The notes below the pieces were generated by a model that ran no database searches, was not told where the DNA came from, and saw only the letters and a list, made by a program, of their open reading frames with translations. The translations under genes and the position numbers were made by a program. Shown here one piece after another: positions 1 to 64,000 of a DNA stretch of 64,000 nt. Every line of letters starts with the position of its first letter. The stretch's first letter is position 1. The DNA is from Maribacter polysaccharolyticus (GTDB lineage Bacteria; Bacteroidota; Bacteroidia; Flavobacteriales; Flavobacteriaceae). Location: assembly GCF_028882255.1 (NCBI RefSeq), contig NZ_JARBUY010000005.1, positions 1-64,000 on the forward strand. The letters are read 5' to 3'.

Positions 1-140
1 ACAATCAGTGAGGTTAGAAACTAATTTAGTGTAAACTCTAATCTATAACTTTTGTAAACCATGTATATTAACGAACATACTTAGGTCTTCCATAAATAGG
101 CCAATTTTGTGTTATTCTATTCAAGTATGGGACAACTAAA

Positions 141-171
141 AAAGAAAAGGCCCACGTAATACGTGGACCCC
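141..171 (-). terminator. Rho-independent terminator
   Basis: On the minus strand an inverted repeat (GGTCCACGT / ACGTGGGCC, tiny loop) is followed by a T-rich run (TTTTCTTTTTT). It lies about 30 bases past the stop codon of the riboswitch-controlled lipoprotein gene, so that gene is probably transcribed alone. Confidence 0.8.
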
Positions 172-202
172 TTCCATATTGAACGAAAAGAATAGCCAAA
201 AA

Positions 203-1348
203 TCAATCCATCATCGAGAGGTCCGAAGCCCCCTTGATTTCCGTGGAGACCTCACCGAGCCAGCCCGCATTTTCCTGTACCCCGGAGTACACTTTTATAA
301 AATCGATCCCTTTTAGGGCAACTGGATCCATATTCGCATCTACGGCCCAATCCATTTCCATGGCATTGCCCCCATAGGTCCCATACTCCGCATCATAATT
401 GTCTACATACCCCCATTCCAAGGCAGCTATGGATACAAAACCACTTGAACTTATCGTAGGATACACTCGGGTACCGGTAAAAGTCACTTGCTCCTGCTCC
501 GCTATAAAAAGTGGATAATAATTTTGTGAATGGTAGGAACTGACCAACACGCTTCCGGTGGTATCCCGGTTATCTACCCAGGGTACATCGGCATGTTCCC
601 CCGGATTGGAATAGGTAGTCGCATAATCCAATAAAGTGGTTTCCGCTTCATGGGCACTACCCGCCAATTCGTACCAGGTATCATCGGCCATACCGTTCCC
701 GTTTTCATCAAAGGAAACCTGTACGATCCCGGGTTCCGAGAGTCCGTTCATCGCATTGCCATACACGACAAAATCCTTCGCATCTTCCCTATTTTCAATG
801 GTATGGTCAAAGGTAAATACCACATAACCGCCCCAAGCTCCCAAGGACAGTAGATTGGATTTTCCCCCGACCAGGTTCTCCGCATCTTCCATGGTTCCGT
901 AGCTGTCATTGATAAACTGCCCCGGTGCCGGTTTATATTCGATGATTTCAGAAATATATGCGCTACTACTTTCGGTTTTAGCCCTGTAATAAAGGTCATA
1001 AGGGTCATTTACGGTCAGTTGGTACGATCTGTAGAGCGAATCGTTAGCTGCAGTCGCACTGAATTCAAGCGAAAACGTTCCGGCTGTTTCGGTCACATAA
1101 TCCAGGTTTTTAATGGTCGAGATAACGGTATCGTCCAGTTTCCAGGTATACTCCGTACTCAAGGGGATATTCTGTATTTCAAGATCGATGATCAACGTGT
1201 CGCCCAAGGTTTGTTCATATTCGGCCTGATAATCCGTAACGGTAAAAAACATAGGTGCCACAGCATCGTCATCCTCGTCGCTACAGGATGCCAAAAAGAG
1301 AATTCCCACAAGGAGGAACAATGATTTAAAGATCAATTTTGGTTGCAT
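203..1348 (-). CDS. Surface lipoprotein under cobalamin riboswitch control
   Basis: Predicted outer-membrane or surface lipoprotein of 381 residues. The N-terminus has a short signal peptide ending in a lipobox (LASC, Cys about residue 22). A PKD/Ig-like segment follows (about 45-120), then a larger beta-rich domain with the phrases LGAWGGYVVFTFD and DFVVYGNA. The start was placed at 1348 (MQPKL) rather than 1438 because the signal peptide begins there and the stretch above is low-quality leader lying between riboswitch and gene. The cobalamin riboswitch directly upstream argues for a role in capturing or handling corrinoids at the cell surface. Similar PKD-type cell surface proteins occur beside BtuB/BtuG in Bacteroidota B12 loci (recalled, not checked). 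Here no TonB receptor lies next to it and a terminator follows, so it is a single-gene unit. Exact ligand unknown. Confidence 0.8.
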   Translation of the reverse strand: MQPKLIFKSLFLLVGILFLASCSDEDDDAVAPMFFTVTDYQAEYEQTLGDTLIIDLEIQNIPLSTEYTWKLDDTVISTIKNLDYVTETAGTFSLEFSATAANDSLYRSYQLTVNDPYDLYYRAKTESSSAYISEIIEYKPAPGQFINDSYGTMEDAENLVGGKSNLLSLGAWGGYVVFTFDHTIENREDAKDFVVYGNAMNGLSEPGIVQVSFDENGNGMADDTWYELAGSAHEAETTLLDYATTYSNPGEHADVPWVDNRDTTGSVLVSSYHSQNYYPLFIAEQEQVTFTGTRVYPTISSSGFVSIAALEWGYVDNYDAEYGTYGGNAMEMDWAVDANMDPVALKGIDFIKVYSGVQENAGWLGEVSTEIKGASDLSMMD

Positions 1349-1471
1349 TTGAATTGTATAAAGGTTAATTTTTACGATTAACTTTTTATTTACAAAACAA
1401 AACAATGGGGATAAGGTCAGAATAGAAGATCTACCCAAAGCTATAACTCCCGAAAGCTCTGTCTCTATGAA

Positions 1472-1650
1472 TTGCGGCAGGTCTTCTGACTCATCCCTCT
1501 TTATTAATCCTTCCCATCCCTAAAGACAGTGGTTTATTAATAAGATTTTTTCCGGAAGTACCGGAAGGGATTTACAGCAGCGGGAACTGTTCAGGATTTA
1601 CACCTGATTCCCTTTTAATACGATTCCTTTAAGAATCCGTAACCGAAAAT
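1472..1650 (-). promoter_or_regulatory. Cobalamin (AdoCbl-type) riboswitch
   Basis: Read on the minus strand, this stretch carries the recognisable B12 riboswitch blocks in order: GGGAATCAGGTGTAAATCC, then GAACAGTTCCCGCTGCTGTAA, a variable arm, CCACTGTC, GGGATGGGAAGG and finally GAGTCAGAAGACCTGCCGC. The last block ends about 120 bases before the start codon of the lipoprotein gene at 1348. The element should repress that gene when cobalamin is abundant. Confidence 0.96.
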
Positions 1651-1739
1651 CAGGGTAAAATTAACATAATTTTTTAAGGAGCACCCTTATTTGACCAAAT
1701 AATTTAAATGATAATCCCAACCCTGGCATAAGGGATTGG

Positions 1740-1925
1740 CTATAGGGTTTTTAAGCAAAAAACCGTGTAGGCTAAATTGAAGGAATCGCCAAAACCGTAC
1801 CTAATCTGGTTTTTCCAAACAATGATACAGCGCACATTCCGTATTCTTTGGGAGCATTCCTTTTGATTTTTACAAGGTGGGTGTTTTTTTCGGCAAGGCA
1901 AACACCAAAATCCCCAAAAGTGCAA
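1740..1925 (-). pseudogene. Possible TlpA/thioredoxin-like remnant
   Basis: A short open stretch begins a few bases past the stop codon of the neighbouring gene and reads FWGFWCLPCRKKHP. This closely resembles the active-site region of TlpA/ResA thioredoxins (FWATWCxPCRxExP). Only about 60 codons remain, without the upstream beta strand or downstream cis-proline region, so if the resemblance is real this is a decayed fragment. It could also be chance; the WCxPC context is the only evidence. Confidence 0.35.
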
Positions 1926-1928
1926 TAA

Positions 1929-3122
1929 CTAATCCTTTAAATATTTTTCCCTTACCTCCATCAATTCTTCTATATTGGGATACCTGTTTACCCGTTTTGT
2001 GTTCATTTCGTTCAATACCGCTTTCCTGAAATCGGCATCTTTCAGTTTTTCAAGTGTAACCGTATCTTCTTGATACGCTAAATGGATTTTGAATCGCCTA
2101 AAAAATTCGCCTTCCCTTTCCTTGGATACCAATCCATCAAAGTAAGAAACAAGTTGATATGCCTCTATGGGCTTATAAAAAACATATCCATCAAAAGCAT
2201 CTTCATACGAATAGGACGAAGCTACAGGCCACAGATCTAAATTGTCCTTACCAAAAACGGTTTTTGTAAGATCAAAGCCTACATCTTCGATATTCAGGAA
2301 CTTAAACGAGGCATCCCATTTTCCGTTCTGTATCATGGCATACGAATAGTCTTTTTCTTTTTTTCTGAAAACCGCTTGATGGATCAAAATATTCGTTGCC
2401 CGATCACCGAAATAATCGAAGAGGTATTTTGCCGCATTCTCCTGTATTTCCCCATTATTTCGGGGTACATGTGTTTTAAAAGCATGTCTGTAATTTAAGA
2501 TAACGAGCGCTTTGTTAGTCCCATCGGGTATTGATCTTTCAAAGGTATTTATGATGTTATAGGCCATTATACTATCCCTTGGCTCAATTTCAAAATCCTG
2601 TTCCCTAACATATTCTTCCAAATTATCCACCTTTTTCCAGTCGAACTCGGAATCGGAAGGATAGTAGGAAATCCGATCGTCGGAGCTATTATTGATATCG
2701 TAGATAGTCCTCAACAAATAATGATAGTTGTATTTTTCCCATAGGATCCAAAAACTGGAATTGAATTGGAACTCCGCCAGTTTGTTTTCCACATACAGAC
2801 TGTCCAATCCCTTGGTCTTTAAAAACTCGGTGATTTCGGGTTGTAGGTTTATAACACCGATTTCGGTAAATAAGTTCTTTACATGCTTTTTAAAATAGTC
2901 ATCCGAGAGGACCTCCTTTATCAGTTCATATTGTGTTATATCGCGATGGTCCCTTTCACAAAGAATCACGATATCATGGTCTTTGAACTGATCGATGATA
3001 TAATCCTTGGCTGATTTCCTTTCAACATTTTCCAGGTAGTGCACATAAGGTGCTATTTCCACTTTTTGAGCGTTACCATACAGTGTACAAAGAAGCAAAA
3101 GAAACATAAAAGTGTATTTCAT
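1929..3122 (-). CDS. Secreted EreA/ChaN-like protein
   Basis: 397 residues with a signal peptide (cleavage after about residue 18, YGNAQ). The segment VILCERDHRDITQYELIKEV at about 50-70 resembles the conserved N-terminal motif of the erythromycin esterase / ChaN / TraB-Tiki superfamily, in which a Glu and a His of a GExH-type motif are catalytic or metal binding; here the glycine is replaced (CERDH). The rest is helical and rich in aromatic residues, with a second His region (ILNYRHAFKTH, about 210). Substrate unknown; the secreted location makes antibiotic esterase activity uncertain. It stands alone on the minus strand, with a possible thioredoxin remnant just downstream. Confidence 0.6.
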   Translation of the reverse strand: MKYTFMFLLLLCTLYGNAQKVEIAPYVHYLENVERKSAKDYIIDQFKDHDIVILCERDHRDITQYELIKEVLSDDYFKKHVKNLFTEIGVINLQPEITEFLKTKGLDSLYVENKLAEFQFNSSFWILWEKYNYHYLLRTIYDINNSSDDRISYYPSDSEFDWKKVDNLEEYVREQDFEIEPRDSIMAYNIINTFERSIPDGTNKALVILNYRHAFKTHVPRNNGEIQENAAKYLFDYFGDRATNILIHQAVFRKKEKDYSYAMIQNGKWDASFKFLNIEDVGFDLTKTVFGKDNLDLWPVASSYSYEDAFDGYVFYKPIEAYQLVSYFDGLVSKEREGEFFRRFKIHLAYQEDTVTLEKLKDADFRKAVLNEMNTKRVNRYPNIEELMEVREKYLKD

Positions 3123-3207
3123 GGGTTTGGTATCTATGATTTAAATTCGTTCTTGCTTCTTGACCCATGGTATGGATGGGTTGCCAGGTACTATCTTCGA
3201 TAGTCGC

Positions 3208-3831
3208 TTATTTAAGCCTTAAGGTCAACTTTTTCAACTCCCCCTCGTCGATGGTTCCGTTTAGGTTCCTGTCTATTAAAAATGCGATGTATAACGCTTT
3301 TATTTGGGGGTCGGACATTTTATAATCGGTATCGTCATAGTATAGCGCACGGACATCGAATTCCAACTTTAAAAGCGCTCCGTCATCCGCTAAAAGATTT
3401 AATCTTTTTCTATCCTCATTTGCGTAATACGTATAGTGGTGCGCATCATTTCGCAACCTTAATTTATCGTACCCATTGTAAGTGTTTGCGGCCATTCCGG
3501 TACCTCCACTAAAATAAGGAACATCGGACATTGACATGCCAACATTCACCTTATCCAATTGCAAGGGGTCTTTAAAAGCCGCTATACGGGCGGTATGTAA
3601 TTTTTTGTTTTCTGGATCATATCGCTTGTTATAAAACCGAAGGGAAAATACCTTTTTACCAATTTTTACCGTTTCAACGTGTTTATGAACCACGAATTCC
3701 TTTCCATCTTGAAAAACGATCAGGTCCGTTGTGGAACTTTCACCCTTTTTTTCGGGATTATTCAAAGCCTTACAGGCATTTAAAAGGACAAGTGAAGCGG
3801 TAAAAAAAAGGGCTGGCCTTACTAATTTCAT
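3208..3831 (-). CDS. Lipoprotein with a C-terminal EF-hand-like loop
   Basis: 207 residues. The signal peptide ends in the lipobox LLNAC (Cys about 20), so the protein is probably outer-membrane or periplasmic. The C-terminal segment DRNLNGTIDEGEL fits a calcium-binding EF-hand loop (D-x-N-x-N-G-x-I-D-x-x-E). No other domain is recognised. It is transcribed in the same direction as the gene at 1929-3122, with an 85-base gap, so the two may share a transcript. Function unknown. Confidence 0.7.
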   Translation of the reverse strand: MKLVRPALFFTASLVLLNACKALNNPEKKGESSTTDLIVFQDGKEFVVHKHVETVKIGKKVFSLRFYNKRYDPENKKLHTARIAAFKDPLQLDKVNVGMSMSDVPYFSGGTGMAANTYNGYDKLRLRNDAHHYTYYANEDRKRLNLLADDGALLKLEFDVRALYYDDTDYKMSDPQIKALYIAFLIDRNLNGTIDEGELKKLTLRLK

Positions 3832-4232
3832 TTTCGGGGTACTTGGATTAGGTGTTTAGGATCGATCATGGGTATAAAATTACGATTTCATGGAATAAAT
3901 TCCTGTGAAATCAGATCTTTTACGAAGGCTTTTCGGTTTTTGGAATGTCCGGAGGGATATAGCCGGTTTAAGCTACAAGACCACCCACCGTAGCCAGTTA
4001 AAAAGCACTACCGACCTTTGTCCCAAGGTTTTGGTTCAGTCGCCCCTTGGCCCGGAATACTTTAGCCCATCAATCCCTTACTTCTTCCCCTACCCATGGA
4101 TCCCGTTGATTGAATAGGGTATCTGATTGATAAAAATCACGGATTGGTTTATTTGATTATACCCTCCCGCTTATTTGCACTTCTTTTGTCGCCGATTATT
4201 TCAAGAAAAAAATTAATCCCAAAAATCAAATC
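3832..4232. other. Intergenic region upstream of the sulfotransferase
   Basis: 400 bases between divergent genes. A 70-codon open frame at 3905-4117 has no protein-like features and was not accepted. The last ~150 bases resemble the region before the decayed second copy (about 6030-6181): both contain a GTTTATTTGATT-type block followed by an A-rich leader. The tandem duplication therefore included the promoter. Confidence 0.5.
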
Positions 4233-5732
4233 ATGAAATCTAAACAAACCTTAAAACCGTTAAAAAGCACATTGCTGCTGACACTTTTATTTTCGGCTTC
4301 CCTTTTCATGGGTTGCTCGGATGATACCGATGATACCATTGACACCGAGGATACCGAGGATACCGAAGACACTTCAACCGTAGTCGACAACTCGGATTAC
4401 ACCGTGGGGTTGATCTATAAAACCGACGATGCCTATGATGGATATACCTTGTTGGCCCCAATAAGGAGCACCACGTCTTACTTGATCGATAATTGTGGGG
4501 AGGTGGTCCAAAGCTGGCCTTCCGATTATACCCCACAGGTGACCTACTTATTGGAAAATGGCAACTTACTGCATACAGGGACCTTAAGTGCGGTTAACAG
4601 CGAGTTTGAACAAGCCGGGGGACAAACAGGCCGTGTCGAACTCATTGATGCCAGTGGATCGGTAATTTGGTACTATCAGGTAAATACCAGTACCACCTTT
4701 ATGCACCATGATGTGGAATATATTTCATCTACAGGTAATATTATGGTCATGGTCTGGGAAAAGCATAGTGCTGCCGAAGTAACCGCTGCCGGAAGTAGCG
4801 AGGCCACGGCATTATGGACGGAAAAAATCATTGAAATCGAACCCGATTATACCACCGGTAGCGGCGGTACCATTGTTTGGGAATGGGACGCTTGGGATCA
4901 TTTGGTACAGGATGAAAATGCCGACCAGGACAACTATGGGGTCGTGGGAGACAATCCTCAGTTGATCGATATCAACTATAGAAGTGATGATCAGGAATAC
5001 AGTGCGGATTGGTTGCATTGCAATGGCGTGGACTACAATGCGAGTCTCGACCAAATCGTGATCAGTTGCCGCCTTTTCAATGAGTTTTGGATCATTGACC
5101 ACTCCACCACTACCGAGGAGGCCGCATCACATGAAGGGGGTACGCAGAATAAAGGTGGGGATATCCTTTACCGTTGGGGAAATCCCGAAAGTTATGATGC
5201 CGGGGATGCAAACGATCGTAAGTTGTTTTTACAGCACGATGCCAACTGGATCGATGACAGCTATACCGATGGTGGGCAGATCATGGTGTTCAACAACCAG
5301 GCGGGTTACTATGCATCATCCAACTATTCAACGGTAGACGTTGTGGATACCAATGTAAATACAGACGGATCTTATTCCCTTACTGAGGACGGCAACTATT
5401 TGCCAACGGACTTTACATGGTCTTATGAGGCAGATACCCCTAGTGATTTCTATTCGGCAAACATTTCGGGGGCACGTCGTCTTCCCAATGGGAATACTTT
5501 AATCTGCTCCGGGGCCGAAGGAACCTTATTTGAGGTTACTTATGACGGGGAGTTGGTATGGAAATACATCAACCCCATCGATGAAACCGGAATCCTATCA
5601 CAATATGATACGCCCAGTAGGTATTATATATTCCGTACCGAGCGCTATAGCACCGATTATGCCGGCTTGGAGGGTTATGATCTAACTCCCCAAGGAACCC
5701 TTGAAAGTGGTTCGGATTATACCTGTGAATAA
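4233..5732 (+). CDS. Aryl-sulfate sulfotransferase (ASST-type) lipoprotein
   Basis: 499 residues. The signal peptide ends in the lipobox FMGC (Cys about 28), followed by an Asp/Thr/Glu-rich linker (about 29-50). The body shows the arylsulfotransferase beta-propeller pattern: HHDVEYI, DWLHCNGVDY, LQHDANWI and a C-terminal GARRLPNGNTLICSG blade motif. These histidine-bearing motifs recur in the family, one of them supplying the sulfate-accepting His. ASST enzymes move sulfate from one phenolic ester to another phenol without PAPS. The surface lipoprotein form and the nearby sulfatase and GH43 suggest a role with sulfated marine organic matter (inference). Two decayed copies follow downstream. 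Confidence 0.85.
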   Translation: MKSKQTLKPLKSTLLLTLLFSASLFMGCSDDTDDTIDTEDTEDTEDTSTVVDNSDYTVGLIYKTDDAYDGYTLLAPIRSTTSYLIDNCGEVVQSWPSDYTPQVTYLLENGNLLHTGTLSAVNSEFEQAGGQTGRVELIDASGSVIWYYQVNTSTTFMHHDVEYISSTGNIMVMVWEKHSAAEVTAAGSSEATALWTEKIIEIEPDYTTGSGGTIVWEWDAWDHLVQDENADQDNYGVVGDNPQLIDINYRSDDQEYSADWLHCNGVDYNASLDQIVISCRLFNEFWIIDHSTTTEEAASHEGGTQNKGGDILYRWGNPESYDAGDANDRKLFLQHDANWIDDSYTDGGQIMVFNNQAGYYASSNYSTVDVVDTNVNTDGSYSLTEDGNYLPTDFTWSYEADTPSDFYSANISGARRLPNGNTLICSGAEGTLFEVTYDGELVWKYINPIDETGILSQYDTPSRYYIFRTERYSTDYAGLEGYDLTPQGTLESGSDYTCE

Positions 5733-5824
5733 AACAGCGGGGGTAAAAAGAAAAAAACCAAGGACTACCCAAGGCACCTTAGCGGGGTATTAAAACAACA
5801 TATAAGGTAATTCCCCCAAACCAT

Positions 5825-5860
5825 AAAAAGCCATTGGTCTTTCTTCCCAATGGCTTTTTT
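5825..5860 (+). terminator. Rho-independent terminator after ASST
   Basis: AAAAAGCCATTGG, a 9-base loop, then CCAATGGCTTTTTT. The same hairpin recurs at 6888 and 7767, marking the 3' ends of the decayed tandem copies. Confidence 0.85.
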
Positions 5861-6181
5861 ACATATCCTATTCAGTGCTCGATGTATTGCCCTTACCATG
5901 CACAGCTTTCATGAATACGGTTCAAGTAATGGACAAGCCGATGGATGATAAAAAATCAACCAAAGCCCATTGATTTTCAATGACTTTGTTATCCCTTGGT
6001 ACAAAGTACTCCGGCAGACCGATCTCCTACTCCTGACCCTACTTATTGATTTGGTAGATAAAAAATGGGTTCCTATCGATAAAATCCATGAGTTCGTTTA
6101 TTTGATTTTTCGGCTCCGTTCATTTAATCTTTTTTTGTAACCAATTAATAAACAACACAATAGAACCCGAATATTTCAACC

Positions 6182-6860
6182 ATGAAACCCAAGCATCGCT
6201 TAAAACCGTTAGTTTGCACGCTTTTACCGGCACTTTTATTTTCGGTTTCCCTTTTCTTGGGTTACGCGGCAAATACCAAAGCTATACCGACCGTAGTCGA
6301 TAACCTGGATTACACGGCAGGTCAGATCTATAAAACATACGATACCTATGATGGGTATACCATGTCATATCCTTTAAGGAGTACAACGACCTATAAAATT
6401 GATATTTATGGCGAAATGGTCCAAAGCCGGCCATGCGATCATATATCAAATGAGGTCTATTTATTGGAACATGGCATCTGAAAGTACTTATTCCTTTATG
6501 GAGGACGGCGACTATTTGCCAACGGACTTTATATGGTCCTATGGCGCAAATACCCCGAATGATTTTAATTCGGCAAGCATATCGGGTGTCGGTCGTCTTC
6601 CAAACGGGAATACCTAAATGGGTGTAGGAGGAAAAGTTCCTTTCCCGAAGGTTACCTATGTGGGTGGGATGGTATGGAAATATATCGACCCCATGGATAA
6701 TACCGGGAATTAATCGCAATGATTGGCCCCGTAGCTGGTTTTATGTTCCGAATGGAACGCTAGGGCCTGGATGGTTGGGCCCCAACCCCCCAAGGAACGC
6801 TTATGGTGGGTTCTGGTTATGGAGATTTAGCCTCCCAAGGCAATATAGCGGATATTAAAA
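6182..6860 (+). pseudogene. Decayed second copy of the ASST gene
   Basis: The first ~99 codons match the N-terminus of the intact neighbour (MKPKHRLKPL versus MKSKQTLKPL, then VVDNxDYT, YDGYT, LRSTTxY), but the lipobox Cys is now Tyr (FLGYA). After a stop at 6481 the sequence jumps to the C-terminal part in another frame (SFMEDGDYLPTDFIWSYGAN, VGRLPNGNT) and ends with a frameshifted match to the PQGTLxSGS tail. About 270 codons of the propeller are deleted. It is followed by a copy of the same terminator. Confidence 0.85.
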
Positions 6861-6887
6861 AAATATGGTAGTCCCCCAAACCATATG

Positions 6888-6923
6888 AAAAGTCATTGGT
6901 CTTCCTTCCCAATGGCTTTTTTT
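6888..6923 (+). terminator. Terminator copy after the decayed ASST
   Basis: AAAAGTCATTGG / CCAATGGCTTTTTTT hairpin, homologous to the terminator at 5825. Confidence 0.75.
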
Positions 6924-7132
6924 ATCTATTACCATCAGTTCTTGATGTCCTGTTTCCAAGGTAAGTTGAGGAATTAGAAACCCGTTTAAATATTTGGGCA
7001 TAGCCCAACCGCTACCGCTTATTATTTTTATTTTCGAAACAATTACAGTGTAGATGGCGATAAATTCAAACTTGAATCTTGGGTATGAAACGCATGGGTT
7101 TCTTACTTTTACCTTATATATCACCATAAGAA

Positions 7133-7603
7133 ATGAAGAAACCGATTTTCACTTGCCTACTATATTTTTTAGCTTTGGCCAGTTGTACCGATACTCCAAT
7201 AAAAGACGAACTATACAGTATAAATTATGAAACCAAAGCGGAAAGGGTAAATGTTCTAAAAGGGGAAATTACGGCAAAAAGTGATTTCGAAAATGCAGAG
7301 TTTCTACTTTATAGTTCGAATGGCTTCACCTTTAACCCAAGTTCTTTGTTTACCCCTGATTATAAGGATTATAAATATGTGGTAAAAGTAAGTCCGGAAG
7401 ACATTGACAAATGGACAACTGGATTGACCAAAGTAACCCCTTCCGTTGATTTTGAAGTATGGCCCCATAATTTAATTCGAATCAGAAAAGAGGAATGGCA
7501 ACTGCAAAGTAAACCGGAATACTACACTATGAAAGAAGAAAGTGTTTACGTTTTGGTGTATAGAAAAGAAGGAATCCTTTTTAAAAAGGCGATAACTTTT
7601 TAA
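7133..7603 (+). CDS. Small lipoprotein of unknown function
   Basis: 156 residues. The signal peptide ends in the lipobox LASC (Cys about 18). The remainder is soluble and has no motif I recognise. It sits between the decayed second ASST copy and a short remnant of a third, so it may have arrived in, or survived, a rearrangement of this tandem array. The start ATG at 7133 directly begins the signal peptide (MKKPIFTCLLY). Confidence 0.7.
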   Translation: MKKPIFTCLLYFLALASCTDTPIKDELYSINYETKAERVNVLKGEITAKSDFENAEFLLYSSNGFTFNPSSLFTPDYKDYKYVVKVSPEDIDKWTTGLTKVTPSVDFEVWPHNLIRIRKEEWQLQSKPEYYTMKEESVYVLVYRKEGILFKKAITF

Positions 7604-7617
7604 ACCGCAAAGCGGCA

Positions 7618-7687
7618 AACTTGAAGGGTTATGATCTACCTCCCCAAGGAACCCTTGAAAGTGTTTCGGATTATACCGCTCTCTTAA
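7618..7687 (+). pseudogene. 3' remnant of a third ASST copy
   Basis: About 60 bases are nearly identical to the 3' end of the intact gene (5663-5728) and encode LEGYDLPPQGTLESVSDYT. Everything upstream in this copy is gone. The matching terminator hairpin follows at 7767. Confidence 0.8.
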
Positions 7688-7766
7688 AACGTTCCAATAG
7701 CCATTTGCGCCTACTTTCGGGCTCCTCGGCTGTGCGAAGTCTGTGACTTCGTACCCACACCATATC

Positions 7767-7800
7767 AAAAGCCATTGGCACTCCTTTCCAATGGGTTTTT
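7767..7800 (+). terminator. Terminator copy of the third ASST remnant
   Basis: AAAAGCCATTGG ... CCAATGGGTTTTT hairpin, homologous to those at 5825 and 6888. It lies between convergent genes. Just before it (about 7726-7755) is a partial REP-like block, CTGTGCGAAGTCTGTGACTT. Confidence 0.7.
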
Positions 7801-7888
7801 ACTTTCTTAGGATGACCGAAGACAATTGCCGACCTACACCGTCTCCCTTTTCACAGCGAGATCCTTCCTTGCCGAACAACCTACGCCC

Positions 7889-8800
7889 TCAATCCTTATC
7901 CAAGGTGTATATAATGGGCTCTATGGTACCATCTTCCCGAAAGGTCATTTTTTCGAAACAGGCCGATCGCTTATGAAAAGAGCCATCGTTTACATCGCCC
8001 CGATGATAAAAGAAGTACCATTCCCCTTTAAATGCAATAACGGAGGTATGATTGGGGGCCTTTGGGGCATCTGGGGCCAATTCCCCTTTTAAGGTGGCAT
8101 ATTTGGGTAATGGACTATCTGCCATCCAATATTTTGTGACCGGCCCCACCCTGGCTTGAAAATAATATACGCCCTTACGCTTAAAAACATGCACGGCCTC
8201 ACTTACGGTTTCTTCGGACAATCGCTCCCAGGGACCGTCGAGTTCCACCATATTGTCCTTGAGCTTGGCCCCCATGATATGCCATCCGGGATCGCCGATG
8301 TCTACCTTATGGTCGTTGCCATAGATATATGCCTGCCCATCATCATCAACAATCACACAAGGATCGAAGATCGTGGTGATCTTGTCGGTTACGGCCGCTT
8401 CCCACGGACCTGTAGGGTTCCTGCTTTTTGCCACGCCGATATGCGTTTTATCATACGGAAAGTAGAAATAGTACCAGCCATCTTTATAAGCTACGTCCGG
8501 GGCATTCATTTGCCCATGGGCCCAATCGTATTCCCTTGGTTTGAGTACCACCCCATGGTTCACCCATGTTTTCATATCGGAAGATTCCAAAACCACATAA
8601 TCCTGCATGGTCTTATAGGACACGGCATCTTCCACGTCCCTTGAACTGTACACATAAACGGTATCGTTAAACACCTCTGCTGCGGGATCCGCCGCATAAA
8701 CGAATCCGGGATCCGTTTTGTGTAAGATCGGGTTTTGGGCCATGCCATAAAAACCCATCATCACTAAAATGAAAAATATACCTGTTTTGTCCATGCTCAT
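7889..8800 (-). CDS. Glycoside hydrolase family 43 (secreted)
   Basis: 303 residues; the signal peptide ends at about residue 21 (GMAQ). It shows the five-bladed propeller pattern of GH43: the general-base Asp in YAADPAAEV (D38), WxNHG and MNAPDVAYKDGWYYFYF blades, the pKa-modulating Asp in IFDPCVIVDDDG (D146) and the general-acid Glu in VSEAVHVFKRKGVYYF (E201). Such enzymes cleave arabinose-, xylose- or galactose-containing side chains; the exact substrate is not readable. An in-frame Met two codons later (8794) is an equally plausible start. A secreted esterase gene follows upstream on the same strand, suggesting joint polysaccharide work. Confidence 0.88.
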   Translation of the reverse strand: MSMDKTGIFFILVMMGFYGMAQNPILHKTDPGFVYAADPAAEVFNDTVYVYSSRDVEDAVSYKTMQDYVVLESSDMKTWVNHGVVLKPREYDWAHGQMNAPDVAYKDGWYYFYFPYDKTHIGVAKSRNPTGPWEAAVTDKITTIFDPCVIVDDDGQAYIYGNDHKVDIGDPGWHIMGAKLKDNMVELDGPWERLSEETVSEAVHVFKRKGVYYFQARVGPVTKYWMADSPLPKYATLKGELAPDAPKAPNHTSVIAFKGEWYFFYHRGDVNDGSFHKRSACFEKMTFREDGTIEPIIYTLDKD

Positions 8801-8939
8801 TTTTTAGTTTTTGATTTTTTTGATACCAAACGGCCAACCTTATTATATGAACCCGCAATTTACTCCTTTCCCGAAAATTCCATTGGAGGTCATTAGCGTC
8901 ACTCCCATTCTATTGTTGCCGTTACCCTGAAAACACCCC

Positions 8940-9869
8940 CTATTTTTTGAACAAAAACCCTAAAGGGATATGCAGTCTTTCGCTCCATGCATTTTCACTA
9001 TGGTCCGCTCCAGGGAAAAATCCCGTCATCCAATTCGTTTCGTCATAGCCCTTTTCGGTCATTAAAAGGTCTACTTTCTTTTGAATTTCAGGATATAAAC
9101 TATCCAAGGTGCGATCACCACAATCGAAATACAGACTATGGTCTTTTGGATTAGGCAGGTTATTTTTCAAATAGTCCAAGAACACATCGGGTACCGGATT
9201 GTTTTCTGGGGTAAAGGTCCCAACCCAATGGGTAGACATACACGCTGCGCCTCCGAAAACCTTAGGGTATTCACATATGGCATACATGGAAATCAATCCG
9301 CCCATACTACTGCCAGCCACAAAAGTGTTCTCCCTGTCCGTGTATACCGAATACGTTTTATCGATATAGGGCTTTAATTCATTTACGATAAATTTCAAAT
9401 AATTATCCGACTGTGGACTGAACAGTCCGTTAATACGGATCGATGCCCTTTGTAATTGTGCCGTTACGGTATCTTTTTCGATCTTCGTTAAAGATTCAAA
9501 TGCCTTTTGCGGAAAATAATCGCTGTGACGGGATTCTCCCCCATTCCAAACACCCACTACAATAAATTCCTTGATCGTGCCTGATGAAAATAAACCGGAG
9601 GCCACATCGTCTATGTCCCATGCCTGTTTGTTCCAAGAGCTTTCAGCATCGTAGAGCATTTGTCCGTCGTGCATATACAAAACGGGATATCGCTTTGATT
9701 TGGAATACCCTTCCGGCAACCAGATATCAACATTCCGGGAAGTGACATAGGTTGATTTAAAATCCGTGACACGCTCTAGGGTACCGCTAACCACCTTCGG
9801 AAGTGGGTTTTGTGCTTTTGCCGTAAGCGTTACGGCCATGATCGATAAAAGGGTTAAAAACTTGCTCAT
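8940..9869 (-). CDS. Secreted alpha/beta-hydrolase, esterase D type
   Basis: 309 residues with a signal peptide (cleavage near AKAQ, residue 20). The putative-esterase fold (PF00756 type) is seen from LPEGY, VLYMHDGQ, the nucleophile elbow GSSMGG (S188), an acid candidate in FDCGDRTLD (D252) and the histidine in ADHSENAW (H290). These enzymes include feruloyl and acetyl esterases and siderophore esterases. The neighbouring GH43 favours a carbohydrate esterase role (inference). The two genes are 140 bases apart on the same strand. Confidence 0.85.
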   Translation of the reverse strand: MSKFLTLLSIMAVTLTAKAQNPLPKVVSGTLERVTDFKSTYVTSRNVDIWLPEGYSKSKRYPVLYMHDGQMLYDAESSWNKQAWDIDDVASGLFSSGTIKEFIVVGVWNGGESRHSDYFPQKAFESLTKIEKDTVTAQLQRASIRINGLFSPQSDNYLKFIVNELKPYIDKTYSVYTDRENTFVAGSSMGGLISMYAICEYPKVFGGAACMSTHWVGTFTPENNPVPDVFLDYLKNNLPNPKDHSLYFDCGDRTLDSLYPEIQKKVDLLMTEKGYDETNWMTGFFPGADHSENAWSERLHIPLGFLFKK

Positions 9870-10040
9870 TTTGGGCTATTGACCGTGCGATTGATTTTTA
9901 AGGCGTATTCCTTGCTAAGGACCTGCAAGTTCGTCATTTTTGGGAAGAATTCCATGTCCGGAAGTACCCATGATCGGCCAATGAGGTTCTCTTTGTCCTA
10001 AAATCCAGGGTTTCGTGCGAATGTCCCGCTTTATCGACCA

Positions 10041-11294
10041 TCAGTATTCCTTATAAACCACGCCGTCTTTCATGACGAAAACCACCTGCTTCATCGTTCC
10101 GATATCCTCGATGGGATTGCCTTGAACGGCGATGATATCGGCCAAAAACCCTTCTTTTATGTTCCCCAGTCCATTCAAATGGAACATCTTGGCATTCCCT
10201 GAAGTAGCCGATTTCAAAACGTCTAGGGGACGCATGCCATAGTCGACCATCAGTTCCATTTCCCGATAATTTTCCCCGTGGGTAAAAACACCTACGTCCC
10301 CGCCAAAAACGACCTGTACGCCGGAATCCAACGCCGCTTTAAAGGATTTACGCTTTTTTTGGATCCGTTCGGGTTCGGGTTCGGTGGCCTTGTTCCACCC
10401 CTTGTATTGGGTAATGGCATCCCCAGCGGCCAAGGTGGGGCAAAAACCGATTCCTTTGTCTTTCATCATTTTAAAGATTTCCAAGGTTCCCCCATCGCCA
10501 TGTTCAATGGTTTCCACACCGCCCAGGATGGCCCGTTTCATCCCCTCTGGGGTACTCGCATGGGCCACAACGTATTTCCCCGCACTTTTTGCCGTGGCCA
10601 CCATGGCATCGATTTCCTGCTGAAGAAAAGTAGGTTGGGCATCCGCACCGGGGGTCCACCGATAATCGGCATATATCTTGATCAGATCTACACCGTTCCC
10701 CAGTTGCCTACGAACGGTTTCGATACATTGGTCGGTACCACTTGCCGGTTCGGCCCCCAAAGGAACGGTAACGCCGTCATGGAACCCTTTTGGTCCGTAC
10801 GCCCCAGTGGCGACAATGGCCGGGCCCGCAACCAAAAGCCGTGGACCATCGATAAGGCCGTCCGTTAGGGTCTTTTTTAAATAAACATCGGTATAACCGG
10901 CCCCTTCGGCACCCAAATCCCGCATGGTGGTGATGCCTGCCATGAGCGATTTTTTGACATGTACCGATCCCCTGATCGCCCGTTCTACGGGCGATTCCTT
11001 CAACACCTGATCATTCCATTCCGTTTCGTTGTAAGGGTGCAACAGAACATGCGAATGCCCTTCGATGATCCCCGGCATCAGCGTGGTCCCCGATAAGTCG
11101 ATATAAGTCGCATTGTGCGGTAATTTCACGGCCCTGGCATTTCCTGCATAGGTAATGGTTTGGCCTTCCACCACCACGACCCAATTAGTGTGTAATGCCG
11201 TGCCGTCGAAAACACGGTCGGGTCGTAATACCAGTTGTGCATACAGGTTTCCAAAGGTAGAAAGGAAAAGGAAGAGGTAGAACCAGATTTTCAT
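10041..11294 (-). CDS. Secreted amidohydrolase, imidazolonepropionase-like
   Basis: 417 residues with a signal peptide (cleavage near LYAQ, residue 20). Metal-dependent amidohydrolase signature: GHSHV (H80, H82), a candidate metal-bridging lysine in DLIKIYADY, histidines in VAHAS and IEHGD, and the catalytic Asp in GGDVGVF. The C-terminal GFLADIIAVQGNP is the usual sandwich-domain ending. Members act as peptidases or cyclic-amide hydrolases; substrate unknown. A periplasmic dipeptidase-like (Xaa-Pro or Xaa-Arg) activity is common for secreted members. Confidence 0.88.
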   Translation of the reverse strand: MKIWFYLFLFLSTFGNLYAQLVLRPDRVFDGTALHTNWVVVVEGQTITYAGNARAVKLPHNATYIDLSGTTLMPGIIEGHSHVLLHPYNETEWNDQVLKESPVERAIRGSVHVKKSLMAGITTMRDLGAEGAGYTDVYLKKTLTDGLIDGPRLLVAGPAIVATGAYGPKGFHDGVTVPLGAEPASGTDQCIETVRRQLGNGVDLIKIYADYRWTPGADAQPTFLQQEIDAMVATAKSAGKYVVAHASTPEGMKRAILGGVETIEHGDGGTLEIFKMMKDKGIGFCPTLAAGDAITQYKGWNKATEPEPERIQKKRKSFKAALDSGVQVVFGGDVGVFTHGENYREMELMVDYGMRPLDVLKSATSGNAKMFHLNGLGNIKEGFLADIIAVQGNPIEDIGTMKQVVFVMKDGVVYKEY

Positions 11295-11418
11295 GTGTCA
11301 AATGCTTGTTTTTGGTATGGGATAAACCAAGGGTTACAACCCCTAATGTAACAAACAAATCACAGATAGAAAAACCGCTTTATTGTAGTAAACAGCGCCT
11401 CTAGGAAGTACCTATGGC

Positions 11419-12078
11419 CTACCTCCTATTTGAGCCCGGATTTTGCAATTGTTTGTGCGACCCATCACAATTCGGTTTGCGTTTGGACAGTCCGCAAGTA
11501 CAATCGGTCAACCCATAACCATCGATAATACGTTCACTGTTCCTTACGATCCGGGAGGACCGGGTTTTCGATTGCTTGGGTTGGGCAAAATGCAAAAGAT
11601 ACCCTTTTTGTCGTCCTGGGGTCAATGCTTTAAAGGCCTTTTCAAATTCCGGCTCCTCCCTGAACCTATGTACCAATTCCTCGGGTAATTCATAATCGAC
11701 CGTTTTTTTCATGGCCACTTTGCGTCCGGATTTTTCGATTTCGATGGCCTCCATGATATATGCTTTCAGGGTCGTTTCGAGTGCCTCGATCCCCTGCAGG
11801 TCCGTAAAGCGCATTTGCCGTGCCGCTTGGGTATTTTTCGTTTGCTGCACCAGAATGTCCAACGGATCTTTCAACAAAGCCCCTTTGGGGAACAAGACCG
11901 CACAATAGCCCTTGAATTCGTGCAACAGTACAATGTTCTTCCCATGGGCCGTATAGCAAGGGTGCATCCATTTGTATTCCTCGTACAGCCCGCACTCAAG
12001 AACGATCGTTCGTAGCCGGGTCATTTCGGCCTTCCATCGGGTAAGACCAATTAGGTATTCGGTAACGGCTTCGTGCAT
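11419..12078 (-). CDS. YdeI-family protein with C-terminal CDGSH iron-sulfur motif
   Basis: 219 residues. An N-terminal DUF1801-like region (about 10-115, VLLHEFKGYCAVLFPKGALL) is followed by the YdeI/OmdA C-terminal helical domain (about 130-175, ELPEELVHRF ... GRQKGYLLHFAQPKQSKTR). The protein ends with DCTCGLSKRKPNCDGSHK, an exact CDGSH consensus with ligands C193, C195, C204 and H208 for a 2Fe-2S cluster. This makes it a fusion of a stress-associated YdeI domain with a redox-active cluster domain. Cytosolic; precise role unknown. Confidence 0.85.
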   Translation of the reverse strand: MHEAVTEYLIGLTRWKAEMTRLRTIVLECGLYEEYKWMHPCYTAHGKNIVLLHEFKGYCAVLFPKGALLKDPLDILVQQTKNTQAARQMRFTDLQGIEALETTLKAYIMEAIEIEKSGRKVAMKKTVDYELPEELVHRFREEPEFEKAFKALTPGRQKGYLLHFAQPKQSKTRSSRIVRNSERIIDGYGLTDCTCGLSKRKPNCDGSHKQLQNPGSNRR

Positions 12079-12139
12079 CGCTCGCTTGTTCTGTAGTTTT
12101 TGTGTGTGGTAACGAAGTCACCTACTCCCCAAAATGGGG

Positions 12140-13069
12140 TTATGGCATCAAGGCATGATCCTTTGTCAAATATTCCAAATGTCTTTGGTCGGTTCCGCAA
12201 CAGCCCCCCAATATCCTTATCCCGAATTCACGGTTCAACCGTAACATTTCGTCTCCCCAATCGGCAACATCGTCTACATGTAGGCAATCCGAATTTTCCA
12301 GATCACAGTGATCCAAAGAAGAAGCATTCGCTAAATACGCGATCAATCTATCGAATACTCCTTTGGGCTGCCTATCGGCACATAAGAAGGAAGGATGCGC
12401 ACAATTGACCGCATAACCCAGGGGAACCTTACTCACCTGCGTATCGATCAAGGTTATGGCGTCCCCTATATCGGTACCGTCCAAAATTTTCCCGTTTCTC
12501 GAGATTACGAAACTTATGATATAATCAAGGTTTAGTTTCGCTGCGGCACAGGCTATTCCCAATGCCTCTTGCACATTGGGGATCGTTTCGGCGATGATGA
12601 AATCGACCCCGCCTTTTTGTAATTCCGATAGTTGCCAAGCATGGAATTCCTCGGCCTCTTCTTTTGAAAGTCCGGCACTTGGGGTGTAACAATCATTTTT
12701 GGGGCCCACGGTGCCGCCGATCATGATCTTAGTACCGAAATTCCCGGCTTCTTCCCGTAGTTTTTCCATAAACCGTACGGCATCGCGGTTGACCGACTCC
12801 TGTATCCCCGACTTTCGCACATTGGCTTTATTGGCCCGCCACGTAGGGGTGCACATGATGTAGGGTATATCTTTTTTTTGGGCGACGTTAAGGTAGGCCT
12901 TGAATATGGAAGCGAGTTCTTTGGATCCTTCCGTATCGTAGATCAAAGGGGCATGGATAAGCTCGGGGTGAAAGGATACCTTCCCGTCACGACGGAGTAT
13001 CTCGATGACCGCCCCCTCCATCAAAATAAAGTCGTGGGCAGCAATGGGGTCTTTAATTGGGTATATCAT
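12140..13069 (-). CDS. Homocysteine S-methyltransferase family protein
   Basis: 309 residues. The zinc-dependent homocysteine methyltransferase pattern is visible: GGTVGPKNDCY, the first zinc cysteine in YAVNCAHPSF (C223) and the C-terminal pair GGCCGTD (C290, C291). The family moves a methyl group from S-methylmethionine, betaine or a similar donor to homocysteine, giving methionine. The N-terminal motif is divergent (LMEGAVIEILRRDG) compared with the usual DGAMGTxL. It sits 60 bases from the YdeI-CDGSH gene in the same direction. Confidence 0.85.
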   Translation of the reverse strand: MIYPIKDPIAAHDFILMEGAVIEILRRDGKVSFHPELIHAPLIYDTEGSKELASIFKAYLNVAQKKDIPYIMCTPTWRANKANVRKSGIQESVNRDAVRFMEKLREEAGNFGTKIMIGGTVGPKNDCYTPSAGLSKEEAEEFHAWQLSELQKGGVDFIIAETIPNVQEALGIACAAAKLNLDYIISFVISRNGKILDGTDIGDAITLIDTQVSKVPLGYAVNCAHPSFLCADRQPKGVFDRLIAYLANASSLDHCDLENSDCLHVDDVADWGDEMLRLNREFGIRILGGCCGTDQRHLEYLTKDHALMP

Positions 13070-13149
13070 GGTCTTTGGTTCTCGATGTTACTACTCCTTC
13101 AACCGTGCACGATCATGATGCCGGTACTGTCGGGGCAACCGTCTTGTAT

Positions 13150-13497
13150 TCAAGGGCGGCTTTGCAGCCATTTTTTGGCCTTGACCAAATTGGGGAATAT
13201 CTTAATTGACATGCCCAGACGGCTCAAGGTATCGATCGTATAGTAATTAATGTTCTTGACAGGCCATACCACCGCGTAGTGTGTTCCTACATTCAGGTAT
13301 TTATTCGCAGCAATTACCAATTCATATCTAATTTCATAGGAAAGATGGGAATTCTGCAATAAAGAGCCGTTTATGATTACTTGGCGCTCAACTTCGGAAC
13401 CTATTTTTTTCAACAATTCCCTAAAAGGTTCCAAGGCAAATTGCCCGCTTATATCAACCAAAAGAAGTTCTGTTCCTTTCGTAAATTTATAATCCAT
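13150..13497 (-). CDS. STAS/SpoIIAA-like small protein
   Basis: 115 residues. An alpha/beta pattern with a buried strand (TELLLVDISGQF), alternating helices and a C-terminal AKKWLQ helix resembles the SpoIIAA-like STAS domains (DUF3478 type) in which the protein ends with a similar A-x-x-WL helix. No phosphorylation site is identified. It lies 80 bases upstream of the homocysteine methyltransferase gene on the same strand. Confidence 0.55.
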   Translation of the reverse strand: MDYKFTKGTELLLVDISGQFALEPFRELLKKIGSEVERQVIINGSLLQNSHLSYEIRYELVIAANKYLNVGTHYAVVWPVKNINYYTIDTLSRLGMSIKIFPNLVKAKKWLQSRP

Positions 13498-13958
13498 GTT
13501 ACTTATATTGTTCCCAATAATAGCTTTATAGTTATACCAGAACTGTCACTTATGGCATTTTAAAAGGTTGAAATTAATCATTTTTATCGAATTTCATACG
13601 GCTTAACAACTTATTAACGCTAGAACATGCTGAATGATTTTAAAGATAATTCCGACACAAAAAAGTAATTTTTACCTACTTCAAGATAGGGAACAAGCCT
13701 GTCACAGGCAAACAGACGTAATGCTTCGACTGTGCAAAGCACAGGGCTTTGACAGCGATCGGCACAGGATGCCCTCACGCACAGGAAAGTCATCCAAGCT
13801 GCTCCCTACACAAAATAAGGCAAACACTATGGATGGCATACCCGACAATTTTTCAGATCCATGTACGGATTTGAGTTTGTATCCGGTTACAACAATGGTA
13901 AATGTTGTCTCGTTCCCATAAGGCTATGGTGTCCAAGCTTTGGAACTGAAATAAATAG
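13498..13958. other. Intergenic region with short inverted repeats
   Basis: 460 bases without a convincing gene. Near 13690-13720 is a short palindromic block (AAGCCTGTCACAGGCAAACAG) of the type also seen at about 22150, 24633 and 43774. A TGTGCAAAGCACAGG inverted repeat follows at about 13730. No promoter or RNA gene recognised. Confidence 0.4.
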
Positions 13959-16766
13959 CTATTCTTCGGTTTCCATAAGCTCCAATCCCTGATTGATCCC
14001 TTTTTCCATGGCAGGTACCCCTCTTTGCATCCAAACGGGTTTTGCCGCTCCTTTTAAATAATGATCGAAGAACTGTGCCATGCGGATATTGAAATCGTTT
14101 CGGTTTTGCTGTTTTAACGGCCAATGCGGTTCTCCGTTGTAATTTAGGAACCATGAAGGTTTTCCCAAACGACGAAGACTCACGAAAAATTCGATGCCTT
14201 GATACCAAGGTACATGTCCGTCCGCATCATTATGCATGATCAACAGCGGGGTATTTATCTTGTCTATATTGAAGATGGGGGAGTTTTCGATATACCGCGC
14301 AGGGTATTCCCAAGGCGTACCCCCGATCCTACTTTGTGTATGCTCGTATTGAAACTGGCGACTAAGACCCGTCCACCAGCGAATTCCGCCATAGGCGCTG
14401 ATCATATTGGGTACGGGTGCCCCGGATTCCGCAGCCTTGAAAATATCGGTCTTGGTAACGAGATAAGCAATTTGGTACCCTCCCCAACTGTGCCCTTGCA
14501 CTCCGATATTATCCCTATCGACAAAACCTTTTTCGATCAAGGAAGTAACACCCGGAATCACACAATTGTAGGCACTCTCACCCGGGTAACCCACACGATA
14601 TTCGATATCGGGATTAAAGATCACATACCCACGACTCGTATAAAAACTATAGTTGATCGATGATCTTTCGGCCCTTGGTGCCCTATGGCGATATAAGTTG
14701 TCGGAATTGCGTTCGTAAAAGTTCACGAGCAACGGATACTTCTTCTTGGGGTCAAAATTTTCAGGTTTTACCAATAGCCCCTTTAGGGCCTTACCATCGA
14801 GTGAGGTAAAATCAACCAACTCGATCGTACCCCAATTGTAGTCTTTTTGCTGTGGGTTGGCATTGCTCAGTATGGTGGTCTTTTTAAAACCCATGTCGCT
14901 CGTATGCAGATCGGGGAACACTTCAAACGATTCTTTTGTAAACAGCAATTGATCGCTCAATTTCGCTTTTTTTGCATTCGCATAACGAAAGGGTCCCGAA
15001 ATCAAGGAAACCAGCTTTTTGCTCTTAGGGGCAAATGAGGCATACCCCGAGTATTTGGTTTCCTCATTGAACGTGCTCAATAGCCATTTTCCTTTCGGAT
15101 CCAAGAAGCGTTCCTCTTCGTCAAGTTGCACGTATCGGTATCTCGTTTTGGTTTCACGGCCTTTGGTCAATCGGGTTCCCGAACCTGATTTGGGATCGAA
15201 TTCCCAGAGGTCATAGCGGTCGTACAAAATAATCGAAGCGTCATTTTCGGTAAAACCGGCCACCCCATAAGGCGATGGAAATTTGGGGGAATCGTTCAAT
15301 TCATCATAAAAGGCCTTCCCCTTGGTCAAAGTCGTGTAGGCTTTTGAATCGATGTCATACGTAAACCAGGTACTGTCGATGGCATTGTAGCCAAAGGTGT
15401 ATTTTGCCTTGGGACTCAATCGCATACGGGGCGACTGTTTTACTTCCATCCTGGTCTCGCCTGTTGCGGTGTTGATGACGGCATAGTCATTTTCACGATA
15501 GCCCTTCCATTGACTTTCCAATTCGTAGGGTAGCGTTGTGCCAACGAGCGTATAGGTGGCATTGCCCTCATCACCAAGCTCACTGTTCGGATAGTCGGAC
15601 GTTGCCAACGGCACCAACTTTTTATCTTTGAGATGAACAGCGGTTTGGAACGATCGTATGGTATCGTTTTTCAACTGCAGCTCTTGAACCGTGTAGAGCC
15701 TTGGCTCATCGTAGGTCCATACCTCAACGTTTACGATTTCTTCATCGGTAAGGGTGGTGTCTTTGACAATCGGGGGTTTCCGCAACCCGAAAAACAGTTT
15801 TGATTCGTCTTCGGAGAAACTCACTTTACCATCAGAGGAGACCAGATACCCCTTGGGCGCGGATTCGGAATCGACCAGTTTTTCGGCCCTGTTTTTTCCT
15901 GCTTCCCATAGGTACAAAGCATTGGGCCTTACCTGGATCTTGGTCGTATCGGTATCGACTGTAAAACCTAGATATTTACCCGAATCACTGAATTGCAGTT
16001 GATCGTATTTCGCTTTTTGGGCACTGTGGATGTTGCTGTTTTCCCCATTTTCAAGATTGATGACATAGGCACCTGCATCGGCCTCTTTATCGGCTCCGGT
16101 AGACGTATAGGCAAACCATTTCCCTTTTTTTGCAAAGGTGAAATGGGTCACGAATTTCAACGTATCCTCTTTTTGGGTATCCAGATTAAGCAATACCACA
16201 TGATAGCCGGTTTTCTTACCGACTTTTTTGGATTTCTTTTTCTTTTCCTTTTTTTCAGGGACGGAATCTTTTTCTTCCTCCCCATCGTCATCCTGCTCCT
16301 TTTTCTTGGTTATCTCCTCCAATTGATACGCCACATAACCCGACCATTCTTCGGGAAATTTATACGATTTTACGTTCCCGATTTTGGTCAAACCATTTGT
16401 TTTCAGATCCAGGATACCCAGGGTGTCCTTGGGAAGATCCTTCTTTTTTGTTTTTCTGCTCTTCATGGCGATTACGCTGTCTTTCCAAGCTTCAATGGTG
16501 AACAGCACATAATGGGAATCATAGGTGAACTTTCCTTTTGAACTTCGCTCATGTTCAAATACGGTCTTGCCTTTGGTATCCTTCACTTTGAGGAAATTAT
16601 CCTTTTCCCCTTTTTCCAGAGAAAACAGGACATGGGATCCATCCGGTGCCATCGTTGGGCCTTTGATCGTATTCCATAAGGCGTAATCGGAATGGTCCAA
16701 TGCCTTTTTTTGGGCAAAAACGGAAACGGAAATAAGCAATAGGAATAGTGGTACAAGTCTTTTCAT
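13959..16766 (-). CDS. Prolyl oligopeptidase family (S9) peptidase
   Basis: 935 residues with a signal peptide (cleavage near VFAQ, residue 19). A long N-terminal beta-propeller region contains a Lys/Glu/Asp-rich insert at about 160-190 (DDDGEEEKDSVPEKKEKKKK). The C-terminal alpha/beta-hydrolase domain carries the triad: Ser in GHSWGGYQ (about 757), Asp in NDADGHVP (about 848) and His in GEPHWPL (about 877). Such secreted S9 enzymes trim peptides in the periplasm. The length exceeds typical ~700-residue DPP-like members because of the larger propeller and insert. Monocistronic by spacing. Confidence 0.92.
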   Translation of the reverse strand: MKRLVPLFLLLISVSVFAQKKALDHSDYALWNTIKGPTMAPDGSHVLFSLEKGEKDNFLKVKDTKGKTVFEHERSSKGKFTYDSHYVLFTIEAWKDSVIAMKSRKTKKKDLPKDTLGILDLKTNGLTKIGNVKSYKFPEEWSGYVAYQLEEITKKKEQDDDGEEEKDSVPEKKEKKKKSKKVGKKTGYHVVLLNLDTQKEDTLKFVTHFTFAKKGKWFAYTSTGADKEADAGAYVINLENGENSNIHSAQKAKYDQLQFSDSGKYLGFTVDTDTTKIQVRPNALYLWEAGKNRAEKLVDSESAPKGYLVSSDGKVSFSEDESKLFFGLRKPPIVKDTTLTDEEIVNVEVWTYDEPRLYTVQELQLKNDTIRSFQTAVHLKDKKLVPLATSDYPNSELGDEGNATYTLVGTTLPYELESQWKGYRENDYAVINTATGETRMEVKQSPRMRLSPKAKYTFGYNAIDSTWFTYDIDSKAYTTLTKGKAFYDELNDSPKFPSPYGVAGFTENDASIILYDRYDLWEFDPKSGSGTRLTKGRETKTRYRYVQLDEEERFLDPKGKWLLSTFNEETKYSGYASFAPKSKKLVSLISGPFRYANAKKAKLSDQLLFTKESFEVFPDLHTSDMGFKKTTILSNANPQQKDYNWGTIELVDFTSLDGKALKGLLVKPENFDPKKKYPLLVNFYERNSDNLYRHRAPRAERSSINYSFYTSRGYVIFNPDIEYRVGYPGESAYNCVIPGVTSLIEKGFVDRDNIGVQGHSWGGYQIAYLVTKTDIFKAAESGAPVPNMISAYGGIRWWTGLSRQFQYEHTQSRIGGTPWEYPARYIENSPIFNIDKINTPLLIMHNDADGHVPWYQGIEFFVSLRRLGKPSWFLNYNGEPHWPLKQQNRNDFNIRMAQFFDHYLKGAAKPVWMQRGVPAMEKGINQGLELMETEE

Positions 16767-17044
16767 CTTTTGGGTTTAGTTGGCAAACCCAAATATAGGA
16801 ATAATGGAAAAACAAGCTTGGAGGGCAACCCAAAATGATCACATTTTTGTGCCATTCTTATTTAGGAAGGGTTAATAGGGATGACCATGGAAATTTTTCG
16901 GGGGTTCACTACGATTTTGGGAAAATTGGTCCAAAGGGTTGCGCTTTTTGGAGTACCATGGCCGGGAACGAACCGGCCCAAGGTAGCTTGACTTCGCTCA
17001 GTACAGGCTGCTCGTGCTTGCGGATATTAGTCTACTGGGAAGTC

Positions 17045-17160
17045 ATTCGGCTGTGCGAAGTTTGCAACTTCACACCAAACCATTACGCTGGGCTATTTTA
17101 CTCTTGTCACTTACTCTCGTACTTGCGCAATACGCGACGAAGTCACGGACTTCGCAGATC
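17045..17160. repeat. REP-like element, variant form
   Basis: Within an otherwise empty gap (16767-17277). It contains CTGTGCGAAGTTTGCAACTTCAC, then CATTACGCTGGGCTATTT and CGACGAAGTCACGGACTTCGCAGA, blocks shared with 18028-18144, 19738-19844 and in part 31280-31320. A 120-codon open frame crossing this region (16835-17197) has no protein-like character. Confidence 0.7.
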
Positions 17161-17277
17161 GGGATTCTTTAAAATCCCAGGGAATTTTGCTTTCTGAAGA
17201 GAGGATGCATTTTTTTCATGCTATTCTGACTTTAAATGAGCGTCAAGTAGTGTCGATAGTTCAATGGATTGATTTTC

Positions 17278-17913
17278 CTATAAATTCACATTAATGGTAT
17301 ACAGCGCAATCAAATAGCTAATGAAAGCTATTACCGCCACTACATACGGTTTAAATGTTCTATTATTCTTTTTATCCCAAATTATTAAACCGAGAAGAAT
17401 ACCAATGACAGCCACATATGGGATATGGAAAGAACCTAAACCCTCCCATCCCAATAAAATAAAGATAATCCTACCTAATGTCGGTCCAATAAAAATCAAT
17501 GCAATGGCTATCATATATCGCATGTGAATAGCAACTTTGTTCTTATGTTTTATGGCAAGGGTATAGAACAATACCAAGAGTACAATGTCAAAACCGGCGT
17601 TTAGTGGAATAAGGTTCTTCCCGTATTCCTTAATCATTTGTGGTATAAAAGAAAGTATTAAAGCGAAAAAAACGACATAGGAAATTTTTCCAAAAAAACG
17701 ATGTAGTTTAAAATTCCTATATCTAATCAGTAACGGCTGGGTGATTAAAAGTGTAATCCAAATGGAAGCTACCAATGCATGAAGGTGCGTATACAAATCC
17801 ACTGTTCCTTCAAATTCCGGTGACAAGACAAAATACGTTTTATAAAACCCTAAAAATGTTAATGGTATGAACAGTAAAAAAATATATCCAACATTTCTAT
17901 ACGCTTTTTCCAT
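17278..17913 (-). CDS. Multi-pass membrane protein
   Basis: 211 residues with about six hydrophobic segments (roughly 10-30, 43-62, 75-95, 105-120, 132-152, 160-178 and 188-207). HLHALVASIWITLL and LHRFFGKISYV carry conserved-looking histidines, reminiscent of small haem- or quinone-associated membrane families (DUF2306-like), but I cannot assign it. Lower GC than its neighbours and flanked by repeat elements on both sides, consistent with accessory DNA. Confidence 0.65.
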   Translation of the reverse strand: MEKAYRNVGYIFLLFIPLTFLGFYKTYFVLSPEFEGTVDLYTHLHALVASIWITLLITQPLLIRYRNFKLHRFFGKISYVVFFALILSFIPQMIKEYGKNLIPLNAGFDIVLLVLFYTLAIKHKNKVAIHMRYMIAIALIFIGPTLGRIIFILLGWEGLGSFHIPYVAVIGILLGLIIWDKKNNRTFKPYVVAVIAFISYLIALYTINVNL

Positions 17914-18027
17914 AACACTTGATTGTTCCTTAAAACCCTATCATTATTTAAAAGACCGCCAACTACCTCATAATCGCACAAATACGCCCTTAATCTACCT
18001 CTTAAGGTACAAAAAGTTTATTATAAT

Positions 18028-18144
18028 CGGCTGTGTGAAGTTTGCAACTACGCACCATACCATTACGCTGGGCTATTTCACTCATGTCACGAAGTCACGG
18101 ACTTCGCAGAGTGGGACACGAGCGTGACACTCGCGCCAGCGGGG
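18028..18144. repeat. REP-like palindromic element
   Basis: Contains CGGCTGTGTGAAGTTTGCAAC, CATTACGCTGGGCTATTTCA, CACGAAGTCACGGACTTCGC and the module CACGAGCGTGACACTCGCGC followed by CAGCGGGG. The AGCGGGG edge is 7 bases from the stop codon of the minus-strand sulfatase gene. Confidence 0.8.
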
Positions 18145-18151
18145 ATCTTTT

Positions 18152-19552
18152 TTAGGTTTTCTTTGGGGGCAAAAAACGGTCTTCCTGATCCTCCATCCAT
18201 TTTAAGAGAACGTTTTTAAGTTCGTTCAGTTTAGGATCAAGTTCGGGCTTGTTTACAAGGTTGTTCATTTCCTCTGGGTCTTCATTGAGGTCATAGAGTT
18301 CGAACTCGGGATGTTTTCTATACCGTTGTACGATGTTGCCCGCATCTTGATCATACCCGGCTTTGGCAAGCCAGGAAAGATACATTTTACGTACATGACG
18401 GTCTTCCATTTTATCTACATAACCATAATCAAATCCGTTTATGACACGAATGGCATACAGACTATCGGGTGATCGGTTCCAGATCAATTTAAACCGCCCA
18501 TCAGTTACCGCCCTCATTTTATATTCCGGACCCTCTTTCTTATTGTTATATAAGAAATAAGCATATTCCCGGTGTGTTGTTGCATTTTCCCTTATGATCG
18601 GCAGTAAACTCTTTCCGTCCAGATTTGAAGGGACATCCCCGCCCGCAGCATCGATCAATGTCGGTAAGATATCGCAATACTGTGTTATGGCCGTTGTTAC
18701 CCTTTTCGTGTTATCGCGATTTGGCCATTTCATGATACAGGCAGACCTCACCCCCATGTCATAGGTAGTCCATTTACTTCCTGGCATACCGGCACCATTT
18801 TCATCCAAGACGATAAGTGCCGTATTGGAATCCAGATCGTTCTTTTCAAGAAGCTTTCTGGCCTTACCTACCTGTTGATCAAAAAGCCGTATTTCTGCCA
18901 AGTATTCGGTAAAATACTCCCGTGTTTCTTTGGTATCGACAAAATTTTCAGGGAGCACCACCGTGTTTGGATCCCAAAAGGAACTGTCACCGGCATTCCA
19001 CGGGGCGTGGGCATGTACTGAACAAATGATCAAACAAAACGGTTGATTTTTATCCCGATTCATGAACTCCTCAACCCCATCCCAGCGCTCAGGAGGTGTT
19101 CCGTTATAATTGGCATTTTTGGAAAAACCGTCTATAAACTCAAAAGGGTATACCGATGCCGGACTAAAGTGCCTTTTACCCGTTAATCCCACCCGATAAC
19201 CCAATGAACTTAAATGTTGGACAATGCTCAGGGTCCCTTTTTTAGTTGCCGCGTGATTAAAGTTACACCCATTGCTGTTGGGCGTTAACCCAGTATATAA
19301 TTCAGCCCTTGTAGGAGCACAAATAGCTTCCGATACGAACATGTTTTTAAACAAAATACCTTCATTGGCCAACTTGTCGATATGGGGTGTCGTATTTGGG
19401 TTTTCAGACCCATAACATCCGATATTTTTGGCACTTATGTCATCCCCAAGGAGAATCAAAAAATTAGGTTGTTGTGTTTGTCCAAATAGTTCACTGCTAT
19501 TCAATAAACTAATGCACAAAAGAATGATGAGGCTCGGTCCGTATCTTTTCAT
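18152..19552 (-). CDS. Secreted type I sulfatase
   Basis: 466 residues with a signal peptide (cleavage near LFGQ, residue 25). Formylglycine-dependent sulfatase signature: metal-binding GDD (37-38), the modification motif CAPTR with C78, GKRHF (lysine of the usual GKWHL), a HAHAPW histidine region and VLDENGAG plus GSKWTTYD for the second metal/substrate set. The family hydrolyses sulfate esters of polysaccharides such as heparan sulfate or algal glycans. It needs formylglycine modification by a maturase not seen in this window. Flanked by REP-like repeats on both sides. Confidence 0.92.
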   Translation of the reverse strand: MKRYGPSLIILLCISLLNSSELFGQTQQPNFLILLGDDISAKNIGCYGSENPNTTPHIDKLANEGILFKNMFVSEAICAPTRAELYTGLTPNSNGCNFNHAATKKGTLSIVQHLSSLGYRVGLTGKRHFSPASVYPFEFIDGFSKNANYNGTPPERWDGVEEFMNRDKNQPFCLIICSVHAHAPWNAGDSSFWDPNTVVLPENFVDTKETREYFTEYLAEIRLFDQQVGKARKLLEKNDLDSNTALIVLDENGAGMPGSKWTTYDMGVRSACIMKWPNRDNTKRVTTAITQYCDILPTLIDAAGGDVPSNLDGKSLLPIIRENATTHREYAYFLYNNKKEGPEYKMRAVTDGRFKLIWNRSPDSLYAIRVINGFDYGYVDKMEDRHVRKMYLSWLAKAGYDQDAGNIVQRYRKHPEFELYDLNEDPEEMNNLVNKPELDPKLNELKNVLLKWMEDQEDRFLPPKKT

Positions 19553-19737
19553 TGTATCTTATTGTAGGCTAACTTGTAGCTATCGCTCTAAAGTACATCG
19601 TTTACCTGCCTAAAAAAAGCAAATCACCGTTTTAACGGCATCTTATTGCATTTTCAGGCAATGCGCCATAAGAAAGTGTTTATAACCGCTTTAGCCTTCC
19701 CGGTAGTGAATTTGGCATACCCTTCCGTTGTGATACT

Positions 19738-19844
19738 CGGCTGTGCGAAGTTTGCAACTTCGCCCCATATCATTAAGCGCTACGAAGTCACAGACTTCGC
19801 AGCGCTGGTATTAAAGCACGAGCGTGACGCTCGCGCCAGCGGGG
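19738..19844. repeat. REP-like palindromic element
   Basis: CGGCTGTGCGAAGTTTGCAAC, CTACGAAGTCACAGACTTCGC, then CACGAGCGTGACGCTCGCGC and CAGCGGGG. It fills much of the 430-base gap 19553-19984. The rest of the gap is AT-rich and holds the presumed promoter of the plus-strand gene at 19985. Confidence 0.85.
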
Positions 19845-19984
19845 TTAATTATTGATTAACGATAATGATTAGGCTTCAATACATAACATTTAAATAACAG
19901 GTATTTAATAAGAGGTAACTATTAATTTGTATATTTAATTTAACCATCACAACAATTATAGAAACCACATTAAAGAGAAAACCA

Positions 19985-20980
19985 TTGACAAAAAACCATT
20001 TTCTATTTACGATCATTGCAATTATTTTCACTTTGCCATTAGTAGCCCAAGAAAAAATTACCTTGGATAAATTGGAGACCTTATTTAGGCAAGTTGAAGA
20101 CAAGACCAATGTTATTCATTTTAATGGTGGGTGGTCTAACCTGGAATCGCGAAGGGTACTTCTTATTTTAGACTACCTGAATCAAAATAAAAATTTGAAC
20201 ATATACCCAATAATAAGCCATCAAAATGAAACTGAAAAAACTGCGTTTCTGAAATGGTTTGAAAGGCATGGATTAAAAATCAAATACTATGAAATTCCGC
20301 ACGAAGACATACTGAAATATATATTAGGAAACAAAACGGAATGTTATGTTATAGACCATGTACATAGAACCTCGTGGACCTCTTATTCTTCGTCTAAAAG
20401 ACAAAAAGAAAAATTGTTGGAGTATGTCAACAAGGATTCCAATAAAACTATCGGGCAAATCGAATTATTATACCTACCTCAGTCATCACTTAGTCCTGCT
20501 GAAGGACAGGAAATCACATCGGAAGAATTTGAGCAATTATTTGCACTTAATGAAAACAAAACGAAAATAGTACATATAAATGGAAGCGTATATGGGTGTG
20601 CTGCTACTTGTTTTCCTCTACTTAAATATGTCGATTATGCCCAAAAAAACGCAAGGGATGATATTGAGATAGTTCTAGTTTTGGCAAAGGGCGATAAAAA
20701 AACATCAAATATCCAGATATTAAGATCGATGGTAGAAAAAAGCAGAGCGTATGGTATGGAGTTGGAATATTATATTGTAGACAGTAGTGTTTTATTGGAT
20801 TATGGCTACAACGCAGTTCCTAGCAGTATCATAGTAGATCATAAAATGAAATCCACTTACGACTATAGCGAAAGGAGCAATGGTAAAGTATGGCCACACG
20901 TAAATTTTTTACTTAGTCTTGTAAAAGAAAAAGCTTCGAAAACAAAAGAGGAAGTAGATGTTCTCTATAAACAAAAATAG
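19985..20980 (+). CDS. Secreted protein with two tandem thioredoxin-like repeats
   Basis: 331 residues with a signal peptide (cleavage near LVAQ, residue 22). Two halves are related: ITLDKLETLF ... KTNVIHFNGG (about 25-50) and ITSEEFEQLF ... KTKIVHINGS (about 177-200), each followed by LLxxLDY or LLKYVDY. The second half has a CAATC pair and an AVPSSIIVD segment like the thioredoxin cis-proline strand, so a thioredoxin-like fold is inferred. The first half lacks the cysteines. The start is a TTG at 19985: no ATG occurs in frame before the signal peptide and nearby upstream codons give only ATT/ATA alternatives. The only plus-strand gene in this part of the accessory region. Confidence 0.7.
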   Translation: MTKNHFLFTIIAIIFTLPLVAQEKITLDKLETLFRQVEDKTNVIHFNGGWSNLESRRVLLILDYLNQNKNLNIYPIISHQNETEKTAFLKWFERHGLKIKYYEIPHEDILKYILGNKTECYVIDHVHRTSWTSYSSSKRQKEKLLEYVNKDSNKTIGQIELLYLPQSSLSPAEGQEITSEEFEQLFALNENKTKIVHINGSVYGCAATCFPLLKYVDYAQKNARDDIEIVLVLAKGDKKTSNIQILRSMVEKSRAYGMELEYYIVDSSVLLDYGYNAVPSSIIVDHKMKSTYDYSERSNGKVWPHVNFLLSLVKEKASKTKEEVDVLYKQK

Positions 20981-21059
20981 CGCGACCTTTTGTATACAGA
21001 AACAATCGAGGACAAAACCTAAGATGTTTACAACTCAAAAGAATATTATTCTTACGCTT

Positions 21060-21118
21060 ACCGGTCACGAACGTGATGCTTTTACTTGGCTTAGCACAGG
21101 CTGGCCGCGCTAGCGGGG
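21060..21118. repeat. Degenerate REP-like element
   Basis: GGTCACGAACGTGATGC ... GCGCTAGCGGGGG, a diverged copy of the GAGCGTGACGCTC / AGCGGGGG module. Its G-rich edge is about 20 bases before the 3' end of the DUF5655 fragment. Confidence 0.6.
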
Positions 21119-21136
21119 GTTTAAGCCAATATTTCT

Positions 21137-21346
21137 TTACTTTTTATTCTTTTTAACTGACTGTTTTATTAAGCTTAAAATATATTCTAAATCTTCATCT
21201 GAACTTATTTGTAATTCATAATGACCATTTCCCCAATGTCCCGTTTTTGAAACATCCCTTGTAATTCCTTTTGGGTCCTCAAGTTCACCTAAAGACATGT
21301 TTATCCACATTTTCAGTGCTTTTTTCTGAGGATGTATATCTATCAC
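21137..21346 (-). pseudogene. DUF5655 C-terminal fragment
   Basis: 69 codons beginning at a GTG (21346) with an in-frame stop three codons above. The sequence ELEDPKGITRDVS, GHWGNGHYEL and DLEYILSLIKQ matches the C-terminal part of DUF5655 proteins (a domain also found at the C-terminus of larger predicted proteins). The N-terminal part of the domain is missing, and the lost edge is 13 bases from a REP-like element at 21359. It is best read as a 5'-truncated gene, although expression of the short form cannot be excluded. Confidence 0.7.
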
Positions 21347-21358
21347 ATTTCTTTACTA

Positions 21359-21390
21359 GGCACGAGCATGATGCTCGCGCCAGCGGGGGC
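21359..21390. repeat. REP-like element, minimal form
   Basis: GGCACGAGCATGATGCTCGCGC then CAGCGGGGGC. The G-rich edge is 6 bases from the stop codon of the minus-strand gene remnant at 21396. Confidence 0.8.
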
Positions 21391-21395
21391 GTATT

Positions 21396-22122
21396 TTAGT
21401 TGATGTTCCCCCCAGACGCCAGTTGGTTTCTTACTTTGGGCGTATCCAGTATTTTCTTCTTGAACGCTGCGAAGTCCTTATACTTGCTGGGTGAGTCCTT
21501 GATTTGTGTATACCGGAAGGATCTATCTTTTTGGGGATAAATAACGACCGTTTCCCCAAATCTTAGATCAAAAAAGTTTCATGTTCACCATTAAGGTCGA
21601 AAACCCATCCGGACTTGCGGCAAATACCCAATCCAATGCATTGTGCTGTACGTAAAAAGTTCCTTGGGCGGTCAAATAAGGGTAGTTTCTTGATTCTACC
21701 AAGGTGTTTTCCTCGGCCGCTTTGTCATTGGTCAGGACCAGTAATGTCAATTTGTCGATGCTGTTTTCGCTTTCAGGGGTTTCGTATGCCCCGATCCGTA
21801 CCCCCTTGAACACAGCTCCTTCCGTCTCTATGGTGAAGGGGATGCTAGATACGGCATAGTCATAGGTAGCAACGGGAAAGGGGGATTTATTCAAAGGAAA
21901 GCTATTAAATAGTTCCGTATAGGCTTCATAGTTCGCTATGTCCTGTTCCAATAATTTTGAATCCCATTGGGCACTGTCTAGATGCCGATCGGCCCTAAGG
22001 CTCAATTTTTCAAATGTCCAATCGGTACCCTCATGGGGTGCTGAAACGGAAACCGTGTTCCCTTTCTCCTGACAAGAAGGGAAAAGAAGTACACTGGCTA
22101 TTGGTATAAGTAATTTATTCAT
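21396..22122 (-). pseudogene. Lipoprotein gene with a homopolymer frameshift
   Basis: The open frame 21568-22122 gives a 184-residue lipoprotein (lipobox LFPSC, Cys about 17) of unknown function. It stops in MKLF-TGA at a run of six T (minus strand; six A at 21570-21575). Removing one T restores reading through DLRFGETVVIYPQKDRSF ... KYKDFAAFKKKILDTPKV to TAA at 21396, about 57 further codons with clear protein character. Either the gene is frameshifted or the assembly has a homopolymer error. The intact protein would be about 241 residues. No conserved domain recognised. Confidence 0.75.
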
Positions 22123-22144
22123 GGTTTCAAATAGTTTTCAATGG

Positions 22145-22222
22145 CAAGGCACGAACCTGCTTAAGGCAGACAGGCACATTACTTCGGCTTCGCACGAGCG
22201 TGACGCCCGAACTAGTGGAGGC
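22145..22222. repeat. REP-like element with extra palindrome
   Basis: GGCACGAACCTGCTTAAGGC, AGACAGGC, then GCACGAGCGTGACGCCCG and ACTAGTGGAGGC, a diverged form of the module. It lies between two minus-strand genes. Confidence 0.65.
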
Positions 22223-22257
22223 AACGATTTTTGGCATGACTCATTACTATTTTGAGA

Positions 22258-23442
22258 TTAGATCCTTAGACCAATAAGTAAATAAAATTTACGCATTGAT
22301 GAAACAGCACTATCGCCCGAAACACCACTTGTGTTTTCATATCTAACTTGATAAGTAAGTCTGTTATTTTTCAATCCCAAACCTAGGATATAGCCAAATT
22401 CATGATTTCTCGGAAACGAGAGCGCCGGACCCGTACTTATAGTTTGAACGGAATAAACATTTCTTTCAACTCTTTTATAATTCTCTTCGGTGATTACAAA
22501 TCCATTCGTTAAACCTGCATTAAAATGCATTGAAAGGTTCTTCCCTACCGGAAAATTGTATCGTGCCAAATTGTTCATTTTGATGAATGAATGACTGATT
22601 TTTGTATTGGTAGTCGTATATATATTTTCATTTTCAATGTCCTCATATTCATTTGATGTTTTATATGAATAATATAGGATTTCATTGTATAAGGACCATT
22701 TTTTTTCTTTTTGGGATAAAGAAATATCAAAAAATACACCGCCTGTAAAATCCGTTGAAGTTTTGAACTTAGAATTTAGATATGGTGACGTATCATTGTC
22801 ATTAAATTTCAAAGAAGTAATCGATACCCCTGCAATCACGCCTTTTTCTATTTTAATTTTTGTGTCTTTTTTGTAATCTACCGTGTTTCCAGTGCATTCG
22901 TAATATTTTTCGAAGACATTCCCTAAACTAGCGGCATTGTATGAAGCCCTTTCTGTATGTGAATTTATTGATGGACAATCATTCAAATAAAAAGTCAATT
23001 GACCTTTGAATTTTTCATTTTTTTTAAGGGTATACGCCTCTTTATTAAAAACCAGTAGTATATACTCTTCATTATTCTTGATATAAAATTCAATACGCTC
23101 ATTTAATTGCTCATAGGAAAACAAACTTTTTTCTCCTTGTACAATAGTCTTTAAAAATACTGGCGCAGAACTGGTATTTGTTTCAATATTGGCTGATTTA
23201 TAGATGTCATTATCAATTTTGAAGGCAATTATGCTTTCGGGGGTGTAGGAGTTGATAGTCCCGTTTTTTAAATCCTTAAACCTTATTCGGTTCAGGGAAT
23301 TATTTCTATAATCAATAGATCCTTGTATCGTATCCCCTTCTTTGTTTACGATATAACCGGAAGTGAAATATTCTTGTCCTATAGTTTTTTGACTTAAGAA
23401 TACTAACAATATAATCACAAGTCTAGCATATTTTTTTGTCAT
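22258..23442 (-). CDS. Predicted outer-membrane beta-barrel protein
   Basis: 394 residues with a signal peptide (cleavage near TIGQ, residue 22). The N-terminal ~190 residues start with YIVNKEGDTIQGSIDYRN, a pattern common in Bacteroidota surface proteins. The C-terminal ~190 residues show alternating amphipathic strands ending in an aromatic/hydrophobic C-terminus (FYLLIGLRI), typical of 8- to 10-stranded barrels. Cargo unknown. Low GC, flanked by repeats, single gene. Confidence 0.65.
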   Translation of the reverse strand: MTKKYARLVIILLVFLSQKTIGQEYFTSGYIVNKEGDTIQGSIDYRNNSLNRIRFKDLKNGTINSYTPESIIAFKIDNDIYKSANIETNTSSAPVFLKTIVQGEKSLFSYEQLNERIEFYIKNNEEYILLVFNKEAYTLKKNEKFKGQLTFYLNDCPSINSHTERASYNAASLGNVFEKYYECTGNTVDYKKDTKIKIEKGVIAGVSITSLKFNDNDTSPYLNSKFKTSTDFTGGVFFDISLSQKEKKWSLYNEILYYSYKTSNEYEDIENENIYTTTNTKISHSFIKMNNLARYNFPVGKNLSMHFNAGLTNGFVITEENYKRVERNVYSVQTISTGPALSFPRNHEFGYILGLGLKNNRLTYQVRYENTSGVSGDSAVSSMRKFYLLIGLRI

Positions 23443-23651
23443 TTTTTACTGTATTTAGTTTCATTATCATTTATGACAATGCATTAAAAAGTTTTGATTT
23501 TAGGTGCATGAAAACGTTGTATTACTACTTATTTATTCACTCATCTCGGTTACTTATTTAAGATTTGATATCATGATAGGACAACTATATATTTTAAACC
23601 CCAATCCTATGGGCTTTAGTGTTTTATACCGATTTCACAGGGTTTTCAAAG

Positions 23652-23685
23652 CAGGCACAAGCGTGACGCCTGCACTAGTGGGGGG
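23652..23685. repeat. REP-like element, minimal form
   Basis: CAGGCACAAGCGTGACGCC then TGCACTAGTGGGGGG. It is 22 bases from the stop of the minus-strand gene at 23708. Confidence 0.7.
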
Positions 23686-23707
23686 TATTTTCTGGCCCAA
23701 TGGTTAA

Positions 23708-24583
23708 TTATTTCCAAAACTCCCACCATTTCCTTGCTGTACGGACTTCTTGTTTGGCACTCATTGCAACCTTCGGTTTTTTGATGGGCTTTTGCTGTAA
23801 TTTTTTAGCTTTAGGTTTATTCAGGTTTGTTTTTTTACCGTTCGTATTTTTCGCTTTCGGAAAGTGCATTCGAAGACCACTTAGTTCCCTTGGGACAAAT
23901 AGAATCCTAAAATTTCCCGTACTGTCGTCTATTCTTGGGGAATATTCCTTTTGATCGGTTCCTAGATAAACCTTACCGTCTATAAAGGGTTGTATATTCC
24001 AATTCCCATTGATCTTGGAAACCGATTGTTCAATATAATTTTGGTAGTCCCTTTCTTTTTCTTCTTCCGACTTGGGTAAGGTAATGATATCGTTTTTGGT
24101 CAGAAGTGGACTTTGCATATCAAAATGGCCCTTCATCATGATATCAAAGTACCATTCGTTTGTTAAAGCTACCGCCTGCATCGTAAACCGTTCAACAAAA
24201 CCCAACACCTCATTTCTGGTACTGCTCTTGGAGTCTAACAAAAACCGTACTCCGGTAGATTTGGTCCAATGGGCCTGTTCCTCGGTAAAACCATTATCGG
24301 AGGCCGCAAAAAAGGCAATTACATATTCTACACTATCGTTGATGATTTTGTCTTCATGGCCCAAGGGACGATCCAGAAGATTTCCTGGAATCAATGACAA
24401 AAGGGTACGGAAATACTTCTCATCCTTATTAAACCCAATTCCGGACGATAGTACCGGTGGGGCTGCCGCCACCCCTTGTCGTATGATGGTTCCCGTTTTA
24501 TAAAATTTCATATAAAGCAGGGAATCATCGTTTAATTTAATTGAAAATACAATGAGTTCAACTTCTTTTATTTCCATATCCAT
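23708..24583 (-). CDS. Hypothetical protein with basic C-terminal tail
   Basis: 291 residues, no signal peptide or membrane segment. The N-terminal two thirds are mixed alpha/beta (FYKTGTIIRQG, VEYVIAFFAASDNGF). The segment WNIQPFIDGKVYLG and a Lys/Pro-rich tail (about 245-280) end in RKWWEFWK. No family recognised. The start at MDMEIKEVEL is reasonable, with a second Met two codons in. Confidence 0.6.
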   Translation of the reverse strand: MDMEIKEVELIVFSIKLNDDSLLYMKFYKTGTIIRQGVAAAPPVLSSGIGFNKDEKYFRTLLSLIPGNLLDRPLGHEDKIINDSVEYVIAFFAASDNGFTEEQAHWTKSTGVRFLLDSKSSTRNEVLGFVERFTMQAVALTNEWYFDIMMKGHFDMQSPLLTKNDIITLPKSEEEKERDYQNYIEQSVSKINGNWNIQPFIDGKVYLGTDQKEYSPRIDDSTGNFRILFVPRELSGLRMHFPKAKNTNGKKTNLNKPKAKKLQQKPIKKPKVAMSAKQEVRTARKWWEFWK

Positions 24584-24626
24584 ATCGTATTGATCGTTAT
24601 CCGGACTATGTTATATACGCCTTATG

Positions 24627-24705
24627 GGCACGAGCCTGCCTATGACAGACAGGGGTGACGCTTACCTAGCGTGAACACGAGCGTGACGCTCGCACCAGCG
24701 GGGGC
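24627..24705. repeat. REP-like element, compound form
   Basis: GGGCACGAGCCTGCCTATGAC, AGACAGGGGTGACGC, then AACACGAGCGTGACGCTCGC and ACCAGCGGGGGC. The G-rich edge is 9 bases from the stop codon of the HEPN-type gene. Confidence 0.8.
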
Positions 24706-24713
24706 ATAGTTTT

Positions 24714-25820
24714 TTAAAATGGAAATCCGTCATCATTCCTATCAACGAAATTGTCAATTAAGTCTTTAAATTCTAATCGATTTTCTTCATCGTAATGAAA
24801 TGTTATAAAATTGAAAATTATTGGATTTCCATTTTTAAGTTCGTTTTTAAGGACATTATTGAATGATTCTCCAGTCAAGAATTTATCGAAATCTTCAAAA
24901 TAAGAATGAAATACGTCTAAAACATAACGTTGTCTATTATCAACTCTTGAGTTTAAAGAATTATAAACGCTTTTAGCTATACTTGGCTTAAGAATCGTTG
25001 TATTCATTATGGGTATTATCCAAGCGGAAGCTTTTCCGAATTGGTTCATTCTACCAAGTATGTCTTTTTCCGAATATTCAATACTCTTTATTAATTTATT
25101 TTCAGCACGAAGCTTAGAATCAGCATCTAAATCTGTCCAATTATTCTTAAAAAGAGCTATGCACTTTGTTACTGTATCCAATGAATCTGTATATCGTAAC
25201 TCTTCAGATGCGATGTTTAATAATTCCTTTTTCTCTTCCTCTGACAAGCCTTTGTTTATACTATCCCAAACAAGTTTAATATTATTGATTTTTCCATTAT
25301 TCTTTTGTCTAAAGATTTCTATTGCTATTTCAAAAAACTTTTGTTTAGGAATTTCTTTTACTAAAATATCTGAGTAGAATTGAGTCTGAACGAAATCTTC
25401 ATCGAATACTCTTTCTAAGAATAATTCAGTTGTGAATTTACCTTTAGATTTATCCAACTGTTTTAATAAATGATTGATGAATATTATTATTTCAATAGCA
25501 TTTTCTTCACTATCCTCAATTTTCGAATGACTACGAGGATTTCTATATGAAGAATAGATACCTCTTAAGATGCTTTCTGTTCCTTTTTGTATATTTTTTT
25601 CAGATTCGGTTTTAAGCTTGTTCATCTTAATTTTTGGATTTACTCCACCAAAAGCACTTCCGATTAAAGACTGACCATCACTTTCCAATCCTGATTTATC
25701 TCTTATCAAATCACCTAAAAACTGAATTGAATCTAGAATAGCATTTGTATAATTTTCTGAGTTGTAATTTTTTTTGATAAAATTCCAAAGCCTTTCTTCA
25801 ATATGCTCTTTTATATTCAT
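24714..25820 (-). CDS. HEPN (TIGR02391/Ymh-type) domain protein
   Basis: 368 residues, cytosolic. The first ~135 residues match the TIGR02391 pattern (AILDSIQFLGDLIRDKSGL, SLIGSAFGG, GTESILRGIYSSYRNPRSH). The last part contains RNPRSH (R93 to H98), the R-polar-x3-H motif of HEPN-superfamily RNases. The C-terminal ~230 residues are helical (probable armadillo/HEAT-like or sensor region) with no known domain. HEPN proteins of this group occur in phage defence and toxin-antitoxin contexts; here it stands alone between repeats. RNase activity is inferred from the motif only. Confidence 0.7.
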   Translation of the reverse strand: MNIKEHIEERLWNFIKKNYNSENYTNAILDSIQFLGDLIRDKSGLESDGQSLIGSAFGGVNPKIKMNKLKTESEKNIQKGTESILRGIYSSYRNPRSHSKIEDSEENAIEIIIFINHLLKQLDKSKGKFTTELFLERVFDEDFVQTQFYSDILVKEIPKQKFFEIAIEIFRQKNNGKINNIKLVWDSINKGLSEEEKKELLNIASEELRYTDSLDTVTKCIALFKNNWTDLDADSKLRAENKLIKSIEYSEKDILGRMNQFGKASAWIIPIMNTTILKPSIAKSVYNSLNSRVDNRQRYVLDVFHSYFEDFDKFLTGESFNNVLKNELKNGNPIIFNFITFHYDEENRLEFKDLIDNFVDRNDDGFPF

Positions 25821-25961
25821 TTAGTCTCGATGTTTGCGGTTTGGTTAAATTATGCACAACTTGTTTATATCCGTGTAAAACGCATCGTTTACCGGCCCCA
25901 TAAACCCATAACCATGGTAACGGCAACCTATCACTTTTTTGCAATCTTTCCTTGCAGTTAG

Positions 25962-26338
25962 CAATAAGGCCCTTCCGTTATTTTTTAGGAACGGTCTTAT
26001 ACGAAACAAGACAGCCTTGCTCCTATTTTTATAATAAAAAAGGGGAAATAGGGGTATGAAAACGGTTGGGGGTTTCCAAAGGGGTTTGGGAAGTCCGTTC
26101 AAGGGTGTCCGCCCTTTTGGGCAACAGGTACCGGTGTGCGTAATACGTTCGATCAAAGTTGCGCCCCTTCGTAAAAAGGGCATGGGTTTATTGGGTTGGT
26201 TTCCGTTAACTGCCGTTCATGGGGAAGATTACTTTACGGCATAAAAAGCAATACCCCTAAAGTAAGGCAAATCGTGTTAACGGCATAACGAATTTATCAA
26301 CCGGTTATCAACTGAAATTTTTAGGGGAAGACCACCCC
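25962..26338 (+). repeat. ~380-bp interspersed repeat, copy 1
   Basis: One of three long similar copies (others at 27699-28075 and 34327-34710). The best conserved stretches include GTACCGGTGTGCGTA, GTTGCGCCCC, GGGTTTATTGGGTTGG, TTTCCGTTAACTGCCGTT, TGTTAACGGCATAA, TTATCAACCGGTTATCAAC and GGGGAAGACCACCCCATTTT. Inverted pairs (CCGTTAAC with GTTAACGG; TGCCGT with ACGGCA) suggest a folded RNA. An open 62-codon frame exists on the plus strand but is not well kept between copies. The surrounding gap 25821-26409 contains nothing else except the REP-like element. Confidence 0.85.
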
Positions 26339-26354
26339 ATTTTGCACCAGTGGT

Positions 26355-26408
26355 CAGCTGCGCGAAGTCGCAAACTTCGCACTGCTGGAGCGCGTACATT
26401 AGTGGGGG
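26355..26408. repeat. Palindromic REP-like element
   Basis: CAGCTGCGCGAAGTCGCAAAC / TTCGCACTGCTGG hairpin followed by AGCGCGTACATTAGTGGGGG. It touches the stop codon of the GNAT gene at 26410 and directly follows the long repeat copy 1. Confidence 0.85.
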
Positions 26409-26409
26409 C

Positions 26410-26895
26410 TTAGTTATTTATTCTTCGCTCAAATTTTATTTTTCTGACTCCATGGTCCGTATCCCATTGTTTAACTTCTTTAAAATCAAATTTCTTATAC
26501 AATTTAGTCGCTGGTCCATTTTCTAATCCGGTTTCCACAACAAAAAGTTTCGAATCAAATGTTTTAAAAACGAATTCCATTAATTTCCTTGCAATTCCCT
26601 GTCTGAAAAAATCTGGGGAGACCACCAAACTGTTGATATGTGTATGGTTGTCATTATGTGTAATTTCAATAACTCCCGCAAGTTCATTTTCCTTAAAGTA
26701 TCCAAAAAATTCCGTTTCACTATTCACATAATTTTCCAGTGGTCTTTTCAACGGAGGAAAATCAGTGGCATTCAATAATTCAGCTTCAATCTTATAGGAT
26801 AATTGAAAAACTGAACGTATTTTTTCAGATACTTGCATATCCTTATTTTGGAGTCTTTCAATCATTTTTTTGTGGTACATTTTAATTAAGCACAT
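26410..26895 (-). CDS. GNAT-family N-acetyltransferase
   Basis: 161 residues. GNAT fold: ELAGVIEITHND, the acetyl-CoA loop LVVSPDFFRQGIARKLMEF (V-x-P-x-x-R-x-x-G-I-A pattern) and the C-terminal ETGLENGPATKLYKKFDFKE strand-helix. It transfers an acetyl group from acetyl-CoA to an unknown amine. The true start could be any of several early Met codons (26895, 26880, 26865 or 26838). Single gene between repeats, a common mobile-cassette cargo. Confidence 0.85.
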   Translation of the reverse strand: MCLIKMYHKKMIERLQNKDMQVSEKIRSVFQLSYKIEAELLNATDFPPLKRPLENYVNSETEFFGYFKENELAGVIEITHNDNHTHINSLVVSPDFFRQGIARKLMEFVFKTFDSKLFVVETGLENGPATKLYKKFDFKEVKQWDTDHGVRKIKFERRINN

Positions 26896-26926
26896 CGGTC
26901 TAGTGAATGAATAGTTGCAGACTTTT

Positions 26927-26948
26927 CCAACGGTTACCGTTATCAGCC
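26927..26948. repeat. Stop-flush ~30-bp motif, copy 1
   Basis: CCAACGGTTACCGTTATCAGCC, with the internal palindrome AACGGTTACCGTT. It ends 12 bases from the stop codon of the minus-strand gene at 26960. Related copies are at 31058, 31350, 32995 and 36794. Confidence 0.65.
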
Positions 26949-26959
26949 ATAGTTATTTT

Positions 26960-27685
26960 TTATAATTCCGATTGATAAATGGTTAAATTTTCAGTCAATT
27001 CAATTATTCCTTTCGAGGCGTCTTCAAATCTATTGTTTAAGAGATAAATTCCACCTCTAAAGACTTCTAAACTTGAAATAAATTCCATATTTTTTTCAGT
27101 AACTATGGAATGGATTTCCACTGTATTCAGTTTTGTGTCGGCGAGCCCATTCGGTATAAGAAAATTCAGTTTGCAATGCGACGCATATTCAGTAGTTTTT
27201 TCAAATGATGATTTGACCGCGGCGAGTTTAAATCTATAAATATCATCTATTTCCCTAATTAAACTATCTGGTAGTCGTTTCCATAAACCAGAATTTGTAA
27301 GACCTTCCAATACTGATGATTTTTCATTGAGAAAACCTCTGTCGTCTCCAAGTCCGTTGATTGCGGATTTAAGATGTAGCGTGTCGATGCTTTTTGTTTT
27401 TGCCCAAAACTCAATGATGTTATCAGTATTTTCAATAAGTGATTTACCATATTCTAAATCAGAAATAAGTTCTTCATTTTTTAATTTTAAATCAGTAATT
27501 AATGCTCCTATTAATTGGGAGTCCGATTCTTTTTCTAATCTGTTGCTATTCCAATTATTGATTTGCAGAGCAATTAAAATTCCAATAACGACCAAAATGA
27601 TTTCCCCAACTGCGTAAATCAAATATTTACTGAATTTGTTTTCAGTGACTAACTTTTGTCTAATACGTCTAAAGAATTTGATCAT
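26960..27685 (-). CDS. DUF6090 family membrane-anchored protein
   Basis: 241 residues. The N-terminal MIKFFRRIRQKL, ENKFSKYLIYAVGEI and VVIGILIALQINNWN pattern is characteristic of DUF6090 proteins of Flavobacteriia, with a single membrane helix at about 25-45. The remainder is a periplasmic or cytosolic helical domain of unknown function. These genes are often multicopy in accessory regions of this family (recalled). The long repeat copy 2 begins directly upstream of its start codon. Confidence 0.85.
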   Translation of the reverse strand: MIKFFRRIRQKLVTENKFSKYLIYAVGEIILVVIGILIALQINNWNSNRLEKESDSQLIGALITDLKLKNEELISDLEYGKSLIENTDNIIEFWAKTKSIDTLHLKSAINGLGDDRGFLNEKSSVLEGLTNSGLWKRLPDSLIREIDDIYRFKLAAVKSSFEKTTEYASHCKLNFLIPNGLADTKLNTVEIHSIVTEKNMEFISSLEVFRGGIYLLNNRFEDASKGIIELTENLTIYQSEL

Positions 27686-27698
27686 ATCTTTTGTTTTT

Positions 27699-28075
27699 TT
27701 GGCCTTCCGTTACTTTTTCGTTGCGGTCTTATACAAAACAAGACGGCCTTCCCCCTATTTCCATAATAAAAAAGGGAAAATATACGTATGAAAATGCTAG
27801 GGGCTTCCCCAAGGTGTTCGGGAAGTCCAATCAAGGGTATTCGCCCTTTTAGGCCACAGGAACCGGTGTGCGTAAAACGTTCGATCAAAGTTGCGCCCCT
27901 ACGTAAAAAGGGCTTGGGTTTATTGGGTTGGTTTCCGTTAACTGCCGTTCATGGGGAAGATTGCTTTACGGCATAAAAAACAATACCCCTAAAGTAAGGC
28001 AAATCGTATTAACGGCATAATGTATTTATCAACCGGTTATCACATGAAATTTTAGGGGAAGACCACCCCATTTTG
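27699..28075 (+). repeat. ~380-bp interspersed repeat, copy 2
   Basis: Same family as 25962-26338 and 34327-34710. The left edge is immediately upstream of the DUF6090 start codon, so the repeat may carry or disrupt its promoter. As in copy 1, a palindromic REP-like element follows 10 bases to the right. Confidence 0.85.
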
Positions 28076-28085
28076 CATCTATGGT

Positions 28086-28170
28086 CAGCAGTGCGAAGTC
28101 GCAAACTTCGCACTGCTGGAGCGCGTACATTAGCGGGGGGCACGAGCGTGACGCACGCGGCAGCGGGGGC
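28086..28170. repeat. Palindromic REP-like element, double form
   Basis: CAGCAGTGCGAAGTCGCAAAC / TTCGCACTGCTGG hairpin, AGCGCGTACATTAGCGGGGG, then CACGAGCGTGACGCACGCGG and CAGCGGGGGC. The remaining ~120 bases before the BASS gene 3' end are AT-rich with no recognised feature. Confidence 0.9.
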
Positions 28171-28289
28171 TTACCTATCCGTTTAGCTTTTATTTATTTT
28201 GTGTAATTGCTTATATATTAGCACTTTCGACCACATTTGTTATAGCCTATTTTATGCGTTCGGCTTTCTTTTCTATTGGATTTTTCGTG

Positions 28290-29189
28290 TTATTTAGACT
28301 TGATGCGGCTCCATAGGAGTGCAAGACCAGTTCCCAATGTTAAATGTACAATTCCCCATAATATCGATACGGCTGCAATACCAGCAAGGGAAGGGAAGAA
28401 AGTAATTCCCAACCCAATAGCGAGGGCAACATTTTGGAATGCAACCTCAATTACCACTGCTCTACGTTCCGCTGCCATAAGTCCAGCCAGCGATCCGATT
28501 CCCCAACCTAAGCCGACTGCGATTATGAATGTGAGAACGACAGGAAATAATGCAGTATGCGCTAAAAGAGCAAGGGACTTATAGTTGCTTCCAATTATCA
28601 TTGCAACAATCACTGCAAATACGATTCCAGCTATTAATCGTACTGCTTTGCGGATGCGATTGGCAGTATCGGGACGCTTGGCTCGCAAAAGCATTCCGGC
28701 TGTAACTGGGATAACCAACATAATCAGTAAAGTAATGATAACCCGTTGCGGATCCATGCTGATATTCTGAATTATAGCAAGTGTGGAAGAATTCAGGGAT
28801 GCCCAAAAAGCGAATAAAACTGGTGTTAGAATGATGCTGAAAAGAGTAGAGATCGTTGTCATACTTATGGAAGTAGCCACATCCCCTTTGGCAACCCCCG
28901 TCAGATAGTTTGACAGAGCTCCACCTGGACAACAAGTGACAAGTAAAAGTCCAAGAGCAATACTCGGTGCTTTGGTCAAATACAGACCGACCAAAAAGGC
29001 AATGGCAGGGAGAATTCCAAACTGAGCAACAAGTCCGATGGTAGGTGCCTTCGGTCTTTTAAGAACGCTCAGCAGCTGTTCCCGTGTCAGATCAAGAGCT
29101 ACTGCAAAGACCAGAAACCCAACCATGACGCCGACAATCATGCCGATTCGAGGATCGAAATTAAAAGGTATTTGATTAATGTCATCCAT
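28290..29189 (-). CDS. Bile acid:sodium symporter family (BASS) transporter
   Basis: 299 residues with about nine membrane segments. The signature CCPGGALSNYLTGVAKGDVA (about 87-106) and the second repeat EVAFQNVALAIGLGI match the SBF/BASS family, which carries organic anions with sodium. Leucine codons CTG/CTT and other choices differ from the TTA/TTG-rich neighbours, suggesting transfer from another lineage. The methyltransferase gene 12 bases upstream is probably co-transcribed. Confidence 0.88.
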   Translation of the reverse strand: MDDINQIPFNFDPRIGMIVGVMVGFLVFAVALDLTREQLLSVLKRPKAPTIGLVAQFGILPAIAFLVGLYLTKAPSIALGLLLVTCCPGGALSNYLTGVAKGDVATSISMTTISTLFSIILTPVLFAFWASLNSSTLAIIQNISMDPQRVIITLLIMLVIPVTAGMLLRAKRPDTANRIRKAVRLIAGIVFAVIVAMIIGSNYKSLALLAHTALFPVVLTFIIAVGLGWGIGSLAGLMAAERRAVVIEVAFQNVALAIGLGITFFPSLAGIAAVSILWGIVHLTLGTGLALLWSRIKSK

Positions 29190-29201
29190 TTGAAGCCCTC
29201 A

Positions 29202-29837
29202 TTAGTTGATTGTCGGTTTCTCACCAAGCATACAATGAGCACCAAATTTTACCCGGTCATTGCGTTCGGTTCGGCAATTGACAAAGCCCGCATTACGGAA
29301 TGCTAATTCGAGATCTACAAGCTCATGGAGATAAAAACCTTCTGTTGCTACCGGTTTAAAGCGAATGAAATTTTCCCGAACAGGAAAGGTAATGGCTGCT
29401 CGTCCTTTAGGTTTGAGAACACGGAACATTTCTTTAAAAACCGCCCCCGGATCTTCAATCACATACGCAGTGGCTACACTACATGCTTTGTCAAACACAT
29501 TATTTTCTGAAGGAATTGCATTGCCTTGTGCCAGATGTAATTTAACCCTGCCTTCGGAGATGGCTTTGGCGTTTTTCTTAGATGCCATTTCGATTGCGGT
29601 CTTCGATATTTCGGCTCCTGTGACAGAACCTCTGATTGCTTTTTGCAATAATAATTTAATGTTCGCACCATTTCCGAAACCGATTTCAATAATTTTGTCT
29701 TCCGGCTGAATATCCAGAAGGTCGGCAGTCCACCGAGCATGAGCAATAGTCTTTGGTGTCATCCACGCAAATAGGACCTTACCAAAAAATCCCTTTGGGT
29801 ATTGCATCTGCTTGCCAATTAAGTTCAATAGTTTCAT
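29202..29837 (-). CDS. Class I SAM-dependent methyltransferase
   Basis: 211 residues. Methyltransf_11-type motifs: IIEIGFGNGANIKLLLQKA (motif I, about 49-67), GAEISKTAIEMA (motif II acid), AIPSENNVFDKACSVATAYV (motif IV) and MFRVLKPKGRAAITF (motif V/VI). Substrate unknown. It is paired with the BASS transporter (12-base gap), so a shared pathway such as modification and transport of a small organic acid is possible (inference). Confidence 0.85.
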   Translation of the reverse strand: MKLLNLIGKQMQYPKGFFGKVLFAWMTPKTIAHARWTADLLDIQPEDKIIEIGFGNGANIKLLLQKAIRGSVTGAEISKTAIEMASKKNAKAISEGRVKLHLAQGNAIPSENNVFDKACSVATAYVIEDPGAVFKEMFRVLKPKGRAAITFPVRENFIRFKPVATEGFYLHELVDLELAFRNAGFVNCRTERNDRVKFGAHCMLGEKPTIN

Positions 29838-29916
29838 CGTATTGTTTGAATAGTAATCGTTTCAATAAACTACTACATAACTCGTTTATAAACGCGCAAA
29901 ACATCGTTTACTTCAC

Positions 29917-29997
29917 CTGTGCGAAGTTGCAAACTTCGTACTGCTGGAGCGCGTACATTAGCGGGGACACGAGCGTGACGCTCGCGCCAGCGGGGGC
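29917..29997. repeat. Palindromic REP-like element, double form
   Basis: CTGTGCGAAGTTGCAAACTTC with GTACTGCTGG, AGCGCGTACATTAGCGGGG, then CACGAGCGTGACGCTCGCGC and CAGCGGGGGCGG. The G-rich edge coincides with the point where the membrane-protein remnant at 30000 breaks off. Confidence 0.9.
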
Positions 29998-29999
29998 GG

Positions 30000-30163
30000 G
30001 TAGTCTCCATAAAGTACCCTTTCATTTTCGGGTAATACGGCTAAGGCTTCTTCAGAAATAAAAGTATGTGCAAAGAATGAAACAATACCCATTACATTCC
30101 AGAGCAGAAAAAAGTCGGCAGGTATCCAAAATCAAACCGGTATTTCATTTTTTCATTTTCCAT
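30000..30163 (-). pseudogene. Truncated, frameshifted small membrane protein gene
   Basis: Starts at ATG 30163, two bases after the VOC gene stop. The first ~10 codons (MENEKMKYRF) are followed after a one-base shift by FWIPADFFLLWNVMGIVSFF, AHTFISEEALAVLPENERVL and YGDYP. This is typical of a small four-helix membrane family in which WNxMG and an LPExER segment precede the second helix. The coding sequence stops at about 30000, exactly where the REP-like element begins, so helices 2-4 are missing. It probably formed an operon with the VOC gene. Confidence 0.75.
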
Positions 30164-30165
30164 AT

Positions 30166-30606
30166 TCATTTTTCTTTTGGATTTGGATCAAAACTTACCA
30201 TCCATTGTATTCCAAATTTATCAGTAAACATTCCAAAATAAGAATCCCAAAATGTTTTATTCATAGCCATTGTTATTTGCCCATTCGCTGAAAGTGTATT
30301 AAAAAGTCTATCAGCCTCTGCTTGTGAATCTGTGTTGATGGATACTGAAAAATTATTTCCTACTGTTATTCCTTTTGCCCATTCACCTCCAGCATCACTT
30401 CCCATCAGAACGGTATTTCCGATAGGAAGGGAAATATGCATAATATTGTTGTGTTCGGCTACGTCTACCTTGCAGTTAGGGTCGTCCTGTGGCATATCTT
30501 TAAATCTACCTACATAGGCAAATTCGCCTCCAAATGCTGCTTTATAAAAATTAAAGGCCTCCTCGCAATTTCCTTTGAATGTCAAATACGTGTTTACTGT
30601 TGTCAT
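30166..30606 (-). CDS. PhnB-like VOC family protein
   Basis: 146 residues with the two-module VOC fold of the PhnB / 3-demethylubiquinone methyltransferase-like group: YLTFKGNCEEAFNFYKAAFG, IMHISLPIGNTVLMGSD and the second half ending KFGIQWMVSFDP. These proteins bind metals or small ligands; the exact role is unknown. It is followed by a truncated membrane protein gene. Confidence 0.88.
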   Translation of the reverse strand: MTTVNTYLTFKGNCEEAFNFYKAAFGGEFAYVGRFKDMPQDDPNCKVDVAEHNNIMHISLPIGNTVLMGSDAGGEWAKGITVGNNFSVSINTDSQAEADRLFNTLSANGQITMAMNKTFWDSYFGMFTDKFGIQWMVSFDPNPKEK

Positions 30607-30951
30607 GATATTATTTTTAGTTTGAATTATTGATATAAATGATTTTCAACGTTTTGGCTAAAATAAAACGCAGTGGGAAGGTTGGTTGGGCCCATAATTA
30701 AGCTTATGTACCTGATATACAAGTTAGTGAAAATTTCCGTGATGCTAATTGTCAATCGAAAAATCGACCATAATGTTAGCTAAGCCAGGCTAAAAGGATT
30801 CCCAGGAAAAGCTGTTCGCCCATTGCTTGTTGAGCGTACCACTACCGAACATCCATTTTTTAGAGAACGATAAATAGGTTCTGCAATCATGCCATGGTTT
30901 TGGATAGGTGAAAGGAAGCCCTTTAGGCCTAAAAACCTGAAAAAGCACCTT
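30607..30951. other. Intergenic region, no gene
   Basis: 345 bases upstream of the VOC gene. The region includes AATGTTAGCTAAGCC near 30772, similar in type to GTTAGC-containing ends at 32705-32775. No coding signal. Confidence 0.4.
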
Positions 30952-31089
30952 TAATCCATTGAAAAACGTTCAAAAAGCGGGGTGCGAAAACTCAATTTTG
31001 CAAATCAAAAAGCTGACCCCTTTAAGAAGTCTTATAATGAGCTGCTTTTTTACATATCAAGGGCTTGTGTAATGGTTACTATTGTCAGC
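30952..31089. repeat. Intergenic repeat with stop-flush motif, copy 2
   Basis: AATCCATTGAAAAACGTTC and AAAAAGCGGGGTG resemble the block at 32813. The right end CAAGGGCTTGTGTAATGGTT and ACTATTGTCAGC is a copy of the stop-flush motif, six bases from the stop of the gene remnant at 31095. Confidence 0.6.
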
Positions 31090-31094
31090 AAGCG

Positions 31095-31179
31095 TTATTT
31101 ATTTTCGTTAAAGACCAAGTAATAAAGTTTTGCGGCTTCTTCAATTTCATCATCAAAACTATCGTCAAACTTAAAACTT
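31095..31179 (-). pseudogene. C-terminal gene fragment cut by a repeat
   Basis: 27 or so codons with protein-like character (SFKFDDSFDDEIEEAAKLYY, LVFNENK, stop TAA at 31095-31097). The upstream end coincides with the left edge of the REP-like palindrome at 31182, so the 5' part has been lost. Too short to identify. Confidence 0.4.
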
Positions 31180-31181
31180 TC

Positions 31182-31320
31182 AGCAGTGCGAAGTTGCAAA
31201 CTTCGCACTGCTAGAGCGCGTACATTAGCGGGGGCACGAGCGTGACGCACGCGCTAGCGAGGGTTATTTACCACGTACTTACGCAATACGCTACGAAGTC
31301 ACAGACTTGGCAGAGCGGGA
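31182..31320. repeat. Palindromic REP-like element, double form
   Basis: AGCAGTGCGAAGTT / AACTTCGCACTGCT is a perfect 14-base hairpin, followed by AGCGCGTACATTAGCGGGGG, CACGAGCGTGACGCACGCGC and TAGCGAGGG. A further block, CAATACGCTACGAAGTCACAG with ACTTGGCAGAGCGGGA, resembles the variant elements at 17045 and 18028. Confidence 0.9.
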
Positions 31321-31349
31321 TATATGAATTCGGCATGCTACAATTTAAT

Positions 31350-31379
31350 GGCTTGTGCAACGGTTACCGGTGGTTAACC
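31350..31379. repeat. Stop-flush motif, copy 3
   Basis: GGCTTGTGCAACGGTTACCG followed by GTGGTTAACC. It ends 9 bases from the esterase stop codon at 31388. Confidence 0.7.
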
Positions 31380-31387
31380 ACTGGTTT

Positions 31388-32215
31388 TTATTCCGTTTTC
31401 AAATGCTGTCTGAAATAGACAAAATGGTATTCAATGGATTTTCCCCAATATTCAGCATTATGTTCACCCGGTTGGGTGGCAAACCTTATGGGCAGATTTT
31501 TCGATAATGCCAATTCTTTTATTTTTAAGGTGTTCCCGAGTAAGGGGTCTTGTAAACCACAATCCAGTAAAAATCCTTTATCGAAATTTGAATTTTGTTC
31601 GAGTAAAGTTGAAATGCTCAATTGATTCCAGTCGTTTTTAGTCGGATTTCCCAAACTTTTTTCCAAATCGTTGGTCATTCGTTCACTTTTAAAGAACATT
31701 AGGCTGATCTTCTTAAAATCATCGTAATCCAATTCAAGCGCTCCACTTGTTGAAGCTGCGGTATTGAAAAAGTCCGAATTTTTGATGAACAGCCTTAAAG
31801 CTCCATAACCTCCCATACTTAACCCGGTAATGAAAATATTATTGGAGTCTATATTCCATTTTTTTTCGATTTCAGGCATAAGTTCCTGAAAGAAAAAATC
31901 TTCATATTGTGATTTTTTTAATTTCGGACTGTTCAAATAATAACTCACAAAACCTTCAGGACAAACCAAAATCATTTGATAATCGTTCGCCAACTTTCTT
32001 AAATCCGTTGTTTTGCTCCATTGCTCGTAATTTTCGCTGTATCCGTGAAGCATAAACACCAAAGGATATTTTTTTGAAGGTCGATAATTGTCCGGTTTTT
32101 GGACAATAAAAGGCGTTTTTTCGTTTAAATGATTTGAATTTATCCGGAATATTTCTTGACCAAAAATTGTTTGACAAATAAGCGTTAAGAGTGTTGCTAA
32201 AATTAAGTTTTTCAT
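31388..32215 (-). CDS. Secreted esterase (alpha/beta-hydrolase)
   Basis: 275 residues with a signal peptide (cleavage near IFGQ, residue 20). Putative-esterase fold: FMLHGYSEN, the nucleophile elbow GLSMGGYGA (Ser about 134), an acid candidate in CGLQDPLLG and the histidine in PGEHNAEYW. Similar to family members acting on acyl esters or sugar acetates. An HxlR regulator is transcribed divergently 84 bases away and probably controls it. Confidence 0.88.
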   Translation of the reverse strand: MKNLILATLLTLICQTIFGQEIFRINSNHLNEKTPFIVQKPDNYRPSKKYPLVFMLHGYSENYEQWSKTTDLRKLANDYQMILVCPEGFVSYYLNSPKLKKSQYEDFFFQELMPEIEKKWNIDSNNIFITGLSMGGYGALRLFIKNSDFFNTAASTSGALELDYDDFKKISLMFFKSERMTNDLEKSLGNPTKNDWNQLSISTLLEQNSNFDKGFLLDCGLQDPLLGNTLKIKELALSKNLPIRFATQPGEHNAEYWGKSIEYHFVYFRQHLKTE

Positions 32216-32235
32216 TTTTTTGTATTATTGTCAAA

Positions 32236-32267
32236 GGTCATAAAAGACTGTTTTTTATGCAATGACC
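32236..32267. promoter_or_regulatory. Putative HxlR operator between divergent genes
   Basis: GGTCAT (32236-32241) and ATGACC (32262-32267) form an inverted repeat with a 20-base spacer. It is centred in the short gap between the esterase (starts 32215, minus) and the HxlR regulator (starts 32299, plus). Confidence 0.45.
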
Positions 32268-32298
32268 AACAAAATTGTTAGTGTTTAACCCGTTGATT

Positions 32299-32676
32299 AT
32301 GAGAAAAGAAAATTCAACCAATTCTATAAACGAACGATTTTTATTTCAAGTTTGCGAACTCAATTCCGCAATTTCCATAATAAGTGGACGGTGGAAATCC
32401 CAGATTGTATATTCGATTTCCCAAGGCAATAATCGGTTTCATTTATTACAAAAAGAGTTGCCCAATATTTCGGAAACGGTTTTGGCAAGGCAATTAAAGG
32501 AATTGGAAACCCATGCTATTTTGATGAAAACTAAAATTCCAAATATGGTTCCAGTTGGCATAGAATATATTTTGACAAACAAAGGGAACGATTTAGTTCC
32601 CATTTTGGAACGTTTATGCGATTGGGGAAAATTATATTCAGAAGGAAAAGAAATTTCCGTTGATTCTATTTCATGA
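32299..32676 (+). CDS. HxlR-family transcriptional regulator
   Basis: 125 residues from the ATG at 32299 (MRKENS). A TTG eight codons upstream is possible but unlikely. Winged helix with the HxlR pattern: ISGRWKSQIVYSIS, RFHLLQKELPNISETVLARQ, LKELETHAIL and VEYILTNKG-like wing (here VGIEYILTNKGNDLVPIL). A cysteine in the N-terminal segment (FQVCELNSA) is the position used for aldehyde or redox sensing in many members. Divergent to the esterase gene, its likely target. Confidence 0.9.
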   Translation: MRKENSTNSINERFLFQVCELNSAISIISGRWKSQIVYSISQGNNRFHLLQKELPNISETVLARQLKELETHAILMKTKIPNMVPVGIEYILTNKGNDLVPILERLCDWGKLYSEGKEISVDSIS

Positions 32677-32704
32677 TCTTTAAAGGGTTGGTTCCAGCAT
32701 ATAG

Positions 32705-32775
32705 CTAACAATCTCCTATAACCTTCAGTTACAAAAAATATACGAAGTTTTTCGGCTTAGCCCTGACGTTAGCAT
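32705..32775. repeat. ~70-bp element with inverted GCTAAC ends
   Basis: Begins GCTAACAATC and ends GACGTTAGC. Inside are inverted pieces such as TACGAAGTTTTTCGG. End symmetry and size resemble integron attC-type recombination sites, but the cores do not fit RYYYAAC/GTTRRRY exactly. Confidence 0.45.
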
Positions 32776-32812
32776 TTATCAAACGGTTTTAAACTTTACC
32801 CGAAAAGCAACT

Positions 32813-33027
32813 GGAATCCATTTAAAAACACCCAAAAAGTTGGGTGGGAATGCTTGCTTTGTCATTTTTTACAAAAAACAGGTACCATGAACTTGAAAGA
32901 ACACTTGTAGGCTTCCCTAAAAATCTAGATTGCCCAGTGGCCTAAAAACATAAAGCCCCTAAAAAGGGCTTAAAAGAGGTCTCTTTTTTGCTGCTCAAGG
33001 GTTTGTGCAACGATTACCGTTGTTGGC
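32813..33027. repeat. Intergenic repeat with stop-flush motif, copy 4
   Basis: AATCCATTTAAAAACACCC and AAAAAGTTGGGTGG resemble the block at 30952. The right end AAGGGTTTGTGCAACGATTA then CCGTTGTTGGC stops 2-5 bases from the Fic gene stop codon. Between them is a CCCCTAAAAAGGGG-type hairpin near 32957 that may act as a terminator. Confidence 0.6.
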
Positions 33028-33028
33028 T

Positions 33029-33625
33029 TTAGTTTTTTGCAAAATCAATTAGTGGTCTAACATTTCCATTGTCTGCTTCTTTTAATGCATTAATATACTC
33101 TTTTCTAATTTCGTTTGCTTTTACCATATTAGACTGATGCCACGAAAATATTTCATTTCCAAATATCGATTCCATAATTATGTCGGCCATCATCCTAGAA
33201 TGTCTGCCATTTCCATTTGGGAAACAATGAATAGATACTATTCTGTGTTTGAATCTAATTGCAATTTCTTCTGGTGAGTAGGTTTTGTTTTCTATCCAAT
33301 ATTTTGTGTCGTCGAGTAAATTTTTTAATTCAAGTTTAATTTTTGTCCAGGGAATTCCGATGTTTTTTTCAGTTCTTCTAAATTCACCTACCCATTTCCA
33401 CACATCACTATACATTTTTTTATGTAAGTCTTTAATAAACTTTTCTGTCAAAATATTTTCAGCTTTTAATTTTGTGTGAATAGTCCATTCAACTGCCTTT
33501 TCAATGTTTAGTTGCTCAAATTCATCCAGTTCTCCTTGAGTGGTAATTGATTTTATTTTAAGGCCATCCTTCTCTTCTTCTTCTAATGGTGTTTGTCCAT
33601 CTTTGTAATCGAGTTCTAATCCCAT
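33029..33625 (-). CDS. Mobile mystery protein B (Fic family)
   Basis: 198 residues. The central Fic motif HCFPNGNGRHSR (from H133) fits HxFxxGNGRxxR, so adenylylation (AMP transfer) activity is possible. The N-terminal LELDYKDGQTPLEEEEKDGL segment and the pairing with the upstream HTH gene fit the mobile mystery protein B family (TIGR02613), which always accompanies protein A and is found in mobile contexts. The start overlaps the 3' end of the HTH gene by 10 bases, showing translational coupling. Toxin-antitoxin-like role inferred. Confidence 0.88.
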   Translation of the reverse strand: MGLELDYKDGQTPLEEEEKDGLKIKSITTQGELDEFEQLNIEKAVEWTIHTKLKAENILTEKFIKDLHKKMYSDVWKWVGEFRRTEKNIGIPWTKIKLELKNLLDDTKYWIENKTYSPEEIAIRFKHRIVSIHCFPNGNGRHSRMMADIIMESIFGNEIFSWHQSNMVKANEIRKEYINALKEADNGNVRPLIDFAKN

Positions 33626-34077
33626 AATGACTTTCTCATTTCCCGTTTTATTTCATTAGCAAGTTCCTTTATAGTTTCGGCTATCTTCTCATCTCCAATT
33701 CCTTGGTTCTCTAATTTCATATTTTGATTGGTCCGTAACACTATCTTTTGGGCCAGTTTATCTGCTTTTTCCTGTATCAAATCGTTAATTGTTCCATTTT
33801 TTGGGACCAGTGCATAAACCAACTTTAAATCCATTACCATGGCGACATCTTTTAAGGAATTGAGTGTTATCGTGCCATTAGCCTCACTTTCCTCAATTCT
33901 TTTTATCCCTTGTCTTGTAATATTTAGTTTGGTACCAAGTTGGGCCATGGTCATATTAAGTGTAGTTCGAATAGTATTTATCCATCCACGTTCTGGGACC
34001 AGGACCTTTCTACTTTCAGAGAATGGTTGTAGCTTATGGTCCAATTGCTCGATTAAAAGTTTTCGCTTATTTCTCAT
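33616..34077 (-). CDS. Mobile mystery protein A (XRE-type HTH)
   Basis: 153 residues. LIEQLDHKLQPF and the XRE helix-turn-helix TMAQLGTKLNITRQGIKRIE (about 43-62), followed by GTITLNSLKDVAMVMDLKLV, match the mobile mystery protein A family (TIGR02612). The C-terminal third is an added helical segment (DLIQEKADKLAQKIVLRTNQ). It likely represses its own operon through the GTTTAC half-sites upstream and may neutralise the Fic partner. It overlaps the Fic gene by 10 bases. Confidence 0.88.
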   Translation of the reverse strand: MRNKRKLLIEQLDHKLQPFSESRKVLVPERGWINTIRTTLNMTMAQLGTKLNITRQGIKRIEESEANGTITLNSLKDVAMVMDLKLVYALVPKNGTINDLIQEKADKLAQKIVLRTNQNMKLENQGIGDEKIAETIKELANEIKREMRKSLWD

Positions 34078-34093
34078 TTTATGTAAATATTTA

Positions 34094-34197
34094 AGTTTAC
34101 AAATTATAAATAATGTAAACGCATTTGTTTACAAATATACAATAAAGTCAATATATATGTTTACAACATATAAAAAAAGTAAACTTAAATGTTTACT
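34094..34197 (-). promoter_or_regulatory. Operator array and promoter of the HTH-Fic operon
   Basis: Two palindromes with identical geometry, GTAAAC-N6-GTTTAC, lie at 34114-34133 (TGTAAAC/GTTTACA) and 34178-34197 (AGTAAAC/GTTTACT). Additional GTTTAC half-sites occur at 34095 and 34159. A minus-strand TATATTTG (34132-34139) fits the Bacteroidota -7 element TAnnTTTG and touches the first palindrome. A repressor bound there would block the promoter; the HTH protein is the natural candidate. Confidence 0.75.
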
Positions 34198-34326
34198 TGG
34201 TGTTGATCTTTAAATTAAAGCCAACTTGTTTATATACCTATATTATACATCTTTAACCCCCAAATTCGGGTATAAAAGACTTTTGCAACCTAATACTTTA
34301 TGAAAACCATTCCTTTTAGCGATCTG

Positions 34327-34710
34327 GAATGCCCTCCCGTTATTTATTTGTAATTGCCTTGTTTGGAACAAGACAGCCTTCCCCCTATTTCCATAATAAA
34401 AAAGGTGAAGTATACGTATGAAAATTATTGGGGGATCCCCCAAGGTGTTTGGGAAGTCCGCTCAAGGGTGTTCGCCCTTTTGGGCCACGGGTACCGGTGT
34501 GCGTAAAACGATCGATCGAAGTTGCGCCCCTACGTAAAAAGGGCTTGGGTTTATTGGGTTGGTTTCCGTTAACTGCCGTTGCTGGGGCAGCTTGCTTTAC
34601 GGCATTAAAAGCAATACCCGTAAAATAGGGTAAATCGTGTTAACGGCATAATGCATTTATCAACCGGTTTTCAACCAAAAGTTTAGGGGAAGACCACCCC
34701 ATTTTGCATC
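34327..34710 (+). repeat. ~380-bp interspersed repeat, copy 3
   Basis: Third copy of the long repeat. The usual reading frame is broken near its start by an extra base, and the REP-like palindrome that follows copies 1 and 2 is absent. A similar left flank (TTTTGCAACCTAATACTTTA, about 34276) is shared with copy 1. It fills the gap between the HTH-Fic operon and the MFS gene. Confidence 0.85.
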
Positions 34711-34737
34711 AACGGCAAAACTGGTAATCCGGGAACA

Positions 34738-35937
34738 TCACCTTTGGGGTTGGGGAATGCTTTTGTGCTTCCGCAAGGCAAGCAACCCCAATACGGGCCC
34801 CAAGGCCAAAACCACAAAAAGGAAGTTCGTATCGGTGTGGGTCCTAATCGCCGTAATCGTTTGTATACTCCCGATCGTTAGGGCAAACCCCAGGCAATTT
34901 ACAATGGTCAGGGCCGTACCTTGGAGCCTTGCCGGTGCCCTTTGGGCCACTAAGGTCGAAAACAAGGGGGAATCAGCAACCACTACCATGCCCCAAAACA
35001 ACAAAAAGGCGATAAACAGGCTTTGCGACCCACTGGTAAAGACCCAAGGCGATGCCAGGCAGCACAAACCCGATAAGAACAGTGCCCACCCAGCCGTACG
35101 TTGGGTGCCCACCACTTGTGAAATATAGCCCCCCAGCACACAGGCCACTCCCCCGACACCGATGATCAAAAACGATAACAAGGGAATAGGGAACGTTGCC
35201 CCAGCATGTGCCTCACCATATTTTTGCAACATTACGGGTACAAAGGCCCAAAAGGCATAAAGCTCCCACATATGCCCAAAATAACCGAAGGCCACAGCAC
35301 GGAAATGCCGGTTCCCAAACACCCCAAAACAGGCCGTCAGCGGGGTACGCACCGCAGCTTTCCGATACGGACCGTCGGGCACCAAGAACACCATCAACAG
35401 TCCACCCAACACCGCAAGGACCGAAGTGACCATAAGAACGGTTTTCCAAGGGTAGGTACCGGTCATATCCTTCAATAAATGGGGAAATGCCGTGCCGATG
35501 ACCAAGGCACCCACCAAAAATCCGAGCGATTTGCCCAAACCTTTTTCAAAATGATCGGCGGCTATTTTCATGCCCACCGGATAGATGCCGGCCAAAAAGA
35601 ACCCTGTAAAAAACCGTAACGTAAGTAAGCTGGTCAACTGGTTCGCCTCCCAAATCGTACCCCAATTGAACACCGCCCCGAGTACCGCACTGACCATAAA
35701 CACCTTTGAGGGGGCAAAGCGGTCGGCTATGGCCAATACAGCGAAAATCAACGTACCCATGATAAACCCGAATTGGACCGCCGAAGTCAAATGCCCCAAC
35801 GCATTGTTCGGCAGGTGATATTCCTGGGCAAGATCGTTGATGACCCCATTACTGGCAAACCATAGGGAGGTACAGCAAAACTGGGAGATCACAATTACGG
35901 GAAGGACGAATTTAGACGGTTTCACAAAGGATCGCAT
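34738..35937 (-). CDS. MFS transporter
   Basis: 399 residues with twelve predicted membrane segments. MFS signs: the loop ADRFAPSKVF after helix 2 and RFFTGFFLAGIYPVGMKIAA in helices 4-5, a pattern seen in nitrate/nitrite- and sugar-phosphate-like major facilitators. Two-fold symmetry is apparent. Substrate not readable. Higher GC than the accessory region to its left; this gene marks the return to core-like sequence. Confidence 0.85.
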   Translation of the reverse strand: MRSFVKPSKFVLPVIVISQFCCTSLWFASNGVINDLAQEYHLPNNALGHLTSAVQFGFIMGTLIFAVLAIADRFAPSKVFMVSAVLGAVFNWGTIWEANQLTSLLTLRFFTGFFLAGIYPVGMKIAADHFEKGLGKSLGFLVGALVIGTAFPHLLKDMTGTYPWKTVLMVTSVLAVLGGLLMVFLVPDGPYRKAAVRTPLTACFGVFGNRHFRAVAFGYFGHMWELYAFWAFVPVMLQKYGEAHAGATFPIPLLSFLIIGVGGVACVLGGYISQVVGTQRTAGWALFLSGLCCLASPWVFTSGSQSLFIAFLLFWGMVVVADSPLFSTLVAQRAPARLQGTALTIVNCLGFALTIGSIQTITAIRTHTDTNFLFVVLALGPVLGLLALRKHKSIPQPQR

Positions 35938-36094
35938 TGGGGTTAGGTTTACCTAGGTCGTACCGATATCGATAAACTTTCACTAAAATAGGGGAATTGA
36001 AATTAATACGACCGGCCGTAGCCATGCTAACGATTATTCCTATTTTTGATCCGATCACGATAGATCGGGTGCGAACAAGCTTCCCTGGAATGCC

Positions 36095-36766
36095 ATGAAA
36101 AAAAACAAAACCCAACATACCAAGAAACCTTGGCCCACCAAAGCTGCCATGGAGCAGGTGTATGCCATGAACCTTTGGGGCGGGGAACCTACCGGTTTTT
36201 ATTCCGGTATCGGATCCCACGACCCTAAAATGGTAGGCCCGTATATCGCTGCGGTAGGGTCTTTTTTAACCGCATTTCAACCGCCCCTTACGGTCTGTGA
36301 TCTGGGGTGTGGCGATTTCAACGTGGGAAAGGAATTGGTCGGGTATTGCAAAAAATACATCGCCGTGGATATCGTTCCCGATCTTATTGCCCATAATAAA
36401 GAACGGTTCCGAAACGAGAACCTGGAATTCCGTTGTTTGGATATCGCCCTAGATGAACTACCTGCTGGGGATTGTGCCCTTCTGCGCCAAGTATTGCAGC
36501 ACATATCGAATGCCGAAATAGCCCGTGTGGTGCGTAAATTATCCGAATTTAAATATGTCATCCTTACCGAACACCTTCCCGAAGGGGATTTTGTTCCCAA
36601 CACCGACATTATCTCGGGACAGGGCATCCGAATTAAAAAACAAAGTGGGGTCAACCTCTTGCACCCCCCGTTCAATATGCAGGTAAAGGGGGAAAAACAG
36701 TTGTTGTCCGTTCTTTCGGATGATCATAAGGGAAGGGTGGTAACCACCTTATACACCCTATATTAA
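36095..36766 (+). CDS. Class I SAM-dependent methyltransferase
   Basis: 223 residues. Motif I VCDLGCGDFNVGKEL (about 69-83), acid loop YIAVDIVPDLI, then DCALLRQVLQHISNAEIARV and FKYVILTEHLP are typical of Methyltransf_12/25-type enzymes. The substrate is unknown. It stands alone between opposite-strand genes. Confidence 0.82.
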   Translation: MKKNKTQHTKKPWPTKAAMEQVYAMNLWGGEPTGFYSGIGSHDPKMVGPYIAAVGSFLTAFQPPLTVCDLGCGDFNVGKELVGYCKKYIAVDIVPDLIAHNKERFRNENLEFRCLDIALDELPAGDCALLRQVLQHISNAEIARVVRKLSEFKYVILTEHLPEGDFVPNTDIISGQGIRIKKQSGVNLLHPPFNMQVKGEKQLLSVLSDDHKGRVVTTLYTLY

Positions 36767-36793
36767 GGGTAAAGTGAGTTGTTTTATCAAGAA

Positions 36794-36824
36794 CGGGGTT
36801 TGCGTAACGGTTATCGGTGGGCCC
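36794..36824. repeat. Stop-flush motif, copy 5
   Basis: CGGGGTTTGCGTAACGGTTA followed by TCGGTGGGCC. It ends 4 bases from the stop of the DUF3592 gene at 36828, outside the main accessory region. Confidence 0.55.
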
Positions 36825-36827
36825 CGG

Positions 36828-37319
36828 TCATTCAGCTATAATGTGATCTAAAACCAAAAAAAGGTCATCACTTATATCATACATCCAAATTACAACGGCC
36901 ATGGCCACGAAGAACAGTCCTCCAGAAATAAAATAATAAGGAAAATAGTTCGCCCCGGCAATCAGACAGGATTTTGAACTGTTACCCGGCTTATAAAACA
37001 CCTTTACCTTGGTCCCCTGAGGTAACTTTTCCAGTATTTTTATTTTTTCCTGTTTAAAGGGGCTCCAAGCGTCAACATAGGGAAAAAGCTGTTTTCCGAC
37101 CCTTTCTTGCTCCTCACCATTTTTGGAATACTTATATGCCAAATCCACTTTATAGGTTATGGACCTTCGGCCATCATGGTCCTTTGAAATTTTCTCCATC
37201 AATTGCGATCGGGTTATCGTCCCGATAGTCACAGGCCATTTCTTTGCGCTATTGTCGAGCATTTTTATAAGTATGCCAAATGACATAGTAAGCAATCCGA
37301 TAATCAAGGTTATTATCAT
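36828..37319 (-). CDS. DUF3592 domain membrane protein
   Basis: 163 residues with an N-terminal helix (about 1-22) and a C-terminal helix (about 128-150). Between them is the DUF3592 beta domain: WPVTIGTITRSQ, ITYKVDLAYKYSKNG and GTKVKVFYKPGNSSKSCL (the V-x-V-x-Y-x-P pattern). Function unknown. Its ATG overlaps the end of the preceding DUF3592 gene (ATGA at 37316-37319), so the two are translationally coupled paralogues. Confidence 0.85.
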   Translation of the reverse strand: MIITLIIGLLTMSFGILIKMLDNSAKKWPVTIGTITRSQLMEKISKDHDGRRSITYKVDLAYKYSKNGEEQERVGKQLFPYVDAWSPFKQEKIKILEKLPQGTKVKVFYKPGNSSKSCLIAGANYFPYYFISGGLFFVAMAVVIWMYDISDDLFLVLDHIIAE

Positions 37320-37867
37320 GATACGACATGTATTTGGTCCGCCAGATACCGGGCTGGGTGTTTTTTACTTATATACACCCAATGGAGTAATAGCAAAGGG
37401 AAGATCAGGAAAGCGATCCCTGCCCCAATGTCCTTTAAGTCGATATCATATTTAAGCAAGGAAGACTGACTTGGATTCTTGGGATTGACATATACGGTTA
37501 CCTGATGTTTATCTTTTAATTTCAGGTACAGTTCATTGTGAAACCTGCTGGTGTAATCCTTTGCCTTATTGAGTCCGATCTGGGTATTGGTGTAATATTC
37601 ACCCCCATACTGGTATGCGTATTGGATCTTGCACTCATCTAGGGGAAACACCATGGACGCTTCTTTGGTCATAGCCGGGTTCGGAAGGCTTTCGAGTTCT
37701 ACCTTTTGGATCGCTGCCTTGCTTTCCTCCCATTGGTATCTATGGTTTTCAGTGATCAGGCTAATGGGCTTATATAAAGAATAACACGCCATTACCACCA
37801 AAAGGATCAAAAAAACGAACATGGTAGCAATTCCGAATATGTAAATTATTTTTATCAGTAATCGCAT
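37316..37867 (-). CDS. DUF3592 domain membrane protein, paralogue
   Basis: 183 residues with an N-terminal helix (about 8-32) and a C-terminal helix (about 148-168). The domain shows QYAYQYGGEYYTNTQIGL and HQVTVYVNPKNPSQSSLLKY, the DUF3592 signature. It overlaps its downstream paralogue by 4 bases. Probably an interacting pair in the inner membrane; function unknown. Confidence 0.85.
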   Translation of the reverse strand: MRLLIKIIYIFGIATMFVFLILLVVMACYSLYKPISLITENHRYQWEESKAAIQKVELESLPNPAMTKEASMVFPLDECKIQYAYQYGGEYYTNTQIGLNKAKDYTSRFHNELYLKLKDKHQVTVYVNPKNPSQSSLLKYDIDLKDIGAGIAFLIFPLLLLHWVYISKKHPARYLADQIHVVS

Positions 37868-37930
37868 TTCATTGTGTTAAAGGGCCGCTATTTGGTGGGT
37901 ACTAATGGCCATCAACATTTTTGGCTCCCG

Positions 37931-39601
37931 TTATTGCTTGTCGAATTTTAAATTGGTTACCCTGCCCGCATCAAGTTCAAAGCCCTTTATAGCCCCGTTT
38001 TCCCTGTTAAAACGAACCAGTTTACCGTCATAAACAAAGGTGTCGGTTTCTTTGGGCATCAGCTCTTGTGCCTCGTAATCGGCAACTTTCACCTTTAACT
38101 TTGCATCTTCCACAACGAACAAATAGGAAACATCGAGCTCATCACTATAGAAATCCCCGGTATAGTCTTCCAAGTTCAGGATGGAAAGCGTTGATTCCGA
38201 TTTTCTTGTACCGGTAGTTTCATTGCCATTTTGAAAAACGGTAAGTGTTTGGGTCAAATCATTTTCCAAGGCCGAGAATTCAAATTGGATCGAAGGGTCG
38301 CTCAATGTTTCATAGGTGTTTCCGATGGTAGGTACGATCTGGTATGAAGAATTGTCCCATCGCTGTAGAACGTGGAGCGAACCGTTCTTTACGGTGATTT
38401 CCAATACCACCCCGGGCTGTATTTCGTAAATACCCACTAATTGGTTTTGGATGAACTTTTCCAAGGTATCGGAAGATCCGCCCATTTTCGCGCTGACTCC
38501 TTTCTTCTTGGGTTCGTCGACCAACTTGTCCTTAAGCATAATATCCGCAACCTGATAGGCTTTACCAGTCGGTTTGGCATCTCCCCGGTTGGCCAATATG
38601 ATTACCGAAAACCGCTCCTCAGGAAATCGCAACAATTGCGCCCGATATCCGGCAAGGGAGCCTCCGTGACTCACGGTTTTCAACCCTTTATACCTGCCAT
38701 TGTGCAGCGCAAAGGCATAACCACTACTTTCCCCATTGTTCAGAAGTCCTTCTTCATGCATTTTATCGATAATCCCTTGCCCTCCTTTACCCAGTTTATT
38801 GTCATAAAAATTTTGGTCCCATAAGAACAAATCCCCAATGTTGCTATACACACCACCGGATCCAACAAGATCAAATCTCATGATCAAATTATCAAAACCG
38901 TCTCCATCCGGTTTTTTATGGTAACTGAAAACCCGGTTTTTGATCAGGTCGGTATTGTCATCATAAAAAAGGGTATGCTTCATGCCGAGAGGTTCGAAAA
39001 TATTTTCGTGGGCGAATTCCTTTAGTGATTGCCCGGCGGCCTTTTCGATGATCATGGCAAGCATGAAATAGCAGGAATTGCTATATAAATATTTTTCGCC
39101 AGGGGAAAAATTCAACGTTTTCTGCCTTTTTATTAGATCATACACCTCATTCACATCCGTATTGTCGAGATAGTTTCTTCCTTTTAAGTGCATAAGCGTT
39201 AAAAAATCCCTCACCCCACTGGTATGGTGTATAAAATGTCGAATGGTCAAAGGTGTACCGTATTCCGGGAAGTCCGGCAAGTATTTTTGGATACGATCAT
39301 CCAAATCCAATTTTCCCTGTTCCTCAAGGAGTAAAATGCTAAACGTCACAAATTGCTTTGAAACCGAACCAATATAAAATACCGACGAAGATGTCAGTGG
39401 TATATCGTGTTCCAGGTCACTGATCCCGTATCCTTTGGCGTAGATCAGTTTTCCCTCTTTGACCACCCCCAATGCACACCCCGGGACATCGGGCCTATCC
39501 CATGCCTTAAAAATGCTGTCTATTTTTTGTCGCTCCCGAAGTTGTCCGAATGAAATGATGGAAAAAGTACAGAGTATGGCGAATAGAAAATATTTCTTCA
39601 T
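37931..39601 (-). CDS. Beta-lactamase-class-C-like serine hydrolase
   Basis: 556 residues from the ATG at 39601, where a signal peptide begins (MKKYFLFAIL, cleavage near SFGQ, residue 20); the longer frame to 39685 lacks this. Class C signature: SxxK in GSVSKQF (S79, K82), YSN in LYSNSCYF (about 175) and a SHGGSLAGY box (about 325). The C-terminal ~170 residues are a lipocalin-like extension. Such proteins act as D-aminopeptidases, esterases or peptidoglycan enzymes. Single gene. Confidence 0.9.
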   Translation of the reverse strand: MKKYFLFAILCTFSIISFGQLRERQKIDSIFKAWDRPDVPGCALGVVKEGKLIYAKGYGISDLEHDIPLTSSSVFYIGSVSKQFVTFSILLLEEQGKLDLDDRIQKYLPDFPEYGTPLTIRHFIHHTSGVRDFLTLMHLKGRNYLDNTDVNEVYDLIKRQKTLNFSPGEKYLYSNSCYFMLAMIIEKAAGQSLKEFAHENIFEPLGMKHTLFYDDNTDLIKNRVFSYHKKPDGDGFDNLIMRFDLVGSGGVYSNIGDLFLWDQNFYDNKLGKGGQGIIDKMHEEGLLNNGESSGYAFALHNGRYKGLKTVSHGGSLAGYRAQLLRFPEERFSVIILANRGDAKPTGKAYQVADIMLKDKLVDEPKKKGVSAKMGGSSDTLEKFIQNQLVGIYEIQPGVVLEITVKNGSLHVLQRWDNSSYQIVPTIGNTYETLSDPSIQFEFSALENDLTQTLTVFQNGNETTGTRKSESTLSILNLEDYTGDFYSDELDVSYLFVVEDAKLKVKVADYEAQELMPKETDTFVYDGKLVRFNRENGAIKGFELDAGRVTNLKFDKQ

Positions 39602-39773
39602 GGATTTTGGTGATTGGTCGGTGCTCATTGGTTCATTCAAGGGTAAAACATTGGCTTGCCCCACCACAACGGGCGGGTTAGGCAATTTACCTGCAACATA
39701 GTACTTTTTGGCGGTTTCCCTTTACAGAAAACCGTAATCCCCATAAATTTAGGCATTAAATGCTCCCATGGGG

Positions 39774-40937
39774 TCATCCGTTCGTATAAAAGGCACAGAC
39801 CTTTGCAAAAACTTCGGCAAAGTCGGCCTCGATCTGCTCGCGGTTTCCTACATTGGAAGGAAAGGGGTTTTCATGGGTATATTCCCGGTCAAAATCCATT
39901 TCATCTACTTTAATGGCAATATTTCGGTAGGCCCCTTGCAGCGTGTTGATCACTTCAAAAGAAGGGATGACCGTATCCTTTTTAAGCGTTATGGCATACA
40001 GATCCTTTTCATATTTTTTCAAAAGTTCTTCCCTTACGGTCCTTCCCTTTTGGTAATTGAGCATGGAAAGGAAAACCTTTCCCTCCAAATGGTCTTCATG
40101 GATATAATGATGGAGTACCGGGTCTTTTAGCACGAATTTTTCAAAATGCTCCACCAAAAAGGAATACAGCGCGACATTGGCTTCACTGTCAAGGATGAAT
40201 TTTGAAACCGGGGATAACCGGTTAAAGGTAGCACCGCTGCAAAACAGACACACCTTGGTATTTGAGAAATACCCCTTGTAATTCGTCAGTTTAAGGATTT
40301 GGGCAAGAAACCCGCCGATGGAGTAGGCAAAAATATCAAATTCAAAATCTTTTTGGATGTAAGGGTGCTCACCGGCTTTACACGCTTCCAAGAGCTGGAT
40401 CACATCATAGTACGTCTGTAACCCAGACCAAATAAACCGCTGGGGCATGGCATGTAACCGCATGCTAATGGCCACGTTCGATAAGGACCCCTGTACAATG
40501 TTCGGGTATCTTTGTTTCCGCTCTTCACTCAAGGTGTACATGGCCCTCATACTGCTCCAATATTTCGGGGCCCGCTGCATATGGAACGCTATGGGAAACA
40601 AAATGACACTGCTCCCCGTGCCCTCACAAATGGCAGTGGCCCATGACAGGTATTTTGTCCAATCCTTTTCATTGAATCCATGAAAGAGAAAGGTCACTTT
40701 TTGAGTGCTCGCCGATCCTTGCGGTTGTACGATCTGATAGGTAAAATCCTTATTTTCCGCAACACTGATATCTTTGATATGGACATTGTCCTTAATGGTG
40801 CCTACATCGGTATGAAAAGGGTGGTCACACCTTAAATCCAACTTATGTTTTACACAATGGTAGTCTGTAACCCCAGGAAGTATGGGATAGGACAAGGACT
40901 CAAAGGAATATGCTTTTGATACAGTATTATGGCTCAT
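39774..40937 (-). CDS. DUF6051-like alpha/beta-hydrolase
   Basis: 387 residues, no signal peptide. Hydrolase elements: VTFLFHGFNEKDWTKYLSWA (oxyanion loop, about 80-99), VILFPIAFHMQRAP and the nucleophile elbow AYSIGGFLAQI (Ser about 213). A later DTVIPSFEV (acid region) and a C-terminal His in REYTHENPF complete a plausible triad. Matches what I recall of the DUF6051 family of Bacteroidota. Substrate unknown. Confidence 0.7.
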   Translation of the reverse strand: MSHNTVSKAYSFESLSYPILPGVTDYHCVKHKLDLRCDHPFHTDVGTIKDNVHIKDISVAENKDFTYQIVQPQGSASTQKVTFLFHGFNEKDWTKYLSWATAICEGTGSSVILFPIAFHMQRAPKYWSSMRAMYTLSEERKQRYPNIVQGSLSNVAISMRLHAMPQRFIWSGLQTYYDVIQLLEACKAGEHPYIQKDFEFDIFAYSIGGFLAQILKLTNYKGYFSNTKVCLFCSGATFNRLSPVSKFILDSEANVALYSFLVEHFEKFVLKDPVLHHYIHEDHLEGKVFLSMLNYQKGRTVREELLKKYEKDLYAITLKKDTVIPSFEVINTLQGAYRNIAIKVDEMDFDREYTHENPFPSNVGNREQIEADFAEVFAKVCAFYTNG

Positions 40938-41154
40938 ATACGTTTTAAAAGTAAACCAAAAGTAAAAAGGATTCGATTGATTTAACTACCCTATAAAGTT
41001 ACGGAATGTTCGTTATTCCGTACTACTGGCGCCCTGAATAATTACCAGGGTATGCCCCCATATTTTCTTTTAAAAAGAATAACCGACACGGGAGGATGAC
41101 CAATCCATTTCCCTACCCATACCCTAAAGAATCGGCCCATAAGTCCCCAAAAAA

Positions 41155-42126
41155 TTAGGCCAATCGCTGCTTTAGGCCCATTTTTGAAGCTAACATACTA
41201 ATGATCAATAACTGTATGGCATGAAACAACATCAAGGGCAATAATATAATACCGATCGTAGGCACGTTCCCGAAAATGATCTTGGAAAATACCGTGCCGT
41301 GTACCAATGATTTTTTGGTACCACAAAATTGGGCGGTAATCCGATCTTCCCTATTGAATCCCATTTTTTTGGCCAGGAAACCGGTTACAAAAAACAGGAT
41401 CCCGAACAAAGCCAACACCCCGGTAAAAAGCAGCATCAGATCCCAAATGGAAACCGAACCGAAGATATCCCCATCAAAGGATCGGGCAAAGCTTTTATAG
41501 ATGATCAGTAAAATCACCGATTTGTCGAATAGGGTCAAATACTTGGTGTATTTCTGGGCCATTTCCCCAAAAAAACGCTGTAAGAGCACCCCGATGACCA
41601 CCGGTAAAATGATCTGTACGATAAGATCCATGTAGATATCCGTAAAATCGAAATCGGAGTTGGCATTGTGCACGAACAACCCCATCCATAAGGGGGTGAG
41701 GGCCACCCCAATGATCCCGGAAATGCTGGCATTGAAAATGGCCGCCGGGATATTGCCCTTTGCTATGGATACCATGACCACCGATGAGGATACCGTGGAA
41801 GGAAGGGCCGCCAGGAAAAAAAACGCCAACCAAATGATTTCCTGTTCTTCGTTCTGGATCAAGGGGCGTAAGGCCAAGACCAATATGGGAAAGATCATGA
41901 AGGTGGAGGCCTGTACCAATAAATGCAACCTATAATTGGTAAGTCCGGCCTTTAATTTTGCCGGACTCAATTTGAGTCCGTAAAAAAAGAAAATCAACGA
42001 AATGCCTATAGAACTGATCGTATCTATAGGGATCTTACTTTCCAAAGTTCCCCATTGGGGGAAAAGATAGGCCAAACCAATGACCCCTATTACGGATAAC
42101 ACAAATCCATCAATCTTTATCTTCAT
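41155..42126 (-). CDS. SBF-like (BASS) transporter, YfeH type
   Basis: 323 residues with about ten membrane segments. FFFLAALPSTVSSSVVMVSI and the second-repeat TAQFCGTKKSLVHGTVFSKI are the paired crossover motifs of the SBF_like/YfeH branch of sodium-dependent anion transporters. It is not closely similar to the BASS protein at 28290, which has the CCPGG motif. Substrate unknown. Confidence 0.88.
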   Translation of the reverse strand: MKIKIDGFVLSVIGVIGLAYLFPQWGTLESKIPIDTISSIGISLIFFFYGLKLSPAKLKAGLTNYRLHLLVQASTFMIFPILVLALRPLIQNEEQEIIWLAFFFLAALPSTVSSSVVMVSIAKGNIPAAIFNASISGIIGVALTPLWMGLFVHNANSDFDFTDIYMDLIVQIILPVVIGVLLQRFFGEMAQKYTKYLTLFDKSVILLIIYKSFARSFDGDIFGSVSIWDLMLLFTGVLALFGILFFVTGFLAKKMGFNREDRITAQFCGTKKSLVHGTVFSKIIFGNVPTIGIILLPLMLFHAIQLLIISMLASKMGLKQRLA

Positions 42127-42230
42127 CTATTTTTTCTTTGTTGTCCTACCCACATTACGACCTGGCTTGGATTCATAGGCTCATGGGGGTAACGCACCGG
42201 TGGCAATCTACCTTCCCAGGGGTTCGTCAG

Positions 42231-43658
42231 TCAATTGAATTTCTTGATCAAGTGGTATGAAAACTTGATGATTTCCTTATAATTTTCCTTGGATATCTTT
42301 TCGTCTATCCCATGAAAGCGTGTCCTGTTCCTTGGGGAAATACGTACGGGATAAAAGCGGTACACATTGTCCGAAACATCATAAAAATAACGGGCATCGG
42401 TACCCCCGCCTACCAAGCCGGGAACCACGATACTGGTCGGGAACATATCACGTATCGTTTTTTCCAAGGTCTTAAAGGCTTCGGAATCTATACTCGAAAC
42501 CGGGGAAGGCTCGGTTAAAAAGCCAACAGGTTCTACCCTTATCTTATCTGAAATCGTACGTTCAATATGTTGTTTTACACTCGCAATGCTTTCCCCAGGG
42601 AGGATCCTAAAATTCATGGTCGCTTCGGCCACGGTAGGGATCACGTTGTTCTTAACCCCACCATCGATGATGGTCGGAGCCGTTGTTGTATGGGCATTCA
42701 AGGCCTCAAGCACCGGTTTTTTGAATAACCATGGATTGGCAAATGCCAACTTTTTGAAAAAAGGCAATTCGGCCCCCATATATTCAAACTGGTAATCGAT
42801 GGGTTGTACCAGCTTATAGGGCAACTGATTGTTTTCCAGATCAACAATGGCCTTCGCCAACATACCGATCGTGTTTTCTTTTGGGGGTTGTGAGCTATGG
42901 CCCCCGGTGGTCTCCACAATAAGTTTAAAGGAAGCAAAACCTTTTTCGGCCAGATTGACCATGGCCACCGGATTATCGATCCCCGGAACCAATTCTTCCG
43001 CTAAAAAGCCCCCTTCGTCCAGGGTCATTGCGGCATGCACCCCTTTTGCCTTTAAATATTTTGCGATTTCCGCAGCCCCCTTTGCCCCGCCTACTTCCTC
43101 ATCATGGCCAAAAGCCAGGTAGATGGTCTGTGAGGGCTCAAAGGATTCCTCCAATAGTTTCTCCACGGCCTCCAAAAGCCCTATCAAGGTTTCCTTGTCA
43201 TCCATGGCACCCCGACCGATGATATCGGTTTCGGAGATTTTTCCCTCAAACGGCCCTGCTTCCCAATCGGTAAGCGTGGGTTCGTCAACAGGGACCACAT
43301 CTTGGTGCGACATTAAGATAATCGGCTTTTTTGAAGGATCGGTTCCTTTCCAGGTATATAATAGGCTGTAGGTATTTATCTTTTCGAGGGACAGTTTGGC
43401 ATGGGCCAACGGAAAGGTTTCCTTAAGATATCGGTGGAAACCAAAAAATGCGGTGGAATCGGGCTCGGCATCCTCACTAAAGGAAACGGTCGGGTATTGC
43501 AGCGCTTTGGAGAGGTTTTGGAAGATATCATCGGGAAGATCCATGGGTGCCAAAGGGGCCGAAGCCACTTGTTTGGAAGTGAGCGATAGGGTATTGAAAA
43601 TCAAGATTCCTACAATGACCACAAGGCCTGCAACAAGTACGAGGACTATTTTTTTCAT
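42231..43658 (-). CDS. M20-family carboxypeptidase, PM20D1-like
   Basis: 475 residues with an N-terminal membrane anchor or signal (about 4-25). Di-zinc peptidase motifs: IILMSHQDVVPV (His), WEAGPFEGKI, IIGRGAMDDKE (bridging Asp) and LAFGHDEEVGG (catalytic Glu pair). ETTGGHSSQPPKENTIGML is the dimerisation-domain motif. Length and motifs match the PM20D1 / carboxypeptidase S-like group that cleaves or forms N-acyl amino acids. Periplasmic or membrane-bound. Confidence 0.9.
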   Translation of the reverse strand: MKKIVLVLVAGLVVIVGILIFNTLSLTSKQVASAPLAPMDLPDDIFQNLSKALQYPTVSFSEDAEPDSTAFFGFHRYLKETFPLAHAKLSLEKINTYSLLYTWKGTDPSKKPIILMSHQDVVPVDEPTLTDWEAGPFEGKISETDIIGRGAMDDKETLIGLLEAVEKLLEESFEPSQTIYLAFGHDEEVGGAKGAAEIAKYLKAKGVHAAMTLDEGGFLAEELVPGIDNPVAMVNLAEKGFASFKLIVETTGGHSSQPPKENTIGMLAKAIVDLENNQLPYKLVQPIDYQFEYMGAELPFFKKLAFANPWLFKKPVLEALNAHTTTAPTIIDGGVKNNVIPTVAEATMNFRILPGESIASVKQHIERTISDKIRVEPVGFLTEPSPVSSIDSEAFKTLEKTIRDMFPTSIVVPGLVGGGTDARYFYDVSDNVYRFYPVRISPRNRTRFHGIDEKISKENYKEIIKFSYHLIKKFN

Positions 43659-43937
43659 AAGGTTGGAAGGTATTACGGTTTATATGGCTTTACGTCGGTT
43701 ATTAGGTACACAACCCATGGTTTAGGGGGCTGTAGGTTTTAAGGACCTAATTTAGCACTTTCAACCGAACCTGCCTACCTGAAGGCAACTAGAAAATTTG
43801 AAAAACCATACACTCCCGACAACGAACACATCAAGGCAGCTTGGTAAAAAATGAAAATAGGCCTTAATCTTTTTCGATATGCTTTTCATTGGTGCCATCT
43901 TTTTCGCACCCCGGGTTTCATGATCTTTTTGCAAAGA
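43659..43937. other. Intergenic region, no gene
   Basis: Upstream of the peptidase. An 81-codon open frame at 43761-44006 crosses a terminator and has no protein-like features. A CCTGCCTACCTGAAGGCA block near 43778 resembles palindromic blocks at 13690 and 24633. Confidence 0.4.
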
Positions 43938-43972
43938 AAAAACCGTTAAAGGATTTGCCTTTAACGGTTTTG
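43938..43972 (-). terminator. Rho-independent terminator
   Basis: AACCGTTAAAGG / CCTTTAACGGTT with a 5-base loop, followed on the minus strand by a T-run. It ends the 75-residue gene at 44019. Confidence 0.85.
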
Positions 43973-44018
43973 AACGGTGTTCTGTAAAATTACGGCCTAG
44001 GGCCATTGTCCGAACGGA

Positions 44019-44246
44019 CTAAATGACTTCATCCGGACGACCTTTCAATCGTATTTCGATTTTCTTCTTTTTTGCGGTCAATCGTTTCATGACCTCCATA
44101 AGTTCTGGGTCTTTCGTTTCTTTATATATTTCGTTTATACCCAATATCAGTCGTTTTGCTTCCCGGGAAGCCTCTACCCTATCGCTGGTAGACATGTTGC
44201 TCATTTTGGCATTTTCGAATTCTGCCGCTTCCTTTAAAATATCCAT
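44019..44246 (-). CDS. Small helical hypothetical protein
   Basis: 75 residues, rich in Lys, Glu and Ala, predicted mostly helical (EAAEFENAKM, DRVEASREAKRLILGINEIY, MKRLTAKKKKIEIRLKG). A terminator follows, supporting a real transcription unit. No family recognised. The 350 bases upstream (44247-44599) are AT-rich and contain no other gene I can support. Confidence 0.65.
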   Translation of the reverse strand: MDILKEAAEFENAKMSNMSTSDRVEASREAKRLILGINEIYKETKDPELMEVMKRLTAKKKKIEIRLKGRPDEVI

Positions 44247-44599
44247 TTATATTATTTTTATCCAAAAAGAGCAATATATAATTATAATGGATATCTCCCA
44301 AATTTTATATATATAATTTGCTTATTCCTTAAAAAATAATGCTCTTTTATCCATAACCTGCACTTTATAGCCAAAACGAACCCCATAAAAAGTTGTTTAT
44401 CAAGTGGTTGAATGAACGGCATCCCATTTTCCATTTTTAGTGAATTATAATGAAAAAGGGGCTTCGGCCTATTACGACAACCCCCGGGCCGTTCAATACC
44501 TCCCGGTTTTATGGCGCAACTGGGCGTCGACCATAAAGATCCACGCCATAGGTAAGTCAAAAGCCCCCCTAACAATAGGTTTTTTTATACCTTGCAAAC

Positions 44600-45607
44600 A
44601 TGCAGAAACCCCTTGTGAGCATCTTGATACCCTTTAAGGACACCGAGGCCTATTTGCCCGAATGTTTGGATAGCATACGACAACAGGATTATCAGAATTG
44701 GGAGGTCCTGGCCGTTGACGATGCTTCAACCGACGGGAGTTATGATCTGGTACGGCGGTACGCCTCGGAAGATACAAGGATCCAAGTGTTGAAAAACCAA
44801 GGTTCGGGGATCATTCCCGCCTTAAGAAACGCCTATGCCCATTGCCAGGGCCGACTTATTACCCGAATGGATTCCGATGATATCATGGCCCCCGATAAAA
44901 TCGGTATTATGGCCAACGCACTAATCGAAAAGGGTAAAGGGCATTTGGCCCTTGGGCAGGTGGCCTATTTTTCACATCGGGGCATCAGCAATGGGTACGC
45001 CCGTTATGAAGCTTGGTTGAACCGACTTACAAAAACCGGAAGTAATTTTACCGAAATTTATAAGGAATGTGTTGTCCCATCGCCCTGTTGGATGGTATTT
45101 CAAGAGGATTTTGAGGTATGCGGGGCCTTTGCCCCCGATCGTTATCCCGAAGATTACGATCTAACGTTCCGTTTTTATGAAAGGGGACTGCAGTGTATTG
45201 CCTCCGATAAGGTGTTACATCACTGGCGCGACTACGATACCCGTACCTCCCGTACCAGTGAGCACTATGCGGCCAATTATTTTTTGGATATCAAATTACA
45301 CTACTTCTTAAAACTCGACCACGATGCCAACAGACCTTTGGTGGTTTGGGGGGCCGGAAACAAAGGAAAGACCATAGCCAAAAGCCTAATGGACAGGAAT
45401 ATCGAATTTGAATGGATCTGCGACAACCCCAAGAAAATAGGCAAGGAAATCTACGGGAAAAAACTGCGGCATTTTCGCATTTTAAACCATTTACAGGATT
45501 CCCAGAACATTATTACGGTAGCCAATGAAAAGGAACAGAAAGCGATTACGGTTTTTTTTGATGCCATGGACAAAAAGCCGATGACCGACTATTTTTTCTT
45601 TTGCTGA
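44600..45607 (+). CDS. Family 2 glycosyltransferase
   Basis: 335 residues. GT-A fold: VSILIPFKDTEAYLPECLDS, VLAVDDASTDGSYD, ITRMDSDDIMAPDK (the metal-binding DxD, about 91-95) and PEDYDLTFRFYERG. After about residue 240 a second part, PLVVWGAGNKGKTIAKSLMD, looks like a nucleotide-binding Rossmann motif of the kind fused to some GT2 enzymes. It probably adds a sugar in surface glycan synthesis; acceptor unknown. Confidence 0.88.
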   Translation: MQKPLVSILIPFKDTEAYLPECLDSIRQQDYQNWEVLAVDDASTDGSYDLVRRYASEDTRIQVLKNQGSGIIPALRNAYAHCQGRLITRMDSDDIMAPDKIGIMANALIEKGKGHLALGQVAYFSHRGISNGYARYEAWLNRLTKTGSNFTEIYKECVVPSPCWMVFQEDFEVCGAFAPDRYPEDYDLTFRFYERGLQCIASDKVLHHWRDYDTRTSRTSEHYAANYFLDIKLHYFLKLDHDANRPLVVWGAGNKGKTIAKSLMDRNIEFEWICDNPKKIGKEIYGKKLRHFRILNHLQDSQNIITVANEKEQKAITVFFDAMDKKPMTDYFFFC

Positions 45608-45648
45608 ATTTTAATGGGATTATGTACGACCAATTTCTGAATACTTCA

Positions 45649-45656
45649 TATATTTG
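45649..45656 (+). promoter_or_regulatory. -7 promoter element TATATTTG
   Basis: TATATTTG fits the Bacteroidota TAnnTTTG consensus and lies 17 bases before the ATG at 45674, the first gene of a four-gene operon. No clear -33 TTG at standard spacing. Confidence 0.5.
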
Positions 45657-45673
45657 TAAAATCAAAATCGGGA

Positions 45674-47593
45674 ATGCAGTTTAAATATCCAGAACTTCTT
45701 TGGGCCTTTTTTCTTCTACTGATTCCTATATTCATTCATTTTTTTCAATTACGAAGATTCGAAAAGACCCCTTTTACGAATGTAAAACTGTTGCAAAAGG
45801 TCATAGCCGAATCCCGAAAGAGCAATACCTTGAAAAAATGGTTGCTCCTGTTCACCCGTTTATCCCTATTCTCTGTATTGATCTTGGCTTTTGCCCGTCC
45901 CTTCTTGGCAAATACAACGGCCTTGGCAGAAAAAGAAACGGTGGTTTATTTGGATAATTCGTTCAGTATGTGGGCAAGGGATGTGGATGGGACCTTGATC
46001 CATACCGCGGTACAGGATCTATTGAAAGCCATCCCCCCGGGCAAGACCTTTAGCCTATTCACCAATTCGGGGGAATACAAGGATGTCCAGGCCGTCGACA
46101 TCCACAACGATCTATTGGGGATTTCCCCTACCCCCAAACAATTGAACCTTGAAGAAATCGAATTGAAAGCCGGGACGTTCTTTTCCAAAAATGAGAGTTC
46201 GATCAAAAACCTGATCATCATTTCCGATTTTCAAAACCATATGGCTTCAAAGGCTTTCAATTCGGATAACAACTTAAAAAAACACCTCGTGAAACTATCG
46301 GGGACCGAGGAGGCCAACATCTCCCTGGATAGCTGTTTCATAACCACTTCGGGTACCGATAACAGCGATATTTCCATTTTATTATCGGCCTCACCCAACA
46401 TTGGGAGGACTCCGGTATCCCTTTTCAACAATGAAAGGTTGATTGCCAAAACCACCGCCCTTTTTGAAAATGGAAAAAGCCAGATTACCTTTACGATTCC
46501 TGCGAACGAAATGGTATTGGGGAAGCTCGAAATCACCGACAAAGGATTGCCGTACGACAATCATCTCTATTTCAATATTGATGAGAAGGACAAGCCTAAG
46601 GTCCTGATCATCGAAAATTCGCCCTCAAAATTCTTACAACGTATCTATACCAAGGATGCGTTTGACCTAGCTTCTTTTTCACTGAAGAACTTGAATTACA
46701 GGGATCTTGAAAACCAGAACCTGATCATCCTTAACGGGTTGCAGGATATCCCCAATCCGATGATCCCAAGCCTTCGGTCTTTCATTACCGAAGGAGGCAG
46801 TTTGGTCCTTATCCCATCAACCAATGCCGATATCGTCTCCTACAACCAATTGCTTGCCCCTTTGGACATGGGAATCTTTTCGGAAACCATAAACTCCGAA
46901 ACCGCGATTACCCAAATCGCATTCTCCCACCCGCTTTATGACCAGGTATTCGAAAAAAAAGTGGACAATTTCCAATACCCGAAGGTGAACCAATATTTTA
47001 AACTCAAGTCCCCACTCCCGAATATTTTGAGCTATCAAAATGGCGATGCCTTCCTGGCAGGTAACAATGGGTTATATCTTTATACAGCGGCACTAGACCT
47101 GGAAAACTCGAATTTTCAACAATCCCCTTTGATCGTACCTACCTTTTATAAGATGGGGATCAACAGCCTTAAACCCTCCCCATTGTATTTTGAACTGAAC
47201 GGGCGGGCAGCGATGGATATTTCCAGGAATTTGGCCAAAGACCATATTTTAAAGGTATCCAAAGGAGATCAAGAATTCATACCCCAACAACGCAGCCTTG
47301 CCAACAAAGTTTCCCTGACTTTTTACGAAAACCCCACCGAAGACGGTATTTATGGCATTACCGAAGATGGGGTACCTTTGAAACATGTAAGTTTCAACTA
47401 TCCAAGAACGGAAAGTGAACTCCTTTTCATGGATGTGGAACAAATCAATAGCGCCAGTCAACAAAGTTCGATAACAACCCTTTTTGAAGCCCTACAAAAC
47501 GATGATCGTATTACCGAGCTTTGGAAATGGTTTGTTATTTTAGCACTATTTTTTCTTTTTATGGAAGTGCTCCTAATCAAATATATAAAATGA
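45674..47593 (+). CDS. BatA N-terminal domain protein with VWA-like region
   Basis: 639 residues. The N-terminal BatA domain (about 1-80) has two membrane helices and the signature PELLWAFFLLLIPIFIHFF with FTNVKLL. A von Willebrand factor A-like region follows (VVYLDNSFSMWARD, about 90-103, with a D-x-S-x-S metal site), then a long periplasmic part and a final membrane helix (about 614-636, FVILALFFLFMEVLLI). This is the usual size and shape of Bacteroidota BatA-type proteins. First gene of an operon; its stop overlaps the next ATG. Confidence 0.88.
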   Translation: MQFKYPELLWAFFLLLIPIFIHFFQLRRFEKTPFTNVKLLQKVIAESRKSNTLKKWLLLFTRLSLFSVLILAFARPFLANTTALAEKETVVYLDNSFSMWARDVDGTLIHTAVQDLLKAIPPGKTFSLFTNSGEYKDVQAVDIHNDLLGISPTPKQLNLEEIELKAGTFFSKNESSIKNLIIISDFQNHMASKAFNSDNNLKKHLVKLSGTEEANISLDSCFITTSGTDNSDISILLSASPNIGRTPVSLFNNERLIAKTTALFENGKSQITFTIPANEMVLGKLEITDKGLPYDNHLYFNIDEKDKPKVLIIENSPSKFLQRIYTKDAFDLASFSLKNLNYRDLENQNLIILNGLQDIPNPMIPSLRSFITEGGSLVLIPSTNADIVSYNQLLAPLDMGIFSETINSETAITQIAFSHPLYDQVFEKKVDNFQYPKVNQYFKLKSPLPNILSYQNGDAFLAGNNGLYLYTAALDLENSNFQQSPLIVPTFYKMGINSLKPSPLYFELNGRAAMDISRNLAKDHILKVSKGDQEFIPQQRSLANKVSLTFYENPTEDGIYGITEDGVPLKHVSFNYPRTESELLFMDVEQINSASQQSSITTLFEALQNDDRITELWKWFVILALFFLFMEVLLIKYIK

Positions 47594-48879
47594 TCGTTAA
47601 CCCTGAGATAAACCCTGTGGACATGAACCTACTCCTAAAATCCGCTAAGATCGTAAACGCACACACTACGGATCTGCACTTAAAAAAAAGGGATATTTTA
47701 ATCCAAAATGGCCAAATAGCGAAAATCGCCACTAAAATTGAAGCCCCTAAAGGAACCAAGACCGTGGAATTGAAAAATCTACACGTATCCTTGGGATGGT
47801 TCGATAGTAGTGTGTGTTTTGGGGAGCCGGGGTATGAGGAAAGGGAAACCATAAAGAACGGTCTCAGGACGGCCGCACTGAGCGGTTTCACCGATATTGT
47901 ATTGAACCCAAACACCCACCCCATTGTCGACAGTAGTTCCGACATTGTCTTTTTGAAAAACGCTTCCCGCGAAGATGCCACGAACCTTTATCCCTTGGGA
48001 GCAATGACCATGGGGGCCGAAGGTATTGACTTGGCCGAATTATATGATATGCGTAATGCCGGGGCAGTAGGTTTTTATGATTACAAGTCGCCGATTATGA
48101 ATTCCAACCTGTTAAAAATAGCCTTGCAATACGTACAGAATTTTGATGGCCTTATCTATTCACAGCCATTGGATGTCAAAATTGCCGGAAAGGGTGTGGT
48201 ACACGAAGGGGAAACCTCCACCAAATTGGGTTTAAAGGGCATTCCCGCCATGGCGGAAGAAATACAGATCGTACGTGATCTTTTTATCTTGGAATATACG
48301 GGCGGTAAATTACATATCCCCACCATTTCTACGGCAAATGCCGTAAAACTCATTGCCGATGCCAAGAAAAAAGGATTGGACGTTAGCTGTAGCGTGGCCA
48401 TTCATAATATATGCTTTACCGATGAAGTCTTGGAAGAATTCGATACGGCGTTTAAGGTATACCCACCCTTACGCGATAAAAAAGACACCAAGGCCCTGAT
48501 CAAGGGTTTAAACAATGGGACCATCGATTATGTCACCTCTGACCACACCCCCTTGAATATTGAATTGAAGGCGGTTGAATTCGACAATGCCGATTACGGT
48601 GCCATTGGTCTGGAGAGTTTGTTCGGGTTATTGCACAAGCACTTCGACACCGAAAAATGCATTGATCTGTTGACCCACGGCAAAAAGCGTTACGGTTTGG
48701 TAGAACCTATTTTGGCCGAAGGGGAAAAAGCCTGTCTTACCCTTTTTGATCCTGACCTGGAATATGTATTTGAAAAAGGGCATGTGCATTCTACCTCAAA
48801 AAACAGTATGGCCATTGATGAAACCTTAAGGGGTAAGGTCTATGGTATTTACAACAACCACCAGTTGATCTTAAACTAA
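47590..48879 (+). CDS. Dihydroorotase-like protein lacking the HxH motif
   Basis: 429 residues from ATG 47590, which overlaps the preceding stop (ATGA); an alternative start is 47623 (MNLLLKSAKI). The amidohydrolase fold and dihydroorotase pattern are clear (SAKIVNAHTTDLHLKKRDIL, FTDIVLNPNTHPIVDS, VTSDHTPLNIEL). The usual HxHLREPG metal site is replaced by WFDSSVCFGEPG, so the first zinc ligands are missing. It may be an inactive or regulatory subunit, as in PyrC'-type dihydroorotases that assemble with aspartate transcarbamoylase (inference). Confidence 0.85.
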   Translation: MIVNPEINPVDMNLLLKSAKIVNAHTTDLHLKKRDILIQNGQIAKIATKIEAPKGTKTVELKNLHVSLGWFDSSVCFGEPGYEERETIKNGLRTAALSGFTDIVLNPNTHPIVDSSSDIVFLKNASREDATNLYPLGAMTMGAEGIDLAELYDMRNAGAVGFYDYKSPIMNSNLLKIALQYVQNFDGLIYSQPLDVKIAGKGVVHEGETSTKLGLKGIPAMAEEIQIVRDLFILEYTGGKLHIPTISTANAVKLIADAKKKGLDVSCSVAIHNICFTDEVLEEFDTAFKVYPPLRDKKDTKALIKGLNNGTIDYVTSDHTPLNIELKAVEFDNADYGAIGLESLFGLLHKHFDTEKCIDLLTHGKKRYGLVEPILAEGEKACLTLFDPDLEYVFEKGHVHSTSKNSMAIDETLRGKVYGIYNNHQLILN

Positions 48880-48906
48880 CCTTTAACCCATTACGTTCAG
48901 ACCTAT

Positions 48907-49248
48907 ATGACCAACGATCCTTCAAACGATACCATTGCCAAGGGAAAAACAACGGCCATTATTGCCTATCTCACCATCGTCGGGGCGATAATTGCCATTA
49001 CCATGAATATGGAACCCAAGAATGGGTTCGCCCGTTTTCATACCCGACAGGCCTTTGGTCTGCACCTTATGTTTCACGGCTTTGCGCTATTTTCCAGCGT
49101 ATGGTACAATCAATATGCACTTTTCGGACTCTATCTTTGCTATTTTATCCTATGGATTTATGGCTTTTTAGGCGTACTGGGGAACAAAAAACAAATGGTC
49201 CCGGTATTAGGTCCTTATTTTCAAAAATGGTTTACATTTATTTCTTGA
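48907..49248 (+). CDS. DUF4870-like small membrane protein
   Basis: 113 residues with three to four membrane segments. IAYLTIVGAIIAITMN, FARFHTRQAFGLHLMFHGFA and YGFLGVLGNKKQMVPVLG match the DUF4870/Tic20-like small membrane family (H-x-R-Q-A-F-x-L pattern). Function unknown. Third gene of the operon, 27 bases after the dihydroorotase-like gene and one base before the next. Confidence 0.8.
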   Translation: MTNDPSNDTIAKGKTTAIIAYLTIVGAIIAITMNMEPKNGFARFHTRQAFGLHLMFHGFALFSSVWYNQYALFGLYLCYFILWIYGFLGVLGNKKQMVPVLGPYFQKWFTFIS

Positions 49249-49249
49249 T

Positions 49250-49909
49250 ATGACAACTGCCCAACTTTCTTTGACCCATTTGATAAAACCTTCCTCCTTA
49301 AAGGAAGGAAAACCTCCCGTACTCTTCATGTTCCATGGCTATGGAAGCAATGAGGAAGACCTGTTTTCTTTTGCACCGCAGCTCCCATCGGAACTGTGCA
49401 TTATTGCCGTTCGTGCCCCTTTTACCTTACAACCCTTTGGGTATGCGTGGTATGCCATTAATTTTGATGCGGATAAGGGAAAATGGAGCGATGATGAACA
49501 AGCGGTGGAATCCAGGGATAAAATCGTGGCTTTTATTGATGAAGCCTGTGAAACCTATGGCCTCGATACCGATCGCATTTCCCTATTGGGTTTTAGCCAA
49601 GGTACCATCCTAAGTTATGCCGTGGCACTTTCCTATCCCGAAAAGATCAAGAACGTAATTGCCTTAAGCGGATATATCAATGAAAACCTTATTTCCGGAG
49701 ATCTTGCTACCAAGGATTTCGGAAAGCTTACGATCTATGCCTCACACGGACAGGTAGATCAGGTCATACCTCCCGAATGGGCACAAAAAATCCCCGGGAT
49801 CTTAAGGGCATTGCAAATCGCCCATGTTTATGAGGAATTTCCGGTGGGCCATGGGGTAGCACCACAGAATTTTTATTCCTTCAATGCGTGGTTAAAGGAT
49901 AAATTTTAG
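49250..49909 (+). CDS. Phospholipase/carboxylesterase family hydrolase
   Basis: 219 residues. Abhydrolase_2 pattern: VLFMFHGYGSNEEDLFSF, nucleophile elbow LLGFSQGTILSY (Ser about 117), acid in SHGQVDQVIP (Asp about 168) and His in PVGHGVAP (about 203). Broad short-chain esterase or acyl-protein thioesterase-like activity expected. Last gene of the operon. Its 3' end overlaps the opposite-strand gene by 4 bases. Confidence 0.9.
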   Translation: MTTAQLSLTHLIKPSSLKEGKPPVLFMFHGYGSNEEDLFSFAPQLPSELCIIAVRAPFTLQPFGYAWYAINFDADKGKWSDDEQAVESRDKIVAFIDEACETYGLDTDRISLLGFSQGTILSYAVALSYPEKIKNVIALSGYINENLISGDLATKDFGKLTIYASHGQVDQVIPPEWAQKIPGILRALQIAHVYEEFPVGHGVAPQNFYSFNAWLKDKF

Positions 49910-50400
49910 TTGCTGCGGGTATAAAGCAGGTGGTCGACCGTCGTAAAATCGACCCCCATGTCGTCTTTTAATCCATACTTGATCAACAGCTCTCCCCAAT
50001 ATTTTCCGTCTGAAAAGTCAGCGATGATCCATTTATGGTTTAGGACCTTGATCTTGTTTATTTTAAAGTCGCTTTCCATTCCTTCATAGGGAATCAATGG
50101 ATTGTCGCCTTTGGACTCATTGGTTTCCAGCAGTTTATCGGAAATATAGCGAACGGGATCCTCCAATTCCAGATGATAGTAATAGGCAAGGGCATCATCA
50201 TTGTTCTCCAATGAAAAATACTGCATATCAAGTACCTTTAGCTGGGTATCTTGAAGGGAATCCTTTAAGGAGGAGACCGTATTTTCCAAGCTAAGGATCT
50301 TAGCCTCCTTGGCCTTTTGCATATTGCCGTTGCTCACGAACAAGAAAAGACAAATCAGGGCGGTAAAGACGAATAGGTATAAAAAAAGTTTATTTTTCAT
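49906..50400 (-). CDS. Membrane-anchored coiled-coil protein
   Basis: 164 residues: one N-terminal membrane helix (about 5-24), a short coiled coil (EAKILSLENTVSSLKDSLQD, about 32-51) and a C-terminal mixed domain ending NHKWIIADFSDGKYWGELLI and TTVDHLLYTRSN. Known to me only as a conserved hypothetical of Flavobacteriia. Convergent with the carboxylesterase. Confidence 0.75.
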   Translation of the reverse strand: MKNKLFLYLFVFTALICLFLFVSNGNMQKAKEAKILSLENTVSSLKDSLQDTQLKVLDMQYFSLENNDDALAYYYHLELEDPVRYISDKLLETNESKGDNPLIPYEGMESDFKINKIKVLNHKWIIADFSDGKYWGELLIKYGLKDDMGVDFTTVDHLLYTRSN

Positions 50401-50411
50401 GGTTAAAGCAC

Positions 50412-51176
50412 CTAGAGGTTTAATTGAAGATTATCGTAGGCCAAATGTACATCTTTTGGTAATTTTTTTTCAACTTCCCTATGAAAACCCAACAAATGGC
50501 TAATATGTGTCAAATAGGCTTTTTCGGGTTTAACCTTGGCGATAAAGGCCAAAGCCTCATTTAAATTGAAATGGGAATGGTGTTCCTTTTCGCGCAATGC
50601 GTTGACCACTACTATTTTAGAGCCTTTTATTTTTTCGATTTCCGAATCCTCGATGGTCTTGACATCGGTCAAATAGGTAAAATCCTTGATGCGGAAACCA
50701 AATACCTGCAGTTGATCGTGCATGACATTAATGGGAACCACTTCCTGTCCTCCAAGGCAAAAGGGATTATTGTTCTCAATGGCATGGATCTCGACCGCCG
50801 GTGCTCCCGGATAACGATCACCATCGGTAAAAATATAATCGAACCTCTTTTTTAGAGAATCGATGACCCTGTTGTGGGCATAAATGGGAATATCGCCCTG
50901 CCGAAAGAAAAACGGCCTGATATCATCGATACCGGCAGTATGATCGGAATGTTCATGGGTAAAAAGGATACCGTCCAATGTAGGGATACTGTTGGTCAAC
51001 ATTTGTTGTCTAAAATCGGGCCCACAGTCGATCACATAATTATGATCGTCCCATGATAGCAGTACCGAAACACGTAATCGTTTGTCCCTAGGGTCTTTAC
51101 TTAAACAGACGGGATGCGAGCTCCCGATAACAGGGATTCCTTGCGAGGTGCCGGTTCCCAAAAATGTAATTTTCAA
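50412..51176 (-). CDS. MBL-fold metallo-hydrolase, PhnP-like
   Basis: 254 residues. FLGTGTSQGIPVIG, YVIDCGPDFRQQML and the zinc motif THEHSDHTAGIDD (H74, H76, D78, H79) match the PhnP / RNase Z-like branch of the metallo-beta-lactamase fold, which hydrolyses phosphodiesters. A final HISHLLGFH supplies a later His. It starts 11 bases from the coiled-coil gene and is divergent from the gene at 51266. Confidence 0.88.
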   Translation of the reverse strand: MKITFLGTGTSQGIPVIGSSHPVCLSKDPRDKRLRVSVLLSWDDHNYVIDCGPDFRQQMLTNSIPTLDGILFTHEHSDHTAGIDDIRPFFFRQGDIPIYAHNRVIDSLKKRFDYIFTDGDRYPGAPAVEIHAIENNNPFCLGGQEVVPINVMHDQLQVFGFRIKDFTYLTDVKTIEDSEIEKIKGSKIVVVNALREKEHHSHFNLNEALAFIAKVKPEKAYLTHISHLLGFHREVEKKLPKDVHLAYDNLQLNL

Positions 51177-51236
51177 CGTTACAACAGTTTATTCCAAATT
51201 TATAACTTATTTATTTAAAAAATTACCTGATCTTGC

Positions 51237-51244
51237 TAACTTTG
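51237..51244 (+). promoter_or_regulatory. -7 promoter element TAACTTTG
   Basis: TAACTTTG fits TAnnTTTG and lies 21 bases before the ATG at 51266. The matching -33 region is weak. Confidence 0.45.
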
Positions 51245-51265
51245 TTTTAAACCAAAAACCGTTAT

Positions 51266-52705
51266 ATGTCAATAGCTCTAAAAAGGGATACCGCATTTGA
51301 GAATATTCCTTCCATCAAGGCCAAAACTTTGAGGATCAACTTGAACCCTGATATTTACGGGACTTTTGCGGAAATTGGAGCGGGTCAGGAAACGGCAAGG
51401 CATTTTTTTAGGGCCGGGGGTGCATCGGGTACGATTGCCAAAGCCATGAGTGCCTATGATAAAGAATTCAGTGATGCCATATACGGGGTTGAAGCTGATG
51501 GTCGCTATGTTTCCCAGCCTAGGTTAAAAAGGATGTTATCGCACGAAATGCGGCTAATGGAAGAACGTATCACCAGGGATAAGCATCCCGACCGCTTGTT
51601 CTTTTCTTATGCGAATACCGTAGCGACCATAGACTTTTCAAAAAGATATAAGGGCCACGGTTGGTTGGGAATACGATTTCAACTGGAACCCGACCAAAAA
51701 GAGCTCGATGAAATTATCCTTCATGTTCGCTTTAAGCAAACCGAAGCCCGTTTACAACAAGAAACCTTGGGTATCGTAGGGGTCAATCTTATTTATGGCG
51801 CCTTTTACAAATACCATAAGCCCAGAAAATTATTAAAATACCTTTACGATCATATCGATAAGGACACCATTGAAATTGACATGGTCAATTTCTCGGGGCC
51901 CAATTTCAAGAAGGTCGATAACCGGTTGATGAGTCTTCAGCTGATCCGTAACGATATGACCGATGCGGTAATGTTCGGTCCGGACGGCAACAACCTCTTA
52001 CCGGCATCCAAATTATACAAGAAGAATATTTTGGCTTTACGGGGAAGTTTTAGGCCCGTGACCAAGGTAAACATGGACATGCTCAAAAAATCTTACGATA
52101 TCTTCATCAGGGACCGAAGGGTCGATGAGAATAGGGCCATAGTAATTTTCGAGATTACCTTATCCAACCTTAAAGCTGCCGGTGAAATCGATGAAAGGGA
52201 TTTCTTGGATCGGGCCGAATTGCTCTGTTCCATGGGACATACGGTAATGATATCGAATTTCCAGGAATACTATAAGTTGGTAGAGTACTTTAATAATTAT
52301 ACCAAGGAGAAATGCGGACTTACCATGGGCATTAATAACCTGGTGGACATTTTCGACGAGAAATATTACCGCCATTTGAGCGGGGGAATTTTGGAAGCTT
52401 TCGGAAAGTTGTTCTTTAAAGATCTTCAGGTATACCTCTATCCGATGAAAAATCCGGAAACCGGACAGATCATGACCAGTAACAATATAAAAGTACATCC
52501 CCGAATGAAAGAACTGTATAAGTTCTTCAAATATAATGGAAGGGTCATGGACATTATTGATTATGATACCGAGATCATGGATATTTTCTCAAGGGATGTC
52601 TTTAAGAAGATCGTCAATAATGAAAAAGGCTGGGAAAATGCCATTCCGGAAGGTCTTGCCGAAATCATAAAGGAGAAAAAACTTTTTACACGCGAACGGG
52701 ATTGA
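51266..52705 (+). CDS. Conserved Bacteroidota protein of unknown function
   Basis: 479 residues, cytosolic, no signal peptide. The sequence (TLRINLNPDIYGTFAEIGAG, HFFRAGGASGTIAKAMSAYD, FFSYANTVATIDFSKRYKGH, GLTMGINNLVDIFDEKYYRH, FKYNGRVMDI) is one I recall as strongly conserved and always about this length in Bacteroidota. Database names for it vary (some clearly wrong, such as TonB receptor or nucleotide adenylyltransferase). No active-site motif is recognised. A strong bidirectional terminator follows. Confidence 0.8.
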   Translation: MSIALKRDTAFENIPSIKAKTLRINLNPDIYGTFAEIGAGQETARHFFRAGGASGTIAKAMSAYDKEFSDAIYGVEADGRYVSQPRLKRMLSHEMRLMEERITRDKHPDRLFFSYANTVATIDFSKRYKGHGWLGIRFQLEPDQKELDEIILHVRFKQTEARLQQETLGIVGVNLIYGAFYKYHKPRKLLKYLYDHIDKDTIEIDMVNFSGPNFKKVDNRLMSLQLIRNDMTDAVMFGPDGNNLLPASKLYKKNILALRGSFRPVTKVNMDMLKKSYDIFIRDRRVDENRAIVIFEITLSNLKAAGEIDERDFLDRAELLCSMGHTVMISNFQEYYKLVEYFNNYTKEKCGLTMGINNLVDIFDEKYYRHLSGGILEAFGKLFFKDLQVYLYPMKNPETGQIMTSNNIKVHPRMKELYKFFKYNGRVMDIIDYDTEIMDIFSRDVFKKIVNNEKGWENAIPEGLAEIIKEKKLFTRERD

Positions 52706-52741
52706 TCACAATCGGTGATCGGCAACCCATAAGATCCACAT

Positions 52742-52778
52742 AAAAACGTCCCGATCAAAAAATCGGGACGTTTTTTTT
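52742..52778. terminator. Bidirectional terminator
   Basis: AAAAACGTCCCGAT / ATCGGGACGTTTTTTTT with a 6-base loop, A-rich before and T-rich after, between convergent genes. Confidence 0.9.
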
Positions 52779-52797
52779 CGTGTACCCAATAAGATCT

Positions 52798-53250
52798 TTA
52801 ATCGAGTAGTTGTGCCGCATGGTCCTTGGTCTTCACCTTATCGATGACTTTGGTCACCACACCTTCCCCATTGATCACAAAAGTTTTTCTATGGATACCA
52901 TCGTATTCCCTACCCATGAATTTCTTGGGTCCCCAAACTCCGAAAGCATTGATAACGGTATGGTCCTCATCCGCTAACAGCGGAAATGGCAATTCGTGCT
53001 TATTCTTGAAATTCGATTGTCTTTTTTCCGAATCGGCACTCACCCCCAACAATTCATAACCTTGCGACATCAATTCACTGTAGTTATCCCTTAAGTTACA
53101 TGCCTCGGCCGTACAACCTGGGGTACTGGCCTTTGGATAGAAAAAAACAATCAACTTTTTCCCGAGGTAATCGGAAAGTTCAACGGTATTCCCATCTTGG
53201 TCCTTTGCGGTAAACCCAGGGACTTTATCCCCTACTTGTAATGTTTTCAT
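52798..53250 (-). CDS. bcp: Thioredoxin-dependent peroxiredoxin, Bcp/PrxQ type
   Basis: 150 residues. FFYPKASTPGCTAEACNLRD carries the peroxidatic C46 and the resolving C51 five residues later, the atypical two-cysteine arrangement of Bcp/PrxQ. LLGVSADSEKRQSNF and the HRKTFVINGEG end are typical. Reduces peroxides in the cytosol with thioredoxin. Divergent from nth across 53 bases. Confidence 0.95.
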   Translation of the reverse strand: MKTLQVGDKVPGFTAKDQDGNTVELSDYLGKKLIVFFYPKASTPGCTAEACNLRDNYSELMSQGYELLGVSADSEKRQSNFKNKHELPFPLLADEDHTVINAFGVWGPKKFMGREYDGIHRKTFVINGEGVVTKVIDKVKTKDHAAQLLD

Positions 53251-53303
53251 AGTCGATTTTTATAATTTAGCAATTCTTTATCCATAGCTAAAGTACGCTT
53301 AAT

Positions 53304-53966
53304 ATGACTAAAAAAGAAAAGGTTGATTTTGTCTTAAAAACACTGCAGGAACTTTATCCCTCCATTCCGGTGCCTTTAGACCATAAAGACCCCTATACCC
53401 TATTGATCGCCGTACTACTTTCGGCCCAAAGTACAGATGTGAGGGTCAACCAGATTACACCTTTGCTTTTTGATAGGGCCGACAATCCTTTTGATATGGT
53501 TAAATTAACCGTGGAGGAAATTCGCGAAATCATAAAACCGGTAGGCCTATCCCCTATGAAATCGAAAGGTATCCACGGATTGTCACGAATTTTGATCGAT
53601 AAATATGACGGAGCGGTTCCCAATGACATTGCCCTATTGGAAGAACTTCCGGCGGTCGGGCATAAAACGGCAAGCGTTGTTGTTTCACAGGCCTTTGGCA
53701 CCCCCGCCTTCCCGGTCGATACCCATATTCATAGGTTAATGTACCGCTGGGGACTGTCCAATGGTAAAAATGTGGTTCAGACCGAAAAAGATGCGAAACG
53801 GATTTTCCCTAAGGAGTCATGGAACGATCTGCACTTACAGATCATCTGGTATGGTCGGGAATATTCACCGGCCAGGGGATGGGACCTGGAAAAGGACATC
53901 ATCACCAAAACCATTGGTAGGAAAACGGTGCTGAACGACTATTCCAAAAATAAAAAAACCCGCTAA
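53304..53966 (+). CDS. nth: Endonuclease III-like DNA glycosylase lacking the Fe-S cluster
   Basis: 220 residues. The helix-hairpin-helix and GPD motifs LEELPAVGHKTASVV (Lys121) and PVDTHIHRL (Asp139) give the bifunctional glycosylase/AP lyase active site for oxidised pyrimidines. After GREYSPARGWDLEKDIITKT the usual C-x6-C-x2-C-x5-C cluster loop is absent; the C-terminus has no cysteine. The stop codon sits in the loop of the terminator hairpin. Confidence 0.92.
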   Translation: MTKKEKVDFVLKTLQELYPSIPVPLDHKDPYTLLIAVLLSAQSTDVRVNQITPLLFDRADNPFDMVKLTVEEIREIIKPVGLSPMKSKGIHGLSRILIDKYDGAVPNDIALLEELPAVGHKTASVVVSQAFGTPAFPVDTHIHRLMYRWGLSNGKNVVQTEKDAKRIFPKESWNDLHLQIIWYGREYSPARGWDLEKDIITKTIGRKTVLNDYSKNKKTR

Positions 53967-53982
53967 TTGCGGGTCTTTTTTT
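53952..53982. terminator. Terminator between nth and the small sigma-linked gene
   Basis: ACCCGC / GCGGGT hairpin with A-run on one side and T-run on the other, so it can serve both converging genes. Confidence 0.85.
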
Positions 53983-53983
53983 A

Positions 53984-54127
53984 TTAATTCAAGTTCATTT
54001 CGAACTGTATATTGTTGGGTTTGACTATACAGAGTGACTTAGAAAAACTGGTCAAAAACTGGATGGTCTCGCTACAAGCCTTTACCGGACGGCTCTTCTT
54101 TTCGTGCTCAAAGTAAATTTTTTCCAT
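53984..54127 (-). CDS. 47-residue protein paired with ECF sigma factor, copy A
   Basis: ATG at 54127, TAA at 53984; sequence begins MEKIYFEHEKKSRPVKACSE and continues TIQFLTSFSKSL. It lies 69 bases after the sigma factor gene on the same strand and ends at a terminator. A homologue of identical length (MEKFYVEDKKNIKKVAAKKE, TIDFLLNYSKSL) sits in the same place after the other sigma factor. Shared positions MEK-x-Y, ETI-x-FL, SKSL and the final N-x-N, plus equal length, support a real conserved gene. Function unknown. Confidence 0.75.
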   Translation of the reverse strand: MEKIYFEHEKKSRPVKACSETIQFLTSFSKSLCIVKPNNIQFEMNLN

Positions 54128-54196
54128 ATTGATTATAGTCTTGTTATGTTACAATAACGCAACTAAAATCAAATTATTGTTTTAACCCAAATTCGG

Positions 54197-54781
54197 TTAT
54201 GAATTTGTAAGTACGATATTGTTTTTTTCGATGATCTTTCTAAGATTTATCAGGGCATATCGCATTCTACCCAAAGCCGTGTTTATACTCACCCCCGTAT
54301 TTTCGGAAATTTCCTTAAAGCTCATATCCTTGAAGATACGCATTAAAAGTACTTCCCTCTGATCATCGGGCAACTCGTCTACCAAGTATCTCAAATCCAT
54401 ATGGATCTGGTCTTTGATCAATTGTTTTTCGGCATTCAACTTATCGTCCCCTATGACCGAAAAGATATTGAAGTCATCACTTCCTTCGAACATGGGCATC
54501 CTTTTGTTCTTTCTAAAATGATCGATGATCAAGTTGTGTGCGATTCGCATAACCCAAGGTAAAAATTTACCTTCTTCACTGTACGTACCTTTTTTTAAGG
54601 TTTTGATCACTTTAATGAAGGTGTCCTGAAAAATATCTTCAGTGATATCCCTATCCAGTACTTTGGAGTAGATAAAACTGGAAATACGTTGGTTGTGCCT
54701 ATTGATAAGGATTTCCAGCGCTTTCTCATCTCCGCTGATGTAATCTCTAACTAATATCGAGTCGTCAATTTGTAGTTCCAT
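54197..54781 (-). CDS. ECF sigma factor, copy A
   Basis: 194 residues. Sigma region 2 (ALEILINRHNQRISSFIYSK, DITEDIFQDTFIKVIKTL, GKFLPWVMRIAHNLIIDHFR) and region 4 (LPDDQREVLLMRIFKDMSFK, EISENTGVSINTALGRMRYA) are complete, giving an extracytoplasmic-function sigma-70 protein that redirects RNA polymerase. No anti-sigma gene is adjacent. A 47-residue protein gene follows. Paralogue at 55702-56283. Confidence 0.95.
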   Translation of the reverse strand: MELQIDDSILVRDYISGDEKALEILINRHNQRISSFIYSKVLDRDITEDIFQDTFIKVIKTLKKGTYSEEGKFLPWVMRIAHNLIIDHFRKNKRMPMFEGSDDFNIFSVIGDDKLNAEKQLIKDQIHMDLRYLVDELPDDQREVLLMRIFKDMSFKEISENTGVSINTALGRMRYALINLRKIIEKNNIVLTNS

Positions 54782-55222
54782 GCAAAGTATTTTTAAGTTT
54801 AGGGCTTCTTTTGGTTAAAGCTTGATTTAGGTTTTAGGTCTTTTACTTTGAGTTAAACAGCTTTCGGTTAAAAATGTGCTATTCATTAATTATGACCTAA
54901 AACTATATAAAACAGGGAGTGTGAAAAAAACTATGTTGTCAAACACGCTTTTTATGATGTGAAACAATCATTTTTGATTTTCAATACAATATTCCAAAGG
55001 ATTGGCAGTTGTTTCGACCAACTTCAACCTCTATTTACCCCGTCGGCAGGGCTTAAGATCATCGCTTGGGATATTAGACATCTTACTATTCAACCGATTA
55101 AGATCCTTTACCTATTTTCAAACATGACATCTGCGGGCGACCGTAGAACAGGATCCCATTTCGGAAGTACCCAAAAATCCAAATAAAACAGTCACCGTCC
55201 CAAAGGCCTAAACGGTATTTAA
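54782..55222. other. Intergenic region upstream of sigma copy A
   Basis: 440 bases. No gene supported: a 75-codon open frame at 54959-55186 on the plus strand has no protein-like features. The AT-rich part near 54900 presumably holds the sigma gene promoter. Confidence 0.4.
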
Positions 55223-55348
55223 GGCTTCACTATCAACGGCATTCATGCCTGCCATGCCAAAACCATATCAAATATCAAAAAGAACAAAGCATTAAAGGAT
55301 AAGAATCTTGATGCCCATTATATGTACTTTGCCCTCCAATTAGGGTAG
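55223..55348 (+). other. Possible coding remnant
   Basis: Forty-one codons without an ATG start read GFTINGIHACHAKTISNIKK then NKALKDKNLDAHYMYFALQLG and stop at TAG. The strand-helix pattern looks protein-like, but nothing upstream is open for long. Possibly a decayed gene. Confidence 0.2.
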
Positions 55349-55390
55349 CGCCCCCAGAAGTTCAAATAGGGGTTCTTATGGGTATAAATC

Positions 55391-55423
55391 AAAAAACCCC
55401 TATTACTGGTGTAATAAGGGTTT
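55391..55423 (-). terminator. Rho-independent terminator
   Basis: AAACCCTTATTAC / GTAATAGGGGTTTTTT on the minus strand, 20 bases after the second 47-residue gene. Confidence 0.8.
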
Positions 55424-55442
55424 ATGTTTTACTCCAAAAAAA

Positions 55443-55586
55443 TCAATTTATATTGCTCTCGTAGGTTATACCTTTGATCTTTTGGATTTTCAATGATTTG
55501 GAATAATTCAACAAAAAATCAATGGTCTCTTTTTTTGCTGCTACCTTTTTAATATTTTTCTTATCCTCAACGTAAAATTTCTCCAT
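55443..55586 (-). CDS. 47-residue protein paired with ECF sigma factor, copy B
   Basis: ATG at 55586, TGA at 55443; begins MEKFYVEDKKNIKKVAAKKE. Same length as, and about 40 percent identical by eye to, the gene at 53984. It lies 115 bases after the second sigma factor gene and ends at a terminator. Lysine-rich N-terminal half, then an amphipathic helix (IDFLLNYSKSLKI). Perhaps an anti-sigma-like or regulatory partner, but this is inferred only from pairing. Confidence 0.75.
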   Translation of the reverse strand: MEKFYVEDKKNIKKVAAKKETIDFLLNYSKSLKIQKIKGITYESNIN

Positions 55587-55701
55587 ATCTATTTCAGTAT
55601 TGTTTCATTACTAAAACGCCCTAAAGTTAAAAATAATAAATAGGTTCGACCTACGCCCTTTTTATTCGATAAAAACATGGAAAGTCTGTCCTACGGGGCG
55701 C

Positions 55702-56283
55702 TTAATCCGTTAAAATGATATTGTGTTCATCAATAAGCTTTCGGAGATTGATAAGCGCATAACGCATACGACCCAGTGCCGTGTTGATACTCACCCCTGT
55801 ATTTTCGGAAATTTCCTTAAAACTCATGTTCCTATACATGCGCATTACAAGTACATCGCGCTGATCTATGGGCAACTCTTCGACAAGTACCGCCAAGTCC
55901 TCATCGATCTGCTCTTTGATAAGTTGTTTCTCGATGTTCAATTTCTCATCATGAACAACTGAAAAAATATCGAAGGTATTGGATCCCTCGAAATAGGGCA
56001 ATCTGCTACTCTTCCTGAAATAATCGATGATCAAGTTATGGGCAATACGCATTACCCATGGCAAAAATTTACCTTCCTCGTTGTACCTTCCTTTTTTAAG
56101 TGTCCTAATGACCTTTATAAAGGTATCCTGAAAAATATCCTCGGTGATTTCCCGATCTTTGACCTTTGAATAGATAAAGCCACTTAGGCGTTGGTTATGC
56201 CTTTTTATCAAGGTTTCCAGAGATTTTTCATCTCCGTTAATGTAATTCTGAATAAGTAGGGAGTCGGCTATTTGAAGTTCCAT
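55702..56283 (-). CDS. ECF sigma factor, copy B
   Basis: 193 residues, closely similar to copy A in all sigma regions (region 2 EITEDIFQDTFIKVIRTLKK, region 4 LPIDQRDVLVMRMYRNMSFK). The two arose by duplication together with the 47-residue gene. The cleft between region 2 and 4 linkers (NTFDIFSVVHDEKLNIEKQL) is also kept. Upstream 400 bases (56284-56691) are AT-rich with no gene apart from the uvrA promoter. Confidence 0.95.
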   Translation of the reverse strand: MELQIADSLLIQNYINGDEKSLETLIKRHNQRLSGFIYSKVKDREITEDIFQDTFIKVIRTLKKGRYNEEGKFLPWVMRIAHNLIIDYFRKSSRLPYFEGSNTFDIFSVVHDEKLNIEKQLIKEQIDEDLAVLVEELPIDQRDVLVMRMYRNMSFKEISENTGVSINTALGRMRYALINLRKLIDEHNIILTD

Positions 56284-56649
56284 ATCAATTACTTTTTTTA
56301 GTAAAAATTAGGGGCTGATCCTTCTGGGAAAAGCCTTTTGGGGTTACACTAATTTTAAAAAAGTAATTTTATGGCTATAGGCGTCTTAACATTTTATTTA
56401 GTTCAAATATAGAAAAAATTATAAGTTATAAAAAAACAGCGCCTTAATTATCATCATTTTATCTGTTCCTTTCCAAAATACACCCGTTTCCTACAACGAT
56501 CGGTTTTAACATTTTAAACGAATGGAAATCCCAAAAAAGAAACGTGATACCCCATGTTACCCAAGGTAAACCCTCCATAGGGTACTTGATCGTAAAAATA
56601 CATGTACTTGTTAAATGCATTCGAAAGGACAAATCAAATTTTAGTCCAA

Positions 56650-56683
56650 TTGAAAAAGTTTAAATACGTTCATCGTATCTTTG
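56650..56683 (+). promoter_or_regulatory. uvrA promoter
   Basis: -33 TTG (56650-56652) and -7 TATCTTTG (56676-56683), separated by 23 bases, fit the Flavobacteriia consensus TTG...TAnnTTTG. Only 8 bases separate it from ATG 56692, so the transcript has almost no leader, and this decides the start. Confidence 0.65.
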
Positions 56684-56691
56684 TGTTCCGA

Positions 56692-59487
56692 ATGAAGAAT
56701 ATGCCCGCAATACAAGACGTCAATCCTAAGCATAATATTATTATTAAAGGTGCCAAGCTGCACAATTTAAAGAATATCGATGTTGTGATCCCCAGAAATA
56801 AACTGGTCGTAATTACCGGTCTTTCGGGCTCCGGGAAATCGAGTTTGGCTTTCGACACCCTATATGCCGAAGGTCAGCGCCGCTATGTAGAAAGCCTATC
56901 TTCCTATGCCCGCCAATTTCTGGGCAAATTGGACAAACCCAAGGTAGACTATATAAAAGGCATAGCTCCCGCCATCGCGATAGAGCAAAAGGTAAATTCG
57001 ACCAACCCTCGTTCAACGGTAGGGACCACTACAGAGATTTACGATTACCTAAAACTATTGTTTGCCCGTATCGGTAAGACCTACTCCCCTATATCCGGGG
57101 AAGAAGTCAAGAAACATACGGTTACCGATGTGGTAAAATTCATAAAGGAATTCAAGGAAGGGGAGAAACTGCTGCTCTTGGCCCCCATCGTTATAAAAGC
57201 CGATAGAGACCCCATAAAATCGCTACAATTATTCTCAAAACAAGGGTATGCCAGAATAAAACACAATGGGAAGGTCATTCGAATCGAAGCCGCTCCTGAG
57301 GATATAGGACATAATTTTAGCCTGGTCGTAGATCGGATCATCACCAAAAACGACGAGGATTTCCTTAACCGATTGGCCAATGCCATAGATTCGGCCTTTT
57401 TTGAAGGAAAAGGGGAATGTATCATTGAAGAACTAAAAACGGAAAAACAGACCGTTTTCAATAACAAGTTTGAAAAAGATGGCCTGTCCTTTTTGGAGCC
57501 CAACGTACACCTCTTCAGTTTTAACAACCCCTATGGGGCGTGCCCTAAATGCGAAGGATACGGGGATGTTATCGGCATAGATGAGGATTTGGTGATTCCC
57601 AATACGGCCCTTTCAGTATATGAAAACGGCATTTTCCCTTGGAGGGGCGAAAGCATGGGTTGGTATCGGGACGAATTGGTGAACAGCGCCTATAAATTCG
57701 ATTTCCCCATACATAAACCATGGTTTGAACTTACCGAAGAACAAAAGCAATTGGTTTGGGACGGTAATTCCCACTTTACCGGACTACATAAATTCTTTGC
57801 TTTTTTGGAGGAGAAGAGCTATAAGATCCAAAATAGGGTAATGCTCTCGAGGTATCGTGGTAAAACCAGATGTAGCGAATGTAAGGGCAAACGTCTCCGT
57901 AAAGAGACCGAATACGTAAAGATCGACGGGAAATCGATAACCGACTTGGTTGAATTGCCCATTGATCGATTATCGGAATTCTTCAATCATCTCTCCCTAA
58001 CCGATCACGATGCGCAAATTGCCGACAGATTGTTGAAGGAAATCAATACCCGATTGGGTTTCTTGGAAAAAGTGGGACTAAAGTACCTTACCTTAAACCG
58101 TAAATCAAATTCCCTTTCGGGAGGCGAAAGCCAACGGATCAACTTAGCGACTTCGTTGGGCAGTAGCCTGGTGGGGTCAATGTATATTCTTGATGAGCCC
58201 AGTATCGGTTTACATCCCAAGGATACTGAAAACCTGATAGCGGTACTGAAATCGCTGCGTGATCTCGGCAATACCGTGATTGTGGTTGAGCATGATGAGG
58301 ATATCATGAATGCTGCGGATGAAGTCATCGACATAGGTCCTGAAGCCGGAAGTAAAGGGGGCGAGGTGGTCGCCCACGGAACATTGAGCGAAATCCTTAC
58401 GTCTTCTTCCCTAACCGCAAGTTACTTGAATGGCACATTGGAAATAGAAGTACCTAAAAAAAGACGGACATCCCAGAATTTCATTACGATCAAAGGAGCC
58501 CGGGAAAACAATCTAAAAAATATAGATGCGACTTTTCCCTTGAACATGCTAACCGTCGTAACCGGGGTTTCCGGTAGTGGCAAAAGTACCTTGGTCAAGA
58601 AATTGCTCTACCCCATCCTATTGAAGGAAATAGGGGGTTATGGTCAAAAAGCCGGACAGTTTACGGCTGTCGAAGGCAAATACAAATCCATTAAACACGT
58701 AGAGTTCGTCGACCAGAATCCGATAGGAAGATCCTCCCGTTCCAACCCGGTGACCTATATCAAAGCCTATGATGATATAAGGGCCCTGTTTGCCGCCCAA
58801 AAATTAAGCAAGATCAGAGGGTACCAACCAAAACACTTCTCATTCAATGTAGATGGGGGGCGTTGTGAAAAATGTAAGGGAGAAGGGGAAATAACCGTTG
58901 AGATGCAGTTTATGGCCGATGTACATTTAGAATGCGATACCTGCGGGGGCAAACGTTTCAAGAAGGAGGTGTTGGAAGTCACCTTTGAAGGGGCCAGCAT
59001 TGCCGATATCCTTGATATGACCCTGGATGATGCCATAGACTTTTTCCAAAAACATGGACAGAACAAGATCGTGGGTAAGTTGGGTCCCCTCCGCGATGTA
59101 GGATTGGGGTATGTTACCTTGGGCCAGTCTTCCTCTACCTTATCCGGGGGTGAGGCCCAACGGATAAAGCTTGCATCCTTTTTGGTAAAGGGGACCACAA
59201 AAGACAAGGCCCTTTTCATTTTTGATGAACCTACTACAGGGCTGCATTTCCACGACATCAAAAAATTATTGAAATCCTTTGATGCCTTGATTTCTAAAGG
59301 ACATTCGGTCGTCGTGATCGAACATAATATTGAGCTGATCAAATGTGCCGACCATATTCTTGACCTAGGCCCTGAGGGGGGTGAGAATGGCGGGAATATT
59401 CTAGCCCAAGGTACCCCTGAGGAAATGATCAAGAGTACGGCATCATTCACTGCAAATTACCTAAAAGAGAAACTGGTTTCCCGTTGA
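56692..59487 (+). CDS. uvrA: Excinuclease ABC subunit A
   Basis: 931 residues from ATG 56692 (an open frame runs to 56602, but the promoter falls inside it). Two ABC ATPase halves: Walker [15 protein letters not shown] and [14 protein letters not shown], signature [12 protein letters not shown] and [12 protein letters not shown], Walker [13 protein letters not shown] and [11 protein letters not shown]. Zinc modules: CPKCEGYG with CSECKGKR, and CEKCKGEGE with CDTCGGKRF. It finds DNA damage in nucleotide excision repair with UvrB and UvrC. Full length and all key motifs intact. Confidence 0.98.
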
Positions 59488-59718
59488 TCGATGTATGGAT
59501 ACCAACCCCCAAAAGGGGTGGTATTCCGATCAAAAAAACTTGTTGAAGGCCCCCTTTTTTATTCCCAAAACAATTACCCGGCTTATTTCCATAAACCTGT
59601 AATCATTATATTATATTGATTACCAATGTATTATGTTGATGTGTTGATTTTTGGCACGCTGTTTGGTATTACCTAATCGAATGTAAATAGTTGCATTCGG
59701 GAATTTAAACCTTATATC

Positions 59719-60876
59719 ATGAAAAAATTAGTACTCCTTTTTACAGCCCTTATTTTAGGCACCACAGGTACCCAGGCCAGTACAACTGAAGGTAAGGTTG
59801 CAACCAGCAATGCTTATAACAATAACAACGCTTTCATATTCGTGGAACAAGGCATCACATTTGCGGTATACCCCGATGGGGAATTTGATTTCTATATCGA
59901 GAATTATGTGTCTGGCCGTAAAAACGGAGTCACCATGAACTCAGGGTACGATTACAGTCCGTATGCCCAATACGACGATTACGGGGCGGTCATACAAGTC
60001 GAGAACGTACCTATTTATTATGACTATTACGGTCGTGTTACCCAAATCGGGGATGTTGATATCCGATATAGGAACAATAGGGTGCAACGCGTGGGAGGTA
60101 TGTATGTATATTACAACCGAAATGGTTTTTATGATTACCATGTAGGATACATCAATGTGTATAACAGACATTATGTGTATAGACCTTTCCATAGGTTCTT
60201 TTTAAGACCTGCCATCGGATTTTCATTGGTGTTCAATAGCCCATATAGAAGATATTACAGACCGTTTCGTTATACCTATTACAAACCTTACCGTTTTAAT
60301 ACCCGAAGAGCTTACGCTAAAGTAGGTCGGGAACATAGATACAACCAGGTTCGTAGGGATAGGGCAACGATTTACCGGAACGACAGAAGGGTTGCACAAC
60401 GCATGAACAACCCAAAAACGAAAAATAATGCCGTTCGAAGCAATAGAACCGTGACCAGGAATACTAAGGGTGTGTATAAAACATCCAATAACAACAGGGG
60501 TGCCGTACAAACAAAGTCGGTGCGTAGCACCAATACTAGGGCGGTTCGCAATACGAACACAAGGGCGATTGCCGATCGTGCCATTACCCAACGTACGACG
60601 ACCACAAGGTCTCCACAGCGAAATACGGTCACAAAAAGAACGGTGACCCAAACGCCCAGAAGAACCACGGTTTCGAAAAGTACCACAACGTACAAGAAGC
60701 CCGTAAGCAGGACCTCGAACAAAAATGTCCGCAGTACCACTACCCGGACACAAAGAACGGTAGCCAAAAGGCCTTCGACACGTAGCTCCAGTAAGGCAAC
60801 GGTAAAAAGGTCTACTTCTTCAAGAAAAAATGTTGCCTCCAGAAGTAATTCAAGAAGTAACACCAGAAGATATTAA
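59719..60876 (+). CDS. Secreted protein with highly basic low-complexity tail
   Basis: 385 residues with a signal peptide (cleavage near TQAS, residue 20). The middle (about 35-160) is Tyr/Asp/Asn/Gly-rich with strand repeats (YYDYYGRVTQIGDVDIRYRN). From about 165 it is very Arg/Tyr-rich (RPFRYTYYKPYRFNTRRAYA), and the last ~160 residues consist almost only of Arg, Thr, Ser, Asn, Lys and Val (TTTTRSPQRNTVTKRTVTQT) without acidic residues. Probably an envelope or extracellular protein binding polyanions; no enzyme motif. Confidence 0.7.
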   Translation: MKKLVLLFTALILGTTGTQASTTEGKVATSNAYNNNNAFIFVEQGITFAVYPDGEFDFYIENYVSGRKNGVTMNSGYDYSPYAQYDDYGAVIQVENVPIYYDYYGRVTQIGDVDIRYRNNRVQRVGGMYVYYNRNGFYDYHVGYINVYNRHYVYRPFHRFFLRPAIGFSLVFNSPYRRYYRPFRYTYYKPYRFNTRRAYAKVGREHRYNQVRRDRATIYRNDRRVAQRMNNPKTKNNAVRSNRTVTRNTKGVYKTSNNNRGAVQTKSVRSTNTRAVRNTNTRAIADRAITQRTTTTRSPQRNTVTKRTVTQTPRRTTVSKSTTTYKKPVSRTSNKNVRSTTTRTQRTVAKRPSTRSSSKATVKRSTSSRKNVASRSNSRSNTRRY

Positions 60877-61017
60877 ATGTGAATGACAAATGCCCAAAGC
60901 TACGGCAAGGGCAGTGAGACCAACGTATTTTAAAAAGCCAAGGGCTTTTGGAAATCGGGTCCGATAAAAATAGTTTTTAGGTTGGTTAGTTGTTTAAACC
61001 CTGATACGATACTTCGG

Positions 61018-62478
61018 TCAGGGTTTGATCTTTAGATACTTGTTAAGCAATCGATAAACATCTTCCGATATTTTGAACCGATATAGGATACCCACATAAA
61101 GAAGAATGGTTACGACACTCTTGATTCCTATATTGACCAAGGCGTGGAATGGCAATCGAACAACATAAAAAACACCGCCAATAACCAGTAAGAGTCCGAA
61201 CACTTTCAAGGTTTCCAAACTAAATGGTATCATGTTGAATTTCGCCCGAACATAGAATAATTTGATCGTATTGTAAATCGCCACGGCTATAAAGCTGGCC
61301 CATGCCGCACCATTGAGTCCGTATTTAGGGATAAAGAGCAAATTGAGTAGAATAACCAAGACAGCGAGCAGTACCCCCATGGCCAACAACGTCTTATAAT
61401 AATCGGAATTATACATAATCGCATTGTTATTGCCCAAGACCGAATCGTAGACCCTGGTCAGGCCAATGAGAAAAACGATAACGAACCCTCCCCGATACTC
61501 TACGGGAAGAATGAGGAAAAGATCGTTCAAATTGGTGACGATCAAAACGAACAATATCCCCGAGGCGATGAACAAGGTAAGGGATGATTTTTTATAGAGT
61601 GATTCCAATCCGTCATGGTCTCCATGATTCAATAATTCCGCTGTTAAGGGATAGGTAATTTGGTGCATGGCCCTTGAGGGAACGATGATCGTCGTGGCGA
61701 TATAGGTAGCCACCCCATAATAAGCCACATTTTCGATCAATATGAATTGATTGATCATTACCTTATCGATCTCTAAAATGATCACGGCTGCAGATCCTCC
61801 AAGGATGATCAAAGCGCTATAGTTAAGAATGGCCCTTGTATTGGCCGGAAAATCGAAATTCAACTTCGGCATCTTTAGACCATAGGTATATATTTTCATG
61901 ATCAGTGTTCTCAAAAGATGCAGGCCTACCAAGGCCTTCAAGAAAAAATCCACTGAAATGACATCAAAATATATCAAAAACAAAAGGAGCATGACCCCTA
62001 CCCTATTAAAGACCTCTTTCATGAAATTACCGAAAACGGATTTCATTTGCACTTTGGACCAAGCGTAAAAGACTTCAAAATAGGCCAAGGACATCCCAAT
62101 GAGAAAAATATACCAGACATAGTCTTTTACAATATGGTTTTCCTTGGCAATGAATTCCCCTATGGTATCGGTAAAACCAAAGGTCACCAAAGCCAGCGGG
62201 AGAATGAGTAAAAGTGGCAACAAGAGCATAAGGGTCTCAAATGCGGCAATGTTGTTTTCTTTCTTAAAACTGCTGTAAAACTTTACCAAGGTATTGGGAA
62301 CGCCAAAGGCCAATAGTGGCATTAATACGGCCGATGTGGACAGGATAACGGTTACCAAGCCGTAATATTCATCGGTCAAAAAGTTGGTGTACAGAAAAAG
62401 TGTGTTTATCGCGGCAACCCCAAAACCCAGATAGGTGATTATGGTATTGTTCAAGGCTTGTTTAGTGACTATTCCCAT
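61018..62478 (-). CDS. Polysaccharide flippase (Wzx/RfbX-like)
   Basis: 486 residues with about 14 membrane segments. The N-terminal IVTKQALNNTIITYLGFGVA and ASFIAVAIYNTIKLFYVRAK patterns are typical of the MOP-type oligosaccharide/lipopolysaccharide flippase family. It carries lipid-linked glycan units across the inner membrane. The start codon overlaps the stop of the glycosyltransferase gene (TAATG). A short hairpin (AAACCCTGA / TCAGGGTTT) overlaps its stop codon. Confidence 0.9.
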   Translation of the reverse strand: MGIVTKQALNNTIITYLGFGVAAINTLFLYTNFLTDEYYGLVTVILSTSAVLMPLLAFGVPNTLVKFYSSFKKENNIAAFETLMLLLPLLLILPLALVTFGFTDTIGEFIAKENHIVKDYVWYIFLIGMSLAYFEVFYAWSKVQMKSVFGNFMKEVFNRVGVMLLLFLIYFDVISVDFFLKALVGLHLLRTLIMKIYTYGLKMPKLNFDFPANTRAILNYSALIILGGSAAVIILEIDKVMINQFILIENVAYYGVATYIATTIIVPSRAMHQITYPLTAELLNHGDHDGLESLYKKSSLTLFIASGILFVLIVTNLNDLFLILPVEYRGGFVIVFLIGLTRVYDSVLGNNNAIMYNSDYYKTLLAMGVLLAVLVILLNLLFIPKYGLNGAAWASFIAVAIYNTIKLFYVRAKFNMIPFSLETLKVFGLLLVIGGVFYVVRLPFHALVNIGIKSVVTILLYVGILYRFKISEDVYRLLNKYLKIKP

Positions 62479-63749
62479 TAAATAAGTTTGGCTAATTCCC
62501 TGGTGAGTTCCCTTCTACTGTATTTTTCCAAGTCCTGGGCATTAACGTACAACCCTCCATTCTTGTAGGCTGAGAACCACTTTAAAAGTACATCTTTTAA
62601 TTTATTTTCATCGGAGTACCCAAAACTAGACCCCGAACGGGTTTCCGTAATTATCCGGGCCGCATCCCACTTTTTGGGGCCAATGGCCAAAATGGGCCGT
62701 TTCGCAGCCATATATTCATATAACTTACCGGGTAAGATTCCCTGGGTTTCCTTAGCATCTATCTCTACCAACAAAAGCACTTGGGACTGCTGTTGTATCC
62801 TTAATGCCTCATTATGGGAAACATAGCCCAATATTTCGGTATGATCCTTTAGCCCGGAATCATTTATTCGCTGTAAAACGTCATCACTTATGACCCCCGC
62901 CAAACGTAATTTAAAACACGCCTTAAAATCCTTGTTATCCCTCACCAAACTTCCTAAAACCTTCCACAAAACCTCGGGGTTTCTACCCGATAACAGGGAT
63001 CCCACATGGGAGATGGTAAAATCCTCGGTTAATGGCATTTGCCCTTGATCATCGGTATCGTATCCATTGGTGATTACGGTAATGGGCTTTTTGCTAATGG
63101 CCGCAAACTCTTCCTTGGTGGTATTGCTGGTCACCACGATACTATCGGCGGTATTGAGGACCAAATGCTCCAAACGCTTATGTTTCCGCTGTGAATTTAA
63201 AGTAAGCCTTAATTTTTTATGATACCCGATAGACGTCCATGGATCCCTAAAATCGGTTACCCATCGAACCCCTTTCAATGCTTTTAAACGATATCCTATC
63301 AAATGGATACTATGGGGTGGCCCAGTGGTGATCACGGTGTCGATTTGCTCCTTATCGATTACGTTTTCCAAAATCCTTACCGATGGTTTTACCCAATTTT
63401 TACGTGCATCGGGAATGAAAAAATTTCCCCTTACCCATAACATCGCCTTTTCCAGAAAAGATTGGTCCTTGGTAGCAATGATTCCCGAACTGATCCGTTG
63501 GGCATCTTTTTTAGAAAAAAATCTTGCCAATTTGTACGGTTCCCGAATCGGATGCTTGTAAATTAGGAGGTCTTTTGGCACCTCTTTTACGAAAGATGCA
63601 TCCAAAATGGGATAATCGGGATTTTCGGGGATGTAGACTATTGGTGTTATGCCGAAATCGGGCAGGTATTTTACGAATTTCAACCATCGTTGTACCCCAG
63701 GTCCACCCGCTGGCGGCCAATAGTACGTAATGATCAAAACTTTTTTCAT
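62478..63749 (-). CDS. Family 4-type glycosyltransferase
   Basis: 423 residues. GT-B architecture: N-terminal IITYYWPPAGGPGVQRWLKF (the GGxxxQ loop), middle WVTDFRDPWTSIGYHKK, nucleotide-binding DFTISHVGSLLSGRNPEVLW, and the C-terminal ETQGILPGKLYEYMAAKRPI (the E-x7-E donor motif). Sugar donor unknown; works in surface glycan assembly with the neighbouring flippase. Its start overlaps the 3' end of the YfhO gene by 4 bases (ATGA). Confidence 0.92.
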   Translation of the reverse strand: MKKVLIITYYWPPAGGPGVQRWLKFVKYLPDFGITPIVYIPENPDYPILDASFVKEVPKDLLIYKHPIREPYKLARFFSKKDAQRISSGIIATKDQSFLEKAMLWVRGNFFIPDARKNWVKPSVRILENVIDKEQIDTVITTGPPHSIHLIGYRLKALKGVRWVTDFRDPWTSIGYHKKLRLTLNSQRKHKRLEHLVLNTADSIVVTSNTTKEEFAAISKKPITVITNGYDTDDQGQMPLTEDFTISHVGSLLSGRNPEVLWKVLGSLVRDNKDFKACFKLRLAGVISDDVLQRINDSGLKDHTEILGYVSHNEALRIQQQSQVLLLVEIDAKETQGILPGKLYEYMAAKRPILAIGPKKWDAARIITETRSGSSFGYSDENKLKDVLLKWFSAYKNGGLYVNAQDLEKYSRRELTRELAKLI

Positions 63750-64000
63750 TGATCACCTTCTTTTTTCGAGGAACCCCGTAGGGAAAATACAATGCCCCCT
63801 ATAACGATCAATCCGAGTAAAATTGAACTTCCCAAGGTAATCAAACTCCCCTTATGTACAATTTCAGGTTCAAACTTAAAGACAATGGTATGGTCGCCTG
63901 CCGGGACTTCCAAGGCACGAAGCACATAATCGACCCTAAAATGATCTTTTGGTGTCCCATCGATATACGCATTCCAACCATTTTTATAGTACATTTCGGA
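63746..64000 (-). CDS. YfhO-family membrane protein, C-terminal part
   Basis: The coding sequence runs off the window edge; 84 codons remain including SEMYYKNGWNAYIDGTPKDH, then VPAGDHTIVFKFEPEIVHKG and one final membrane helix (ITLGSSILLGLIVIGGIVF). This is the usual periplasmic-loop plus last-helix end of YfhO-type proteins (large GT-C-like membrane proteins linked to glycosylation of surface polymers). It overlaps the glycosyltransferase gene, forming one operon. Confidence 0.8.
   Translation of the reverse strand, partial: SEMYYKNGWNAYIDGTPKDHFRVDYVLRALEVPAGDHTIVFKFEPEIVHKGSLITLGSSILLGLIVIGGIVFSLRGSSKKEGDQ

Follow-up and report, generated by a model that had tools for sequence, protein, structure and literature searches.

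Results

Two ECF sigma factor genes, each followed by a gene of 47 codons

The window analysed here is a stretch of 64,000 nucleotides from Maribacter polysaccharolyticus (contig NZ_JARBUY010000005.1). It carries two modules in tandem, each composed of a sigma factor gene and a small gene behind it (Table 1). Both sigma factors belong to the ECF class, as they match PF04542 and PF08281 above the cut-off and consist of regions 2 and 4 only within their 193–194 residues; the whole genome holds 23 matches to sigma-70 region 2. The two proteins share 76% identity. Sigma A, the downstream member of the pair, evolves slowly and is 64–94% identical to the sigmas of alignment A2, and sigma B is the upstream, faster evolving copy.

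Table 1. Coordinates of the genes and signals of the two modules within the window.
Feature	Position	Strand	Description or basis
Terminator-like hairpin after partner gene A	53952..53980	(-)	
Partner gene A, 47 aa	53984..54127 (stop included)	(-)	ORF translation, mutual homology, genome search
ECF-type promoter-like site of partner gene A	54157..54179	(-)	CAAT-N16-CGT; 25-nt pattern ends 27 nt before ATG
ECF sigma factor A, 194 aa	54197..54781	(-)	Pfam Sigma70_r2 5.7e-14, Sigma70_r4_2 4.3e-11
Terminator-like hairpin after partner gene B	55394..55423	(-)	
Partner gene B, 47 aa	55443..55586 (stop included)	(-)	ORF translation, mutual homology, genome and family search
Degenerate counterpart of the promoter-like site before partner gene B	55616..55638	(-)	TATT-N16-CGT
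AGGTCGA element, typical of upstream-copy gaps	55646..55652	(-)	34 nt before CGTT
ECF sigma factor B, 193 aa	55702..56283	(-)	Pfam sigma-70 regions; tree

A sequence-only reading of the window had described a homologous gene of 47 codons behind each sigma gene on the same strand, closed by a terminator, at loci devoid of a classical anti-sigma gene. All of this was borne out. The two small proteins are 49% identical across all 47 residues (E 2e-13 in a single comparison) and contain the words MEK-x-Y, ETI-x-FL and SKSL. Terminator-like hairpins follow both genes; the one behind partner gene A coincides with the end of a convergent gene, and is therefore possibly common to both. The 2.8-kb stretch contains 5 terminator-like sites, versus 1.9 ± 1.4 in shuffles. 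Reading of the frames at both loci reveals none that resembles a classical anti-sigma factor.

The small genes behave as genuine coding sequences. A search of the genome with the small protein gave four matches at E≤1, of which two are convincing copies; the remaining pair, at E 0.34 and 0.55, fall inside long frames and were not counted. Within the family, 116 of 149 genomes give a match at E≤0.01 to a single 47-residue query, far beyond chance. Since dN/dS over 47 codons is noisy (median 0.49; pooled pN/pS 0.72, mild constraint at most), coding was judged by codon-position entropy, which in the core is 0.78, 0.40 and 1.43 at positions 1, 2 and 3, a coding-type pattern. Scans of the window proteins against Pfam and NCBIfam gave no match at E≤1, and among 29 class-wide members no family matched more than one, with E values of at least 0.01. 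By reading, the 47-residue sequences contain neither a secretion signal nor a membrane segment. None of the titles and abstract openings listed by searches of an open-access library names the small gene.

Linkage of the small gene to the sigma gene

Conservation beside sigma orthologues, the lack of which the same reading had named as a refutation, is found in every order-level locus read (143 of 143). When loci were fetched with the sigma alone, the small gene lay just downstream in all 80 named loci; when the best-scoring ones were fetched with the small protein, the sigma lay directly upstream in 59 of 59. The 143 loci yield 169 sigma–small gene pairs, corresponding to 164 distinct small proteins, with a few genomes present twice. 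One small protein runs off the end of its locus; the other 168 are complete, and Asn is the last residue of every one. Asn also closes the 23 short forms collected at class level, although there it was a selection criterion. Taken from comparative sequence data, the 47-residue gene is strongly supported as a conserved sigma partner.

A phylum-wide profile search gave matches in five genomes outside the order (E 0.002–0.009). Three of them, from family f30, were judged to be chance, because they lie inside long frames that read as other enzymes, namely carbamoyltransferase-like frames of 333 and 337 residues and an acyl-CoA synthetase-like frame of 617. Genomes G374 and G568 account for the other two matches, that in G568 containing an internal stop.

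Relatives in the class Bacteroidia

Of the 149 genomes sampled from the class Bacteroidia, 132 carry an orthologue of the window sigma. From these 132 genomes 106 loci were drawn and read in addition to L144–L147; one of the 106, L215, is from the window's own order. In alignment A4 the first row spans L230:651–881, two codons off the ends of its frame (657–887). A related gene stands behind the sigma in 69 of them, and 37 have no recognised partner. The partners comprise 46 of a short type ending in LN and 23 of an anti-sigma-domain type. In size they form a graded series. It starts at 47 residues, passes through forms of 53–71 residues and soluble forms of 72–81 residues whose N-terminus is anti-sigma-like, and ends in three longer proteins (L224, L227 and L244) with a hydrophobic, membrane-type segment. 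An -LN end is not conserved among the long-type relatives.

Profile comparisons connect the two types. A model of the short type finds, at 8 bits or more, 59 of 818 downstream frames versus 0 of 5297 other frames, 23 of the 59 having belonged to the training set. In the reverse direction, a model of the long set, which includes the in-between forms L193, L199 and L203, scores short partners up to 23 bits (E 1e-7). Alignment of the class-wide short set with the long set by hhalign gives a probability of 89% (E 2.2e-6, 25 columns). Restricted to the 47-residue set, the match to the long set is weak (probability 30%), and the long-type model gives 0.0 bits for copy A and 9.2 bits for copy B; the link from the 47-residue protein to the long type thus runs via intermediates.

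The NCBIfam anti-sigma model NF052375 matches L224 (5.4e-8), L244, L196 and L233, the first two being membrane-segment relatives. The scores of 20–33 bits are far under the curated cut-off of 100, and six of the ten members scanned are unmatched. Because some longer relatives at the same place match an anti-sigma model, the likeliest identity of the 47-residue protein is a reduced anti-sigma factor, which would make it a variant within a known kind. The sequence-only reading had proposed a new kind of sigma partner; the partner stands, and its novelty is only partial.

A promoter-like motif between sigma and partner

The gap behind the sigma gene holds a feature absent from that reading, an ECF-type motif CAAT-N16-CGTT. 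It is present in 111 of 166 sigma–partner gaps (unique gaps without N), versus 0.06 in shuffles. No motif stands at N14, N15 or N17, and upstream of the sigma gene itself the motif appears once in 158 sequences. Across the class, CAAT-N16/17-CGT is found in 36 of 46 short-partner loci and in 2 of 37 partnerless loci, versus 1.4 in shuffled sequences for each. A terminator-like hairpin separates sigma from short-type partner in 3 of the 46 class loci.

No wider regulon carrying the motif was found in the window's own genome or in 41 genomes of the family. The strict motif has 16 matches in the own genome versus 11 for the reversed control; five of the 16 lie between genes, no more than 120 nt from a frame, and the site of partner gene A is one of the five. 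The 41 genomes give 53 matches versus 33 for the control. Of the 30 motif loci fetched, 8 have the motif in front of the partner gene, which is the one recurring target found. In 9 the motif falls within a coding stretch that is repeated, in 2 within other coding frames and in 11 within intergenic sequence elsewhere. Single motif matches led to a follow-up of two further genes, with 30 loci each from the 41 genomes. The regions before an LptE-like gene exceed the 99% shuffled level in 4 of 30 cases, but there, by reading, the −35 half overlaps the final codons of the gene before it. For an OstA-like gene 1 of 30 regions exceeds that level. Neither gene is put forward as a target.

Predicted structure

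AlphaFold predicts for the small protein one helix (residues 19–31) and a hairpin of two strands (32–35 and 42–45). Foldseek gave no structural match to this model at E≤0.001, the best hit having E 1.4. The sigma and the small protein were also modelled by AlphaFold2 as a read-through fusion from an alignment of 47 rows (A5), composed of the window and 46 of 51 in-frame pairs; L144 (the window copy), L130, L138, L121 and L055 were left out. The fusion reached a pTM of 0.49, with blocks of 79–90 in the small part. The small protein alone, from the same loci (alignment A6), has core blocks of 91–95; as confidence is not raised in the fusion, the model lends no support to docking. PDB look-alikes of the fusion cover the sigma part only.

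Discussion

We consider it slightly better than an even chance that the 47-residue protein serves the ECF sigma beside it as a minimal soluble anti-sigma factor, made from its own promoter and probably acting in negative feedback. The ancestor would have been a class I anti-sigma factor of the usual sort, from which the membrane anchor and helices 1–3, those that bind sigma-4, were lost. What may have been retained is the last helix, P-x-x-x-T-I-x-F-L-L-x-Y-S-K-x-L, and a C-terminal hairpin ending -L-N. The conserved helix sits where helix 4 of ASDI proteins, which binds sigma-2, would be; in the ASDI paper, helix 4 of class I anti-sigma factors is paired with sigma-2 in 12 of the 14 top contacts (PMC7406223). 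By such a contact the small protein is predicted to occupy region 2 of the sigma and keep the sigma away from RNA polymerase. The partner gene would be read from the ECF-type promoter in the gap, probably by the neighbouring sigma. If so, active sigma makes its own brake, and the module would be a negative-feedback homeostat.

Like the ASDI proteins RseA, RsiW and RskA, the small protein adjoins an ECF sigma, to which it would be cognate (80 of 80 sigma-fetched loci, 69 of 106 class loci), and some class relatives match an anti-sigma model, three relatives bearing a membrane-type segment. Reciprocal profile scores, against the background of 5297 frames, also indicate homology to proteins with an anti-sigma N-terminus. 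Unlike an ASDI protein, it has 47 residues, lacks helices 1–3, possesses its own promoter and shows, by reading, neither a cysteine-rich zinc motif nor a membrane segment. The 47-residue protein itself matches no curated Pfam or NCBIfam model, only longer relatives matching NF052375, under its cut-off. ASDI proteins have four helices, the first three on sigma-4 and the fourth on sigma-2; as a single helix with a hairpin is predicted here, the protein is not filed as a member of that group, only as a likely reduced descendant.

Other small or short anti-sigma factors offer further comparisons. NepR, the EcfG anti-sigma factor of Alphaproteobacteria, has about 60 residues and is built of helices, unlike the predicted helix and hairpin of the window protein. 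No NepR family, for which Pfam has a model, appeared when the window proteins and the 29 members were compared with Pfam. CnrY is membrane-bound, and a very short part of it binds sigma; a CnrY–CnrH structure exists (PDB 4cxf, by its title). CnrY is named a class II anti-sigma factor in the ASDI paper and is likened here by description (PMC7406223). NepR resembles the window protein as proposed here in that it targets an ECF sigma and has no membrane anchor, according to a published account; the same account describes CfrX of the SigX system of Pseudomonas, likened by description, as a small soluble protein proposed as an anti-sigma factor and, unlike the window protein, placed within a mechanosensing complex (PMC8999054). 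In the same phylum, SigP of Porphyromonas gingivalis, also likened by description, is a 193-residue ECF sigma reportedly tied to the response regulator PorX, and the passages on it mention no small partner gene (PMC4800418). A homologue in Flavobacterium johnsoniae has the accession PZQ89414.1 (PMC10951265).

Alternatively, the small protein could be a positive cofactor of the sigma, such as a stabiliser, chaperone or co-sigma, re-purposed from an anti-sigma ancestor and placed by its own promoter in positive feedback. The joint conservation of the two genes at all order-level loci read, together with that promoter, fits an obligatory partner, and with helices 1–3 missing much of the usual inhibitory surface is gone. 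The two-part sigma factor SigO–RsoA of Bacillus subtilis is a precedent. However, the 37 partnerless class loci argue that the sigma need not depend on the small protein, and some long relatives match an anti-sigma model. This explanation is regarded as unlikely.

Rather improbable, too, is that the small protein is a conserved effector, the sigma's main target gene product, acting elsewhere, for example in the envelope. The partner gene is the sole recurring target of the strict motif among the 30 loci fetched, and its own promoter and the hairpin that separates it from the sigma gene in some loci mean that it can be its own transcription unit. Nevertheless, the effector would have to share its position with a graded series of anti-sigma-like homologues, and, by reading, it lacks an export signal or membrane segment. 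A role as adaptor in delivering the sigma to a protease, with the invariant Asn as a recognition tail, is a distinctly weak candidate: the residue closes every complete order-level copy, yet long-type relatives do without the -LN end, and as the Asn follows a predicted hairpin strand it may be structural. A non-coding or chance frame (leader, RNA element or terminator region), to which a length under the usual annotation limits might point, can be dismissed at the level of conservation by the codon-position pattern, the protein conservation across the class and the family-wide matches.

With a reduced anti-sigma factor as the preferred reading, the module is a concrete, conserved candidate answer for the control of one Bacteroidetes ECF sigma. 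In the ASDI survey, ASDIs adjoin only 6% of Bacteroidetes ECFs, the control of the rest is left open, and domains of fewer than 50 residues were dropped (PMC7406223). The graded relatives suggest a stepwise reduction of an anti-sigma factor to 47 residues. More broadly, and with somewhat less than even confidence, Bacteroidota may seem short of anti-sigma factors because these have shrunk: soluble remnants of 47–81 residues would occur class-wide, in Flavobacteriales a single sigma-2-binding helix with a hairpin, serving as a stand-alone feedback brake with the sigma-type promoter on the inhibitor gene only. The gap motif offers a ready-made promoter assay.

The module was duplicated in tandem in one flavobacterial lineage, and the upstream copy has diverged in sigma, partner and promoter. 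In a tree whose 26 single-copy rows were chosen by hand, sigma B belongs to a clade made up of 15 upstream copies (support 98/98). Of the 164 gaps in the copy-type comparison, the 25 of upstream copies have the strict motif in none, a relaxed form in 13 and CGTT in all 25. An AGGTCGA-like element occurs in 18 of these 25 gaps, in 0 of 25 downstream-copy gaps and in 2 of 114 others, where copies taken as single may hide a second one beyond the fetched stretch.

Sigma factor modules and their small partner genes

The minus strand of the window carries two modules in tandem, in the order sigma B, small gene B, sigma A and small gene A, each consisting of an ECF sigma factor gene and a small partner gene. 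The sequence-only reading had described this duplicated module accurately. Sigma A and sigma B are 76% identical and their partner proteins, each of 47 residues, 49%, and a terminator-like hairpin lies 3′ of both small genes. Neither Pfam nor NCBIfam has a model that matches the window's small proteins at E≤1, and a search of PDB sequences with a profile of 33 copies gave no match at E≤10. The small gene is a real, widely conserved sigma-partner gene. The best interpretation of its product is a minimal anti-sigma factor, a variation on a known theme, whose gene has its own promoter.

Features of the tandem modules and adjoining frames in the window
Feature	Position	Strand	Remark
sigma B	56283-55702	minus	sigma-70 regions 2 and 4
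small gene B	55586-55443	minus	47 residues
sigma A	54781-54197	minus	sigma-70 regions 2 and 4
small gene A	54127-53984	minus	47 residues
AGGTCGA-like element	55646-55652		also in upstream-copy gaps of related loci
adjoining frame	52798-53250		translation resembles peroxiredoxin (by reading)
adjoining frame	53304-53966		translation resembles endonuclease III (by reading)
adjoining frame	56602-59487		translation resembles UvrA (by reading)

Conservation and coding status

Relatives of the small protein were found in 116 of 149 genomes (115 of 148 genera) of the family with a single 47-aa query, and in 105 of 196 genomes (47 of 72 genera) of the order with the 33-copy profile. The lack of a match in the remaining family genomes is in part due to low sensitivity of the single query: genome G125 was missed by it and matched by the order-level profile, and in G039, likewise missed, the small gene was recovered via the promoter pattern. 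A phylum sample of 296 genomes contained 41 with a profile match. Just five matches lay outside the order (E 0.002-0.009), and the three of them that were fetched were all chance.

A sigma gene stands directly upstream on the same strand in 59/59 loci fetched by the small protein (L005-L063, the best-scoring matches of the family, order and phylum searches). Fetching by sigma alone, the best 80 of 580 sigma relatives, placed the small gene downstream in 80/80 named loci and behind 89/89 sigma copies therein. Throughout the order-level loci (L005-L147), 169/169 sigma copies have a small gene of at least 30 bits, and the gap between the two genes is 47-81 nt in 160 of the 169, with a maximum of 141 nt; a value of 21 nt proved to be an artefact of an N run.

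The consensus of the small protein is M-[EA]-K-x-Y ... P-K-x-E-T-I-x-F-L-L-N-Y-S-K-[AS]-L ... F-E-x-x-L-N. Exactly 47 codons are present in 113 of 169 copies, and Asn is C-terminal in all 168 complete ones, the 169th being cut off by the locus end. Over 141 distinct copies, the entropy in the core of the gene is 0.78, 0.40 and 1.43 bits at codon positions 1, 2 and 3, and no internal stops were reported in the family matches. Pairwise dN/dS gives a noisy signal, with values no more than mildly under 1 (median 0.49, pooled 0.72). The small gene is coding.

A graded series of partners and the proposed mechanism

Across the class, a sigma orthologue occurs in 132 of 149 sampled genomes at E≤1e-40, as a single copy except in G000 and G366. 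The 106 class loci examined (26 from the sigma search and 80 fetched, with L215 belonging to the window's order) present a graded series of partner proteins directly downstream of sigma. Short partners are mostly of 53-71 aa and end in ..I-x-N-I-L-N-Y-S-K-A-L-S-V-x-x-S-K-x-x-G-x-I-E-x-V-L-N. Proteins of 72-81 aa have an anti-sigma-like N-terminus (T-F-T-x-x-D-L-I-R-Y-L-Y-x-E) and share the P-x-x-x-x-x-I-L-x-Y-S helix close to the C-terminus. A hydrophobic membrane-type segment is added in three longer partners (L224, 174 aa; L244, 194 aa; L227, a 182-aa frame), and partners of this kind start near the sigma stop, with a gap of -17 in L224 and 7 in L244. The NCBIfam anti-sigma model NF052375 matched 4 of 21 long-type members, namely L224 (5.4e-8), L244 (1.9e-4) and the soluble forms L196 (4.4e-4) and L233 (7.6e-4), all with scores of 20-33 bits, far below the curated cut-off of 100. 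At a 10-bit threshold the 106 loci comprise 46 of the short type, 23 of the long type and 37 with none. Counted under none is L194, where an 84-aa frame downstream of sigma, below 10 bits, has an -LN end and the promoter motif before it and is perhaps a diverged intermediate. An 82-aa frame downstream of sigma in L201 resembles, by reading, a ribbon-helix-helix antitoxin.

The short and long types are related by sequence. A short-type model reached at least 8 bits in 59 of 818 frames downstream of sigma, 23 of the 59 belonging to its training set, versus 0 of 5297 other frames. Conversely, a model of the long set scored short types at up to 23.1 bits (E 1e-7), part of the signal being carried by the in-between forms L193, L199 and L203 in its training set. 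With hhalign, the class-wide short set aligned with the long set over 25 columns (probability 89%, E 2.2e-6), and the 47-aa set alone gave a probability of only 30%. The long-type model gives the window proteins 0.0 bits (copy A) and 9.2 bits (copy B); they are thus linked to the long type via intermediates. One of the other frames reached 50 bits with the long-type model: a 66-aa frame on the sigma strand of L236 (stop-to-stop 1365-1563 in strand coordinates), about 700 nt further downstream of sigma, possibly a displaced partner.

In the class I anti-sigma domain (ASDI), as described in a survey (PMC7406223), helices 1-3 contact sigma-4, whereas sigma-2 is contacted by helix 4; of the 14 top coevolution contacts, 12 link this last helix with sigma-2, an interaction thought to block RNA polymerase. 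The long-type segment that hhalign aligns with the short types is the last helix; the small protein would hence most simply be an anti-sigma factor pared down to a sigma-2 clasp. The change may also have run in the opposite direction. AlphaFold2 models of the small protein alone have a helix at 19-31 and strands at 32-35 and 42-45 (mean pLDDT 81). A read-through fusion with sigma brought no gain in confidence, and binding of the pared-down protein to sigma is therefore something that we infer.

The same survey found ASDI domains beside 6% of Bacteroidetes ECFs versus 32% on average, and left out domains below 50 aa (PMC7406223). Soluble anti-sigma factors described elsewhere include NepR and, as a proposed case, CfrX (PMC8999054). 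The 193-aa sigma SigP of P. gingivalis (PMC4800418, PMC8265659) could be an orthologue of the window's sigma; F. johnsoniae reportedly has one SigP homologue (PMC10951265).

The putative gap promoter and divergence of the two copies

The gap carries a bipartite motif, A-C-A-A-T-A ... C-G-T-T-A-T. CAAT-N16-CGTT is present in 111 of 166 unique gaps versus 0.06 per shuffled set, in none of the 166 with spacers of 14, 15 or 17, and 5′ of the sigma gene in 1 of 158 cases. The relaxed pattern [CTA]A[ACT]T-N16-CGT matches 151 of 166 gaps (shuffled 4.9; N15 1, N17 4); matches at N13 in 64 gaps and at N12 in 31 are interpreted as out-of-register readings of the same A/T-rich site. In a transcriptome of F. 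psychrophilum, a CGT box at -10 was taken as the mark of an ECF promoter (PMC9723704). Across the class, CAAT-N16/17-CGT occurs in 36 of 46 short-partner loci, 5 of 23 long and 2 of 37 without a partner (shuffled expectation 1.4, 0.9 and 1.4). A hairpin and T run separate the sigma gene from the small gene in L151, L156 and L190, so the small gene there looks like its own transcription unit. The promoter suggests that sigma may drive its own brake.

A tree of 66 sigma sequences (20 upstream, 20 downstream and 26 hand-picked single copies) places window sigma B within a clade of 15 upstream copies with support of 98/98, the other 5 of the 20 lying outside. Downstream copies are slow and stand near the single copies of relatives. 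The gap promoters divide in the same way: strict CAAT-N16-CGT is found in 25/25 downstream-copy and 0/25 upstream-copy gaps, and the relaxed motif in 13/25 of the latter. An AGGTCGA-like element, about 34 nt 5′ of CGTT where counted, occurs in 18/25 upstream-copy and 0/25 downstream-copy gaps and is possibly an activator site in place of the -35 box. Given the split promoters and this element, the upstream module may have acquired another input.

Genome-wide, the strict motif is in modest excess, with 16 occurrences versus 11 in the reversed control in the window's own genome and 53 versus 33 in 41 genomes, and these scans established no wider regulon. Among non-coding places, the one at which it recurred was the small gene, in 8 of the 30 loci fetched. 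For LptE, 4 of 30 loci (L351, L348, L340, L349) have the promoter-like motif 5′ of the gene above the 99% shuffled level, but by reading its first half overlaps the last codons of the gene before it. In one genome (L302/L362; 1 of 30), the strict motif stands 21-22 nt 5′ of an OstA-like gene.
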